48,227 bases of DNA from Candidatus Aenigmatarchaeota archaeon (GTDB taxonomy: Archaea; Aenigmatarchaeota; Aenigmatarchaeia; JACPZZ01), in contig JACQNZ010000002.1 in the NCBI GenBank assembly GCA_016202815.1, positions 1 through 48,227 on the forward strand. Reading direction: 5' to 3'. Positions 1 to 48,227 of the stretch are shown in pieces. Numbering within the stretch: position 1 is the first letter of the stretch; each line of letters starts with the position of its first letter. Under the pieces are notes generated by a model. That model did no database searches. It was not told where the DNA came from and saw nothing but the letters and a program-made list of their open reading frames with translations. The position numbers and the translations under genes were made by a program.

Positions 1-134
1 CTGGGCGAGAATAAATCGACCCCGCGCGTTGAGGCGTCGCTGTCGGCTACCCCCCTCCTGGCTGTGCAGCAGCAGCCAAGGGTACAGGTGTTCACTGGTC
101 AAAGGGGGACTTTAGCTGGGTTTAGAACGTCGTG

Positions 135-886
135 ATCTTATAGTGGAACAATGTTGAAGCGAATTGGTCTATCGGAACATCGGTTTCGAAAAGAGAATAT
201 TATCCGCAAGTGAATCCCAGACATGGATGAAATATTTGCGTATATCATCGGTGCTATGCGTGATGGCACATTCACAAGAAATAAGAAACATTACGTATAT
301 CGCATCAGGATATACCAGAAAAATAAAGAATGGCTGGAAAAGTTATCGGATATGATGACTGAAAAATTCGGTAAAAAGCCCGGATTAGTTTGCGATAATA
401 GAAACGGTTTATGGTGTCTTCTGGTAAATTCAAGAAGAATTTACGAAAGCATGGTAGAAATGTCTGGGTATCCGGGCAACCAAGCCGGCTGAAGCGCACC
501 AAAATCGATAATCTCGGCGTCAAAAGAAATTAAGATAAATTATATCAAAGGTTTTTTTGACGCGGAAGGCGGGGTTTCCAGAATAGACAAAAAAGATTTT
601 TCGCCAAAGGATATCAGAATATATATTTGCCAATCAAACAAACAAAGTCTTGATGAATTGAAAAACATGATTCGGGAATTTGGAATAGAAACAGGCAATG
701 TATGCGAGCCGTATTTTAAGAAAGGCTTTGGAAAGCCCACTTACGGGCTGATTATCCATGGAATTAATAACGTGAACAGTTTTTCGGAAATTATAGGTTC
801 GCTTCACCCAGAAAAATTAAAAAGGTTTGAAATAATCAAAGGGTTAAAAACCCCTTCTGGGCGTTAAGTTCTACATAAGACGACAA
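135..886 (+). other. 23S rRNA intron 1, BHB-type, with homing endonuclease
   Basis: Universal rRNA sequence GTCGTG|AGACAG is split here. The junctions form a canonical BHB motif: central helix GTCG (129-132) with CGAC (881-884), 3-nt bulges TGA (133-135) and AAA (885-887), and a 6-bp inner helix TCTTAT (136-141) with ATAAGA (875-880). Cutting between the second and third base of each bulge leaves exon ends at 134 and 887 and restores the universal sequence exactly. By my count the site is close to E. coli 2597, in helix 93, a region where archaeal introns are known. Such introns are removed by the splicing endonuclease and the exons joined by RtcB. The 752-nt intron encodes a LAGLIDADG protein. 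Confidence 0.92.
223..867 (+). pseudogene. LAGLIDADG homing endonuclease with one in-frame TGA
   Basis: One continuous reading frame runs from ATG 223 to TAA 865-867 and is broken only by TGA at 490-492. The part before has the first dodecapeptide-like motif (YIIGAMRDGT, residues 7-16). The part after has a clear second motif (YIKGFFDAEGG) just downstream of SAPKSIISASKEIK. Together they give about 214 codons, normal for a two-motif monomeric intron endonuclease. The TGA sits where related enzymes often have Trp just before a Pro-Lys segment, so a TGG-to-TGA change is likely. Other genes here terminate at TGA, so general reassignment is unlikely. The gene is either dead, read through, or makes two half-proteins. 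Confidence 0.8.
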
Positions 887-1042
887 AGACAGTTCGGTCT
901 TTATCTATTGTTGGTGTCAGTCGCCTGAGAGGAAGGCAGAATTAGTACGAAAGGAACATCCTGCCGCAGCCACTAGTCTACCAGTTGTCTGAAGAGGCAC
1001 CGCTGGGCAGCCACGCTGTATGCAGTTAAGGACTGAAAGCAT

Positions 1043-1212
1043 AAGGGTACAGTTTAATTTTCCCGATGGTCAGACCGTTGAGTTTGTGAAAAAAATTACA
1101 TCACTATGAAAACGGTTGTTACATTCGGGTAAGATAGGTCAGTAAGCTGTACACAGGAAATTTAATAGTTTCCTGTGCAAGGAAACCTTCGGGTTTCCTT
1201 TGTCCTGCTTAA
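1043..1212 (+). other. 23S rRNA intron 2, BHB-type, no ORF
   Basis: The conserved domain VI stretch CTGAAAGCAT|CTAAGTCCG is interrupted by 170 nt. The junctions form a BHB: central helix AAGC (1037-1040) with GCTT (1207-1210), bulges ATA (1041-1043) and AAC (1211-1213), and inner helix AGG (1044-1046) with CCT (1204-1206) extended by wobble pairs. Outer helix GGACT (1030-1034) pairs with AGTCC (1216-1220). Cleavage after the second bulge base restores GCATCTAAG. No protein is encoded. The intron contains GTACAG (1047-1052) pairing with CTGTAC (1147-1152), and two perfect 9-bp hairpins at 1152-1177 and 1179-1200, the latter with a TTCG loop. Confidence 0.88.
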
Positions 1213-1375
1213 CTAAGTCCGAAACTGTCCTCAAATAATAGGCGATTATTTCCAAACTGGCGCGAACGCAAGTTTGCGTCGGCGCGGATAAGAAGGTCTC
1301 GTAGACGACGAGATTGATGGAATCGGGATGTACGCACCAAGGCAACGAGGTGTTCAGTCCGCGATCCCCAAAAAC

Positions 1376-1606
1376 CTGAATGTCAAGACAAATCGATTGA
1401 TAGTATTGCCAATCGTTTTGTAAAACTAGAAACCGATGAATACAAAATATCATCGGCTTCGGTTTGAGTTGAACTCGGTCCTAAAAACCGCTGAGTGTGT
1501 GAAAAATTCACATTCGCGGGAGAACAGCATGTGCATACGAATAGCACATGCTTCAGTCTGTGTGCCTGCCTGTGATTTTATTTTTATTTAATTTCCAAAA
1601 AAGATT
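1376..1606 (+). other. 23S rRNA trailer and intergenic region with hairpins
   Basis: No gene is recognised here. Visible hairpins are CCGATGA/TCATCGG near 1434-1457 and, at 1526-1552, AGCATGTGC and GCACATGCT arms around a 9-nt loop. The last resembles the GAAGCAT palindromes found elsewhere in the window. A T-rich run (about 1576-1592) after it is a plausible transcription end for the rRNA. No 5S rRNA signature and no tRNA T-loop consensus were found. Confidence 0.5.
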
Positions 1607-1888
1607 TCATCTCATCCTGACTTGTGTGCATTCATTCTTTACGCATTTAATCCCAAGGTTACCGCCGATACCGCTGCAGAAGTCCGGACATTGCGAATTT
1701 TTATCCACATATTTTTCATTCCCGTAAAAGCATTCTTTCGTGCGTGTGTTAACGCCGCACGCGCAATCCGAATCAGCAGAGCAGAATTTTTCCGAACCCA
1801 GGGTTTTCTGGCCGTACAGAATTACGCCGATAGAAACAACCGTGACAAGGATCAAAACTACAAAGCTCACGTTCCCGTTTTTCCGCAT
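1607..1888 (-). CDS. Small secreted or membrane-anchored Cys-rich protein
   Basis: This 93-residue protein has a charged N-terminus (MRKNG) followed by one hydrophobic segment at residues 8-25, consistent with a signal peptide or signal anchor. The remainder is hydrophilic with seven cysteines (motifs such as FCSADSDCACG and CPDFCSG), so it is probably exported and disulfide-bonded or metal-binding. I do not recognise the family. It is transcribed towards the rRNA and is divergent from the gene at 1959. The only ATG upstream of the hydrophobic segment is used as the start. Confidence 0.6.
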   Translation of the reverse strand: MRKNGNVSFVVLILVTVVSIGVILYGQKTLGSEKFCSADSDCACGVNTRTKECFYGNEKYVDKNSQCPDFCSGIGGNLGIKCVKNECTQVRMR

Positions 1889-1958
1889 AATCTTAGTTTG
1901 CTTAGGCGCTATAAAAGCGCCGATCAGCTTAAAAGTTTATCCGTCCTTTTAATCTTTC

Positions 1959-3029
1959 ATGGCTGCCCGCATGGTGCTGGAAGACGGCATTGATTTTCAC
2001 AGGGTATTGGAAGAGGCGCACGCTTTTATGGGTCTCGAAGCCGTTGCGCGGAAAATAAACCCTGAAAAGCCGGACCTCGGTGAATTGGACGAGTTCGTTT
2101 TGCGCACATCAATTGATTTGGTTCCGTATGTGCGGAGTCTGTTCTTCACGCTTGGTGAAAGGCTCAAGAGAAGGGTAGAATCCGTACACAGGCTGGATCA
2201 TAGCGATGAGAAAATTTTCAGGCTGGTTTTTGGATTGACACCCCCTTCCAAATTCAGGTTAAAAAGGGGCCCGTATAGCCTGCAATTCGACTTGGAAGAT
2301 GCGGACTACAGGACATTATCTGCGTCAATGGGGCTCGGAAAAGGTTACGCTGATACGCAGGGCGTTTGCCTGAACCCGGGACGTATACAAAAGAGGATAC
2401 GCGACGCGGTCGGCGGTTCAGTTATATTGGCGAAAGCCTCCTATGTGGCGGAATTTGATCAGGAAACCGAGAAGCAGCTTATCAGAACGGCTTATCCGCT
2501 AATGGATACCGAAGGAAATTTCTACGTAAGAGGTTCCAACGGATTTAACAGGTTGAACGTCAGATGGAAAAGGTGTGACGATCCTGTGCTGGACAGGCAC
2601 GAACAGGTTCACGCGTTCCAGAACCTTGTTGCGCAGGCCGGATACCCAAATTTCAACGGCAGCCTGGAGCACAGCCTTTTCGAAGAGGAGCAGGCGCAAC
2701 ACATCGCAGAGATGGACAACGACGCCAAGCCAAACAGGCGCCCGCTATTGCACACAGGCTATTATTCAGAGCTCAACGTTCCCGAAGGAAAGTTCGCAAA
2801 GGTGGCACGCAGGTATCATGACCTGAGAGCATCGCCGGGAACGTCTCCGCACCGGGCGGCTCTGGTTGTAATACGCCAAAGGTCAAGGAACGAAACTGCG
2901 CTGGCGCACTTGCGCGGCTCCGCGGATCCGCAATTGAGTTATCTGGTAGACTGGGCGCTGCCTACAATAAATTTTTACACCGCTGACAGGGTGTTGCAAA
3001 AAATGGCCGCACTGTATCAGGCCTCGTGA
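1959..3029 (+). CDS. Hypothetical protein with HExxH motif (possible metalloprotease)
   Basis: The protein has 356 residues and no membrane segment. Residues 214-218 read HEQVH, fitting the HExxH zinc-protease signature. An acidic stretch about 25 residues later (SLFEEEQAQH) could supply a third ligand, as in gluzincins. I do not recognise the family, so protease activity is inferred from the motif alone. A TATA-like CTTAAAAG at about 1928-1935 lies some 27 nt before ATG 1959, favouring a leaderless message. A second in-frame ATG follows at 1971. The gene ends with TGA, showing that TGA is used as a stop here. Confidence 0.7.
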   Translation: MAARMVLEDGIDFHRVLEEAHAFMGLEAVARKINPEKPDLGELDEFVLRTSIDLVPYVRSLFFTLGERLKRRVESVHRLDHSDEKIFRLVFGLTPPSKFRLKRGPYSLQFDLEDADYRTLSASMGLGKGYADTQGVCLNPGRIQKRIRDAVGGSVILAKASYVAEFDQETEKQLIRTAYPLMDTEGNFYVRGSNGFNRLNVRWKRCDDPVLDRHEQVHAFQNLVAQAGYPNFNGSLEHSLFEEEQAQHIAEMDNDAKPNRRPLLHTGYYSELNVPEGKFAKVARRYHDLRASPGTSPHRAALVVIRQRSRNETALAHLRGSADPQLSYLVDWALPTINFYTADRVLQKMAALYQAS

Positions 3030-3037
3030 CCCGTGCA

Positions 3038-3406
3038 TCAAATTTTCGATATCTTCATATCGTAAAAGATTATTATCGCCATTGAATATGCCATATTAAT
3101 CGTGACCAGCGACAACCAAAAATACGGCGAGATGACTCCTACAAACGCGTACTGCATTCCTATCTTAGGCAAAAAGCCGGCCAAAAGCGAAACGTTGAGC
3201 AGGGACATCACTTTCAGGTCAACAGGTATTTTTTTGCCGTGGTATTTCAACCCGCAGTAAAATCCGGACAATATCAAAACCGCGGAAAACAACGCGAGCG
3301 CCCACGACCCGTGCGAAAGGAACGCGACGGAGAGTGTGAAAAAAACTATTGTTGTGAGGGAAACTGTCATAGTAAACCATGCGTGCCTGAAGGCTAGTTT
3401 CTCCAT
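3038..3406 (-). CDS. Small polytopic membrane protein
   Basis: The 122-residue protein has about four hydrophobic segments (roughly residues 12-30, 33-50, 66-85 and 92-115) separated by short charged loops such as KYHGKK. I recognise no family motif. It is convergent with the gene at 1959 (9-nt gap) and divergent from the HAD gene at 3473. Its function is unknown; only the membrane location is supported. Confidence 0.65.
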   Translation of the reverse strand: MEKLAFRHAWFTMTVSLTTIVFFTLSVAFLSHGSWALALFSAVLILSGFYCGLKYHGKKIPVDLKVMSLLNVSLLAGFLPKIGMQYAFVGVISPYFWLSLVTINMAYSMAIIIFYDMKISKI

Positions 3407-3472
3407 GTTAAGATTTTCTGAAACCCGCCAATTAAAGGTTTCGCTTATAAATCAACGCCGATTTATCTATCT

Positions 3473-4168
3473 ATGATCAAGGCTGTTATTTTTGATTTGG
3501 ACAATACGCTCATAGACTTCATGGGCACAAAAAAGGCGAGCTGCGACGCCGCGATAGACGCCATGATCAAAGCGGGATTAAGGACGCCCAAAAAGAAAGC
3601 ATGGAAAACCCTGTTTTCGATCTACAGGGAAAAGGGGATAGAGCACCAGCAGGTTTTCCAGCCTTTTCTGGAAAAAACTATCGGAAAAGTCGATTACAGA
3701 ATAATGGCCGCGGGTATCGTTGCGTACCGAAGGACAAAGAAGGCGATGCTGCGCACATACCCGAATGTGAAAAAAGTTCTGGTAAATCTTCATAAGCGGT
3801 ACAGGCTGGCAATACTGTCCGATGCCCCTGTGCTGCAGGCGTGGACCCGTTTGGTGGAAATGGGCATTGAAAATTTCTTCGACATCGTCGTTACATACGA
3901 CGATACGAAAAAAACCAAGCCGCACCCCAAACCGTTTGTTACCGTCCTGAAAAAACTCGGTGTGAAACCGCTGGAAACCGTCATGATCGGCGACAGTCTG
4001 CTGCGCGACGTTGCCGGAGCGAGGCGGCTTGGGATAAAAACGATTTTAGCCGCTTATGGAAACACAGGGATCAAGAAAACAAGATTCAGCCCCGACGCGG
4101 AGATAAGTGACATAAAGGAACTGCCTCCAGTTTTGGAAAAGTTTGACAAGCAACCAAAGGCTTATTAG
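3473..4168 (+). CDS. HAD-superfamily hydrolase (phosphatase-like)
   Basis: The 231-residue protein begins with HAD motif I (FDLDNTLID, residues 7-15; nucleophile Asp9 and acid/base Asp11). It has motif II (LSDAP), a motif III lysine in the KTKPHPKPF region, and motif IV (MIGDSLLRDVAGA). A helical cap lies between motifs I and II. Such enzymes hydrolyse phosphate monoesters such as sugar phosphates or phosphoglycolate; the substrate cannot be read from sequence. A TATA-like CTTATAAATC lies about 25-30 nt upstream of ATG 3473. The stop lies 16 nt before the preferred malic-enzyme start, so the two may be cotranscribed. Confidence 0.88.
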   Translation: MIKAVIFDLDNTLIDFMGTKKASCDAAIDAMIKAGLRTPKKKAWKTLFSIYREKGIEHQQVFQPFLEKTIGKVDYRIMAAGIVAYRRTKKAMLRTYPNVKKVLVNLHKRYRLAILSDAPVLQAWTRLVEMGIENFFDIVVTYDDTKKTKPHPKPFVTVLKKLGVKPLETVMIGDSLLRDVAGARRLGIKTILAAYGNTGIKKTRFSPDAEISDIKELPPVLEKFDKQPKAY

Positions 4169-4184
4169 CCAGGCAATCCATGTG

Positions 4185-5411
4185 ATGAAAATGAACGATA
4201 TCAACGAACGGTCTTTGAAATTCCACAAGGACAACAAAGGAAAGCTTTCTGTCGCGAATAAAATGAACGTGAGCAACAAGGACGATCTCGCGCTCGCATA
4301 CACGCCGGGCGTTGCCGAGGTGTCGCGTGCAATTGCAGCCGACAAAAACAAGGTCTACGATTACACAATCAAAAGCAACAGTGTAGCCGTCGTATCCGAC
4401 GGCACGCGCGTCCTTGGCCTAGGCGACATCGGGCCCGAGGCGGCTCTACCTGTCATGGAAGGCAAATGCCTTCTGTTCAAAAAACTCGCGAACATTGACG
4501 CGTTTCCCATTTGCCTCGCAACAAAAGACGAGGATGAAATCGTCCAAATTGTAAAAAACATCGCGCCGGTTTTTGGCGGCATAAACCTCGAGGACATAAG
4601 TTCTCCGAAGGTCTTCAGCATCGAACAGAGGCTGAAAACGGAATTAAATATTCCGGTTTTTCATGACGACAACCACGGCACGGGCATAGTCATCATGGGC
4701 GCATTCTTAAACGCGATAAAACTGGTAGGCAAGGACATTTCACAGGTAAAACTGGTTTTAAACGGCGCAGGTTCGGCAGGCATATCCGTTGCAAGAATGG
4801 CCGCAAGCATGGGCGTAGCGGAAATAATAGTGTGCGATACAAAAGGTGCGATCCACGAAGGCCGCGAAGACCTGACGGGCACGTATAAGGAGGAGATCGC
4901 CAAAAAGACGAACAGACAGAAACTCGCAGGCTCGTTGTCCGGTGTTGTGAAGGGCGCCGACGTGCTGATCGGCGTGTCTGCCGCGAACGCATTCAATGCT
5001 GAAATGGTAAGATCAATGGCCCGCGACCCAATAGTGTTTGCGCTGGCAAACCCTGTTCCCGAGATAATGCCCCCGGAAGCGAAGAAAGCAGGTGCAAAAA
5101 TTGTAGCCACAGGACGCTCGGATTTTCCGAACCAGGTTAACAATGCTCTGGCGTTTCCAGGCGTGTTTCGGGGCGCATTGGACGTGCGGGCAAGCGAAAT
5201 AAACGAAGAAATGAAAACCGCCGCGGCGAATGCCATAGCCAATATTATCAAAGATCCCGGTTTCGACAAGATACTGCCCGATGTTTTGGACTGCCGGATC
5301 GCGCCGGCCATAGCTAAGGCTGTTGCATATGCCGCGATAAAAACAGGCGTCGCGCGCGTAGAAATGGATCCTGAAGAGATTGAAAGGCAGGCCATAAAGA
5401 TGGTTTGTTAA
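4185..5411 (+). CDS. NAD(P)-dependent malic enzyme
   Basis: This enzyme catalyses oxidative decarboxylation of malate to pyruvate and CO2, supplying NAD(P)H in the cytoplasm. The 408 residues match the compact prokaryotic form without the phosphotransacetylase domain. Visible are the N-terminal AYTPGVAEVSRAI, the SDGTRVLGLGDIGPEA segment, the metal-binding HDDNHGTGIV, a Rossmann motif NGAGSAGISVA and the late ANPVPEIMP. ATG 4185 (MKMNDINERSLKFH) is preferred because family N-termini begin here. An upstream TTG at 4143 would overlap the HAD gene; ATG 4191 is also possible. With the acetyl-CoA synthetase nearby it suggests C2-C4 carbon flow around pyruvate and acetyl-CoA. Confidence 0.93.
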   Translation: MKMNDINERSLKFHKDNKGKLSVANKMNVSNKDDLALAYTPGVAEVSRAIAADKNKVYDYTIKSNSVAVVSDGTRVLGLGDIGPEAALPVMEGKCLLFKKLANIDAFPICLATKDEDEIVQIVKNIAPVFGGINLEDISSPKVFSIEQRLKTELNIPVFHDDNHGTGIVIMGAFLNAIKLVGKDISQVKLVLNGAGSAGISVARMAASMGVAEIIVCDTKGAIHEGREDLTGTYKEEIAKKTNRQKLAGSLSGVVKGADVLIGVSAANAFNAEMVRSMARDPIVFALANPVPEIMPPEAKKAGAKIVATGRSDFPNQVNNALAFPGVFRGALDVRASEINEEMKTAAANAIANIIKDPGFDKILPDVLDCRIAPAIAKAVAYAAIKTGVARVEMDPEEIERQAIKMVC

Positions 5412-5416
5412 AAAAT

Positions 5417-6073
5417 CTACCCTCTAGAAACGAGCCCCTGCAAAGCCCTGTAGCCTTTTGAAGAGTCCGATTCGCTGATTATGAAGTTTACTTCTGTCAG
5501 CGTGGACACAATCTCGAATATGTTGATATTCTCCCAATCCAGGACACGCACCAGTTGCAATATTATTCCGGGCGTGTATATGTACTCTTTCGGAAATCTT
5601 AGCGACAGCTGCGCCAGCCGGCCTTCAATGTGCAATATTTTTTCACCTTCAAGTATTTTTAAAATTTTTTCCCTGTTTTTTTCGCTTGTTATCAGGCTGA
5701 TTTCCTGGTTCCCGTGGATTACGTTCAGCACATCGCCCAGTTCGTAATCCGTGGATCCGTAAAGCTGTCGCAACTTTGCGAAAACTGTTTCCGAGCGCCG
5801 TATTGCAATGTCGACGATCCCGCTCTTTAAGGTTACTTCAGACCTGTAATCAAACCGCAGCTTGCTGTCGTATTTTCTTTTTATCTCCGCGCCGTATCGT
5901 CGCAGCGCCATCATTACAGCCGCCGCTTTTACCTCTTTACCCAGTTCTTCCTCGACCTTCGGCTTTAGGTACACGGCTGTGTAGGCGTGGTTTAACAAAC
6001 CTTTGCCAAGACACTCATGCAAATATTGCGAATTGTCTATCAATCGCTTTACCACGTGCCCGATCGTTACCAT
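5417..6073 (-). CDS. Putative ACT-like regulatory protein
   Basis: The 218-residue protein has a helical N-terminal half with a winged-helix-like segment (around residues 25-60, including LKPKVEEELGKEVKAAAVMMALRRYG). Its C-terminal half is alternating beta/alpha and resembles tandem ACT folds (SLITSEKNREKILKIL; NIFEIVSTLTEVNFIISE). Similar archaeal proteins are annotated as ACT-domain regulators of amino-acid metabolism. That assignment rests on general pattern recognition, and the ligand is unknown. A 22-bp perfect palindrome lies 16 nt upstream of its start, which suggests autoregulation. It is convergent with malic enzyme, with a 5-nt gap. Confidence 0.6.
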   Translation of the reverse strand: MVTIGHVVKRLIDNSQYLHECLGKGLLNHAYTAVYLKPKVEEELGKEVKAAAVMMALRRYGAEIKRKYDSKLRFDYRSEVTLKSGIVDIAIRRSETVFAKLRQLYGSTDYELGDVLNVIHGNQEISLITSEKNREKILKILEGEKILHIEGRLAQLSLRFPKEYIYTPGIILQLVRVLDWENINIFEIVSTLTEVNFIISESDSSKGYRALQGLVSRG

Positions 6074-6088
6074 AACATCATCACGCTA

Positions 6089-6110
6089 TAATGTTATTAT
6101 AATAACATTA
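6089..6110. promoter_or_regulatory. 22-bp perfect palindrome, probable operator
   Basis: The half-site TAATGTTATTA (6089-6099) is followed immediately by its exact reverse complement (6100-6110). It lies 16 nt upstream of the start of the minus-strand ACT-like regulator and overlaps the place where its TATA box would be. A repressor bound here would block that promoter. The plus-strand gene starts at 6239, too far to be an obvious direct target. Confidence 0.6.
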
Positions 6111-6137
6111 AGTTAATATATTCACACCGCGTTACAT

Positions 6138-6230
6138 AGGAAAGTATCAAGTTTCCTTTGTCTTGTGATGCTAATCGCAAGCTAGTGCGATCAACGATCC
6201 TCCGGAAACCACGCTTAAATAGGTTTCTGG
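6138..6230 (+). repeat. Three small hairpins upstream of the AblB-like gene
   Basis: AGGAAA (6138-6143) pairs with TTTCCT (6152-6157). ATCGCA (6174-6179) pairs with TGCGAT (6186-6191). CCGGAAACC (6202-6210) pairs with GGTTTCTGG (6222-6230, one wobble). The loop of the last contains a TATA-like CTTAAATA (6214-6221), 25 nt before ATG 6239. The GGAAAC/GTTTCC arms resemble hairpins in intron 2 and intein 2. Confidence 0.45.
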
Positions 6231-6238
6231 AGTAATGT

Positions 6239-7486
6239 ATGGAAGACGTTTCTAAGCGAGATACGTGTTCGTCAATAAACGTAATTGGTGATAAAACTTT
6301 GGCACTTGAAACATCCTATCGCACAGGTTCCTCGGCTTTAACGCCGTTCGTAGGAACAGGCAATTTTGATGATTTTAGGAGATTTGCAGACCAGCACGGT
6401 TTAGGCGCAGTTTATGAGGAAATAGCCCCCTACGCTGGACGATTACCAAACTGGTTGGGCGTCAAAGATGGCAGCAGAATTCTTGCCATAACGCCGTATC
6501 AGGACGACAGCGCAGACTTTGGTAGGGGAGGCAACCGAAGAGTAAAACCATCGAGCGAGATAACACCATTCGCTGTCGATCCGGAAGCGGCCAAAGCGAT
6601 GGTCGGAACTTGGGAAAGATCATTTTCAAATGCAACAAGGTACGGAAACATCCGTGTTCCGGCAGGCGGAGAAGACGTGCAAAAGCGCCTTGCCGTTGTC
6701 GGCGTTTCAGACGCACTCAAAAATCGCGGTTACGTTGCCGAAGCTAAAAACGCAGGGTTGTATTTCGTAGGCGGACATTTTTATGATGTTGAGGATTTTG
6801 CGAAAGTAGATCCTGAAAGGCGCGCCCTGTTTCCTGAACGCGACGAAGAGTGGTTTAAGGCTATCAAACAACAGGTCGAATCCAGAGAAAACAATTTTAA
6901 CCCGGCATTAGCCAAAAGGGTTCTCGAAAGGGTGCAGGAAACGCATATGCTAAGGCAGGCGCAGCTAAAAGATGTTTCAGGTTTGGTGTATGTTCTGAAA
7001 ACCACGTTCCCGTTTTACGGCACTTATCCGCTTGATGAAGCCATGCCAAAGATGGTAGCGGCCCAATTTGACGGTTCACCCACACCATCGCTGGTTTATG
7101 TTGCTGAACGAATCAAGGACGGGAAAATAGACGCAACTGTCACGGTTGAACGAAGCCCATTCCGCTTCGGCGAACTGACAGACGTCGCTGCTTTGGATCC
7201 GGACACCGGGCACGTAAAAACAAACGGCACGGGTTTCTCTTTGTCTTACATGGCGCTGCGGCACGCAGCCAGAATGGGTATGAGGACATGGTGGACTGAC
7301 GCTGTTCCGGCTCCGGAGATGAACAGCCTCGCCAACAAGCTTGGGGGCGAATGGGCAGGCCAGCACGTAACAACGGTAAAACTACTCACAAGGCAGATAA
7401 AAGAAAGGCATTTCCCCAACCACGACCCGTTAGTTATGGATCTGTTCGTCCACAACGGGCCCCTGGAACTGCTTGAACAGATTTAA
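6239..7486 (+). CDS. GNAT-fold acetyltransferase, AblB-like
   Basis: The C-terminal half (residues about 245-400) has the layout of beta-lysine N-acetyltransferase AblB: LVYVLKTTFPFYGTYPLDE, then ELTDVAALDPDTGH, a GTGFSLSYMALRHAARMGM acetyl-CoA-binding-like segment and a terminal MNSLANKLGGEW motif. AblB makes the osmolyte N-epsilon-acetyl-beta-lysine. No lysine 2,3-aminomutase (AblA) is visible here, so the exact substrate is uncertain. The N-terminal 200 residues are not recognised. The 415-residue length exceeds a typical AblB of about 270-300. TATA CTTAAATA at 6214-6221 supports a leaderless start at ATG 6239. Confidence 0.5.
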   Translation: MEDVSKRDTCSSINVIGDKTLALETSYRTGSSALTPFVGTGNFDDFRRFADQHGLGAVYEEIAPYAGRLPNWLGVKDGSRILAITPYQDDSADFGRGGNRRVKPSSEITPFAVDPEAAKAMVGTWERSFSNATRYGNIRVPAGGEDVQKRLAVVGVSDALKNRGYVAEAKNAGLYFVGGHFYDVEDFAKVDPERRALFPERDEEWFKAIKQQVESRENNFNPALAKRVLERVQETHMLRQAQLKDVSGLVYVLKTTFPFYGTYPLDEAMPKMVAAQFDGSPTPSLVYVAERIKDGKIDATVTVERSPFRFGELTDVAALDPDTGHVKTNGTGFSLSYMALRHAARMGMRTWWTDAVPAPEMNSLANKLGGEWAGQHVTTVKLLTRQIKERHFPNHDPLVMDLFVHNGPLELLEQI

Positions 7487-7523
7487 CGGGCCTTATTTTA
7501 TACTTGCGGCTAAAATGATTTCT

Positions 7524-8651
7524 ATGGACGTTGTAGAACTCACGAAAAAACTGGTCGAAATAGAGTCTGTGAGCGGCAACGAGGAAAAAGTTGCGAAATT
7601 CATTTACGGTTTCCTGGGACAGAACGGATTAAAACCGGAATTAGTTTACACGGAAGAAAACCGCCCAAATATAATTTGCTCGGTCGGATCGGGCAGGCCC
7701 AAGCTGCTGCTCAATGGCCATATAGACACCGTACCTTCTGCCGAAGGCTGGACAAAAAAACCGACAAAACCTGTCATTGAAGACGGAAAACTTTACGGTC
7801 TCGGAGCTTTAGACCAGAAATCCGGCATAGCCATAATGCTCATGCAATTGCTGCGGTTAAAAAACAAAAAATTCAACGGGACGGTTACATTCACAGGCGT
7901 GATGGATGAGGAGCTGCAATCGGTTGGAACATACGACCTGATACAAAAAGGGATAATAACGAAGGATTTTGACGCAGCTTTGTTTTCGGAACCGGGCGTG
8001 ATTGCAGGCGACGGATTATTTATTGTAAATTCTATCAAGGGCCGCTACGCATTCAACGTGAAAGTCCATGGCAAGTCCGGCCATGGTTCGCAGCGAAAAG
8101 GCGTCAACGCCATCGTTGATGCTGCAAAGATAATCGATGCTGTCAACGGGCTAAAAACAAAAAAACATCCTGCCATGGGATCCGGAGTGACGTGCGTCTC
8201 GAAAGTCGGCGGCGGCACGGATTTCTTTTTTGTTCCGGATTACTGCGAATTCATGTTGCATCGCAGCGCAGTTGTGGGTGAGGATAAACAATACTGCTAC
8301 GACCAATTAAATGAATTAATAAAGTCAATGAAATTGAAATCGCGCGTCGAAGTAGAATTCTTCAAAAGGCCGAATCCATTTTTAGATCCGTGCATGGTCG
8401 ATGAGAAGGAAAAAATAGTTTCGCTGGCCAAAAATGCGTTTAAAAAATTAGGTATAAAACCCGAATTGAAAAATTCCGATTCTGTTTTCGACATGAATTA
8501 TACTGTCGCGCTGTGCGGTATTCCGTCAATCAATATTGGGCCAAACGGAAACAACATACACACAGCCGACGAATACGTGAACGTGGACGAAATAAAAACC
8601 GTTTATAAAATTTACACGGAGATGATTGACAACTTTTTTGGTATCATTTAA
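7524..8651 (+). CDS. M20-family metallopeptidase (ArgE/DapE-type)
   Basis: The roughly 375-residue protein carries the M20 signatures: LLNGHIDTVP (His and catalytic Asp), the metal-bridging Asp in YGLGALDQKSGI, the Glu pair in TGVMDEELQSVGT, and a C-terminal zinc-ligand region NIGPNGNNIHTADEYV. The KVHGKSGHGSQ lid-domain motif is also present. Members hydrolyse N-acyl or dipeptide amide bonds (acetylornithine, succinyl-DAP, carnosine-type substrates); the substrate is unresolved. ATG 7524 is chosen because TATA-like TATTTTATA at 7494-7502 lies about 27 nt upstream; ATG 7515 is an in-frame alternative. A 37-nt gap follows the AblB-like gene. Confidence 0.9.
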   Translation: MDVVELTKKLVEIESVSGNEEKVAKFIYGFLGQNGLKPELVYTEENRPNIICSVGSGRPKLLLNGHIDTVPSAEGWTKKPTKPVIEDGKLYGLGALDQKSGIAIMLMQLLRLKNKKFNGTVTFTGVMDEELQSVGTYDLIQKGIITKDFDAALFSEPGVIAGDGLFIVNSIKGRYAFNVKVHGKSGHGSQRKGVNAIVDAAKIIDAVNGLKTKKHPAMGSGVTCVSKVGGGTDFFFVPDYCEFMLHRSAVVGEDKQYCYDQLNELIKSMKLKSRVEVEFFKRPNPFLDPCMVDEKEKIVSLAKNAFKKLGIKPELKNSDSVFDMNYTVALCGIPSINIGPNGNNIHTADEYVNVDEIKTVYKIYTEMIDNFFGII

Positions 8652-8681
8652 ACTTAAATAAGTAACAGACCAAGCTTAAAC

Positions 8682-9113
8682 ATGCCCGGCGAAAACTTGG
8701 TTGACTTGTATTCTGTTGCCGGTTGGTTTTCAAACGATCACGTCCCCCAATTCAAAGGCAGGCCAGGCGCTTTTGGAGGTTATTTCAAAAAACATCCGAA
8801 CGAAGGTGGGATAGAAGGAGAGCTTATAGACGTCTTTGGACCTTCCACGATTAATGGTTCATTGGATGGGGACAGTTTGACTTTCGTAAAAAATTACGCT
8901 CAAAGAGGCCTAGGGGTAAGATCATCGATAACCTATGTTATGAGGAGAGTCGAAGGCAATAAATTTGCAGGCGCATGGTCAACAGAGGAAAACGGCGATA
9001 GGGCTACAGAGCCGGCCGAATGTGAAATAACCCTTGTGAACAATGACTCTTACAGAATGATAACTGGGCCCGTAATTGTCCCAACACAAAATAAATTTAA
9101 TCTTCCAGCGTAG
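8682..9113 (+). CDS. Hypothetical protein
   Basis: The 143-residue soluble protein looks mostly beta, with Gly-rich turns (GRPGAFGGYF, RRVEGNKFAGAWSTEENG). I recognise no family. A TATA-like CTTAAATAAG around 8651-8660 lies about 25 nt upstream of ATG 8682, supporting a leaderless start. Its 3' end overlaps the convergent acetyl-CoA synthetase gene by 17 nt. Confidence 0.6.
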   Translation: MPGENLVDLYSVAGWFSNDHVPQFKGRPGAFGGYFKKHPNEGGIEGELIDVFGPSTINGSLDGDSLTFVKNYAQRGLGVRSSITYVMRRVEGNKFAGAWSTEENGDRATEPAECEITLVNNDSYRMITGPVIVPTQNKFNLPA

Positions 9114-10980
9114 AAATGTCGCCGACCGGAAGGCCCAACTCCTTCGCCTTCAAAACACGCCGCATTATCTTTCCGCTGCGCGTCTTCGGCAGCCATGTAA
9201 CAAATTCTATTTCCGACGGAATCGCAATGGGGCCTATCTCTGTGCGGACATGCTTCTTCAGGGCTTCTTTTAATTCGCCTGAAGGCGCCGACCCTTCACG
9301 CAATATGACGAAAACCTTTATAGCCTCGCCTCGCAGTTCGTCCGGCTTTCCAATCACCGCAGCCTCAGCCACGGCAGGATGGCTGACCAGGGCGCTTTCA
9401 ATCTCCGCTGATCCGAGGCGATAGCCGGAAACTTTGATCACGTCGTCGCTGCGTCCCATTATCCAGAAATAGCCGTCTTTGTCGCGGTGCGCAACATCGC
9501 CGGCCATGTAAACATTAGGTATCGTGTTCCAGTATTTTTCGTATCTCGCGGGGTCGTTGTAAACGGTGCGCATCATTGAAGGCCATGGATTTCTTATAAC
9601 CAGATAACCGCCTTTTTCCGCAGGGACGGGGTTGCCTTTTTCATCAACTATGTCCGCAATTATTCCCGGAAACGGTTTCGTAGCAGAGCCCGGTTTAAGA
9701 GGAACGCAGGGCATCGGCGTTATCATAGTCATGCCTGTTTCAGTCTGCCACCACGTATCCATGACCGGTTTGCCTCCTGTGACTTTGCGGTACCACAACC
9801 ACGCCTCTGGGTTGATGGGTTCGCCCACCGTCCCCAACAGGCGTAAAGAGGACAGGTCGTATTTTTGAGGCCATTTGTCCCCGCTCTTCATCAGAAGACG
9901 TATGGCCGTTGGCGCAGTGTAAAATATTGTGACCTTCAAATCCTCGATTATGGACCAGAAACGGCCCGGGTCCGGCGTCGTGGGTGCGCCCTCATAAATG
10001 ACGTTCGTCAATCCGTTCAGCAAAGGTCCGTAGATAATATAGCTGTGTCCTGTTATCCAGCCCGCGTCAGCCGTGCACCAGTAAACATCGTAAGGCTTTG
10101 CGTCGAAAACCCATTTAACAGTCGTGTAAACGCCGACCGCATAACCCGCCTGGGTGTGCAAAACGCCCTTTGGCTTTCCTGTCGTGCCGGAAGTGTAAAG
10201 TATGAATAACGGATCCTCCGAATCCATCGGTTCTGCTTCGCATTCTTCGCTTGCGCCGCCCATCAATTCGTCCCAGTCCACGTCGCCTTTTGTGAATCCG
10301 ATCGCAGAGTTCGCGTGCCGTACAACAATAACATGCTCTACGGTAGGGCATTCGCCCTTGATATCATCCACTATTTTTTTGAGCTCGACAACTTTTCCCT
10401 TGTAAAAGCCGCCGTCAGCTGTTACTATGACCTTTGAGCCTGCCGAAACTACCCGCTCCTTCAGCGCGCCGGAACTGAAGCCGGAATAAACAACGCTGTG
10501 GACAGCTCCGATACGCGCGCACGCCAGAAGCGTTGTTATCTGCTGGAATATGCGCGGCATGTACACCGTGACCTTGTCGCCCTTTTTTACGCCAAGTTTT
10601 TTCAGTACGTTGGAAAATTTCTTAACCTGGGCCAAAAGTTCGGAGTAAGTTATTTGTTTTTTCTCCCCCTGTTCGCCCACCCAGTAAAACGCGACCTTGC
10701 CACCCAGCCCGTTTTTAACGTGCCGGTCAAGCGCGTTGTAGCAGATGTTAAACTTCCCATTAACGAACCATTTGGCCCACGGATAGTTCCAGTCCAAAAC
10801 CTTGTCCCACGGCTTGAACCAGTGCAACTCGCGCGCACGATCAGACCAGAATTTTTCAGGGTTTTTTATCGATTCACTGTAAATTGATTCGTAATCCTTG
10901 ACTGTCGCGGTTTCCATCGTTTCGCTGTCCGGCTTGTAAACCTCGTCGCCCGAGGATAACCGCTCCAGCAGGTCTGCCAT
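9097..10980 (-). CDS. acs: Acetyl-CoA synthetase (AMP-forming)
   Basis: The enzyme activates acetate with ATP and CoA to acetyl-CoA, AMP and PPi. The 627-residue length is close to the usual 640-660. The ACS N-terminus (ARELHWFKPWDKVLDW) is present. The P-loop-like YTSGTTGKPKG is at residues 262-272, followed by WCTADAGWITGHSY, DTWWQTETG, the hinge region GRSDDVIKVSGYRLG, and the catalytic lysine in KTRSGKIMRR near residue 604, which is the target of regulatory acetylation in this family. It ends inside the convergent gene at 8682. The upstream region holds a 32-nt palindrome (11023-11054) about 40 nt before the start. Confidence 0.95.
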   Translation of the reverse strand: MADLLERLSSGDEVYKPDSETMETATVKDYESIYSESIKNPEKFWSDRARELHWFKPWDKVLDWNYPWAKWFVNGKFNICYNALDRHVKNGLGGKVAFYWVGEQGEKKQITYSELLAQVKKFSNVLKKLGVKKGDKVTVYMPRIFQQITTLLACARIGAVHSVVYSGFSSGALKERVVSAGSKVIVTADGGFYKGKVVELKKIVDDIKGECPTVEHVIVVRHANSAIGFTKGDVDWDELMGGASEECEAEPMDSEDPLFILYTSGTTGKPKGVLHTQAGYAVGVYTTVKWVFDAKPYDVYWCTADAGWITGHSYIIYGPLLNGLTNVIYEGAPTTPDPGRFWSIIEDLKVTIFYTAPTAIRLLMKSGDKWPQKYDLSSLRLLGTVGEPINPEAWLWYRKVTGGKPVMDTWWQTETGMTMITPMPCVPLKPGSATKPFPGIIADIVDEKGNPVPAEKGGYLVIRNPWPSMMRTVYNDPARYEKYWNTIPNVYMAGDVAHRDKDGYFWIMGRSDDVIKVSGYRLGSAEIESALVSHPAVAEAAVIGKPDELRGEAIKVFVILREGSAPSGELKEALKKHVRTEIGPIAIPSEIEFVTWLPKTRSGKIMRRVLKAKELGLPVGDISTLED

Positions 10981-11022
10981 GAAAATTACCTGAAACGCAA
11001 TCGTTATAAGCGTTTGTAGCTT

Positions 11023-11054
11023 GAAGCATACCGATACAGTATACGGTATGCTTC
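11023..11054. repeat. 32-nt palindromic repeat, copy A
   Basis: Arms GAAGCATACCG (11023-11033) and CGGTATGCTTC (11044-11054) are perfectly complementary around a 10-nt loop. Short outer arms TTGTA (11014-11018) and TACAA (11059-11063) extend it. Both arms are identical to the element at 42071-42102; only three loop bases differ. It lies in the divergent region between acs and the gene at 11167. Confidence 0.85.
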
Positions 11055-11166
11055 AGTTTACAACTCGCCTGTTCCAATTTTACGGCCTTATCGGTCTTCC
11101 TTTGACCAAAGTTATATAAAGGGAACTGGTCATGTAATTAATTATTAAAAGTTCTTTGTGAAGATC

Positions 11167-11730
11167 ATGAAAAAAATCAAAAAAACTGTTGTTAAAAAAC
11201 CGTCAAACCATGCTAAAAATAAGGCCGCGAAAGGTTTTTCCAGAAAGCTGAAAGGCGCCAAAACACTCGCCGAGATTTTTGAGCTTGTGAAAGACGCTGT
11301 TTATTTCACAATGGGCCACAAAAGGCCCGGCCTGATGCTCGGTTTGACGGAAATGCAGGCGGAAGAAAAAAAGTCCGTAGGCAGCTTCCACCCGCTTGGG
11401 TCAAATTTCATCATAATAAACAAGGCGCCGCTCAGGAAAATAATGGAAAGCAACAAAAAAATGTACCAGCCGTACGTTTTCCACATGCTGCTGCGCGAAT
11501 ACATGCACTCATTCGGGATAATGGACGAGGACGTGATAAGGCAGAACGTGAAAAAGGTAAGCGAAACCCTGTTCGGCAAAGGCCACGTGGTCACGGCTTT
11601 GTCGACGAAATTCAGCAAGTTCTTCCCGAACATAGTTTATTCCAGTCCGGAGGAGTTTGTGAAGCAGGACAGCGCCGGCATCGAGATGGTAGACAACTTC
11701 GACAGCTCGAGCACCTATTATCTTAGGTAG
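11167..11730 (+). CDS. Hypothetical protein with degenerate HExxH (REYMH)
   Basis: The protein has about 187 residues with a Lys-rich N-terminal tail. The core includes FHMLLREYMHSFGIMDEDVIRQNV. An archaeal putative metallopeptidase family shows LLHEYLH at this place, so the first zinc-ligand His appears replaced by Arg (codon CGC, one base from CAC). Activity is therefore doubtful. ATG 11167 is chosen; an in-frame GTG at 11158 is possible. A TATA-like TTATATAAAG at 11111-11120 is about 45-55 nt upstream. The gene is divergent from acs. Confidence 0.6.
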   Translation: MKKIKKTVVKKPSNHAKNKAAKGFSRKLKGAKTLAEIFELVKDAVYFTMGHKRPGLMLGLTEMQAEEKKSVGSFHPLGSNFIIINKAPLRKIMESNKKMYQPYVFHMLLREYMHSFGIMDEDVIRQNVKKVSETLFGKGHVVTALSTKFSKFFPNIVYSSPEEFVKQDSAGIEMVDNFDSSSTYYLR

Positions 11731-11779
11731 AACGGCCCCAAACAGCATAAATAAAAATCAGCGTTTTCTATCTGATATC

Positions 11780-12043
11780 ATGGACGCGATCAAGGTAAGC
11801 GTTTTTCTTCTGCCGCAAAAATCCGCGCTGCCGCAGATAAATCTTACCGAAAGTGACATGGAAAAAGATCCGGCATACCACAGGATTGTACGCCGGATAG
11901 AGAAAGACGTCGCCGGGGCTTCGGGCAGGAGGCAGAAAAAATGCGACATATCGATAGACGTGGAAACTCACAAGATACCGCCCCTCAGGAGGCTTCTGGA
12001 AAAAAAGGGTTATAGCGTATTTGTCCAGGGAGTGTATGTTTAA
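11780..12043 (+). CDS. Small hypothetical protein
   Basis: This 87-residue soluble, charged protein is unrecognised. It has a basic stretch (SGRRQKKC) and ends KKGYSVFVQGVYV. The next gene (DUF167 family) starts at ATG 12036 inside its last codons, so the two are translationally coupled and probably functionally linked. A TATA-like CATAAATAAAA lies about 25-30 nt upstream of ATG 11780. Confidence 0.55.
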   Translation: MDAIKVSVFLLPQKSALPQINLTESDMEKDPAYHRIVRRIEKDVAGASGRRQKKCDISIDVETHKIPPLRRLLEKKGYSVFVQGVYV

Positions 12044-12263
12044 AAAAACTTACGACGTGCGCGTGGAATTTGGCCGCGAATCGCTGGTCGTTAATGAAAG
12101 TTCTATAATCATAGGCGTTATATCCGCGCCGGAAAACAACAAGGCGAACATCGAAATAATAAAACGGCTGGCAAGGCATTTCAAACTCCCTCACCAGAAC
12201 GTGAGGATTATCAGAGGCTTGAAATCGCGCAAAAAGCTTGTCGAAATTACCATTTTTGGCTAA
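12036..12263 (+). CDS. DUF167 (UPF0235/YggU-like) family protein
   Basis: The 75-residue protein has the DUF167 pattern: an N-terminal beta strand (YDVRVEFGRESLVV), the signature APENNKANIEIIKRLARHF, and C-terminal VRIIRGLKSRKKLVEI. The biochemical role of the family is not established. ATG 12036 overlaps the stop of the upstream gene by 8 nt; a TTG at 12021 would add five unlikely residues. Confidence 0.85.
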   Translation: MFKKTYDVRVEFGRESLVVNESSIIIGVISAPENNKANIEIIKRLARHFKLPHQNVRIIRGLKSRKKLVEITIFG

Positions 12264-12310
12264 GCTTTTTTAAAAAAGGTTATATATTGCTCGAAGTTCT
12301 ACTCATAGGC

Positions 12311-12658
12311 ATGAAAATGCGCGAGTCGCTGGCTGTGTGTGCGTTTTGCGCGAAACCGGGCGGTCAGAACCCAATAGAATGGACCTGCCCAAAATGCCTG
12401 AAGCCGAAAAAGGAAAATTCCATATACTGGAACGGCGATATAGCGTTGACAGATTGCTGCAACGTGCGCGCACGCATGACAAAATGGGAATGCCAGTTTT
12501 GCGGCAAGACGAACAACTACAAGGACGAAGACACGAAACCCGTGAAGCTCGACAAGAAGCCGTTCAGCGGTGCAAACTACAAACGGGAGGACAGCCTGTC
12601 GAAAGTGATGCAGGGCACCGAATTCCTGAAAAGGCTGAAAAAAAACGGAAAAAACTAG
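12311..12658 (+). CDS. Zinc-ribbon protein
   Basis: The protein has about 115 residues with three CxxC-type pairs: CAFC near the start, CPKC about 15 residues later, and CQFC in WECQFCGKTNNY, plus a CC pair. This suggests two zinc ribbons. The C-terminus is Lys-rich. The function is unknown; nucleic-acid or protein binding is likely for such small ribbons. TATA-like GTTATATATTG at about 12280-12290 is about 27 nt upstream of ATG 12311, favouring this start over the in-frame TTG 12287. Confidence 0.65.
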   Translation: MKMRESLAVCAFCAKPGGQNPIEWTCPKCLKPKKENSIYWNGDIALTDCCNVRARMTKWECQFCGKTNNYKDEDTKPVKLDKKPFSGANYKREDSLSKVMQGTEFLKRLKKNGKN

Positions 12659-12695
12659 TTATTAATGGAAGTTTGACAAATCATTATTGAGGGTT

Positions 12696-15167
12696 ATGAG
12701 ATCCGGCCTGTTTACCTCGTTGATTTTAACGTTATTTCTCATATCGTCATTGGTCGTTGCACAGGAGCATAACGATACGACGACTACGACAACCTCTACA
12801 ACTACTACAACCACGACCGCGCCGACGACCACCACAACCACGACAACGAGCACTACAACTACTACCACAACCACTACGACGACAACGGCACCAACCACAA
12901 CATCAACAACGTCAACGACTACTACAACGCAGGGCGAAATAACCTGCCAGGCAATATTCACGTGCGCCGACGGCACTTACAGGACAGGATGCTCCTACGA
13001 CCAGGCTTGCGCAGGCGTTAACGCATCAACAACGACGACAACCCAACCCACAACCGGAGGCGGGGGAGGGGGCGGCTCGCCTGCTGAAACAACAACTACT
13101 ACGACACCGACCACTACGGTATCGACTACTACGACATCGCCTGCCAGCAGCGGAGGTGGAGGAGGCGGCTCGGGTACATCCCTGTTCTGCACAGCCGATG
13201 TGAAACAATGTTCCGACGGACAATACGTCGGACGCAACCCCAGCAACAGGTGCGAATTTTACGAATGCCCGCAAGCTTCCGGCGGATATCCAGAAGTAAC
13301 GTCCTTTGAAATATCGCCGCAAAAAGTCCACAAAAACACTGAAGTAAAACTCCGTTGTGCAGGGAAGAGAGAAAACACCGCAAACACTGAGATAATAATA
13401 ACGTCTCCGAGCGGAGGAAGCGGGCGCATAGCATCTTCTGCGTGGGAAGCGGCCGGAACATACCTTGCCGGCGAGGAAGGCGTCTACACAGCATACTGCA
13501 AGGTGACGGACAAGTCCGGCGGTGTGGCAAAACTCGGCCCTTCAACGTTCGCAGCGGTATCGGGCCAGACGCGCCAGGCGTGCAACAGTGAATGCTGCGT
13601 CTTCGAGGATAAATTCGAGGACAAATTCTGCGGAGCCGGATTCAAATGTGAAAGCCGCAAATGTGAAAAGGTCGAGCAGCCAACAGAAAAATTCAGGGAA
13701 GTCCCGGGTATAACAGAAATAAAACGAATATTGGAGTCCCCGGCAAAGTTTGAAAATCTTATTGTAACCGTATACGGGGCCATCGAGCGCGGAGCGTGCG
13801 CAACAGGCGGCTATGGGTCATCCGCGGCAACAACAAGTGCAACGGAAATGGCCACAGGCCGCGTCACAGCAGCGCAGGGCGGCGGCGCCCCGCTAATACA
13901 GAAAACCGCGCCAGTGCCTGTTATCGCCCAAAAAACCGCGGCATCGTCAATGGCCTCCGAACAGAAATGTTTCCCTTTCATTATTCACGACGGCACCGGA
14001 AAACTCGGACTAGTCGGCTTCGGCGGCAACGCGGAAGGCAGAAAAACGGAGCTGAAAGGTGTTGTACGAGTCTACGAATCTGGCAATGGCATAATCCCGT
14101 TCCTGAAGGTCGAGGGCCGCTCCGATTTTGACCAGCCCCAAACGCAGATAGCGCCGGTTGCCGTGCCCCAGTTTTCGCAGCCGCAAAACGCCAAGACAGA
14201 GGAATGTTTCAAGATAGTGAGGAAGTACGCAATACGCCTTGCGCACAACGAAGAGGCAAAGAAGGCCTTCAAGGATGGCAAGGATTTGTGGAATTACTTG
14301 GATGTAAACCATCAGGACATAGTGTCAAAGCTTGCCGATGCCTGCAAGGATGAATCGGAAATAGTCACAGAGTATCTTTCCCGCAATTTGCAGAGCGAAT
14401 TCTCCAAGAACGTGAACTATGGTTACGAAAGCCGGGAATCTCAGCCTGCCGCGCAGCAAACCGCAACAAACGCTGTCCCGATCATCGTTGTTACGCGCGA
14501 CATATCGAACACGCAACTGGATGACCTGAGAAAGATTTCCGGCGTGTCATTTAACGGGCCGATGCCTATAGAGCCTTTGGACAAGCTGACGATAGTCAGG
14601 ATGATTGCGCTGAAAGAAAATATAGACGCCATAAAGAAGCTGCCGTTTGTGGAGGATGTTAAAATTGATTCGATCAACATTATAGTCCACGAGGATATCA
14701 ACAAAGCCTTTGAACAGAGGCCGGTTGAAAAGTTTAATATAAGCAAGGATGAGATACTCAAGAAGCTTGAAGTGATCAAATCGCTCTCATCAAATGACGA
14801 TGCGCAGGCATCATTGTCGGAGAGCCAGGATTCGGTTTTGCAGACCAGCAATTCACTGGAGGAGTTTGAGAATGAAACCAACAAGCGCGGCCTGGGTTAT
14901 ACGCTGGGCTGGATCCTTGGCGCGGCAGCGGAGCAGGAAAAGAACGACGCGGAATTTTTGAACAGGCAAGTAACTCAGTTGGAAAACACGATCAGCACCC
15001 TGCAAACAGTTTCTTCCAGCACCGAAGACATAACGATAAGGGCAAGCCTCGCAGAGCAGGTCAATATTTTGAAAAAGCAGGCTGAAGTCCTGAAAAAAGA
15101 GGCTGAGTCAAAGAGCAGGAACTCCGGCGGCATCCTTGCCCTGATCAGAAACATGTTCGGTGGTTAA
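12696..15167 (+). CDS. Large secreted Thr-rich surface protein
   Basis: The 823-residue protein begins with a signal peptide (MRSGLFTSLILTLFLISSLVVAQ). Residues of about 27-75 are almost pure Thr, broken by Ser, Ala and Pro, and shorter Thr and Gly runs follow, forming a likely O-glycosylated stalk. Two Cys modules (TCQAIFTCADGTYRTGC; FCTADVKQCSDGQYVG) flank Gly-rich linkers. A beta-rich Ig-like segment and a further Cys module (CNSECCVFEDKFEDKFC) follow, then an OB-like domain containing CFPFIIHDGTGKLGLVGFGG. The last 110 residues are predicted coiled coil (heptads in QLENTISTLQ and EQVNILKKQAEVLKKEAE). It is probably attached to or extending from the cell surface. Confidence 0.75.
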   Translation: MRSGLFTSLILTLFLISSLVVAQEHNDTTTTTTSTTTTTTTAPTTTTTTTTSTTTTTTTTTTTTAPTTTSTTSTTTTTQGEITCQAIFTCADGTYRTGCSYDQACAGVNASTTTTTQPTTGGGGGGGSPAETTTTTTPTTTVSTTTTSPASSGGGGGGSGTSLFCTADVKQCSDGQYVGRNPSNRCEFYECPQASGGYPEVTSFEISPQKVHKNTEVKLRCAGKRENTANTEIIITSPSGGSGRIASSAWEAAGTYLAGEEGVYTAYCKVTDKSGGVAKLGPSTFAAVSGQTRQACNSECCVFEDKFEDKFCGAGFKCESRKCEKVEQPTEKFREVPGITEIKRILESPAKFENLIVTVYGAIERGACATGGYGSSAATTSATEMATGRVTAAQGGGAPLIQKTAPVPVIAQKTAASSMASEQKCFPFIIHDGTGKLGLVGFGGNAEGRKTELKGVVRVYESGNGIIPFLKVEGRSDFDQPQTQIAPVAVPQFSQPQNAKTEECFKIVRKYAIRLAHNEEAKKAFKDGKDLWNYLDVNHQDIVSKLADACKDESEIVTEYLSRNLQSEFSKNVNYGYESRESQPAAQQTATNAVPIIVVTRDISNTQLDDLRKISGVSFNGPMPIEPLDKLTIVRMIALKENIDAIKKLPFVEDVKIDSINIIVHEDINKAFEQRPVEKFNISKDEILKKLEVIKSLSSNDDAQASLSESQDSVLQTSNSLEEFENETNKRGLGYTLGWILGAAAEQEKNDAEFLNRQVTQLENTISTLQTVSSSTEDITIRASLAEQVNILKKQAEVLKKEAESKSRNSGGILALIRNMFGG

Positions 15168-15386
15168 TTGAGGAAGCACGCGGAAGTATTGTCGCCGCGC
15201 CTTTTCTTCGCCTCACTCGTATGCGTGGCAATGGCGTTTTTCTGGAAATTCTCGCTTGCGTCGCTTGTCGCTATCTGGATCGGCGCATACCTGTACACCC
15301 AGAAAGAAGACCACGAAAGGTCCATGCATTACTCGTACATAACGCTTTTCCTTGCCGTCTTGTCGCTGGTTTATTCGTTCTTTTAG
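15168..15386 (+). CDS. Small membrane protein with TTG start
   Basis: The 72-residue protein has two hydrophobic segments (residues about 12-40 and 54-71) around a charged TQKEDHERSMH loop. The frame opens with TTG at 15168, directly after the TAA of the surface-protein gene, and no ATG precedes the first hydrophobic segment. A TTG start coupled to the upstream stop is therefore likely. It may help anchor or export the upstream protein; that is inference from adjacency. Confidence 0.5.
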   Translation: MRKHAEVLSPRLFFASLVCVAMAFFWKFSLASLVAIWIGAYLYTQKEDHERSMHYSYITLFLAVLSLVYSFF

Positions 15387-15395
15387 AGAACGAAT

Positions 15396-16169
15396 TTACA
15401 AATAAACCGTCTTTTGTGTCCCGTCCGGTTTTTTCACACTCTTTTTTTCGACATCCGACGCCGGGCCTTTGACCAGGCGGAAACCGTCGTGAGAGCCGCC
15501 TTCCAAGCGCCCGCAACGCGCGTCAACGGCAAGGCATCCTTCGTCTACTCCAAAAAGCCAGCCGCCCACACGCCCAACTGCGACATCATAATGACCGGAT
15601 CTGCTGTCCATCAGAGGCGTCGGATTGAATCCAAAATGAGTAGTGTAATGTTTGTGGGGGAAACCGGTTTCTGCAGTCGTTTTCGGCAGTCCGGAAACTT
15701 CGTCCCATTCTACCACAACACGGCCGTGCCCCTCCGGGACTAGAATCTCACCCACAACTTTGTCGCCTTCGAGCAATTCGCGCACCCAATATTTTCTTCC
15801 CAGCCCGTCCTTTTCGTATTTTGCAGGACACCTTCCTTTCGGCACGCGCAGGCCTGTGGCTGTCCATTGCCACATATAGATTTCTGGTTCGTTCCTTGCG
15901 AACAAATCGTCGAATGCGGCTGCCTTTCTCGGGTCTTGTCCCGCCTTTCCCAAACCCATTTGGATCGCAAGCTCTTCGCTGGCTAACGACATCCTTTTGC
16001 CTTCGGGAATTTCGGACACAGAATCGTAATAATCTTCGCCTGCTGCGGTAAGCTTGTTAAAGAATTCGACAGGATAGCCTGCGCGGCTGTAAGAGACTCC
16101 GAGAGTTTCGTATACGGAATCGGCTAACAAAACGCCCAGTTTTTCGGTCAATTGGTCTGTCATTGTCAT
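15396..16169 (-). CDS. Hypothetical protein
   Basis: The 257-residue soluble protein is not recognised. It has a helical N-terminal third and a beta-rich C-terminal half (GRVVVEWDEVSGLP, HYDVAVGRVGGWLFGVDEG). No catalytic signature stands out. ATG 16169 is used because a TATA-like ATTAAATA on the minus strand near 16199-16206 lies about 30 nt upstream; the open frame extends further but lacks promoter support. It is convergent with the small membrane gene (9-nt gap). Confidence 0.6.
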   Translation of the reverse strand: MTMTDQLTEKLGVLLADSVYETLGVSYSRAGYPVEFFNKLTAAGEDYYDSVSEIPEGKRMSLASEELAIQMGLGKAGQDPRKAAAFDDLFARNEPEIYMWQWTATGLRVPKGRCPAKYEKDGLGRKYWVRELLEGDKVVGEILVPEGHGRVVVEWDEVSGLPKTTAETGFPHKHYTTHFGFNPTPLMDSRSGHYDVAVGRVGGWLFGVDEGCLAVDARCGRLEGGSHDGFRLVKGPASDVEKKSVKKPDGTQKTVYL

Positions 16170-16251
16170 GAAAATCACTTGTCTTAATACAACAGTAAGG
16201 TATTTAATCTCATGTCCGCTTAAAAAGGAACCTGATGGACAATCGTCTAAT

Positions 16252-16620
16252 TCAGAATTCTGGCTTGAAAGGATTTTGCACAAGTGTTCCCCTATACACA
16301 AAATAACCATTTACACCTGCTCCACAGCCACAGGCTTTTCTTCTATCAACATAATCCGCTGGGTCTAAGCCGTGTTTTCGAATTTCTTCCTGAAATTCTC
16401 CTGGGCAACAATCCTTATTTTCAACTCCTGATAAACCGTATTTAGAAGCATTTTTCTCAAACCAGCCGTCTCCCCCAGTAAACATAACATATGCTTCAGA
16501 ACCACGTCCCGCGCAACTGTCTGTTGTTTTATAGCAATGTTTCCAGAGTTGCCTAACTAGTTCCCCAATTCCTTTATCTATATCTAATCGTTCCATAGTT
16601 GCGAGCATGCCTCGTTTCAT
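16252..16620 (-). CDS. Hypothetical Cys-rich protein
   Basis: The 122-residue protein contains seven or more cysteines, in HCYKTTDSCAGRG, KDCCPGEF and KACGCGAG, suggesting metal binding. The DSCAGRGSEAYVMF segment recalls small archaeal proteins of unknown function. A TATA-like AAAAAGC on the minus strand near 16645 lies about 25 nt upstream of ATG 16620. It is divergent from the RNase P RNA gene. Confidence 0.6.
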   Translation of the reverse strand: MKRGMLATMERLDIDKGIGELVRQLWKHCYKTTDSCAGRGSEAYVMFTGGDGWFEKNASKYGLSGVENKDCCPGEFQEEIRKHGLDPADYVDRRKACGCGAGVNGYFVYRGTLVQNPFKPEF

Positions 16621-16677
16621 ATTGACTCGTGATTAAGAACGCAGCTTTTTATACCACCTCATCCCTTTAACTAATTC

Positions 16678-17140
16678 GGGCAAGCTGGCAAAGGCAACTC
16701 GGCGTAACGAGAAACATACGCTGTTAGTATGCGTATGTTTCGGTCGACGAACGAAGGAAACTCCGCCCACTCAGACAACTGCCGCGTGCGGCAGGGTGTC
16801 AGCGTTCCGGCCAAAACCGGCAACCGAGAGGTTGGTAAAGGGTATCAGAAACGGACCAGCGCGTTCAGGCCAGTGTAAATTGGCAACCGAGGACGCAGAT
16901 CGCCGGTAAAACGGCGAGATGTTGAAGTTGGACGCGTATTGGATGAAACGGACCCTCTAAACGCGGGTGCAAGTGTGATAGGCTGAAGCATGTGCATGCA
17001 AAACGGCACATGTTTTGGCCAGCAACACGCTCAGACGAATGCCTGGGTCGCGTGCGGCATGAACGCTAGTTCAGAGGCGAAGATCGCTTCACTGCCGCAT
17101 TGCCAACCTGAACAGAAGGCGGGTTACGTCCAGCATGCCC
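16678..17140 (+). ncRNA. rnpB: RNase P RNA (archaeal)
   Basis: This is the ribozyme subunit of RNase P, which matures tRNA 5' ends. P1 is GGGCAAGCTGG (16678-16688) with CAGCATGCCC (17131-17140). P2 is GGCGTAAC (16701-16708) with GTTACGTC (17123-17130). P3 is a perfect hairpin GAAACATACGC/GCGTATGTTTC (16711-16741). P4 pairs CCGCCC (16763-16768) with GGCGGG (17118-17123) inside the conserved GGAAACTCCGCCC and ACAGAAGGCGGG boxes. TTTTTATACC near 16645-16655 fits a TATA box about 27 nt upstream. A T-rich run (17145-17158) fits termination. A variable hairpin (16986-17015) resembles the dispersed GAAGCAT palindromes. Confidence 0.9.
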
Positions 17141-17167
17141 ATAGTTATTTTTTATTGGTTCTTAGTC

Positions 17168-17306
17168 CGGGGTGCAGGAAAGTAAAATGTCTTTAGTCCA
17201 TAGCACACATTGGGTGATGCTAAAATCGGTATGAACAGGTGTCCGGCGATCCGGGTGCGACAGATTTCAATGGCTGCACAATGCTGCCTGAAGCCCGCGC
17301 ATCCCG
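17168..17306 (+). ncRNA. Possible structured RNA, unassigned
   Basis: Between RNase P RNA and secG, CGGGGTGC (17168-17175) pairs with GCATCCCG (17299-17306, one wobble), closing a region of about 139 nt. Inside, CATTG pairs with CAATG, TGTCCGG pairs discontinuously with CCG..GACA around a CGAT loop, and GGCTGC/GCTGCC forms a hairpin. There is no ORF. It lacks SRP RNA, 5S, tRNA or clear C/D-box signatures. It could be an independent RNA or a cotranscribed extension after RNase P RNA. Confidence 0.35.
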
Positions 17307-17346
17307 CTAAAATCAAGACTTATTAATTGCTATCTTCTATGATTAA

Positions 17347-17517
17347 ATGGTAATCAGGATGGCAGACGAAAACAAGTCATTGCCCATGTCCTCGGCAGGC
17401 ATAGTCGCATCTACGGAAGAGGCTGACACGGGCATTAAATTAAAGCCGGAGCATGTAACGGCCATGATAGTAGCGTTGACGCTGCTGGAACTTTTGCTGC
17501 CCATGGCCTTGGGATAG
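17347..17517 (+). CDS. secG: Preprotein translocase subunit SecG (Sec61-beta)
   Basis: This very short protein (56 residues from ATG 17347, 52 from ATG 17359) has the archaeal Sec61-beta hallmark PMSSAGIV, then an acidic stretch STEEADTGIKLKPE and one C-terminal membrane helix. It is the small tail-anchored subunit of the SecYEG channel in the cytoplasmic membrane. TATA-like TTATTAAT near 17318-17326 is about 27 nt upstream of ATG 17347, supporting the longer leaderless form. The gene lies between the RNA genes and the Yip1-like gene. Confidence 0.92.
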   Translation: MVIRMADENKSLPMSSAGIVASTEEADTGIKLKPEHVTAMIVALTLLELLLPMALG

Positions 17518-17539
17518 AAGCATTGGCGGGTCTACGAAA

Positions 17540-18085
17540 ATGAAATTCCTGGAAAAAGCGGAAACGATACTGAAGGACCCTGACAAGTTTTTCGGCCGCG
17601 TAAAATCCGAAAAAAAGATCAACGATGCCTTTTCGTTCCTGCTCGTAACCTCGCTGGTTTATTTCGCGGCCACGATCGCCCTGATACTTACAGGCCCGCT
17701 GGCGTCAATGGGCGCAGTAGGCATAGTCTCCGTTTCTGTTTTCACATGGGCGATGAGCATACTTTTCGTGTTCATCATGGCCGCTATCGTGAACATCGTG
17801 GCAAAGCTGCTGGGCGGCAAAGGCGGCTACCTGGAAGCGTACAAGTCGCTGGTTTACGGATCGCTGCCGTCGCAAGTCCTGGGATGGCTCCCTTTCATCG
17901 GTTTTTTGCTCAGCCTTTGGTCCCTGTACATACAGGCAAAGGGCGTCTCCAGGCTTTACAAAATCGGCATGTTTCGCGCGTTCGTTGCTGTGATATCGCC
18001 GTCTATGGCCGCACTGGCACTGATACTGGTTTTCGCGTCCTCGCTCATCACCGGGAAAATTCCAATAACTGATACGGGTTCCTGA
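17540..18085 (+). CDS. Yip1-domain membrane protein
   Basis: The 181-residue protein opens with MKFLEKAETILKDPDKFFGRVKSEK, typical of prokaryotic Yip1-like proteins. It has about five membrane helices with YKSLVYGSLPSQVLGWLPFIG and SRLYKIG, which are characteristic of the family. Its role is unknown. It starts 22 nt after secG and its TGA overlaps the ATG of the next gene (TGATG), so secG, this gene and the endonuclease IV-like gene may form one operon. Confidence 0.8.
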   Translation: MKFLEKAETILKDPDKFFGRVKSEKKINDAFSFLLVTSLVYFAATIALILTGPLASMGAVGIVSVSVFTWAMSILFVFIMAAIVNIVAKLLGGKGGYLEAYKSLVYGSLPSQVLGWLPFIGFLLSLWSLYIQAKGVSRLYKIGMFRAFVAVISPSMAALALILVFASSLITGKIPITDTGS

Positions 18086-18906
18086 TGAAAATTTTCATCG
18101 GACCCGCGGGCGTACCTATTTCATCGAAAGGAAAATCCACAAAAGACGGCATCGAAACCGTCTCCAAACTCGGATTAAACGCATTCGAAGTCGAGTTTGT
18201 AAGGGGCGTCGTTATGTCTAACGGCACAGCCAAAGAAATCGGCGCGATAGCAAAAAGTCTGGGAATAAAATTGTCCGTCCACGCGCCCTATTACATAAAC
18301 CTCAATTCCGCCGACAAGGCAAAGCTTGAAGCGAGCAAAAAGCGCGTCTTGGATTCTTTGGAACGCGGCCATCATATGGGCGCGGAAGTTGTTGCGGTTC
18401 ATGCATCTTATTATGGTGACGACACGCCCGAAAAAACCTACGAAGACACAAAAGAAGCGTGCGTCGATATCCTTGAAAAGGCGGCAAAAAGCGGCTGGGA
18501 CGGCGTAAAGCTTGGGCTGGAGACGATGGGTAAAAAATCGCAATTCGGCTCGCTTGAAGAGCTTGCCAGGTTGTCAAAGGAAATAAAAATAATCCCGTAC
18601 ATCGACTGGGCGCATATTTTCGTCCGCAACAACGGAACTATCGATTATTCAGGAATATTCAGCCAATTGGAAAAGTTAAAAATCAAAAAGATCCATTCCC
18701 ACTTCGAAAACGTAAAGAAAAACGGCAAAGGCGAATTTGTAGACGTTCATATTCCGATAGACCATCATCCGCCTTTCGAACCGCTGGCAAAAGAAATTTT
18801 GAAAAGGAAAATCGACATTACGTTAATCTCCGAGTCGCCGCTGCTGGAAAAGGATGCGTTGAAAATGAAAGGGATTTTGGAAAATTTGGGGTGTAAATTC
18901 AATTAG
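18085..18906 (+). CDS. nfo: Endonuclease IV-like AP endonuclease (TIM barrel)
   Basis: The 273-residue protein has the AP-endonuclease family 2 layout: FIGPAGVP at the N-terminus, the zinc-ligand histidines in SVHAPYYINL and VAVHASYY, Glu in LGLETMGK, YIDWAHI, a late His in IHSHFENV, HIPIDHHPPFEPL, and a final Glu in LISESPLL. The family incises DNA 5' to abasic sites with three metal ions. Length and motifs are complete. It overlaps the Yip1-like gene by one base at the start and the convergent swivel-protein gene by 4 nt at the end. Confidence 0.87.
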   Translation: MKIFIGPAGVPISSKGKSTKDGIETVSKLGLNAFEVEFVRGVVMSNGTAKEIGAIAKSLGIKLSVHAPYYINLNSADKAKLEASKKRVLDSLERGHHMGAEVVAVHASYYGDDTPEKTYEDTKEACVDILEKAAKSGWDGVKLGLETMGKKSQFGSLEELARLSKEIKIIPYIDWAHIFVRNNGTIDYSGIFSQLEKLKIKKIHSHFENVKKNGKGEFVDVHIPIDHHPPFEPLAKEILKRKIDITLISESPLLEKDALKMKGILENLGCKFN

Positions 18907-20315
18907 GATTTGTTTGAATCTATTGTTACAATTCCCTTATTCGCATCAACGCTAACAACATCCCCGTCATTTAAGACGTGTGTCGCATTCTTAGTTCCGA
19001 CTATACAGGGTATTCCAAATTCGCGGGAAACTATGGCAGCATGGCTGCTTAAACCGCCTTCATCCGTTACGACAGCAATCGCCTTTTTCATAGCAGGTAC
19101 AAAATCCGGATGCGTTGTCACAGCGACCAAGATATCTCCTCGGTTAACTTTTTGTAAATCACCGACGCCTTTTACAATTGATACCCGTCCTTTTGCATAG
19201 CCTCTAGAAGCCGGCGTCCCTTTAATCATAATATCCTGCTTTTGATTTTCCAGGATACCAAGCTCTTTTAGCTTAAAAAACATGTCGTTTCCTTCCATGC
19301 AAACAATATTATGGTTATCATCGAAAAATACAAGAAATCCGGTCTGTCTTTGCACCACTATTTCTTTTCGCGGCATTTTTGAATAATCCAGAAAATCCAG
19401 GATTTCTTTTTCTGTCAGATAGCTCGTTTCTTCCAAAGTTAATTTCGTTCGCCTACCCAACTCTTCAAACATTTTTTGGGCAAAGAAAACTCCTTTTCTT
19501 CGGTAATCATCGCGCGCGTCTTTCAAATATGCCAATTTCCTGGCTATCACGATCAATTCTTTTTCGTTAGGATCAAGTTTCAATTCTTCACTAGCTTGGT
19601 CACACGATACTCCATATTTTTTATCCGGATTTGAAGAAAGCATTATTTTCATATTACCGACGAATTGCTCATATGTCCATGGCCTGTTATGAATGTCCAA
19701 ACAAGCCATCCAATTGAACTCATCATAAAGTTTTTTCATATCATCTTCGCTTGCATCTCTTCCAAGATTTCGTAATTTCTCTTGCAGTAAAAGAGTGCTG
19801 GCTTTTTCATCCGGCTGTATAAGAACTCCAATGTATTCTATTGATTTATCCGATTTTCCTATACGCTGTGATTTGTCATCCACCAATTTTTTCACGGACT
19901 CCGACACGAATTCGTTAACTACGTGCAACATGTAAACAAAAGCACCGTAGTTCAAAAGGGTTTTTTGGTATTTCAAGTATTTGTTTTTCAATTCCTGATT
20001 AGAAATGTCTATTAAGTTTCCACCCGCAATGTCTCTGGCTATTCTGACATACTCTTCACCCAATTTAACAAAAGTTGACTGGAAAGTGTCGAGATTCTCC
20101 AGTGTACTCGTATATTTGGAATGGATCGCGGCCGTGAGCTTTGCCCAATCGCTTGCGGAAATAAAACAAGCCTCATTCTTGTTGTCGGGTGCGAACAACT
20201 GGTTGTAGAATGTATAAGGTACGAAATTTTTCGCTTCGTCGCTCAACGCACGCAAAGCCAAAGAAGTGTATTGGACGCCGTATTCGCGGGAATAGAATTT
20301 TGTCCAGTCAACCAT
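18903..20315 (-). CDS. PEP-utilising mobile (phosphohistidine swivel) domain protein
   Basis: The 470-residue protein ends with a clear PEP-utiliser mobile domain: IKGTPASRGYAKGRV, then DILVAVTTHPDFVPAM and TDEGGLSSHAAIVSREFGIPCIVGT, which holds the catalytic His. The N-terminal 350 residues are mostly helical and contain neither the ATP-grasp nor the PEP-binding domain of PEP synthase. It is therefore a partial relative acting with an unknown partner or substrate. ATG 20315 is chosen: it lies one base after the stop of the HD gene with a purine-rich GGAGAG upstream, so it is translationally coupled. It is last in the four-gene operon. Confidence 0.8.
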   Translation of the reverse strand: MVDWTKFYSREYGVQYTSLALRALSDEAKNFVPYTFYNQLFAPDNKNEACFISASDWAKLTAAIHSKYTSTLENLDTFQSTFVKLGEEYVRIARDIAGGNLIDISNQELKNKYLKYQKTLLNYGAFVYMLHVVNEFVSESVKKLVDDKSQRIGKSDKSIEYIGVLIQPDEKASTLLLQEKLRNLGRDASEDDMKKLYDEFNWMACLDIHNRPWTYEQFVGNMKIMLSSNPDKKYGVSCDQASEELKLDPNEKELIVIARKLAYLKDARDDYRRKGVFFAQKMFEELGRRTKLTLEETSYLTEKEILDFLDYSKMPRKEIVVQRQTGFLVFFDDNHNIVCMEGNDMFFKLKELGILENQKQDIMIKGTPASRGYAKGRVSIVKGVGDLQKVNRGDILVAVTTHPDFVPAMKKAIAVVTDEGGLSSHAAIVSREFGIPCIVGTKNATHVLNDGDVVSVDANKGIVTIDSNKS

Positions 20316-20316
20316 C

Positions 20317-20919
20317 TCAATCTCTCCACACATTTTCAGTATCTAACCCCAGTTCTTCTCTGATTTTTTCTATTCTACTAGCATACTGCTTGAAAACTTG
20401 CTCTGGTTTATGAAGGCGATAAAAACCTTCAGCTCCCTTGTAAAGTGAACAATCAAGCACATCCGCGTCCTTGGCAATTTCTACGTATGGATCATCGGAA
20501 TATACGTCCTTCTCGCTATGGTGCGCAACGGCCTGTACTATTGTTTTTATTTCCTGTCCTGTAAAACCGCCAACTTCCCTTAACAATTTCTCTGCTATAG
20601 GCGAACCCAATTTAGCATGGTCTTTGTACTTTCCCTCGACAATTACATAAATATCATGAAGCACGCATATTATTTCGACCAACTCGACGTCCAAGTTTCT
20701 TTTTTGTGCAAGTATTCTTCCGCATTGGATACATCCGCTTGAATGCTTCAATTCCCAAACAATGGAACTTTCCCTGACTTCATCGGGTATTTTATTTTCA
20801 AGAAGCAACTGTACGACTTTACGCTCGACTTTTTCTGATCTGGATAAGTCGTTCCCCTTATAATGGTGAAAATCTTTTAACATAACAAAAACTGGTTGTA
20901 TAGGCTTATATTCACTCAA
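20317..20919 (-). CDS. HD-domain phosphohydrolase
   Basis: The 200-residue protein shows the HD metal-binding pattern: His59 in KHSSGCIQCGR, His88-Asp89 in CVLHDIY, paired His133-134 in VAHHSEKD, and Asp151/153 in AKDADVLD. Related enzymes hydrolyse nucleotides or phosphate esters. The TTG start at 20917-20919 overlaps the stop of the epimerase gene (TTGAGTGA); ATG 20883 is an alternative. It lies between an epimerase and a swivel-domain protein on the same strand with overlaps at both ends, implying a shared pathway. Confidence 0.8.
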   Translation of the reverse strand: MSEYKPIQPVFVMLKDFHHYKGNDLSRSEKVERKVVQLLLENKIPDEVRESSIVWELKHSSGCIQCGRILAQKRNLDVELVEIICVLHDIYVIVEGKYKDHAKLGSPIAEKLLREVGGFTGQEIKTIVQAVAHHSEKDVYSDDPYVEIAKDADVLDCSLYKGAEGFYRLHKPEQVFKQYASRIEKIREELGLDTENVWRD

Positions 20920-21823
20920 CCGGATAATCCTTTACCAGCCTGTTAATGCCGTCTGCAAGGGACATTTTAGCCTCGAATCCCAGAATATTTTTTGCTTTGC
21001 GCGTGTCCGCTCTCGTCCGCGCAACGTAATTCTTTATCGCGTTCTCCTTGTGCTCGGCCTGTACGTTTGTTCCCAACGCTTTATTTAACGCGTCAACGAC
21101 CTGGTTAAACGACGTCTCGACGCCCGTTCCCAAGTTAAAAACTTCGCGCTGGAACTTGTTTTCCTTCAGCGCGTTCATCGCGGTCATGCAACCGCGGATA
21201 ATGTCTTTGACGTGTGTGAAATCGCGCGTCTGCCTGCCGTCGCCGAATATCAGCGGCTTTTCGCCGCGCTGAATGGCCCACAAAAATTGCGTAAGTATGT
21301 TAGCAAACTCGCCCTTCGCCCTTTCATTCGGCCCGTAAACGCTGAAAAACCTCATCGCCGCCGATCGAACGCCGTACAGCCTGTTATACAATTCCGCCAT
21401 GCGCTCCATCGCAAAACGCGCTTCGGTGTAGTAGTCCGTCACTTTGATTATCATGTCCTCCCTGTGCGGCGGATCAAGTTCGCTGTACAAGGACGACGAC
21501 GACGCAAATACAACCGGACAGTTTGACTGCCGCGCTATCTCAAGCATCGTTATCATGCCGTTTATCGCAGCACCGCACAATTTCGGATTGCGCTTGTACT
21601 GCGGCGACGAAGAATAAACACCAAGATGGTATATCTCATCGAATTTTTCTTTTGTCGTGAAATCCTCGCAGGCCTTGTGCACGACTTCGCATCCGGGCGG
21701 TACGTTGCCGCGGTCTCCGGTGTAAAAATTGTCCAGTATCGTGACTGTCCGGCCCAAGCTTAACAATTCGGCCGCCATATTGCTGCCGATAAACCCTGCC
21801 CCGCCCGTCAATAACGTCTTCAT
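20912..21823 (-). CDS. NAD-dependent sugar-nucleotide epimerase/dehydratase
   Basis: The 303-residue extended SDR has the NAD motif GGAGFIGSN (residues 7-15), SSSSLYSE, and RFFSVYGPNERAKGEF, as in UDP-glucose 4-epimerase and dehydratase relatives. The catalytic YxxxK is altered: DYYTEARFAMER gives Tyr132..Arg136, with Arg (codon CGT) at the Lys position. The substrate is probably a nucleotide sugar made by the nucleotidyltransferase upstream. It starts 6 nt after that gene and overlaps the HD gene by 8 nt. Confidence 0.88.
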   Translation of the reverse strand: MKTLLTGGAGFIGSNMAAELLSLGRTVTILDNFYTGDRGNVPPGCEVVHKACEDFTTKEKFDEIYHLGVYSSSPQYKRNPKLCGAAINGMITMLEIARQSNCPVVFASSSSLYSELDPPHREDMIIKVTDYYTEARFAMERMAELYNRLYGVRSAAMRFFSVYGPNERAKGEFANILTQFLWAIQRGEKPLIFGDGRQTRDFTHVKDIIRGCMTAMNALKENKFQREVFNLGTGVETSFNQVVDALNKALGTNVQAEHKENAIKNYVARTRADTRKAKNILGFEAKMSLADGINRLVKDYPVE

Positions 21824-21829
21824 AATTCC

Positions 21830-22678
21830 TCACGACAGCCAGTTCAATTTTCCTTCCTGCAAGTCCTTTTGGACCTTCTCATACGATTCAATGGAGCCTA
21901 TGTCAACCCAGTATCCGGGATGTATGTAGCCGCCCAATACGCCTTCGCTCGCAAGCTCCGGAAAAATGTTTTCGATCATCTGAAAATCCGATTTTATGTA
22001 ATCCAGTATGCCCTTGCTCAGCACGTATATGCCTGCGTTCACGAGCTTGGACTGCTTGTCGTCTTTCGTAGGCTTGGCCGTGAATCCGATTATCTTGCCT
22101 CCCTTCATTTCAGCCATTCCGAATTTTGTCGGGTCGTCGGCCTGCGCTAAAACCATGGTAAATTTCGCGCCGGACGCGCGGTGGAACCTGACCACGTCAT
22201 CGTAGTCTATGTTTGCTACGATGTCCCCGTTGAGCATAAGGAAAGTGTTGTCTAAACGGTTCTTCGCAAGTATTATCGGCCCGGCTGTTCCGAGCGGCTC
22301 GTTCTCTATTATGTAATCTATCTTCACTCCGAAATTGGACCCGTCGCCGAAGTAGCTTATTATTTTTTCCGCCTTGTAGCTTACGGAGAGCAGTATGTTT
22401 TTGACGCCTATTGATTTTAGCCTGTTTATGATGTGCTCCAGAATCGGCTTGCCGGCAATCGGTATCATCGTCTTCGGTATTTCATAGGTAAACGGCCTGA
22501 ATTTTGTTCCTTTGCCGCCCGCCAATACCAGGGCCTGCGTAACCGTTCCCTGGTCCAGCGCTTTTTTAATTAACACTTCAACCGCGTGCGAACGGTTCAT
22601 TATCATGCTGCCGTCGACCAACCCATCAACGTCTTTCAGAATCTCGTCAGAAAGTGTCAGCGATATCTTTTGTTTCAC
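21830..22678 (-). CDS. Ribbon-helix-helix domain fused to sugar-phosphate nucleotidyltransferase
   Basis: Residues 1-45 (KISLTLSDEILKDVDGLV, NRSHAVEVLIKKAL) form a ribbon-helix-helix DNA-binding unit. Residues from about 48 are a nucleotidyltransferase with LAGGKGTKFRP (52-62), EIPKTMIPIAGKPIL, LGTAGPI, MLNGDIV and a late GYWVDIGSIESY. Such enzymes make NDP-sugars from sugar 1-phosphate. The start is GTG 22678, preceded by AGAGGAA as a ribosome-binding site. A TATA box (TATTTATAATG) near 22740-22750 and a 17-bp palindrome at 22704-22720 precede it, so self-repression is likely. It is first in the four-gene operon; 282 residues. Confidence 0.88.
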   Translation of the reverse strand: MKQKISLTLSDEILKDVDGLVDGSMIMNRSHAVEVLIKKALDQGTVTQALVLAGGKGTKFRPFTYEIPKTMIPIAGKPILEHIINRLKSIGVKNILLSVSYKAEKIISYFGDGSNFGVKIDYIIENEPLGTAGPIILAKNRLDNTFLMLNGDIVANIDYDDVVRFHRASGAKFTMVLAQADDPTKFGMAEMKGGKIIGFTAKPTKDDKQSKLVNAGIYVLSKGILDYIKSDFQMIENIFPELASEGVLGGYIHPGYWVDIGSIESYEKVQKDLQEGKLNWLS

Positions 22679-22703
22679 GTAAATTCCTCTAACCTGTTGT
22701 TCG

Positions 22704-22720
22704 GTAGCATAATATGCTAC
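22704..22720. promoter_or_regulatory. 17-bp palindrome, probable operator for the RHH-fusion gene
   Basis: GTAGCATAATATGCTAC is an exact inverted repeat around one central base. It lies between the TATA-like box (about 22740-22750) and the GTG start (22678) of the RHH-nucleotidyltransferase gene, close to the expected transcription start. This position fits repression by the RHH domain of the encoded protein. Confidence 0.6.
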
Positions 22721-22875
22721 ATGATAATACAACTGGACATTATAAATACATTTTTTCTCGCGGCGGATTGAAACAGTATGTCGCGGCGTAGATCCACAGC
22801 AAGAATAAATACCAAAAAGCACAAACAGACTTAGTTGTTTTGTCAAGCTTTTAGCAAAAGTTTGGGGGATTTTAC

Positions 22876-23496
22876 ATGGCTGAAAATAATCAGGGAAAAC
22901 ATCCTGTGAAGCCTTTACCGTTCGCCTATAACGCGACAAAAGGGATTTCCGAACAGGTAAACAAGTGGCACCACGACACTCACTACGCCGGCTACGTGAA
23001 CAAGCGCAACGAAATCGAGCTTGAGCTGCAGAAAGCCGACCGCTCAAAGGCGAATGCCAATTGGTCCCTGTTCCGCGGGTTAAAGGAGCGCGAAACTTTC
23101 AACGCGAACGGCCAGATTCTGCACGAAATTTATTGGGGCGTGCTGGGCGGCGATGGCAAGCCCGACATGAATTTGCCTGTTATGAAAAAAATCGCGCAGG
23201 ATTTCGGGTCCTTTGACGCATGGAAAGAAGATTTTATCGCGTCGGCGAAGGTCGCGTTGGGATGGGCTGTTTTAGTTTTCGATGCTTCGGACGGCCGCTT
23301 CAGGAATTTCATCGGCGACACGCAAAACCAGGGCGCGGTGTGGGGCGCGGTCCCCATGGTCGCGCTTGACGTTTTCGAGCATTCTTACTATTACGACTAC
23401 GGGCCGGACCGCGCAAAATACATACAAGCCTACCTTGACAACATCAACTGGGAGAAGGTGCAGGAAAGGTTTGAAATCGTGGCCGGACAGAAATAA
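22876..23496 (+). CDS. sod: Superoxide dismutase (Fe/Mn type)
   Basis: The 206-residue protein has all Fe/Mn-SOD landmarks: KWHHDTHYAGYVNK (first His ligand), ILHEIYWGVLGG (second His), GWAVLVFD, QGAVWGAVP and ALDVFEHSYYYDYGPDRAKYI (Asp and His ligands; Phe replaces the more common Trp). It converts superoxide to O2 and H2O2 in the cytoplasm, indicating oxygen exposure. A TATA-like GAATAAATACC lies near 22803-22813 and a purine-rich GGGGGA is 10 nt upstream of ATG 22876. It is divergent from the nucleotidyltransferase operon. Confidence 0.95.
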   Translation: MAENNQGKHPVKPLPFAYNATKGISEQVNKWHHDTHYAGYVNKRNEIELELQKADRSKANANWSLFRGLKERETFNANGQILHEIYWGVLGGDGKPDMNLPVMKKIAQDFGSFDAWKEDFIASAKVALGWAVLVFDASDGRFRNFIGDTQNQGAVWGAVPMVALDVFEHSYYYDYGPDRAKYIQAYLDNINWEKVQERFEIVAGQK

Positions 23497-23657
23497 AATG
23501 TAACAACGGCTTCGGTCTGGAATAGTTAATGCACCGTCTTCTGCGGATCGGCTAGCAAGTCACGAAAACCCGCTCTGCGGGGCGCAAAATTATATAAATA
23601 ACCGAACCGTATAATGATATGCTATTTGGTTCATAGTGTTTTTGGGTATTCTAAAAG

Positions 23658-23671
23658 CACTACCCGTAGTG
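23658..23671. promoter_or_regulatory. Palindrome upstream of nrdR
   Basis: CACTACCCGTAGTG is a 14-bp inverted repeat (6-bp arms) located 13-26 nt before ATG 23684 and downstream of a TATA-like TTATATAAATA (about 23590-23600). The TAGTGT half-site recurs at about 23633-23638. NrdR boxes in bacteria have similar TAGTGT-like halves, so NrdR autoregulation is plausible. Confidence 0.4.
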
Positions 23672-23683
23672 TTTGTGACTGTT

Positions 23684-24130
23684 ATGAAATGTCCCTACTG
23701 CCCGGCCCAGGAAACGAAGGTTATCGAGACCAGAGACACCGATTTGGACTCGTTGCGCAGGAGGCGCGAGTGCGCTAGATGTGGAAAAAGATTCACTACT
23801 TATGAGAAATTAGACGTTACTGGTCTGTTCGTCGTGAAACGCGACGGCCGCCGCGAGAAATTCGACAGGGTGAAGCTTCGTACAGGCATACTGAAGGCCT
23901 GCGAAAAAAGGCCCGTATCCCATGAAAAGATAGAAGCGGCCATTGACGAAATCGAAAAGAAACTGCGCGAAGGCGGAAAGACGGAAGTACGCACAAGGCG
24001 CATCGGGGAACTGGTCATGGAAAAGCTGCGCGAGCTGGACGAAGTTGCTTACATACGCTTCGCTTCGGTTTACCGCAACTTTTCCGATATCGAATCGTTT
24101 GAAAAGGAAATCAAGACCCTGAAAAAATAA
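23684..24130 (+). CDS. nrdR: Transcriptional repressor NrdR
   Basis: The 148-residue protein begins MKCPYCPAQETKVIETRD, the NrdR zinc ribbon (CPYC..CARCGKRF), followed by the ATP-cone domain (VVKRDGRREKFDRVKLRTGILKACEKRPV) and the typical C-terminus VAYIRFASVYRNF. NrdR senses dATP/ATP and represses ribonucleotide reductase genes. Here it lies 81 nt upstream of the class II RNR on the same strand, its expected target. ATG 23684 is chosen from the family N-terminus; the frame opens earlier at 23636. NrdR is mainly bacterial, so its presence in an archaeon is notable. Confidence 0.93.
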   Translation: MKCPYCPAQETKVIETRDTDLDSLRRRRECARCGKRFTTYEKLDVTGLFVVKRDGRREKFDRVKLRTGILKACEKRPVSHEKIEAAIDEIEKKLREGGKTEVRTRRIGELVMEKLRELDEVAYIRFASVYRNFSDIESFEKEIKTLKK

Positions 24131-24142
24131 TCGGGCTCATGG

Positions 24143-24198
24143 GCGCGCACGGCGTGCGCGCTTAAGAAGAAGTTGGCTGGCCTGCACATCGTGCAGGC
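24143..24198 (+). repeat. Two GC-rich hairpins between nrdR and nrdJ
   Basis: GCGCGCAC (24143-24150) pairs with GTGCGCGC (24154-24161) across a 3-nt loop. GCCTGCAC (24180-24187) pairs with GTGCAGGC (24191-24198) across a 3-nt loop. Both have GCAC/GTGC at the loop side. They lie just before the nrdJ ribosome-binding site GGAGAT (24208-24213 region) and could attenuate or terminate transcription between the genes. Confidence 0.5.
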
Positions 24199-24211
24199 TT
24201 AATTAAAGGAG

Positions 24212-27200
24212 ATGGTTGGCATGGCGATAGAGCAGATGGTTAAAAGGGACGGAAGTGTCGTGAATTTCGACAAGGAAAAAATAACCAACGCCATATTCAA
24301 GGCCGCACGTTCCGTGGGCGGCAACGACAAGGGTGTGGCGGAAAGATTAAGCAGCGAAGTTATTCGCGTTTTGGAAGATCGGGGAAAAATAATTCCAAAT
24401 GTAGAAGAGATACAGGACGTTGTTGAGAAAGTCCTGATCGAATCCGGCCATGCAGCAACCGCCAAGGCTTACATTCTTTACAGGCAAAAACGCGCCGAAA
24501 TAAGGGACGAAAAGAGGAAAATTTTGGAAAAGGCAAACGTTGATGAAGTCGACAAGATGTTCGACGTCAACGCGCTGCGCGTTTTGAAATCCCGTTATCT
24601 GAGAAAAAGCGAAGACGGGAAACTTATAGAAACGCCTAAGCAGCTGTTCACAAGAGTCGCGACGCACACCGGACTGGCTAACCTGTTCTATGACGAAAGG
24701 ATTTTCAGCAAAACTCCCGAAGCAAAGCACGCGACGGAAAATTTCGATCCGTCAGCAAACGACGCCCGCTACAAAGTTGGCAAATACGCTTTGAACCGCT
24801 ATCATCTTGAAGCCCTGAAGCGCGTTTACGACCGCATGAACGGAGAGGGTCGTATGAAAGTCGGCTGGAGTAAGTTCCTCAACATGATCGAGTCCGGAGA
24901 GATGGACAGCCACGAAAACGACATAGAAAATTTCTACAACTCAATGACATCGAAAAAGTTCATGCCTAACACGCCGGCGATAGCCAACTTCGGGAATGTC
25001 CTTGGGATGGGATCGGCGTGCTTCCACCCCAACCAGTTGATATCCGCAAAAGATGGGGCTAAAAAAATAAGCGAAATCAGGGTTGGCGACGAGGTATTAA
25101 CCCATCGCGGTAGATTCAGAAAGGTCAAAGAAATATTTATCAGGGAATCGAAATCTCTTCTTTCCTTCGACTGCAAAAAATTACCCAACCAGACTCTACT
25201 GGTGACGGATGAACATCCTGTATTTGCTCTAAAAGACGGCGAAGCTGGCTGGTATCCTGCGTACATGCTTAGAGAAGGCGACAACGTCGCGTTGTCGTAC
25301 CCCATCGAAACAAACGATATAGAAAGCATAAAAGTTAGTGACCTGGTCGAAGGCGTAACTGCGAAAGACGGTGTGTGCTATTATGAGTATAAAGGCGGTA
25401 AATTCGATGCGTTTGTCCACACTACAAAAAATGTAAAAGACAGGATTGAAGTGGACTACGACCTGATGAGATTGTTCGGATTTTACCTGTCCGAAGGCAA
25501 CGTTTCCGAAAGCGATTCAGTAAGATTCACGCTGTCTTCGGATGAATCGGATTATTGCGAAGATATTATCTCAACAATGGAAAAGAAGTTTGGAATAACC
25601 GCACGCATAGAAACCAACAAAGATCCTGAAAGGAAATGGCTATCGCTGCGTTTCCATTCAACGATACTCGCAAAATTCTTTGAAAACCTGTTCGGAACCG
25701 GTTATGATAAAAAGAAAATACCCGCTTGGATTATGGCGTTGCCTGTGGAGAAACAAAAAGGTCTGATGTCAGGCATGATACGCGGAGACGGGACAGTGTT
25801 CAAGAACTGGAATAAAATGAATGCGAGATTGGTGATGTCGAACACAAATCTTGTATACGCTTTCTGGCAAATGTGCATGCGCTGCGGTGTGTTTGCAGCG
25901 TTGGGGAAGGAAACCATGCCAAAACTTGCGCGCACCCAGCCGACAAGATGTACGCTCGGAACTGCAAAAGGACAGCTTTTGATGAACGAATTGTTCGGGC
26001 AAACTTTACAGGAAACCGTTGGGAAAGAAAAAACAGTTGTTGTAAACGGAATAACTTTCACCGAAATAGAAAAAATAGAAAAAAAAGATTATAATGGCGT
26101 TGTTTTCAACCTTGAAGTTGAAGAGGACCATTCCTATGTTGCGAACATGGTTTCCGTGCACAACTGCTTTGTCCTTGGCATAGACGACTCCATCGAAAGC
26201 ATAATGGAATCGCTGAAGCAGGCTGCGGTGATATTCAAATCCGGCGGGGGCTTGGGCTACAACTTCTCCCACCTGCGGCCCGAAGGCGATATTGTGAAAT
26301 CTACCAGCGGAATCGCATCCGGCCCGCTGTCGTTCATGCGCTTGTTCGACACGATGACCGAAGTAATAAAACAGGGGGGCATCAGAAGGGGCGCGAACAT
26401 GGGAATTCTAAATTCAAACCATCCCGACATAGAAAAATTCATCAAGGCCAAAGAGGGCAACAAGGCCCTGAGGAATTTTAACATATCGGTTTTGATAATG
26501 CCCGATTTCTGGGATTATTACGAGAAAAACGAACCGTACCCTCTGATCAACCCGCGCAGCGGCGAGATCATGCGGACCGTTAATCCCAGGCTGCTGTTTG
26601 ACATGATCGTGTACCAGGCGTGGGAATCGGCGGAACCGGGCGTGATATTCTTCGACCATGTCAACAAGTACAATCCGTTTTACGAACACTTGGGGCCCAT
26701 TGTTACGACAAACCCTTGCGTTGCTGCGGATACATTGGTTTCAACGGAAAGGGGCTTGGAAAGAATCGATTCTATAACATCCGAAAATATAACCGTAGAC
26801 GCGAGAACGACGCCGGCCGAATCCGGACAATCTACTATGCAGATGGGCGCATTGAATGTAAAGCTCGGCAAGGCGTTCAAGACCGGGTACAAAAGAACCT
26901 ACAGGCTTGTTACGAATTCCGGCTACGAACTGACAGCTACAGAAGACCACAGGATAATGACGGAAAGGGGCTGGAAAAATTTAAAAAGTTTGACGCAAGA
27001 AGACAGCGTGCTGATACAATCAGGGGCCGGCAAATTTAACGAAGACCCAAAACTTCCTATTGAAGTGAACAATAACATTGCCGGAGAAAACGGGAGAAGC
27101 TACACTTTAGGCCTTCCGTCTGCGTGGGATCACGAACTCGGCCTTCTAATGGGCTGGTTGGTTGGGGACGGCTTCATCAGCAATAGCACCCTGGGTCTCG

Positions 27201-29095
27201 TCTTCTCCAAAGAGGACGAAGAAGCAAGGCAAGTGATACAACCCATCTTAGAGAAATACTGCAACAGAAAAATCAATTTGCGAGAATATGATAACGGCTG
27301 CGTGCAAGCAAGGTCTGCAAGCAGATTTGTCATTGATTTCTTCTCGGGCTTGGGTGTGACCGGCAGCAAGGAAGACAGGCGTGTTCCGTCTTCATTATTT
27401 ACAGCCACGGAAGAAGCCGTGACCGGTTTCTTGAAAGGGTTGTTTTCGTCAGACGGGACGATAGGGATGGGCGACAAAAGCAGGAATTACGCAAGGCTTA
27501 ATTCCAGCTCCTTAAAACTGCTTAAAGACGTCCAGCTGTTGCTGCTTAACATGGGAATAAGAAGCTCAATTTATGACCGCTCTACAAACCCGAAGAAATT
27601 CAATTACATCAAAAAAAGCGGTGCTGCAGTTGAATATATGACATCAGGCAAGAACTATGAGTTAAACAATGATTTGCAATGCAAATCATGCATAGGAAAC
27701 AGCAGTTTCCTATGTATAAGCAAAGAAAATCTGCCCAGATTCTTGAATAAGATAGGCTTCTTACAAAGAGAAAACATAGAAAAGGCTGATGAACTTCAAA
27801 GCTTTGAATTCTACAGGGAGAACTTCGTAGACAGTGTTAAATCTATCGAAGATGCTGGCGAACAAGAAGTATGGGACATTAACGAGCCTGCAACGCACTC
27901 GTTCGTTGCGAATGGTATTGTGGTGCACAACTGCGGTGAGGTTTTGTTGTATCCGAACGAGCCTTGTAACTTAGGTTCGATTAATGTCTGGGCGTTTGTA
28001 AAAGAAAAAGATGGCGCAGTCTATTACGACTGGGAGGGCCTGAAAAACACCGTGCGTGTTGCAACAAGATTTTTAGACAACGTGATCGATGTAAACAGGT
28101 GGCCCACGCCTGAGATTGAGCAAATGGCCCTCTCGACAAGAAAAGTGGGCTTGGGTATAATGGGCCTGGCCGATCTGCTGTACGAATTGCGGCTGGCCTA
28201 CAACTCCGAAGAAGGCCGGAAGTTCATGGAAAAGCTTATGGAGTTCGTCAACTATTACTCCAAAGTCGAATCTCTTGAACTTGCGAAAGCGCGCGGGTCA
28301 ATGCCGTACCTTGATAAAAGCTTCTATCCGAACGGACGACTCCCGTTCGCCGGATTTGAGGACAAGAACAGCCTGAACTTTGACTGGGATGCGCTGGTCG
28401 AGGAAATAAAAACGCATGGAATTCGCAACGGCTACACTACAATAATCGCGCCCACCGGAAGCATATCGATGATCGCAGGCTGCTCGTCTGGTATAGAACC
28501 GGTCTACACGCTTGCGTTCGAGAAAAACGTGGCGATAGGAAGCTTCTATTACGTAGATCCTGCCTTCGAGAAGATAATGCGCGAGGAGCGTTTATTCGAC
28601 GACCAGCTGATCAAGGACGTCGCATTGAGCGGCGGGACGATACAGGGCGTGCAATATGTGCCAAGTCTGCTAAAGCGGACCTTGGTTACTGCCATGGACA
28701 TCAGGCCCGAAGACCACATACGCGCGCTGGCAGCATTCCAGCGCTGGACAGATTCTTCGATATCGAAGACCAACAACTTCCCTGCCGACGCCACGGTCGA
28801 GGACATGCGCGAGAGCTATCTGCTTGCGTACAAGCTCGGCTGCAAAGACGTCACAGTCTACAGGGACAGCTCTATCAAAAACCAGGTGCTGGTAGTCGCA
28901 AAGAAGGAGGAGCAAAAACGCATCCCTGTGGAAGCGCGCGGCCGTTCGGACATGGAACCGTATCAGAGGCACGCATCAGACGACATACCGGCGCATGAGT
29001 TAAAAAACTGCAAAGAATGCGGCACGGACTTGTTGAAAAAAGAAGGCTGCTTGTCATGTCCGTCGTGCGGCTGGGGCGTCTGTACGTCGGCGTGA
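24212..29095 (+). CDS. nrdJ: Class II (B12-dependent) ribonucleotide reductase with two inteins
   Basis: The 1627-residue precursor gives about 840 residues after removal of two inteins. An N-terminal ATP-cone (VKRDGSVVNFDKEKITNAI) is followed by NTPAIANFGNVLGMGSA, the first redox Cys at CFVLGIDDS, GGGLGYNFSHLRP, IRRGANMG, and the active-site NPCGE (thiyl-radical Cys with Asn and Glu). NEPCNLGSIN (second redox Cys), APTGSISMIAGCSSGIEP and a C-terminal zinc/redox segment KECGTDLL..CPSCGWG complete it. It reduces ribonucleotides using adenosylcobalamin. The frame extends slightly upstream of the probable start; ATG 24221 (MAIEQMVKRDG) is also possible. NrdR precedes it. Confidence 0.96.
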   Translation: MVGMAIEQMVKRDGSVVNFDKEKITNAIFKAARSVGGNDKGVAERLSSEVIRVLEDRGKIIPNVEEIQDVVEKVLIESGHAATAKAYILYRQKRAEIRDEKRKILEKANVDEVDKMFDVNALRVLKSRYLRKSEDGKLIETPKQLFTRVATHTGLANLFYDERIFSKTPEAKHATENFDPSANDARYKVGKYALNRYHLEALKRVYDRMNGEGRMKVGWSKFLNMIESGEMDSHENDIENFYNSMTSKKFMPNTPAIANFGNVLGMGSACFHPNQLISAKDGAKKISEIRVGDEVLTHRGRFRKVKEIFIRESKSLLSFDCKKLPNQTLLVTDEHPVFALKDGEAGWYPAYMLREGDNVALSYPIETNDIESIKVSDLVEGVTAKDGVCYYEYKGGKFDAFVHTTKNVKDRIEVDYDLMRLFGFYLSEGNVSESDSVRFTLSSDESDYCEDIISTMEKKFGITARIETNKDPERKWLSLRFHSTILAKFFENLFGTGYDKKKIPAWIMALPVEKQKGLMSGMIRGDGTVFKNWNKMNARLVMSNTNLVYAFWQMCMRCGVFAALGKETMPKLARTQPTRCTLGTAKGQLLMNELFGQTLQETVGKEKTVVVNGITFTEIEKIEKKDYNGVVFNLEVEEDHSYVANMVSVHNCFVLGIDDSIESIMESLKQAAVIFKSGGGLGYNFSHLRPEGDIVKSTSGIASGPLSFMRLFDTMTEVIKQGGIRRGANMGILNSNHPDIEKFIKAKEGNKALRNFNISVLIMPDFWDYYEKNEPYPLINPRSGEIMRTVNPRLLFDMIVYQAWESAEPGVIFFDHVNKYNPFYEHLGPIVTTNPCVAADTLVSTERGLERIDSITSENITVDARTTPAESGQSTMQMGALNVKLGKAFKTGYKRTYRLVTNSGYELTATEDHRIMTERGWKNLKSLTQEDSVLIQSGAGKFNEDPKLPIEVNNNIAGENGRSYTLGLPSAWDHELGLLMGWLVGDGFISNSTLGLVFSKEDEEARQVIQPILEKYCNRKINLREYDNGCVQARSASRFVIDFFSGLGVTGSKEDRRVPSSLFTATEEAVTGFLKGLFSSDGTIGMGDKSRNYARLNSSSLKLLKDVQLLLLNMGIRSSIYDRSTNPKKFNYIKKSGAAVEYMTSGKNYELNNDLQCKSCIGNSSFLCISKENLPRFLNKIGFLQRENIEKADELQSFEFYRENFVDSVKSIEDAGEQEVWDINEPATHSFVANGIVVHNCGEVLLYPNEPCNLGSINVWAFVKEKDGAVYYDWEGLKNTVRVATRFLDNVIDVNRWPTPEIEQMALSTRKVGLGIMGLADLLYELRLAYNSEEGRKFMEKLMEFVNYYSKVESLELAKARGSMPYLDKSFYPNGRLPFAGFEDKNSLNFDWDALVEEIKTHGIRNGYTTIIAPTGSISMIAGCSSGIEPVYTLAFEKNVAIGSFYYVDPAFEKIMREERLFDDQLIKDVALSGGTIQGVQYVPSLLKRTLVTAMDIRPEDHIRALAAFQRWTDSSISKTNNFPADATVEDMRESYLLAYKLGCKDVTVYRDSSIKNQVLVVAKKEEQKRIPVEARGRSDMEPYQRHASDDIPAHELKNCKECGTDLLKKEGCLSCPSCGWGVCTSA
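25019..26164 (+). mobile_element. Intein 1 in NrdJ (382 residues)
   Basis: The intein starts at Cys270 (GSA|CFHPNQLISAKDG) and ends VSVHN before Cys+1 (CFVLGI). Block A, block B (TDEHPVF), two LAGLIDADG-type endonuclease motifs (MRLFGFYLSEGN and GLMSGMIRGDG), block F (YNGVVFNLEVEEDHSYVANM) and the terminal His-Asn are all visible, so it should be splicing-competent and probably endonuclease-proficient. It sits immediately before the first redox-active cysteine of the reductase. The host gene is non-functional unless splicing occurs. Confidence 0.95.
26717..27931 (+). mobile_element. Intein 2 in NrdJ (405 residues)
   Basis: The intein starts at Cys836 (TNP|CVAADTLVSTERG) and ends GIVVHN before Cys+1 of CGEVLLYPN. 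Block B (ATEDHRIMTERG), endonuclease motifs (LGLLMGWLVGDGF and FLKGLFSSDGT), and block F/G (EVWDINEPATHSFVANG, HN) are present. It interrupts the NPCGE active-site box exactly before the thiyl-radical cysteine. Residues encoded by 27671-27717 come from two abutting palindromes and may be a later insertion. Confidence 0.95.
27671..27717 (+). repeat. Two palindromes embedded in intein 2 coding sequence
   Basis: GATTTGCA (27671-27678) pairs with TGCAAATC (27680-27687) around one base. CATAGGAAAC (27691-27700) pairs perfectly with GTTTCCTATG (27705-27714) around AGCA, with three more pairs at the base including one wobble. The block stays in frame and encodes LQCKSCIGNSSFLCI, between the endonuclease and splicing parts. 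Its GGAAAC arm matches hairpins at 1152-1200 and 6138-6230. Confidence 0.75.
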
Positions 29096-29100
29096 AGTAA

Positions 29101-29223
29101 ATGCAAACCGACCAGATTATGCGAAATGGAATTTGTGTGCATTGCAATTCGGCTGTCGAAGACCGCCACTGTAAGATAGTTTGCAAAACGTGCGGCAAAT
29201 TTTCCGATTGCAGCGACGGATGA
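29101..29223 (+). CDS. Tiny zinc-ribbon protein downstream of nrdJ
   Basis: ATG 29101 to TGA 29221-29223 encodes 40 residues with CVHCNSAVEDRHCKIVCKTCGKFSDC, i.e. paired CxxC motifs typical of a zinc ribbon, filling nearly the whole protein. It starts 5 nt after nrdJ and ends 5 nt before the next zinc-ribbon gene, so the three are likely one transcript. Its role is unknown; it could be an accessory or redox partner of the reductase. Confidence 0.55.
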   Translation: MQTDQIMRNGICVHCNSAVEDRHCKIVCKTCGKFSDCSDG

Positions 29224-29228
29224 TAACC

Positions 29229-29519
29229 ATGTCCGTATCTGAATTATTCAACAAATCTCAGAATTGTGGCGAATTGCTGGTCGCTTCCCAAGACAAAAAC
29301 ATTTGCTCCAACTGTGGTTATGAATTCAACAATAATCGCTCATTGATAATCTGTCCCCGGTGTGAAGAAACAATAAAAAACCTGAGTTTAAAAAGAAAAA
29401 ATAAGCTATGGGAAAAACAAAAATTAAAACCCGGTAAATGCCCGGAATGCGAAAACAAATTACCGTTAACACGGATTAAAATAAAAATGTTATGCCCCAA
29501 ATGCAACTATTGTTTATAA
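29229..29519 (+). CDS. Zinc-ribbon protein
   Basis: The 96-residue protein has three Cys pairs: CSNCGYEF, CPRCEETI and CPECENKL, followed by CPKCNYC at the C-terminus, giving two ribbons. A Lys-rich linker (LKRKNKLWEKQKLK) joins them. ATG 29229 is chosen because it follows the previous gene by 5 nt; the frame opens further upstream inside it. The function is unknown. It is convergent with the PadR gene, with 2 nt between. Confidence 0.6.
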   Translation: MSVSELFNKSQNCGELLVASQDKNICSNCGYEFNNNRSLIICPRCEETIKNLSLKRKNKLWEKQKLKPGKCPECENKLPLTRIKIKMLCPKCNYCL

Positions 29520-29521
29520 TA

Positions 29522-29824
29522 TTATTTCCCGTTTCCAAGAACGTCCGTAAACGTCGCGCAAAAACGCTGTTTAGCTAGGCGTAAAGCGTCTTTGCCTTTT
29601 GACGTTAAGCTGTATGTTACTGTCTTACCGGACTTCTTCTCCTTCACGAATCCCATTTCCCTCAACCCTTTTAATGCCGGATATATTGTTCCCGGGCTGG
29701 GTTTCGCGCCTTTGCGCCGCTCAATTTCCCTGGCAATCTCCGAACCGTTCATCGGTTTTTTAGACAATAGGAACAGGACCAAAAAAGACAGCATCCCGCG
29801 CATATCGCAACAATCGCCGCGCAT
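29522..29824 (-). CDS. PadR-family transcriptional regulator
   Basis: The 100-residue protein has the PadR winged helix: MLSFLVLFLLSKKPMNGSEIAREIERR, the recognition segment SPGTIYPALKGLREMGFVKEKK, and the wing GKTVTYSLTSKGKDAL. The start MRGDCCDMRGML carries a Cys pair absent from most PadR proteins, suggesting metal or redox sensing. ATG 29824 follows a TATA-like TATTTATATG near 29847-29857. A palindrome at 29871-29888 lies between it and the divergent small gene at 29905. Confidence 0.85.
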   Translation of the reverse strand: MRGDCCDMRGMLSFLVLFLLSKKPMNGSEIAREIERRKGAKPSPGTIYPALKGLREMGFVKEKKSGKTVTYSLTSKGKDALRLAKQRFCATFTDVLGNGK

Positions 29825-29870
29825 ACCATGTGTTGGTTGACCGATACATATAAATACTGCCCCGTTTAAT

Positions 29871-29888
29871 ATATCGTACATCCGATAT
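29871..29888. promoter_or_regulatory. Inverted repeat in the PadR/DUF5320 divergent promoter
   Basis: ATATCG (29871-29876) and CGATAT (29883-29888) are separated by 6 nt. The site lies between the TATA box of the PadR gene and the start of the divergent small gene, a typical place for a PadR operator controlling both directions. Confidence 0.5.
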
Positions 29889-29904
29889 GTTGGGGGGTGA
29901 GTAA

Positions 29905-30048
29905 ATGGACTGTGGTTGCTACGGAACGCAGCAAAGGAGCTTCCTGACAAAGGAAGAGAAAATTGAAATGCTGAAGGAGTATAAAGACTCCCTCGAACAG
30001 GAAGCCAAAGGCGTTGCGGAAAAGATCAGGAACCTTGAAAACAATTGA
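29905..30048 (+). CDS. Small DUF5320-like protein
   Basis: ATG 29905 to TGA 30046-30048 encodes 47 residues: an N-terminal MDCGCYG Cys motif followed by FLTKEEKIEMLKEYKDSLEQ, a charged helix that matches the small DUF5320 proteins often found beside PadR regulators and metal- or redox-related genes. A strong ribosome-binding site GGGGGGTGA lies 5 nt upstream. It is divergent from the PadR gene and followed by a strong hairpin-plus-T terminator. Confidence 0.65.
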   Translation: MDCGCYGTQQRSFLTKEEKIEMLKEYKDSLEQEAKGVAEKIRNLENN

Positions 30049-30055
30049 GTGCCAG

Positions 30056-30094
30056 CTTTCTCCGGGAAAGCCCGGGGAAAGCCTTTTTATTTTT
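30056..30094 (+). terminator. Intrinsic-type terminator after the DUF5320-like gene
   Basis: CTTTCTCCGGG (30056-30066) pairs with CCCGGGGAAAG (30071-30081) through 11 bp with one G-U, around an AAAG loop, followed directly by a T-rich run (30084-30094). It begins 8 nt after the stop codon. Confidence 0.7.
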
Positions 30095-30115
30095 CCTTCC
30101 CCGTATCATAGTCAA

Positions 30116-30568
30116 ATGAAAATTTTCAAAAAGCTCCCAAGCCTGCTTGAACGCAAGCCTTTCCATGCGCTTGCCCTGGTCTTGCTGCTGCTCAATGTTT
30201 CCGGCATTGCCGCCGAATCTAATTACGCGTCGTTTGTTGCGCTGGTGGCTGTTTTTCTTTCCGCGGTGACCAGCGTCGGGATTAAAATGGCCATGCGTAC
30301 GGCCAGGCCGAGGTTGAACAAATACAGGATAATAAAATACGGCTTTCCCTCCAGCCACACGCAAATAGCGTTTTCAGTCGTCACAGTATACGCTAACTAC
30401 GCGCCGCAGCTTTCTTCGCTGTTTTTCACGCTGGCGATCCTGGTGGCCGCCGCCCGCGTTTACATAAAAGCCCACAAAAAAATAGACGTTGTTGGCGGAG
30501 CCGCATTAGGGATATTGACAGGAGCGCTTTCTATCTGGAGTGCATCCAATTTGCCGGTTTTCGCATGA
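30116..30568 (+). CDS. PAP2-family phosphatase (membrane)
   Basis: The 150-residue protein contains the three PAP2 motifs: KMAMRTARPR (KxxxxxxRP), PSSHTQIAF (PSGH-like) and ARVYIKAHKKIDVVGG (SRxxxxxHxxxD-like). They lie between about four membrane helices. Members dephosphorylate lipid or polyprenyl phosphates at the membrane surface. Its place next to isoprenoid genes suggests a polyprenyl- or phospholipid-phosphate substrate. ATG 30116 is used since it begins MKIFKKLPSLLE just before the first helix; the frame opens earlier. Its 3' end overlaps the convergent synthase gene by 38 nt. Confidence 0.85.
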   Translation: MKIFKKLPSLLERKPFHALALVLLLLNVSGIAAESNYASFVALVAVFLSAVTSVGIKMAMRTARPRLNKYRIIKYGFPSSHTQIAFSVVTVYANYAPQLSSLFFTLAILVAAARVYIKAHKKIDVVGGAALGILTGALSIWSASNLPVFA

Positions 30569-31472
30569 TATCGCGTACGGTGCTTCCGATTACCGCGAAA
30601 AGGTCCTTTGCCAGCATCACGACAGAGGCGAGATATTCGACAGGCTTCGTTTTTCCGTAGTCCGACATCAGGTCGTAATTCCTCAGCTTCATCTTGGTCA
30701 GTATCGACGCATACTTCCATCTGAACAGGGACAGTGAAAACTTCAGCTTGAAATTGCTCAACCGCATCACATGCTTCCTTCCGGCATCTAGGAATTCCGC
30801 GGCCTCGTCAACGCGCTGCTTTGCAAACGCCCTCAGGCCTTCAGAATTTATGCCGTTCGGGCCGAAGATGTCGAACCTCAGCTTTTCACCGCGCGTGACT
30901 TTCACGTCGTTGGATTTCATATCAAACCTGAAGTCCCTGAGCAGATGCGTCAGGTTTATGCCTATGCCGAGGTTGCGCGCAACGTTTTCTTTTGTTTTTT
31001 CGTCCATTCTCGGGTCCAGCAACGATAGCGTTATCATGAAGGGCGAGCTTCCCGTAAGGTAGCAATAGTTTATCAGGTCCTTGTACGCTATCAGCTTGCT
31101 CTTGTTTTTCGAATCGAACTCCATTGTTGTGAAAAGGTTTTCTATCTGCGGCCTGATCATTCTCGCTGTGGCTGGGTTGTAATCTATGAATTTCTGCAGG
31201 GCGCGGTCCCTGTCTGTCATATTTTTCACAGGCTCCCCTCTAAACAAGGCTTCAAGCCTCGTCCTGTGTTCGCGCAGGATTTTTATCCTGGTGGCCTGGC
31301 TTATCCCCTTCCTGTCGACCAGGTCGTCCAGTCTTCGCAGGTAATAATAAAGGAAAAGCGCCGCCGCTCTTTTCTTTCTGGGAAACGTAAAAGTCAGGTA
31401 ATACAACGCCCTGTTGGCGCGCTTGCACGCTGTCTTTGCCTTTCTTAACAGGGCCTTGTCCTCAACATCCAT
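30531..31472 (-). CDS. Squalene/phytoene synthase family protein
   Basis: The 313-residue all-helical protein has the first Asp-rich motif (YYYLRRLDDLVDR, about residues 42-54) and a second in NLTHLLRDFRFDM. Such enzymes condense two prenyl diphosphates head to head, giving phytoene from GGPP or squalene from FPP. FPRKKRAAALFLYYYLRRLDDLVD is the usual N-terminal signature region. It lies in an isoprenoid cluster with IDI-2 and GGPP synthase on the same strand, so GGPP is a natural substrate. No downstream desaturase is seen. Confidence 0.85.
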   Translation of the reverse strand: MDVEDKALLRKAKTACKRANRALYYLTFTFPRKKRAAALFLYYYLRRLDDLVDRKGISQATRIKILREHRTRLEALFRGEPVKNMTDRDRALQKFIDYNPATARMIRPQIENLFTTMEFDSKNKSKLIAYKDLINYCYLTGSSPFMITLSLLDPRMDEKTKENVARNLGIGINLTHLLRDFRFDMKSNDVKVTRGEKLRFDIFGPNGINSEGLRAFAKQRVDEAAEFLDAGRKHVMRLSNFKLKFSLSLFRWKYASILTKMKLRNYDLMSDYGKTKPVEYLASVVMLAKDLFAVIGSTVRDIMRKPANWMHSR

Positions 31473-31559
31473 AAACAGGTAATGAGTGCGCAGGAATATA
31501 AAACATAGCCAAATAATACGCTTTACGACGTCACATAAATCGTCGATTGCACATTAATA

Positions 31560-32591
31560 TCATATTTGGGTCATCATTTCGCTGGTTTTTCCTGTAACAA
31601 TTGGTTTCCTGCCCTGGAATTGTTTGATATTCTTCGATCCTGTCAAAAACATCGCAATCCTTAACTCGCGTATGATGCGCTCCAATTCCGCCTTTGTCTT
31701 CTCATAGCTTGTGACAGCCGCACGCAACAGCGGCCTGGCAATTGTACACGCGCTTGCGCCAAGGGAAATCGCCTTCGCAGCATCCAGGCCGTTGTAAATC
31801 CCGCCGGATGCCAATATCGGTATCTTCACCGATTTCTTGCACCAGGCTACAGCAACGGCTGTGGGTATGCCCCAGTTGTTGAACGTATTTCCGACAGGCG
31901 AATTGCGGAACGATTCGACCGCAGTCCACGACGTGCCGCCTGAACCAGATACGTCGATCGCTTTAACACCGGCAGCTTCAATCGCTTTTGCGACATCCCC
32001 GTTTATTCCCGCGCCTGTTTCCTTGACAATGACCGGATAGCCCAGCTCCTTGGCGACCTGCCTGACCGCGCTGATTATTCCCTTCCAATTCCTGTCGCCT
32101 TCCGGTTGCACCAGCTCCTGCGCGGCATTGAGGTGTATGGCCAGCGCATCGGCTTTAATCGATTCCACTGCAGTGCGGCATTCACCAACGCCGTAACCTT
32201 TTGCAAACTGGGCAGCGCCTATGTTGCCGATAAGAAGCATGCGCGGCGCAACGTCTCGGACGCTGTACGTGCTCATAAGCTTGCCATTTTCAATCATAGC
32301 TCGCTGCGACCCGACGCCCATGCCCACGCCGGCTTCTTCGGCCGCACGTGCAAGATTCCTGTTTATCCTCTCCGCCTCTGCCGTCCCGCCGGTCATGCCG
32401 CTTACAAGTACGGGAGCCGCCAGCTTCTTTCCCAGAAATTCGATTTCCGTATCCACGTCGTCGAAATCCATTTCAGGCATTGCATTATGGATAAGCAGGA
32501 CATCGTCAAATCCCGCAGAGCCTTTGTGCTGCACATCCTTCTCCAACACTATCTTTATGTGGTCAGATTTTCTCGATTCCGTCTCAGGCAT
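31560..32591 (-). CDS. fni: Isopentenyl-diphosphate delta-isomerase, type 2
   Basis: The 343-residue protein matches the FMN-dependent isomerase: RKSDHIKIVLEKDV at the N-terminus, APVLVSGMTGGT, GVGSQRAMIE, HLNAAQELVQPEGDR, VIVKETGAGI, DVSGSGGTSW and the phosphate-binding ASGGIYNGLDAAKAISLGA. It interconverts IPP and DMAPP, feeding the GGPP synthase encoded 12 nt upstream on the same strand. The first codon (ATG 32591) fits the family start. Confidence 0.95.
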   Translation of the reverse strand: MPETESRKSDHIKIVLEKDVQHKGSAGFDDVLLIHNAMPEMDFDDVDTEIEFLGKKLAAPVLVSGMTGGTAEAERINRNLARAAEEAGVGMGVGSQRAMIENGKLMSTYSVRDVAPRMLLIGNIGAAQFAKGYGVGECRTAVESIKADALAIHLNAAQELVQPEGDRNWKGIISAVRQVAKELGYPVIVKETGAGINGDVAKAIEAAGVKAIDVSGSGGTSWTAVESFRNSPVGNTFNNWGIPTAVAVAWCKKSVKIPILASGGIYNGLDAAKAISLGASACTIARPLLRAAVTSYEKTKAELERIIRELRIAMFLTGSKNIKQFQGRKPIVTGKTSEMMTQI

Positions 32592-32603
32592 CCAAAATCA
32601 CCT

Positions 32604-33671
32604 TCAAAACTCCCTCTCGATGAGAAAGCTTGCAAACATCTTCAGTCTTTTCCTGGCCTCCGATTCGGCAAGCGTCTTCTCAACCTTCTTCCAGGAATTT
32701 TCAACTATTTTCCTTGCGTAATTCTTGGCATACTCTATCGAGTTGTATCTCTTGATTATATTGATGGCTTCCTGTAAAAGCTTCGGGTCGCTTGTGTGCA
32801 TGTCCAGGATTTGCGGCAGCCTTTTTTTGTCGGTTTTATCCGCGTCCTGCAATGCGTGTATTACAAGCAGCGTGCGCTTCCCTTCCCTGATGTCCTCGCC
32901 AAACTCTTTACCCAATTTCTCGTCCGCGGCTATGTTGAGTATGTCATCCTGTATTTGGAACGCGACGCCGATGCTCTCCGCAAACTCAGCAACTTTTTCA
33001 ATGTCGTCGTCTTTCGCGTCCGCTATTATAGCGCCGATCTTCGCCGCCAGCCTCGCCAGCGCTCCGGTCTTGTAAGCGCACATCTGAAGGTATTTTTTTT
33101 CTGTTATATCCTCAGGCGCGCCGCCCTTGTGCCAAATGATGTCCAGCGCCTGCCCGAAACTGACGTTTATCATTTCCTGGGTTACTGCGTCGTAAATTTT
33201 TCTTGCCTTCCTGTCCGGTATTTTATTATTTTTCAATATGGCCAGTAACGGGAGGAAATACATGGCATTGCTTACGTTGATCGCTATGTCAACACCGAAA
33301 ATCTTGTGCAGCGCAGGCTTACCGCGCCTCATCCCGCTGCTGTCTTCTATGTCATCCGCCACAAGCGTGCCGTTGTGTATCACTTCCGGTATCACGGCAA
33401 GGTCCAAGGCTTCTTCGCGCTTCGCGCCAAAAGCTTCGGCTACGAGCAACAGCAACACAGGCCTCCATCTCTTGCCGCCCCTGTCCAGGAATTCCCATAT
33501 AGGTTCTGTGACGCTTTTCGTGGCTGAAACCGGGCTGTTTTCATATCCTGGTTTACCAAGCGTAAATCGCATTGATGCCTCGTCGTATTTCCGCGGTATC
33601 CATTTCTCTATTCTTTTGTCTATTAGCGGCTTCAGCCCTTCAAGGAAGGCTTCGATCGTTTCGCCTTTCAT
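32604..33671 (-). CDS. Geranylgeranyl diphosphate synthase (polyprenyl synthetase)
   Basis: The 355-residue protein has the first Asp-rich motif in VADDIEDSSGMRRGKPALH, the second in AFQIQDDILNI, and GGKRWRPVLLLL near the N-terminus. Archaeal enzymes of this type make the C15/C20 prenyl diphosphates used in ether lipids. The first motif DDIED has the spacing of the DDxxD signature; chain length is not readable here. ATG 33671 is chosen over TTG 33674 because TATA-like TTTTAAG lies about 25 nt upstream. It shares a divergent promoter region with the KaiC-like gene at 33749 and is first in the IDI-2 operon. Confidence 0.93.
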   Translation of the reverse strand: MKGETIEAFLEGLKPLIDKRIEKWIPRKYDEASMRFTLGKPGYENSPVSATKSVTEPIWEFLDRGGKRWRPVLLLLVAEAFGAKREEALDLAVIPEVIHNGTLVADDIEDSSGMRRGKPALHKIFGVDIAINVSNAMYFLPLLAILKNNKIPDRKARKIYDAVTQEMINVSFGQALDIIWHKGGAPEDITEKKYLQMCAYKTGALARLAAKIGAIIADAKDDDIEKVAEFAESIGVAFQIQDDILNIAADEKLGKEFGEDIREGKRTLLVIHALQDADKTDKKRLPQILDMHTSDPKLLQEAINIIKRYNSIEYAKNYARKIVENSWKKVEKTLAESEARKRLKMFASFLIEREF

Positions 33672-33748
33672 CAAAAATTATTGAAATTGCAGGCTTAAAA
33701 TGGTGTGGTTGCGAAAGACTTTTATTAACCGTAACCGAACTAATATCA

Positions 33749-34429
33749 ATGCCGATAACAAGAATCAAGACCGGAGTCCAGGGTTTGGACGAATTGATCG
33801 AAGGCGGCCTGATACCCGGTTCCGCTGTCCTGATAGCTGGCCACACGGGCGCTGGAAAGACGCTGTTATCAATGCAATTCTTATGGGCCGGCCTTCAAAA
33901 AGGCGAGCCGGGAGTATACATATCCTTTGAGCAGACGCCGGAAGAGTTGAAGGACGACGCCATAATATTCGGCTGGAATTTCGACGCATACGAAAGAAAG
34001 GGCATGTGCAGGATACTTTATTACAACCCGTTCGAGGTCGCCGATGTGAACAAGATCGTGATTGACGAGATAAACAAGGTCCGCGCGAAGCGCCTCGTGA
34101 TAGACTCTACATCTGTATTGGCCATGTACCTGAACGATGAGTTTAAGGTGCGCGAAAAATTGTACAAGCTTATCGAGAAGTTGAAACAGACGGGCTGCAC
34201 CATATTGATGACCTCCGAAATACTGGAAGAGTCAAAAGGCTTCTCGCGCTACGGCGTGGAGGAATTCGTCGCAGACGCGGTCATAGTGCTGAATTACATA
34301 GGCGTGGGCGGCGAATTCGCGAGGGGTCTCACAATAAGGAAAATGAGGCGAACAAATCATTACAAGGATGTCGTGCCGTTCGAGGTAACAAAAGACGGCC
34401 TGTTGGTTGAGAAAAACAAACTGTCCTAG
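33749..34429 (+). CDS. KaiC/RadA-like single-domain RecA-fold ATPase
   Basis: The 226-residue protein begins MPITRIKTGVQGLDELIEGGLIPG, typical of archaeal KaiC-like ATPases. The Walker A box GHTGAGKT is at 31-38, YISFEQTPEEL follows, and Walker B is in RLVIDSTSVLAM. Such single-domain proteins are widespread in archaea with mostly unknown roles, often signalling. TATA-like CTTTTATTAACC near 33718-33728 precedes ATG 33749 by about 25-30 nt. Its stop overlaps by 4 nt that of the convergent V4R gene; KaiC-like ATPases and V4R proteins may act together, which is inference. Confidence 0.88.
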   Translation: MPITRIKTGVQGLDELIEGGLIPGSAVLIAGHTGAGKTLLSMQFLWAGLQKGEPGVYISFEQTPEELKDDAIIFGWNFDAYERKGMCRILYYNPFEVADVNKIVIDEINKVRAKRLVIDSTSVLAMYLNDEFKVREKLYKLIEKLKQTGCTILMTSEILEESKGFSRYGVEEFVADAVIVLNYIGVGGEFARGLTIRKMRRTNHYKDVVPFEVTKDGLLVEKNKLS

Positions 34430-34980
34430 AGTAACACTTGCTTTTTGAGAAGGTCGGGGAAGTTTCCTGAAAGATAATCCTTGTTTGCTGTAATGAACTC
34501 GCAAACCGTGTCGCCTGCTGAAATGCACTTGGTCTCTATGCAGTCCATATCCGCGCCGTACACGCGGGACGCGCCGCCGGCGAGAAAGCCTCTGTTAGTA
34601 TGGCATACCGCTTCCGAAGACTTGCCGTATTCAAGGGCCATCGCGGAATTTTTTATCCTGAATATGGCAAGCTTGTTTTGCATGTCATTTTTCACTATTT
34701 CGAGATCGCCCCATCCGCCGAGGTTGAACGTGTTTATCAGGAGTTCCTCAAGTTTCTGCACGCTGTCCAGTTTGAATGATTTTATCAGCGCCTCCGCAAA
34801 ATCCACGCCGCCTTCCTTTGCCCCGTAATAAAGGTATTTTTTAGCCTCAGGGGCGTTTTTTGTTATGCTGGTTATCACCTTCACAGGTATGATCATGAAC
34901 CTGTGGGTTAGAATTGTGAGCGAACCTTTCTCCATCTTAAACTGCCCTGTGAAAAGCAGTTTTTTGGCAAACTCGAACAT
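34426..34980 (-). CDS. V4R (4-vinyl reductase) domain protein
   Basis: The 184-residue protein has a C-terminal V4R domain: LEELLINTFNLGGWGDLEIV, AVCHTNRGFLAGGASRVYG and CIETKCISAGDTVCEFI, with conserved Cys residues. V4R domains bind small hydrophobic ligands and occur in sensors and tetrapyrrole proteins. The N-terminal 60 residues (FAKKLLFTGQFKMEKGSLTILTHRFMIIP) match archaeal V4R proteins. ATG 34980 is chosen because a TATA-like CTTTTAACC is about 27 nt upstream. It overlaps the KaiC-like gene tail to tail. Confidence 0.8.
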   Translation of the reverse strand: MFEFAKKLLFTGQFKMEKGSLTILTHRFMIIPVKVITSITKNAPEAKKYLYYGAKEGGVDFAEALIKSFKLDSVQKLEELLINTFNLGGWGDLEIVKNDMQNKLAIFRIKNSAMALEYGKSSEAVCHTNRGFLAGGASRVYGADMDCIETKCISAGDTVCEFITANKDYLSGNFPDLLKKQVLL

Positions 34981-35017
34981 GACACCCTGAACATAGTTGT
35001 TGCGGCAGGTTAAAAGG

Positions 35018-35950
35018 TTAGATGCGCAATGTGCTTTTGAATGTCCGGAACTTTTCCCGTATTTCCGGGCTGGTATCTGCGCGCACGTGATCCCAGTAAG
35101 ATGTGCTGAACTTGGCTGCATTATGGTTGGCCAGCCTGAACACATATTCTATCCTGCTGTATCTCCGGAAATTGTTTCTTATCATCAGTTTCCAAGAGGG
35201 ATGCAGGTTGCCCGAGCTCAATATTGCCGCAGCCTCGGATTTCAGCTTCGGAACAAAGGACGTCAAAAGAAACTCGTTCATGTCCACGAACCTGCTGTCA
35301 GGCTCCTTGACGAGTTTGGGAAGTTCACTCCTGTCTATGCCAAATTTTTGGAGCAGTGCCTCGGGAAAATAATAAACACCCCTGGCGCTGTCCTCGTGAA
35401 GGTCGCGTAAATTGTTATAAAACTGGTCCAAAGTTCCGAGAATGCCCGCCTCTTTGTGGTGTTCTTTTGGTTTGAAAGGAAAGGCCTGGAAAAATGTTCC
35501 TGATAAGCCGTACAAGGCCTTTTCGTATTCTTCCATGTCCCCGATAATAATGCCAGGCCGCGTGTATTTTTCCAAGGATGTCAGGTAAAGGTCCCATGTT
35601 GTTAAATCGGATTCAACCAGGCCTTCGTCTTTCCAAAGCTCCTGCAGTTCCGAGAATAGGGTCGTATGTTCCGAATCCTCGACAGGTTCGCCTGACCTGG
35701 CTTTTTTCCAATCAGCTAAAAACCTGGAAAATGTGTAAGCCGTGTTGCCTGCCTGCAGCCTGTCGCGTTCAAGCAACCTGTCAGCCAGCCTGACCCAATG
35801 AAGGACGGAAATCCATCTTTTCGTGTCGCCTTCCGGTAGTTGCATTATCCACGCCGCATTATCCTCGTCTTTTAGGGAATCGTCCGTCTGGTTGTAAGAT
35901 TTGGAGGATGCTATATAATCAGAAATAGTCTTGTCGTTTTCGGTCTGCAT
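35018..35950 (-). CDS. Divergent squalene/phytoene-synthase-like protein
   Basis: The 310-residue, largely helical protein has LHWVRLADRLLERD where the first Asp motif would lie and LDQFYNNLRDLHEDSARGVYYFPEALLQKFGI, which closely matches the second motif region of squalene/phytoene synthases (LRDLxEDxxxGxxYxP). The first motif is atypical (DRLLERD rather than DDxxD), so activity may differ or be lost. ATG 35950 is chosen because TATA-like TTTTTTAAACC is about 25 nt upstream; a TTG at 35968 extends the frame. Together with the synthase at 30531 the window has two family members. Confidence 0.6.
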   Translation of the reverse strand: MQTENDKTISDYIASSKSYNQTDDSLKDEDNAAWIMQLPEGDTKRWISVLHWVRLADRLLERDRLQAGNTAYTFSRFLADWKKARSGEPVEDSEHTTLFSELQELWKDEGLVESDLTTWDLYLTSLEKYTRPGIIIGDMEEYEKALYGLSGTFFQAFPFKPKEHHKEAGILGTLDQFYNNLRDLHEDSARGVYYFPEALLQKFGIDRSELPKLVKEPDSRFVDMNEFLLTSFVPKLKSEAAAILSSGNLHPSWKLMIRNNFRRYSRIEYVFRLANHNAAKFSTSYWDHVRADTSPEIREKFRTFKSTLRI

Positions 35951-36005
35951 TGGAATAATTTGTGCCAAGGTTTAAAAAAGCGCGCTTAAATCCGAAGCCG
36001 CAACG

Positions 36006-36767
36006 TCAGCCCGCTTCCATCCTTTCCAGGACAGATTTTGATATGTAAGCCTCATGGTGCGTATAGTTCCTGTCCAGGTCTATGATGAACGGAAGCTCGG
36101 ATTTGTTGGCTTTTTCCAGGCCTTTAATCGCTGCGAGCAGCCTTTCCCATTTGACGTCTCCGACGCCTATGATAAACCCGCCCTTGCCCAGCTTCGCCAC
36201 ATAGTCCGATGCGTGGAAAGACCTTACGTTGCGCTGGTATTTTTCCATGAATTTTTCAACAGAAACGCCCTGTGAGCACAGGTAAGACGTTTCGACCTGT
36301 ATTCCCAGGGGCGACTTTGTGCTGTCTATGAAGCCCTGGAACTCCGAAGCGTTTTCCAGTATCCGGCTTTCCGGGTCCGCGTGCGTTTCAAGGACAACCC
36401 GCACAGCCCTGGGTTTCAGCAAAGATATTTTTAAGTTGCTCTCTGCGCGTCGGCGGTTGCTGCTGAACGACGGCATTGATATGCTCACCGACTTGATGCC
36501 CAGGGCGTTGGCAATCTCGACATGCTTGTCCACGTATTTTTCAAATTCCGCGGCCTCGTCGTACGAATCAAGGTTGAAGCCCCTCGTCCTGTTTAGGTGG
36601 ATCGAAATTGGCTTTATCCTCGCGCCTTTGAACGCTTCCAGGTTTTTCTCATTGATAACGCTATCAGTTAGCTCGACGAATTGGAAGCCCAGTAATTCGC
36701 ATTCCCTGAGCCAAACGCCAAAATCAGAATGGCGCACCCAGTTATTCGCAGAAACGGCGATTCTCAT
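36006..36767 (-). CDS. TIM-barrel protein, xylose-isomerase-like (AP endonuclease 2 fold)
   Basis: The 253-residue protein shows the sugar isomerase/epimerase fold: MRIAVSANNWVRHSDFGVWLRECELLGFQFVEL, SIHLNRTRGFNL, a Glu in RVVLETHADPES, QVETSYLCSQG, SFHASDYVAKLGKGGFIIGVGDV, and FIIDLDRNY. The Glu/His/Asp metal ligands of the superfamily appear present. The substrate is unknown. ATG 36767 is used since it gives the usual barrel start and a TATA-like CTTAAGTTTAAC is about 25 nt upstream. It is divergent from the toxin-antitoxin pair. Confidence 0.7.
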   Translation of the reverse strand: MRIAVSANNWVRHSDFGVWLRECELLGFQFVELTDSVINEKNLEAFKGARIKPISIHLNRTRGFNLDSYDEAAEFEKYVDKHVEIANALGIKSVSISMPSFSSNRRRAESNLKISLLKPRAVRVVLETHADPESRILENASEFQGFIDSTKSPLGIQVETSYLCSQGVSVEKFMEKYQRNVRSFHASDYVAKLGKGGFIIGVGDVKWERLLAAIKGLEKANKSELPFIIDLDRNYTHHEAYISKSVLERMEAG

Positions 36768-36848
36768 GCTTACAGATGAATTGTTAAACTTAAGCACTTT
36801 GCGATGCCACTTCCAAACAAATATTCACGAATAAAAGCCTTAAGTATT

Positions 36849-36867
36849 AGTTATACTATGTATAACT
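36849..36867. promoter_or_regulatory. Palindrome abutting the VapB start codon
   Basis: AGTTATAC (36849-36856) and GTATAACT (36860-36867) form a perfect inverted repeat around TAT, ending at the base before ATG 36868. This is the expected place for an AbrB-type antitoxin to bind and repress its own operon; it covers a probable leaderless transcription start. Confidence 0.65.
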
Positions 36868-37092
36868 ATGCAGATAGTGGAGGTGAGGGCAAAGAAATGG
36901 GGAAATTCGCTGGGCTTGCTCATACCCAAGGATGTCGCTGAAAAGGAAAAGATCAAGGAAAACCAAAAATTGGATATAATCATCATACCAAAGACAAGGA
37001 CGCTGGAAAAAACTTTTGGCATGGTAAAGGTGTGGAAAAAGCCGGCGCAGCAGATTAAGGACGAGATCAGGCGCGAATTGCATGACGGATAA
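36868..37092 (+). CDS. vapB: VapB-type antitoxin (SpoVT/AbrB fold)
   Basis: The 74-residue protein begins MQIVEVRAKKWGNSLGLLIPKDVAEKEKI, the swapped-hairpin AbrB DNA-binding fold of VapB/MazE antitoxins. The C-terminal half (KTFGMVKVWKKPAQQIKDEIRREL) would wrap the toxin. It overlaps the PIN toxin gene by 11 nt, so expression is coupled. The palindrome directly before its start fits autorepression. Confidence 0.9.
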   Translation: MQIVEVRAKKWGNSLGLLIPKDVAEKEKIKENQKLDIIIIPKTRTLEKTFGMVKVWKKPAQQIKDEIRRELHDG

Positions 37093-37453
37093 AGCTTATT
37101 TTTTCGATTCTTATGCTGTGGTAGAAATGATCAAAGGAAATCCTAATTACATGGGGTATAGGAAATGCGAAGCGGTATTGACAAAACTGGTCCTGTTCGA
37201 GGTTTACTTCAAACTCATCAAAGAGTTCGCAGAGGCCGACGCCAATAAGTTCTTGGTAGAATCCTATAATTTGGCGGTTGACTTTAATCCGGATGTCATA
37301 AAATACGCCGCGAAATTCAGATTGGACAACATGAACAAAAACCTATCGATGACCGACTGTATAGGTTATGTACTGGCAAAGACCCTGGGAATTAAATTCC
37401 TGACAGGCGACCAACAATTCAGGGGTGTGGAAAACGTGGAATTCGTGAAATAA
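37082..37453 (+). CDS. vapC: VapC-type PIN-domain toxin
   Basis: The 123-residue protein has the PIN-domain acidic residues: Asp in YFFDSYAVVEMIKGN, Glu in LVLFEVYFKL, Asp in LSMTDCIGYVLAKTLGIKFLTGDQQF. VapC toxins cleave RNA, usually tRNA or rRNA, until bound by VapB. The start ATG 37082 lies within the antitoxin gene, so translation is coupled. All catalytic positions appear intact. Confidence 0.92.
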   Translation: MTDKAYFFDSYAVVEMIKGNPNYMGYRKCEAVLTKLVLFEVYFKLIKEFAEADANKFLVESYNLAVDFNPDVIKYAAKFRLDNMNKNLSMTDCIGYVLAKTLGIKFLTGDQQFRGVENVEFVK

Positions 37454-37465
37454 CTCTGGGTGTCG

Positions 37466-37480
37466 AATATGATGCATATT
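37466..37480. promoter_or_regulatory. Inverted repeat upstream of the HicB-like gene
   Basis: AATATG (37466-37471) and CATATT (37475-37480) flank ATG. The site lies about 55 nt before the HicB-like start, between vapC and that gene, and could be the operator of the hicBA pair. Confidence 0.35.
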
Positions 37481-37534
37481 TTACAGATGCGGAAAATCGA
37501 AAATTATAACATGGGTATGTTGGTGGTGTAGAAT

Positions 37535-37948
37535 TTGACAAAAAAGTTTGTGGTTGTGGCGGAAAGAAAGGGTAAATATTATACAGCGTCTGTTGCTGGA
37601 CTGGCTTGCTGCTATGCAAAGGCGGGGACGCTCGAAAAACTATTTATCAACACACGCAAAGTCATTAAACATTATCTAAAGAACGAATACGATAATCCGA
37701 AAAGTGATTTCGTTGGCGTTAGGATATTATCATTAAACCATATTGGCAAAAAGAAGTTTGTTGTTATCATTGAAAATGATGGTAAATATTACATAGCGTA
37801 CATTCCGTCGCTGCCTGGTTGCCATACATACGCAAAAACAATCAACAAACTGATGAAATATATTAAAAAAGCTGCCAGACTTTGTTTGGATACGGGAACG
37901 GAGGTCAGGAAGACAGATTTTGTTGGCGTTTATACTATAGAGGTTTAA
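37535..37948 (+). CDS. hicB: HicB-like antitoxin with duplicated domain
   Basis: The 137-residue protein has two copies of one domain. KKFVVVAERKGKYYTASVAGL (start) corresponds to KKFVVIIENDGKYYIAYIPSLPGC (from about residue 72), and each half ends with SDFVGVRIL or TDFVGVYTI. The second half keeps the HicB-like SLPGCHTYAKT; the first half reads GLACCYAKAG. The TTG start at 37535 is preceded by GGTGGTG. One base separates its stop from the hicA ATG. HicB proteins neutralise HicA and often regulate the operon; a tandem HicB is unusual. Confidence 0.75.
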   Translation: MTKKFVVVAERKGKYYTASVAGLACCYAKAGTLEKLFINTRKVIKHYLKNEYDNPKSDFVGVRILSLNHIGKKKFVVIIENDGKYYIAYIPSLPGCHTYAKTINKLMKYIKKAARLCLDTGTEVRKTDFVGVYTIEV

Positions 37949-37949
37949 T

Positions 37950-38219
37950 ATGAGGTTAATCCCGATAGCCGCCATTAAGCTGATAAAAATTCTGGAAAAG
38001 GCCGGTTTTAAGGTTGTAAGACAGGACGGAAGCCATCTTAGGTTGATAAACCCATACGGCAGATCTACCACGGTGCCGATTCACGGCTCAAAAGAGATAT
38101 CGCCACGACTACTAAAAACGATACTCAAGGAAGCAAACATTGGCAGGGAAGAATTTTCCAGACTCTTGAGGCAGGTTTTGATTTTACTGGGAATTATGCC
38201 AAAACGCGATTCCGATTAA
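37950..38219 (+). CDS. hicA: HicA-type mRNA-interferase toxin
   Basis: The 89-residue protein has the HicA/YcfA double-stranded-RNA-binding-like fold: IKLIKILEKAGFKVVRQDGSHLRLINP with the catalytic His in GSH, then TTVPIHGSKEISPRLLKTILKEANI. It degrades mRNA when free of HicB. It begins one base after the HicB-like stop. The C-terminus is longer than usual by about 15 residues (RQVLILLGIMPKRDSD). Confidence 0.9.
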   Translation: MRLIPIAAIKLIKILEKAGFKVVRQDGSHLRLINPYGRSTTVPIHGSKEISPRLLKTILKEANIGREEFSRLLRQVLILLGIMPKRDSD

Positions 38220-38326
38220 ATGGGAATAGCCATCAATTGACGGCAGACCGATAAAAGGCTATTTATTGCCGGTCGTCCCACTTTAAAACATTAATATCTG
38301 TGCATACAATATAGCGAAGGTGAACT
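38220..38326. other. Intergenic region after hicA with hairpin
   Basis: A discontinuous hairpin pairs GACCG and ATAAA (about 38245-38256) with TTTAT and CGGTC (about 38262-38277), a possible terminator for hicA. Downstream, TTAATATC and ATACAATATAGC could be promoter elements for the AbrB-like gene; GGTGA near 38318-38323 is a ribosome-binding site. Confidence 0.35.
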
Positions 38327-38590
38327 TTGTGGCAAACAAAAATAATGGTGAATCACTTCACGCGTTTGTTGAGAAAACCGATGTTTTCTCAATTAGAAAA
38401 CCGTAGGTTTTCTAATTCTAGTTCTGCCTGTATTTCTCGTATCGACAGGAAGGGCAGGATTTTTATCCCCATAAGGCTCCGTGCTAAATTACGCCTGCTG
38501 GAAGGCACGGATATCGTTATTGCCGCGTCAGACGGCTGCTTAATTGTGTTTCCAAACGGCCAAAAATCGGGGGGCGCAGCAGATGAGTGA
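38327..38590 (+). CDS. AbrB/SpoVT-domain protein, 5' part altered by hairpins
   Basis: The C-terminal part SRIDRKGRIFIPIRLRAKLRLLEGTDIVI is an AbrB-type DNA-binding motif. The N-terminal 35 codons cover two abutting perfect palindromes (38369-38417) and look unlike a normal protein. A GTG at 38329, better spaced from the GGTGA site, opens another frame (VANKNNGESLHAFVEKTD) that stops at TAG 38404-38406 inside the second palindrome. Either the TTG-initiated frame is used, or the palindromes have frameshifted an original gene. It is probably a regulator or orphan antitoxin. Confidence 0.5.
   Translation: MWQTKIMVNHFTRLLRKPMFSQLENRRFSNSSSACISRIDRKGRIFIPIRLRAKLRLLEGTDIVIAASDGCLIVFPNGQKSGGAADE
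38369..38417 (+). repeat. Two abutting perfect hairpins in the AbrB-like gene
   Basis: TTGAGAAAAC (38369-38378) pairs with GTTTTCTCAA (38383-38392) around CGAT. AATTAGAAAACC (38391-38402) pairs with GGTTTTCTAATT (38406-38417) around GTA. The AGAAAAC core is shared by both. They lie within an open reading frame, as do the intein 2 palindromes. Confidence 0.8.
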
Positions 38591-38601
38591 TTTACTTCAC
38601 A

Positions 38602-39654
38602 ATGGCAAAACGGCTGGATATCGATGCTACGGATTTGTTACAACTGCCTATTTCCGCGTACGCAACATTCAGGGCAATAGACCAACCGCCGTTTCTATCC
38701 CCCGGTGACGCCCGCCCCAATTACCCTAAATGTTTGGCGCCTGTCCCGGATGCATATTACGGCATCGGCGGCGATAAGGAAACTTATAGGACTTTAATCT
38801 CCGTAATCGGTTTGAAAAAATACAAGGAAAGCGTCAAAGAATTCTGCGGATCCTACCCGTCGGCAATACTCTATGACGCATACCCCTATGATCTCCTTAA
38901 TCGGATAGACGGGTACGACCAGCCAAAAGACGTATGGAAAGCTTTCCGGGACCTGATGGAAAAAAAACGAAGCGAAACGGGATTGAAAATCGCCAGAAGA
39001 AGGGGTATATACCAGAGAATGGCAGAACTGGCCGGAACAAAAATCAGGTATGTAGGCGCCGACTGGCTGCTGGAAAAACCGGAATATGAAAACATTTTAT
39101 TCGGCCTCTTAAACTCCCCCTCACTGCCTGATTGGGAACCGTTGGTTCCTGCGGCACGCCGTAACAACCCGGCGTCCTTGCTCTATATGCCCATGGAAAT
39201 TGCCGAAGCGCTGGTTTTGAAGCAGGAATTTGGGGTCAGGCTTAAAATCGGCGACAAAAAAGAGAAAGGTTTCGACGGTCTGATTTATCGCGAAGATAAA
39301 GACTGGCTGTTCGCATACACGCCTCCTGCAATTACTAAAACCGGGAACAGGCCGCCTTACAGGAACGCCGACGATATTAATTTCGACATGACTTTGGAAG
39401 AGGCGGCGGTTTTTCTAAAAGATGTCATGAAACGTGCGCCCGCAAAAGACGACTACTCTTTACGACGTCCGACAGCGGAAAACCTGCAGTTTGGAGCTAT
39501 ATTGGGAGAACTAGACACAGACGCGATAGGAGGAAATTTCGATTACAGGGCTGGATGGGGCTACTTTGTCACCCTTAATGCGTTCCTTTACGTTAAAAAT
39601 GGGACCGGGTACACCAATTCTGCCGATCTTCTCGGGTGGAAAAATGGCGAATAA
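38602..39654 (+). CDS. Unrecognised protein, cyclodipeptide-synthase-like pattern
   Basis: The 350-residue protein has features recalling tRNA-dependent cyclodipeptide synthases: YYGIGGDKETY (residues 52-62) where the family has its GIS motif, a VVYxD-like ILYDAYPYDLLNRIDGY strand, ADWLLEKPEYENIL, and YMPME at 195-199 matching the catalytic YxxxE. The spacing from GIG to YxxxE (139 residues) is close to that in AlbC. The catalytic Ser position appears as Gly56, and about 120 extra C-terminal residues are present. This assignment is tentative. It overlaps the aspartate racemase gene by 11 nt. The start ATG 38602 follows the AbrB-like stop by 11 nt. Confidence 0.4.
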   Translation: MAKRLDIDATDLLQLPISAYATFRAIDQPPFLSPGDARPNYPKCLAPVPDAYYGIGGDKETYRTLISVIGLKKYKESVKEFCGSYPSAILYDAYPYDLLNRIDGYDQPKDVWKAFRDLMEKKRSETGLKIARRRGIYQRMAELAGTKIRYVGADWLLEKPEYENILFGLLNSPSLPDWEPLVPAARRNNPASLLYMPMEIAEALVLKQEFGVRLKIGDKKEKGFDGLIYREDKDWLFAYTPPAITKTGNRPPYRNADDINFDMTLEEAAVFLKDVMKRAPAKDDYSLRRPTAENLQFGAILGELDTDAIGGNFDYRAGWGYFVTLNAFLYVKNGTGYTNSADLLGWKNGE

Positions 39655-40342
39655 AAAAATCGTAGGTATTCTTGGGGGAATGGGCCCGGAAGCGACGGCG
39701 GATTTATACATGAGAATAATCAGGATTTTCCAGACAAAATATAACGCAAAATTTGATAGCGATTACCCGCAGATTATAATCAACAGCATACCGTTGCCGG
39801 ATGTTGTCGAGGCAGAAAAAATTGACGGCGTATACACATATCTGGCGAACGGTATAAAAACTCTGGAAGCCGCGGGTGTGGATTTCATAGTGATAGATTG
39901 CAATACCGTACAATTTCTGGTGCCAAGTCTCAGGGAAGACGTCACCATCCCAATAATAGGAATTCCGGAAGAAACCCTGAAAGTTGCGAAATCTTACGGC
40001 TTCAATAATGTTGGCCTATTAGCTACAAAAAACACAATAAAAATGAAGGCATTTGAAAAAGAAGCGGCCAGATTCGGCATGGCTATTTTGGTTCCGGGTC
40101 CGGAACAACAGAACGTGATCACGGATATAATTATGAACGTGCTGTCAGGGAACAGGTTTGAACAAGACAAATCAGCGCTAAGACAAATAATCAAAGAATT
40201 GGAATCCAGGGGCGCTGAGGCTATAATCGTCGGCTGCACGGATTTGCCTCTGATAATAAATAACAACGACAGCAAAGTTCTATTGTTAGATACAACTGAA
40301 GTTTTGGCACAAGCGTGCATAAGAGAGGCATTCGGTGACTAA
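39644..40342 (+). CDS. Aspartate/glutamate racemase family protein
   Basis: The 232-residue protein opens KKIVGILGGMGPEATADLYMRI, the aspartate racemase signature. Both catalytic cysteines are present: VIDCNTVQF and IIVGCTDLPL. PLPDVVEA and the GLLATKNTIK segment complete the fold. It interconverts L- and D-Asp (or Glu) without a cofactor. ATG 39644 overlaps the upstream gene by 11 nt, and HisRS starts one base after its stop, so the three are cotranscribed. Confidence 0.9.
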   Translation: MANKKIVGILGGMGPEATADLYMRIIRIFQTKYNAKFDSDYPQIIINSIPLPDVVEAEKIDGVYTYLANGIKTLEAAGVDFIVIDCNTVQFLVPSLREDVTIPIIGIPEETLKVAKSYGFNNVGLLATKNTIKMKAFEKEAARFGMAILVPGPEQQNVITDIIMNVLSGNRFEQDKSALRQIIKELESRGAEAIIVGCTDLPLIINNNDSKVLLLDTTEVLAQACIREAFGD

Positions 40343-40343
40343 T

Positions 40344-41564
40344 ATGAAATTCCAGCTGTTGAAGGGGATGCGCGATCTCACGCCGGAGCAGGCGATGAAG
40401 AAACAAAAAGTGATAGGTGTGATCAGGTCGGTTTTCGAACGCTATGGGTTTGCGCCGATCGAAACGCCTGCCCTGGAAAGTTTTGACATGCTTTCAATGA
40501 AAGAGGGCGGCGACGCAATCCGCCGCGAAATATACAATTTCAGGGACCAGGGCAACCGCGAGATAGGTTTGCGCTTTGATTTGACTGTCCCGCTGGCAAG
40601 GTTCATGTCCAATAATCCGAATCTGCCAAAGCCATTTAAGCGCTGCGCCATCGGCGATGTCTGGCGGTACGACAATCCCCAGGCGGCGCGCTGGCGCCAG
40701 TTCACGCAGGCCGACATAGACACCATAGGATCGCCGTCCGTAATGGCAGACGCGGAATGTGTTGCAGCTGTAATAGACGCGCTTGAACGTGTTGGCTTAA
40801 AGGATTTCAAGGTGCGCGTCAATAACAGAAAACTGCTTGAAAACGTGTTAATCGGATGCGGTGTAAACAAGGAAAGAATCTTCAGCGTGTTCCGCGTAAT
40901 AGACAAAATGGACAAGATAGGCAAAAACGGCGTTGACGAAGAATTAAAAAAACTGGGCATTGACGCAGGCAGGATATTCTCATTTTTGGGAAAGGACATT
41001 TCTCAGCTGGAAAAATTCCAGGGATGCGATGAATTGGAAGAATTTTCAGGCGCGATGGAAAGTTTCGGCATGAAAGACAGGATAAAAATTGATTTGGCGC
41101 TTGTGCGCGGGCTTGAATATTACACCGGCAACGTCTTCGAAATCTTATCTTCTCTGTCGGTCAGCATCGGCGGGGGCGGCCGATATGACAAAATGATGGC
41201 CGCGTACGGCGCAGGCGATTTTCCTGCAGTTGGTATTTCGATAGGTATTGACCGTTTGCTTGAACTGCTTCCGGACGACGGCAAAAAAACACCCGCCAAG
41301 GTGTTTATAGCAACCATAGGGGACGTGCAAAAAGAGGCGCTGTCAATCGCGAGCGGTTTGCGCAAAGGCGGCATAAGCACTGTAGCGGAACTCATCGGAA
41401 GAAACATCAAAAAACAGCTCGAATATGCCGATTCGCTGAAGATTCCTTATGTAATCGTTATCGGACCTGACGAGGTTGGCAAAAAAACTGCAAAAGTCAG
41501 AAATATGGAAACGCGCAAGGAAGAGGACGTTGCTTTCGCGGATTTGCCTAAATATCTAGGATAA
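40344..41564 (+). CDS. hisS: Histidyl-tRNA synthetase
   Basis: The 406-residue class II synthetase has motif 1 (LKGMRDLTPEQA; FAPIETPALES), motif 2 (CAIGDVWRYDNPQAARWRQFTQADIDTIG), the His-binding LVRGLEYYTGNVFEI, motif 3 (AVGISIGIDRLLELL) and a C-terminal anticodon-binding domain (KVFIATIGD; GRNIKKQLEYADSLKIPYVIVIG). It charges tRNA-His. ATG 40344 is preceded by GGTGA at 40334-40338; GTG 40335 is an alternative. Its end overlaps the convergent archease gene by 17 nt. Confidence 0.95.
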   Translation: MKFQLLKGMRDLTPEQAMKKQKVIGVIRSVFERYGFAPIETPALESFDMLSMKEGGDAIRREIYNFRDQGNREIGLRFDLTVPLARFMSNNPNLPKPFKRCAIGDVWRYDNPQAARWRQFTQADIDTIGSPSVMADAECVAAVIDALERVGLKDFKVRVNNRKLLENVLIGCGVNKERIFSVFRVIDKMDKIGKNGVDEELKKLGIDAGRIFSFLGKDISQLEKFQGCDELEEFSGAMESFGMKDRIKIDLALVRGLEYYTGNVFEILSSLSVSIGGGGRYDKMMAAYGAGDFPAVGISIGIDRLLELLPDDGKKTPAKVFIATIGDVQKEALSIASGLRKGGISTVAELIGRNIKKQLEYADSLKIPYVIVIGPDEVGKKTAKVRNMETRKEEDVAFADLPKYLG

Positions 41565-41985
41565 CCTGCGACTTCCATTTGTCGCCTTCTTTCTTTACTT
41601 CAAACAAATGGTACGTCACAGCTTTGACGTCGACAACAAGTTCATGCTTGGCCATGTCAAGCTTTTCCCCCAAGGCTATGCAAACCAGGGAATAAGTCCC
41701 GGCCCGGTCTTTTATCCTGACCGAATATTTCCCGAAAATGAGGCGTTCAGCGTCTTTCAGGTAAATTATTTCCTGAAGAAAGTTGAACAGAAGTTTTTCA
41801 AGAGACTTGTCAGATACTGTCATCTTCCTGCGTTTTTTCAATTCGATTTTGCCCGGGTCCTTCACCATCACGTTCGTTGTTGCAAGAGCGGCAGACTCAA
41901 ACATCTCCTCGATGGTATTCCCGCTGGCTCTAAACGCCACATCTGCCAAGGACAGGTTTTCAACAAATTTGTAAGGCACCGGCAA
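41548..41985 (-). CDS. Archease
   Basis: The 145-residue protein has the archease pattern: a conserved Asp in the N-terminal strand region (LADVAFRASGNTIEEMFESAALAT), a central LEKLLFNFLQEIIYLKDAERLIF, and late KAVTYHLFEVKKEGDKW with a terminal Asp (QVILDI). Archease activates RtcB, the ligase that joins tRNA and rRNA exons after BHB cleavage. RtcB is encoded at 44166 on the same strand. The start in MPVPYKFVENLSLADVAF fits the family. Confidence 0.92.
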   Translation of the reverse strand: MPVPYKFVENLSLADVAFRASGNTIEEMFESAALATTNVMVKDPGKIELKKRRKMTVSDKSLEKLLFNFLQEIIYLKDAERLIFGKYSVRIKDRAGTYSLVCIALGEKLDMAKHELVVDVKAVTYHLFEVKKEGDKWKSQVILDI

Positions 41986-42050
41986 ATCACACCACCTTGT
42001 TATTGCCTTTCATGCTATTAAAACCACGTACAGGCTGCTAGGGTCAACTG

Positions 42051-42122
42051 AAACAGTTGCATCGTAAACTGAAGCATACCGGTACAACATACGGTATGCT
42101 TCTAGCTGCTATGCAACTGTTT
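42051..42122. repeat. Nested palindrome with 32-nt repeat, copy B
   Basis: The core arms GAAGCATACCG (42071-42081) and CGGTATGCTTC (42092-42102) are identical to those at 11023-11054. They are enclosed by outer arms AAACAGTTGCAT (42051-42062) and ATGCAACTGTTT (42111-42122), which are perfectly complementary over 12 bp. A further small hairpin CAACTG/CAGTTG overlaps the left arm (42045-42059). The element lies in the archease-alaX divergent gap, ending about 15 nt before the TATA box of alaX. It may be a structured RNA, a terminator pair or a mobile palindrome. Confidence 0.8.
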
Positions 42123-42166
42123 TCGTGACAACGAAGGCTTAAATAAAACGCAGCCAAATTATTCGG

Positions 42167-42877
42167 ATGACAGAGGCGCTTTACCTGCACGATTCATACG
42201 TGGCGGAATTTACAGCCAACGTAGTCTCCGTAGACGGCCGCGAAATAATTTTGGATGTCACGGCCTTTTATCCGTCGTCGGGTGGCGTCCCGAACGACAC
42301 CGGAAAAATCGACGTCAATGGAAGCGACGCGTCTTTCAGCGTAGTTAACGTCGTGAAAAAGGACGGCCAGATTGTCCACTCCGTAGATAGCGACGGCCTG
42401 GGCCCGGGCGACAATGTAACCGGAAAAATAGACTGGAATCGCAGGTATGTCCTGATGCGCATGCACACGGCCGCGCATATACTTAGCTCAGTGTTCAACA
42501 AAGAGGCGGGCGTGTTAATTACAGGCAACCAGCTCGGCGTTGAAAAATCGCGCATGGACTTCAACATGGAAATCATAGACAAGGAAAAAATAAACAGCTA
42601 CATAGAAGCCGCAAACAGGATAGTCGCTGAAAACGTGCCTGTAGAGGCCAGCTTCATGAAACGGGAAGATGCGATGAAAATCCCGGATGTCGTGAAATTG
42701 GCAAACGCATTGCCGCCTAACATACCTGAACTGAGGCTCGTTAAGATCGGCGCATACGACCTGCAAGCCGATGGCGGCTGCCACGTTAAAAACACTTCGG
42801 AAATCGGGAAGATAGAATTGTTAAGCGTCGAGAACAAAGGGAAATCAAATAGAAGGATTTATTACAAAGTCATTTGA
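42167..42877 (+). CDS. alaX: Alanyl-tRNA editing protein AlaX
   Basis: The 236-residue protein has FYPSSGGVPNDTGKI near the start and the zinc-binding signature MRMHTAAHILSSV (HxxxH) with the second ligand set in DGGCHVKNTSEIG (CxxxH-type). AlaX proteins are free-standing editing domains that hydrolyse Ser- or Gly-mischarged tRNA-Ala. TATA-like GCTTAAATAAAA near 42137-42147 is about 25 nt upstream of ATG 42167, indicating a leaderless message. It overlaps the convergent CobW-like gene by 8 nt. Confidence 0.93.
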   Translation: MTEALYLHDSYVAEFTANVVSVDGREIILDVTAFYPSSGGVPNDTGKIDVNGSDASFSVVNVVKKDGQIVHSVDSDGLGPGDNVTGKIDWNRRYVLMRMHTAAHILSSVFNKEAGVLITGNQLGVEKSRMDFNMEIIDKEKINSYIEAANRIVAENVPVEASFMKREDAMKIPDVVKLANALPPNIPELRLVKIGAYDLQADGGCHVKNTSEIGKIELLSVENKGKSNRRIYYKVI

Positions 42878-43754
42878 CCGCGCTCTTGTTAAGAGCGTTT
42901 AATTTTTCGCTGAACTCTTTTTTTATCGTTCCCAAATTTGGGCCTATGAAAACGATCTCCGTCTTATCCGCATCGAATTTTTCTACGTTCCATTTTCCCG
43001 CAACATAATTAAACAGGTAAAACGCTCCGTCCAAATTGACAAAGCCCTTCGCCCTGTATATGACGCCGGGCAGGCTGTTGGCGAAGCTTTCAAACGCCTT
43101 CCTGTCTATTCTGTTCTTGGAAACAAACGCGATAAATTCCATTTCGTCGTGCTTGTGCTCATTTACTACAACTGTTTTATTCGGATGCAGATTTAGCAGC
43201 GGTTCAATATCAACGCCAGAGTTGACGGTTCGTATTATCTCCGCATTCGCGTTGATTTCCCTGAGTGCTTTTTCTGCGGTCTGGATGTCGCCCCCTTCGA
43301 CCAGGTCTGTCTTATTCAGCAATATCACGTCCGCGCTTTCAATTTGAACCAGGCCCGTGTGCCCGGTGTTTGGATATTTAGCCAGAGCGTACGCGTCAAC
43401 AACGCACACAACGGACTTTAACTCGACACCGGGCGCGTTTTCCAGGTTCGTTATCATCGCATCCGGCTCGGCAACGCCCGTGGTTTCAACGACAATGTAG
43501 TCCGGCCTGTATTTTTCCATTATCTCGTTTATTGCATGTTCTAACTCGCCAGTCAGCGAACAGCAAACGCAGCCTCCCGACAATTCTACCATGTCGGCAT
43601 TCTTGCCTTTCAGCACCTTCCCATCGATTCCTATGTCTCCGAACTCGTTCATCACTATCGCTATTTTTTTCTTCGTGCTTTCGAGTATGTTGCGCAGCAA
43701 AGTCGTTTTCCCGCTGCCCAGATAGCCTGTTACAATAACCAATGGCGTCTTCAT
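42870..43754 (-). CDS. CobW/COG0523-type P-loop GTPase (metallochaperone-like)
   Basis: The 294-residue protein has Walker A GYLGSGKT (10-17), MNEFGDIGIDG, the metal-binding GGCVCC motif, VVETTGVAEP, and NKTD for guanine recognition, followed by a C-terminal CobW domain (GVIYRAKGFVNLDG). Family members deliver Zn, Co or Ni to target enzymes; the metal here is unknown. Cobalt is possible given the B12-dependent RNR in the window, which is inference. ATG 43754 is chosen since TATA-like TTTATATTAAAG lies about 25-35 nt upstream. Confidence 0.9.
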   Translation of the reverse strand: MKTPLVIVTGYLGSGKTTLLRNILESTKKKIAIVMNEFGDIGIDGKVLKGKNADMVELSGGCVCCSLTGELEHAINEIMEKYRPDYIVVETTGVAEPDAMITNLENAPGVELKSVVCVVDAYALAKYPNTGHTGLVQIESADVILLNKTDLVEGGDIQTAEKALREINANAEIIRTVNSGVDIEPLLNLHPNKTVVVNEHKHDEMEFIAFVSKNRIDRKAFESFANSLPGVIYRAKGFVNLDGAFYLFNYVAGKWNVEKFDADKTEIVFIGPNLGTIKKEFSEKLNALNKSAVK

Positions 43755-43799
43755 AGGAATTACATACTGTGTCATCTTTAATATAAATCAAACCAATTA

Positions 43800-44099
43800 A
43801 TGGTTATGGCCGATGAGCGCCGCTTTTACACGACCTGTGCGGCTTTGTTGGTAACAGTGCCTGTCGCGATTCTTCTTATAGGTTTTATCGAAAGCGTGGC
43901 GGGCCGTGTGGTCGCGATATTGGTAATGGCCGGCTCGGTTCTGCTCATGCGGAAATACCCGATCCCGATGACCGGAGACCTGTATGAATTGGAAAAGGGC
44001 CTGTCGGAAAAGAAAAAGCTTATCGTTTTAACAGTAATTTTGGCTGGCGCAATGGCAGGCGTTTGGCTGTCGCTGAAGCTCGGTTTTTTCCTGATCTAA
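43800..44099 (+). CDS. Small membrane protein
   Basis: The 99-residue protein has three hydrophobic segments (residues about 11-29, 33-50, 74-98) and a cytoplasmic-looking charged loop (YELEKGLSEKKK). I do not recognise the family. ATG 43800 or 43806 may be the start. It is divergent from the CobW-like gene, with about 45 nt between the starts containing AT-rich TATA-like sequence. Confidence 0.6.
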   Translation: MVMADERRFYTTCAALLVTVPVAILLIGFIESVAGRVVAILVMAGSVLLMRKYPIPMTGDLYELEKGLSEKKKLIVLTVILAGAMAGVWLSLKLGFFLI

Positions 44100-44165
44100 T
44101 CGCGCGCGTTTACCCATCATAGACAGAACAATAGAAGAATGCAAGAAAAGCAGGAAATAATTTTA

Positions 44166-45635
44166 TCAGCCTTTTACGTTTCCCAAAGGAATTAATTTTG
44201 TGACGCGTTTTGATATCCCGGCCTCATGGACGCTTCTTATGACTTCATCGATGTCTTTGTAACTTGCACCGCTTTCTTCCGCGAGACCGGAAAACGACAC
44301 GCTGCGAACGTAAATTCCGCGCGCTTCCATTTCTTTCTGCAGCTTGTCGCCGCGAACCATGTTTCTTGCCTGCGTGCGCGACATCGTGCGCCCGGAACCG
44401 TGGCACGTTGAACAAAACGTTTCCGGAGCCTTATCTCCGCCAACCAGAAGATACGAACCGGTTTCCATTGACCCGCCTATGATGACTGGAGAACCTTCGT
44501 TGCGGAATTCCTGCGGGACTTCTTCGCGTCCCGACGGATATGACCCTGTCGCGCCTTTGCGGTGGACTACGACCTCCTTGGTTGCGCCGTCAATCCTGTG
44601 CTTTTCAAGGGATGCACGATTATGCGAGACGTCGAATAATTGGCGCAACCCCAACGATTCCGCGTCTTGTTTGAACGTCTCCGAGAAAACTTCGCGTATG
44701 CGATGAAGTATGACCTGGCGGTTTGCAAAAGACATATTCACTGCGCATTTCATCGCCTTGAAATAATCCTGTCCTTCCGGCGAAGCGAAAGGCGCGCACG
44801 CCAGCTCCCTGTCAAGTATTTTTATCTTGTATTTGCTTTCCATTACATTTAGGAATGTCTGCAAATAATCGGTTCCAATCTGGTGGCCGAAACCGCGTGA
44901 ACCGCAATGGAACATGATTACGATCTGGTTCTCGAATAATCCCCACTTTTTAGCAAGCATTTCGTCATGGATATTTTCCTTCTTAACAACCTGTATTTCC
45001 AGGTAATGGTTGCCGGAACCCAAAGTTCCTATCTGGCTGAACCCGCGGTCAATGGCTTTTGAAGAAACTTTAGACGCATCCGCACCGGCAGCGCGGCCGC
45101 TTAACTCAGTCCGCTTCAAATCTTCGTCCCAGCCGTAACCGCTGTTAACAGCCCACTCGCCGCCTTCGACTATGACTTTCCTGAACTGGTCTTTGGTTAA
45201 TTTGACAAAGCCTGTTGACCCGACGCCGGCAGGCACTTTGTCGAATAATTTATCGACCAGTTGTTTCATGTGCGGCTTGACATCGTTGAGCGTGAGATTC
45301 GTTAACACCAGACGCATACCACAGTTGATGTCGAACCCGATACCGCCCGGCGAGATGACGCCTTCCGTCGCATCAAACGCAGCTACGCCGCCTATCGGAA
45401 ATCCGTATCCTGAATGGCCGTCGGGCATGCAAAAAGCATGGTTGATGATTCCCGGCAACGTAGCTACATTGGTGATCTGGTCGAAAACGTGGAGATCCAT
45501 CTGGTCAACGATTTTCTTTGATGCATAAATCCTCGCCGGAACGCGCATCTCTTTCTTGAACGTCTTTGGTATCTCCCACACGTAATCGTTTATTCGTTCC
45601 AGTTTAGGTTTTTGAAGATTATCTCTAAATCCCAT
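44166..45635 (-). CDS. rtcB: RNA-splicing ligase RtcB
   Basis: The 489-residue protein contains CMPDGHSGYGFPIGGVAAF, SPGGIGFDINCGMRLV (catalytic metal-binding Asp and Cys), GTLGSGNHYLEIQ, FHCGSRGFGHQIG, DVSHNRA, RKGATGSYPSGR and the GTP-linked His region FCSTCHGSGRTMSR. RtcB ligates 2',3'-cyclic phosphate and 5'-OH ends using GTP, joining exons of tRNA and rRNA BHB introns. No intein is present although many archaeal RtcBs carry one. A strong ribosome-binding site GGAGGTGA lies 8 nt before ATG 45635. It acts with archease (41548). Confidence 0.97.
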   Translation of the reverse strand: MGFRDNLQKPKLERINDYVWEIPKTFKKEMRVPARIYASKKIVDQMDLHVFDQITNVATLPGIINHAFCMPDGHSGYGFPIGGVAAFDATEGVISPGGIGFDINCGMRLVLTNLTLNDVKPHMKQLVDKLFDKVPAGVGSTGFVKLTKDQFRKVIVEGGEWAVNSGYGWDEDLKRTELSGRAAGADASKVSSKAIDRGFSQIGTLGSGNHYLEIQVVKKENIHDEMLAKKWGLFENQIVIMFHCGSRGFGHQIGTDYLQTFLNVMESKYKIKILDRELACAPFASPEGQDYFKAMKCAVNMSFANRQVILHRIREVFSETFKQDAESLGLRQLFDVSHNRASLEKHRIDGATKEVVVHRKGATGSYPSGREEVPQEFRNEGSPVIIGGSMETGSYLLVGGDKAPETFCSTCHGSGRTMSRTQARNMVRGDKLQKEMEARGIYVRSVSFSGLAEESGASYKDIDEVIRSVHEAGISKRVTKLIPLGNVKG

Positions 45636-45705
45636 CTAAGTTTCACCTCCGTCGATTTTACTTGGATTTATCAAGCGTATCATAACTTGGTATAATGCTT
45701 TTAAA

Positions 45706-46350
45706 TTACAATTTTTTTATTGTTTCTGCCGTAAGTTCTCCGAAAGATTTTATTATTTTGTCGGCATCTCCGAGTTCCTCGGCGGAATGCGTCGTTGTAA
45801 TGGCTATGCATTTCATTTTTGCTAGTTTCGCGGCACGGACGCCTTTGGGCGCATCTTCTATCACTACGCAATCTTCCGGATGGACGCCCATTTTTCTAGC
45901 CGTTAACAAAAACACGGCGGGATCCGGCTTGCCTGAACTCACCTCGTCGGAACTCGTTACAGCGGAAAAATGTTTTTCTATTCCCAGTTCCCTTAAAACC
46001 AACTCTATGAAATCCTTCCTTGATGCGGATGCCACCCCGAGTGTCAGTTGGGAATTCTTCATTTTTTCGACAAGTTCCACGACGCCGCTTATCGGCCTTA
46101 TTTTGCCTTTAGCGAAAGATGTCAGACTGTTCCATTTGAGTTCTCTTGCCGTTTCAGGATTTCCTGCGCTGCCAAATTTTTTGAAAACGGAGCTGAAGAA
46201 CTCACCATCGGATACGCCGTTGTATTCGAGTATCTTTTCCGGGCTTATTTCTATGCCGAACTCCCTGAACGCGTCCGTTTCCGCTTTGATCTGGAATTCC
46301 ACCGTATCTGACAGAACCCCGTCCATATCAAAAATGACAGCTTTGATCAT
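45706..46350 (-). CDS. HAD-family phosphatase, beta-phosphoglucomutase-like
   Basis: The 214-residue protein has motif I FDMDGVLSDT, a helical cap (AETDAFREFGIEISPEKILEYNGVS), motif II GVASASRKDF, motif III Lys in SSGKPDPAVFLL and motif IV VIEDAPKGVRAAKLA. This is the phosphoglycolate phosphatase/beta-phosphoglucomutase subgroup. The substrate is unknown. It is separated from rtcB by about 70 nt and is divergent from rps26e. Confidence 0.9.
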   Translation of the reverse strand: MIKAVIFDMDGVLSDTVEFQIKAETDAFREFGIEISPEKILEYNGVSDGEFFSSVFKKFGSAGNPETARELKWNSLTSFAKGKIRPISGVVELVEKMKNSQLTLGVASASRKDFIELVLRELGIEKHFSAVTSSDEVSSGKPDPAVFLLTARKMGVHPEDCVVIEDAPKGVRAAKLAKMKCIAITTTHSAEELGDADKIIKSFGELTAETIKKL

Positions 46351-46432
46351 TGCAGCATGACCTCTAAAAGTCTATAATAATAGTCAGGAAGAAACCTTAT
46401 ATACATAGCCGCCGAAATTGGTTTGACAAACC

Positions 46433-46735
46433 ATGCCTATATCATCAGCTCCCTATACAAGGAAATACGCGCACACAAAAACCAGGGGCGCAGAAACAAA
46501 CGTCACATGCGGTTTTTGCGGGCGGCTTGTGCCGCGTTACAAGACTTTTGTCAAATACCGCGGTTTTCGCATAACAGACCCCGGCATCCTGAAATCTGTC
46601 GACCCCATGTACGTTTCAGTATATTCCCAGAAGGTCTACGCTTGCCCCAGCTGCGCCCGGCACCGCGGCATCATAAAGCCGGGCAAGAGCATACGCAAGA
46701 AGCACCACCACACCATGGCAAGGCCTATGGGCTAG
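46433..46735 (+). CDS. rps26e: 30S ribosomal protein S26e
   Basis: The 100-residue basic protein contains NVTCGFCGRLVPRYKTF and YACPSCARHRGII, the CxxC..CxxCAxH zinc-binding pattern of S26e, and a Lys/His-rich C-terminus. S26e lies near the mRNA exit of the small subunit in eukaryotes and is present only in some archaea. TATA-like TTATATACATAG near 46396-46407 lies about 27-35 nt upstream of ATG 46433. Confidence 0.85.
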   Translation: MPISSAPYTRKYAHTKTRGAETNVTCGFCGRLVPRYKTFVKYRGFRITDPGILKSVDPMYVSVYSQKVYACPSCARHRGIIKPGKSIRKKHHHTMARPMG

Positions 46736-46809
46736 CGCGCCCCTTTGTTGCACGTTCTGGTCTGTGCGAAAGCAATAATAGCCCCCGAGCAGAATATTAT
46801 TCAGATAGC

Positions 46810-48227
46810 ATGTTTAACCTGCGCGGCGTCCTGAGAAAAAAACTGTTCAAGCCTGAGCAAAAAGGCCTGGTGTATGACAACGTTTATCCTATCTTCATCA
46901 AGAAGCAGAAAACGCCGCTGGTCATAACAAGTTTGTCAGAGCACATCCACGGCATCAACATCCGTTACCCGCTGATAGACCCGTTTCTTTACGCAAACAT
47001 AGTGTGGGATAAGGAAAAAAGCGAGCTTGTGTACAACGTTCTCGAGCCGTCCCTTACAGACGAAGACAGGAAGATAATCAGCGACATAACCGAAGACTTG
47101 ATGGAACTGCTTGAGATCGAGCTGTCCTCGATCACCAGGAAAGTCGAAGCCGTGAAATACCTGGAAGAGCACGTAAAAAGGATAATCTCCGAGGCCGGGA
47201 TAAACGTGCCAAAGCACAAGTACGGAAAAATATTCTATTACATTTACCGCAACTTCATAGGCCTTAACGAAATAGAGCCGTTGATGAATGACCCGCGCAT
47301 CGAGGACATAGGCTGCGACGGCGTCGGCGTTCCGATTTACGTCGTCCACAGGGTCTTCGGCTCCATCAGGACAAACATAAAATTCGACAACCTTGAAATT
47401 CTCAGGAATCTGGTTGTCAAGATCGCCGAACGGTGCGGCCGCTACATAAGCTACGCAGAACCGATACTCGATGGCAGTTTACCGGACGGCTCAAGGGCGC
47501 ACGCCTCACTATCCTCGGACGTCACAACCCACGGCCCTACATTTTCAATAAGGAAATTCAAGGAAGACCCGTTCTCTCCCGTGGACATCATAGGTGTAGG
47601 CACAGCCTCACCCGAACTGCTGGCATATCTCTGGACAGCAGTGGAGCACGGATCAAGCATATTGATCTGCGGCGGCGTTGCGACAGGCAAAACTTCCCTG
47701 CTAAACTGCCTCTCCATGTTCATAAAACCAGAGCAAAAAATAGTCACAATAGAAGATACGCGCGAGTTGAGCTTGCCGCACGAAAACTGGATCCCAAGCG
47801 TTTCCAGGACGGGGTTCGGCGTTCCGACCGCCACCGGCGAAAAATACGGCGAGATAAGTTTATTCGACCTGCTAAAAGGCTCTTTCCGCCAGAATCCCGA
47901 CTATGTGATCGTGGGCGAGGTGCGTGGCAAAGAAGCGTACGTGATGTTCCAGGGCATGGCATCGGGTCACCCGTCAATGACAACCATGCACGCGGACTCT
48001 ATCGAAGGCGTTATCCGAAGGCTTATAACGCCGCCCATCGAGCTTCCGCCGTCATTGATAGAATCGCTGGACATGATAATCGTTTTATCCCATGCGCGCG
48101 AAATAGGAAAATCCGCAAGGCGCATAAACGAAATCGACGAAGTAGAGTCGATGGACCCTGTGACCGGAAAAGTCCATCATGTGAAAGCCTACGCCTGGGA
48201 TCCTATATCAGACACCTACCAAAAAAA
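46810..48227 (+). CDS. Type II/IV secretion system ATPase (GspE/archaeal pilus type), partial
   Basis: The frame is open from ATG 46810 to the window end (472 codons) without a stop. After an N-terminal domain (INIRYPLIDPFLYANIVWD; FYYIYRNFIGLNEIEPLMNDPRIEDIGCDG) come Walker A GGVATGKTS, the Asp box TIEDTRELSLP, Walker B RQNPDYVIVGEVRGKEAY and the His box MASGHPSMTTMHADS. This is an archaeal PilB/FlaI-like ATPase energising pilus or archaellum-type assembly, or secretion. A membrane TadC-like partner gene would be expected next. A TATA-like AATATTATT lies about 25 nt upstream. Confidence 0.93.
   Translation, partial: MFNLRGVLRKKLFKPEQKGLVYDNVYPIFIKKQKTPLVITSLSEHIHGINIRYPLIDPFLYANIVWDKEKSELVYNVLEPSLTDEDRKIISDITEDLMELLEIELSSITRKVEAVKYLEEHVKRIISEAGINVPKHKYGKIFYYIYRNFIGLNEIEPLMNDPRIEDIGCDGVGVPIYVVHRVFGSIRTNIKFDNLEILRNLVVKIAERCGRYISYAEPILDGSLPDGSRAHASLSSDVTTHGPTFSIRKFKEDPFSPVDIIGVGTASPELLAYLWTAVEHGSSILICGGVATGKTSLLNCLSMFIKPEQKIVTIEDTRELSLPHENWIPSVSRTGFGVPTATGEKYGEISLFDLLKGSFRQNPDYVIVGEVRGKEAYVMFQGMASGHPSMTTMHADSIEGVIRRLITPPIELPPSLIESLDMIIVLSHAREIGKSARRINEIDEVESMDPVTGKVHHVKAYAWDPISDTYQK

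Follow-up and report, generated by a model that had tools for sequence, protein, structure and literature searches.

The window, that is, the whole 48,227-nucleotide stretch of DNA analysed here, comes from the 0.95-Mb genome of a Candidatus Aenigmatarchaeota archaeon. Its minus strand carries a gene for a 282-residue protein (21830..22678, GTG start at 22678 and stop at 21830), in which a ribbon-helix-helix (RHH) domain (residues 1-43, 22550..22678) with K-I-S-L-T as its predicted DNA-contacting strand is fused to an NDP-sugar nucleotidyltransferase domain (residues 48-277, 21848..22537; signature GGKGTKFRP and FTAKP motif). Three further minus-strand genes presumably belong to the same operon: those for an NAD-dependent epimerase/dehydratase, which comes next (20912..21823; PF01370, 1.1e-41), an HD-domain protein (20317..20919; PF01966) and a protein with a C-terminal PEP-utiliser mobile domain (18903..20333; PF00391). 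The promoter of the fusion gene comprises a TATA box conserved in the genus, GTATTTATA (22741..22749, minus strand), and three putative operator boxes. Box 1, GTATTATCAT (22721..22730, minus strand), is conserved in five genomes, and box 2, GTAGCATATT (22711..22720, minus strand), is conserved in the genus, both following a 10-bp period. Box 3, GTAGCATAAT (22704..22713, plus strand), is an inverted copy that forms a 17-bp palindrome with box 2. Elsewhere in the window, positions 1-1391 correspond to the 3' end of an archaeal 23S rRNA gene (RF02540), and a search of the window for tRNA genes found none. An ORF of 1627 residues for a ribonucleotide reductase (24212-29095) shows, by eye, two intein-like insertions. 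An nrdR-like gene (23636-24130) is found just upstream of it, with two strong GC-rich inverted repeats between these genes (24143-24161 and 24180-24198).

The fusion of an RHH repressor domain to the enzyme had been proposed in the preliminary description, and it is genuine. Taken alone, the sequence of the window protein gives weak matches: residues 1-45 (KQKISLTLSDEILKDVDGLVDGSMIMNRSHAVEVLIKKAL) match Escherichia coli NikR (1q5v) with an E value of 0.027, and the match of the RHH segment to PF01402 (E=0.26) is under the Pfam cut-off. Membership of the RHH superfamily (MetJ/Arc/CopG/NikR), with its strand-helix-helix arrangement, is recognisable using a profile of 20 family members, which matches NikR at 7e-8, and PF01402 is matched by 19 of these 20 members. 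The AlphaFold model of the window protein with four orthologs (pLDDT 34) was too poor for a fold search, and its secondary structure string (strand 7-9, helices 11-22 and 29-42) is merely consistent with an RHH domain. A start codon downstream of the RHH region would have removed the domain from the protein. As the four orthologs, with 89-92% identity to the window protein, all keep the RHH domain and an ATG or GTG at the same place, such a downstream start is excluded and GTG 22678 stands as the start.

The perfect palindrome reported between the TATA box and the start codon, GTAGCATA-A-TATGCTAC at 22704-22720, is also real. However, about ten palindromes with 8-bp arms and spacers of 0-3 bp are present in the window, so that this one is not special by itself and chance statistics alone make unconvincing evidence. 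Its significance comes from conservation in the genus. Alignment of the window with the four orthologous regions shows that the TATA box is immediately followed by a conserved block, GTATTATCWT-GTAGNATANN-RTNCTACC (22704-22730), which contains the three boxes with a 10-bp period. These boxes lie where we infer that transcription from the TATA box should begin. A predicted operator in the gene's own promoter, a trait of trigger enzymes such as PutA, is thus present in the form of conserved boxes, to which the protein would bind.

Fusions of this kind recur in archaea, as a search suggested at the outset has established. We searched 156 genomes of the phylum for related proteins and 392 archaeal genomes with the RHH profile. 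At a threshold of 1e-8, the profile matched in 117 genomes, a few of which contain only free-standing, short RHH frames. Our collection of archaeal fusion proteins that keep the RHH domain and are 200 residues or longer comprises 110 distinct members. Fusion genes and unfused nucleotidyltransferase genes form a single similarity cluster of 108 loci. The commonest neighbours of the fusion genes are epimerase/dehydratases (42 loci), and UDP-glucose/GDP-mannose dehydrogenases (28), phosphomannomutases (16) and glycosyltransferases are also recurrent; these names were read from the sequences, with a profile search checking part of them. A heptose kinase-phosphoheptose isomerase, whose identity was confirmed, is present near 11 fusion loci. 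Genes in which these two heptose functions are fused were also observed in archaea (HddA-GmhA, L065 5922-7496; HldA-GmhA, L180 472-1980), and they point to the synthesis of nucleotide-activated heptose in the phylum.

Boxes similar to those of the window are enriched in the promoters of the family. We examined 108 upstream regions, each 100 bp or longer, and counted 79 GTATGA boxes versus 6.2 in dinucleotide shuffles, 105 GTATTA/GTAATA boxes versus 31.8, and 22 GTAGNAT boxes versus 6.5, and 63 promoters have at least two boxes, versus 8.2 in shuffles. This enrichment is partly circular, since we derived the box types by eye from the very promoters that were counted. The spacing is much less so: 40 same-strand pairs are found at 10 bp and 10 at 11 bp, with 0.04 of each in shuffles. 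Furthermore, the exact tandem TCATACNNNNTCATAC (TCATAC-N4-TCATAC) occurs 50 times in the 156 genomes, representing about 125 Mb, and 21 of these copies, in 20 genomes, precede a fusion gene by no more than about 110 bp, whereas random placement of the 50 copies would give about 0.002 such cases. About a dozen other copies, inside coding sequences or at unrelated genes, look like chance occurrences.

The sequence of the boxes appears to track that of the RHH strand, R-x-T-x-T going with GTATGA and K-x-S-x-T with GTAGNAT. When the fusions are classified by residues 4, 6 and 8 of their RHH domain, GTATGA is found in 27 of 33 promoters of the R-T-T class, and the R-S-T class has GTATTA/GTAATA in 21 of 33 promoters and GTATGA in seven. 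GTAGNAT is present in 10 of 14 promoters of the K-S-T class, to which the window protein belongs, versus 4 of 73 in all the R classes. After collapsing related sequences at 70% identity, the associations of K with GTAG and of T/A with GTATGA have p values of 1.6e-4 and 1.1e-9, respectively. At 50% identity, these values are 0.014 and 8e-4, and the covariation weakens at 45% identity, where few groups remain and the values are 0.26 and 0.037. On a tree built from the enzyme domain alone, independent pairs gave ratios of 6:0 (p=0.03) and 6:1 (p=0.125, not significant alone), both in the expected direction.

We used sequence-pattern searches to look for a candidate regulon. Elsewhere in the genome, the palindrome finds its best match at the pgk promoter, in the form of a symmetric variant. 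The pattern GTAGNATANNNTNCTAC occurs perfectly at exactly two places per genome in all five genomes of the genus, namely, in the promoter of the fusion gene and in that of a pgk-gapdh pair, identified by PF00162 and a weak match to PF00044. At the latter promoter, ATAGGATAATGTAGGATA is invariant in the genus and its flanks diverge. The 27-bp form of the element finds both promoters in every genome of the genus and, in three of the genomes, also a third conserved site, which is weaker. This third triple-box promoter, GTATGATATA-GTAGGATATA-GTGGTAT (G000:C3:84232-84258, which is L109 1356-1382; G088:C25:65008; G086:C35:1865), is found right after a TATA box, before a short ORF or structured region beside an EamA-like transporter gene, and an Rfam search of the region following the G000 site gave no credible match. 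A one-mismatch site in the genus (L002 1501, L104 1501) precedes a small winged-helix-like gene, which is followed by a gene for a very large, secreted-looking protein. The corresponding operon of genome G064 (L117/L195) carries a tandem, the box sequences differing between these two distant families, and the small winged-helix-like proteins of the genus and of G064 are 38% identical.

In family f16, GTATGA tandems are present at fbp aldolase/phosphatase-pgk (L113), pgk (L179), aldolase-glpX-pgk (L181), hldA-gmhA (L180) and rpiB (L114) promoters, as well as at that of a PEP synthase gene named from its sequence (L183). In family f31, three pgk promoters have at least three boxes. At least two boxes are found at pgk promoters in 8 of 32 genomes with a fusion versus none of 17 without, a rough count in which some starts are fallback positions. 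Since the other 24 fusion genomes have fewer than two boxes at pgk, control of this gene would be lineage-specific. The genomes of family f32 could not serve as a fusion-free set, as they turned out to carry divergent fusions. A contig with hddA-gmhA and the GTATGA tandem typical of f16 (G089:C27, L177) is probably a contamination of its genome bin, for which 5% is reported. As for the initial idea that the protein switches its own operon, autoregulation is well supported at the sequence level by the genuine RHH domain, the wide distribution of the fusion, and a conserved promoter element whose divergence parallels that of the RHH strand. However, the predicted targets extend beyond its own operon to pgk/fbp/glpX and heptose genes.

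Homology of the second domain is clear: PF00483 (NTP_transferase) matches the window protein at 2.6e-47, over residues 49-275. The domain is closest to mannose-1-phosphate guanylyltransferases, under every NCBIfam equivalog cut-off. The enzyme had been described as catalytically complete, which does not hold as worded. The PK, NGD, NAG and WVDIG motifs are present, but relative to the complete set (GGxGTRLxP, PK, GD, EKP, WxDxG), the canonical Arg of the signature is replaced with Lys (GGKGTKFRP) and the Glu of EKP with Ala (AKP). In the family, GT(R/K) of the signature is kept in 30 of 110 fusions and lost in the other 80, among which D152 is present in 71, E201 in 63, K202 in 64 and P203 in 70. 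In RmlA and GlmU, residues of the D152 and EKP types hold the metal and the sugar phosphate. The signature-lost members thus appear to be devoid of the triphosphate loop, and the residues for the metal and the sugar phosphate mostly stay. Promoter boxes are found for 50 of 66 members without the signature and the PK motif. As such members keep the boxes, the shared function of the family looks like DNA regulation rather than catalysis. The window protein is near-intact, and in this species, it may also still be an enzyme.

We consider it probable that this gene codes for a one-protein metabolic regulator with autogenous control, namely, a repressor that senses a sugar ligand and has a small carbohydrate regulon, in a logic like that of PutA. 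Comparison of the approximately 110 relatives indicates that the fusion protein would bind matching DNA tags at its own promoter and at those of sugar-phosphate genes, for gluconeogenesis and heptose synthesis. In the proposed mechanism, the N-terminal RHH domain would dimerise, and its K-x-S-x-T strand would read the GTAG-type boxes that follow the TATA box at 10-bp intervals, ahead of the start codon. As the boxes lie about where transcription should begin, binding should block initiation, with RHH dimers on adjacent boxes excluding RNA polymerase from the start site. Control by the protein would similarly extend to pgk-gapdh, whose promoter is the one remaining perfect site in each genome of the genus. 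As for the nucleotidyltransferase domain, it would serve as the ligand-sensing module, its occupancy changing the affinity for DNA; that the ligand is a sugar phosphate or an NDP-sugar is our guess. On balance, we also favour, with less assurance, a broader reading, in which these proteins form a widespread family of archaeal transcription factors, found mainly in small genomes, that arose by fusion of an RHH domain to an NDP-sugar synthase. Many of its members would later have lost catalysis to become pure sensors of sugar phosphates that coordinate nucleotide-sugar and heptose synthesis with gluconeogenesis and have a readable strand-to-box code.

Other explanations were considered. It is possible, if rather unlikely, that the protein regulates without sensing, its nucleotidyltransferase domain setting the oligomeric state and self-repression holding its level constant. 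The loss of the catalytic signature in 80 of 110 members fits with this idea, and a simple autoregulatory loop would account for the boxes in the own promoter. Nevertheless, the conservation of D152 and the EKP residues in signature-lost members and the recurrence of boxes at sugar-phosphate operons suggest a metabolic signal. An activator or a dual regulator in place of a repressor is less probable still: the site at the winged-helix/secreted-protein operon (L002, L104) is upstream of the TATA box, but at the fusion and pgk promoters, the boxes are downstream of it, over the expected start, which is a repressor position.

It is improbable that a different, free-standing regulator binds the boxes and that the RHH domain of the fusion is a mere dimerisation or scaffolding module. 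Other RHH proteins do exist in these genomes, the profile picks up short, lone RHH frames in a few of them, and GTATGA is read by NikR itself. However, the RHH family profile has a single credible match in the genome of the window, namely, the fusion (E=6e-25; the next, at 0.08, is within another protein). Across families, the box has its centre at the promoter of the fusion gene itself, and the box sequence follows the strand of the fusion protein. In addition, the exact tandem is absent from genomes G058 and G062 of family f16, in which no good match to the fusion is found. Finally, an ordinary sugar nucleotidyltransferase with a vestigial RHH domain and a chance palindrome is very hard to credit. 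Palindromes of such sizes are common in the window and the single-sequence RHH match is weak, but this view is refuted by the conservation seen within the genus, by the 10-bp period and by the recurrence of the tandem throughout the family.

The ligand-sensing repressor that we favour would provide a concrete regulator candidate, with an operator and a candidate regulon, for DPANN archaea; to our knowledge, regulation in their uncultured members is nearly unknown. The enzyme family appears to have been turned into a metabolic switch, and its approximately 110 proteins represent a graded series from near-intact enzymes to signature-lost sensors, illustrating how a metabolic enzyme may be converted into a transcription factor. 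They also lend themselves, as a natural data set, to the study of the RHH recognition code. We found no description of RHH-nucleotidyltransferase regulators in the open-access literature, subscription papers being outside the scope of the search, and within the open literature searched, a nucleotidyltransferase as the sensor in this role is new.

Among known systems, GDP-mannose pyrophosphorylase, RmlA and HddC have catalytic domains homologous to that of the fusion. The latter differs by the addition of the RHH domain and, in the window protein, by the Lys and Ala substitutions in the signature and EKP motifs, and most of its relatives are without the signature. The C-terminal domain of NikR, a nickel-responsive repressor, is an ACT-like, metal-binding domain. 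In the fusion, the C-terminal part is a nucleotidyltransferase instead of a nickel-binding domain, although NikR is the closest solved RHH protein to the family. The strand of NikR, R-V-T-I-T, and its GTATGA half-sites [PMC7055735, PMC4486848] are as in the R-T-T class of fusions. Nevertheless, NikR reads GTATGA-N16-TCATAC, whereas the boxes of the fusion genes are in tandem at 10 bp. Trifunctional PutA, in which an N-terminal RHH domain is carried by a metabolic enzyme, is an autogenous repressor of its regulon [PMC5293562]. The fusions similarly combine a DNA-binding domain and a metabolic enzyme in a single chain, an arrangement conserved in 110 proteins. However, the RHH domain of PutA is joined to proline dehydrogenase/P5C dehydrogenase, to which the enzyme domain of the fusion is unrelated. 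The fusions are also set apart by their archaeal hosts, their 10-bp GTA-box arrays, their predicted targets, which belong to gluconeogenesis and heptose synthesis, and the degenerate catalytic sites of many members.
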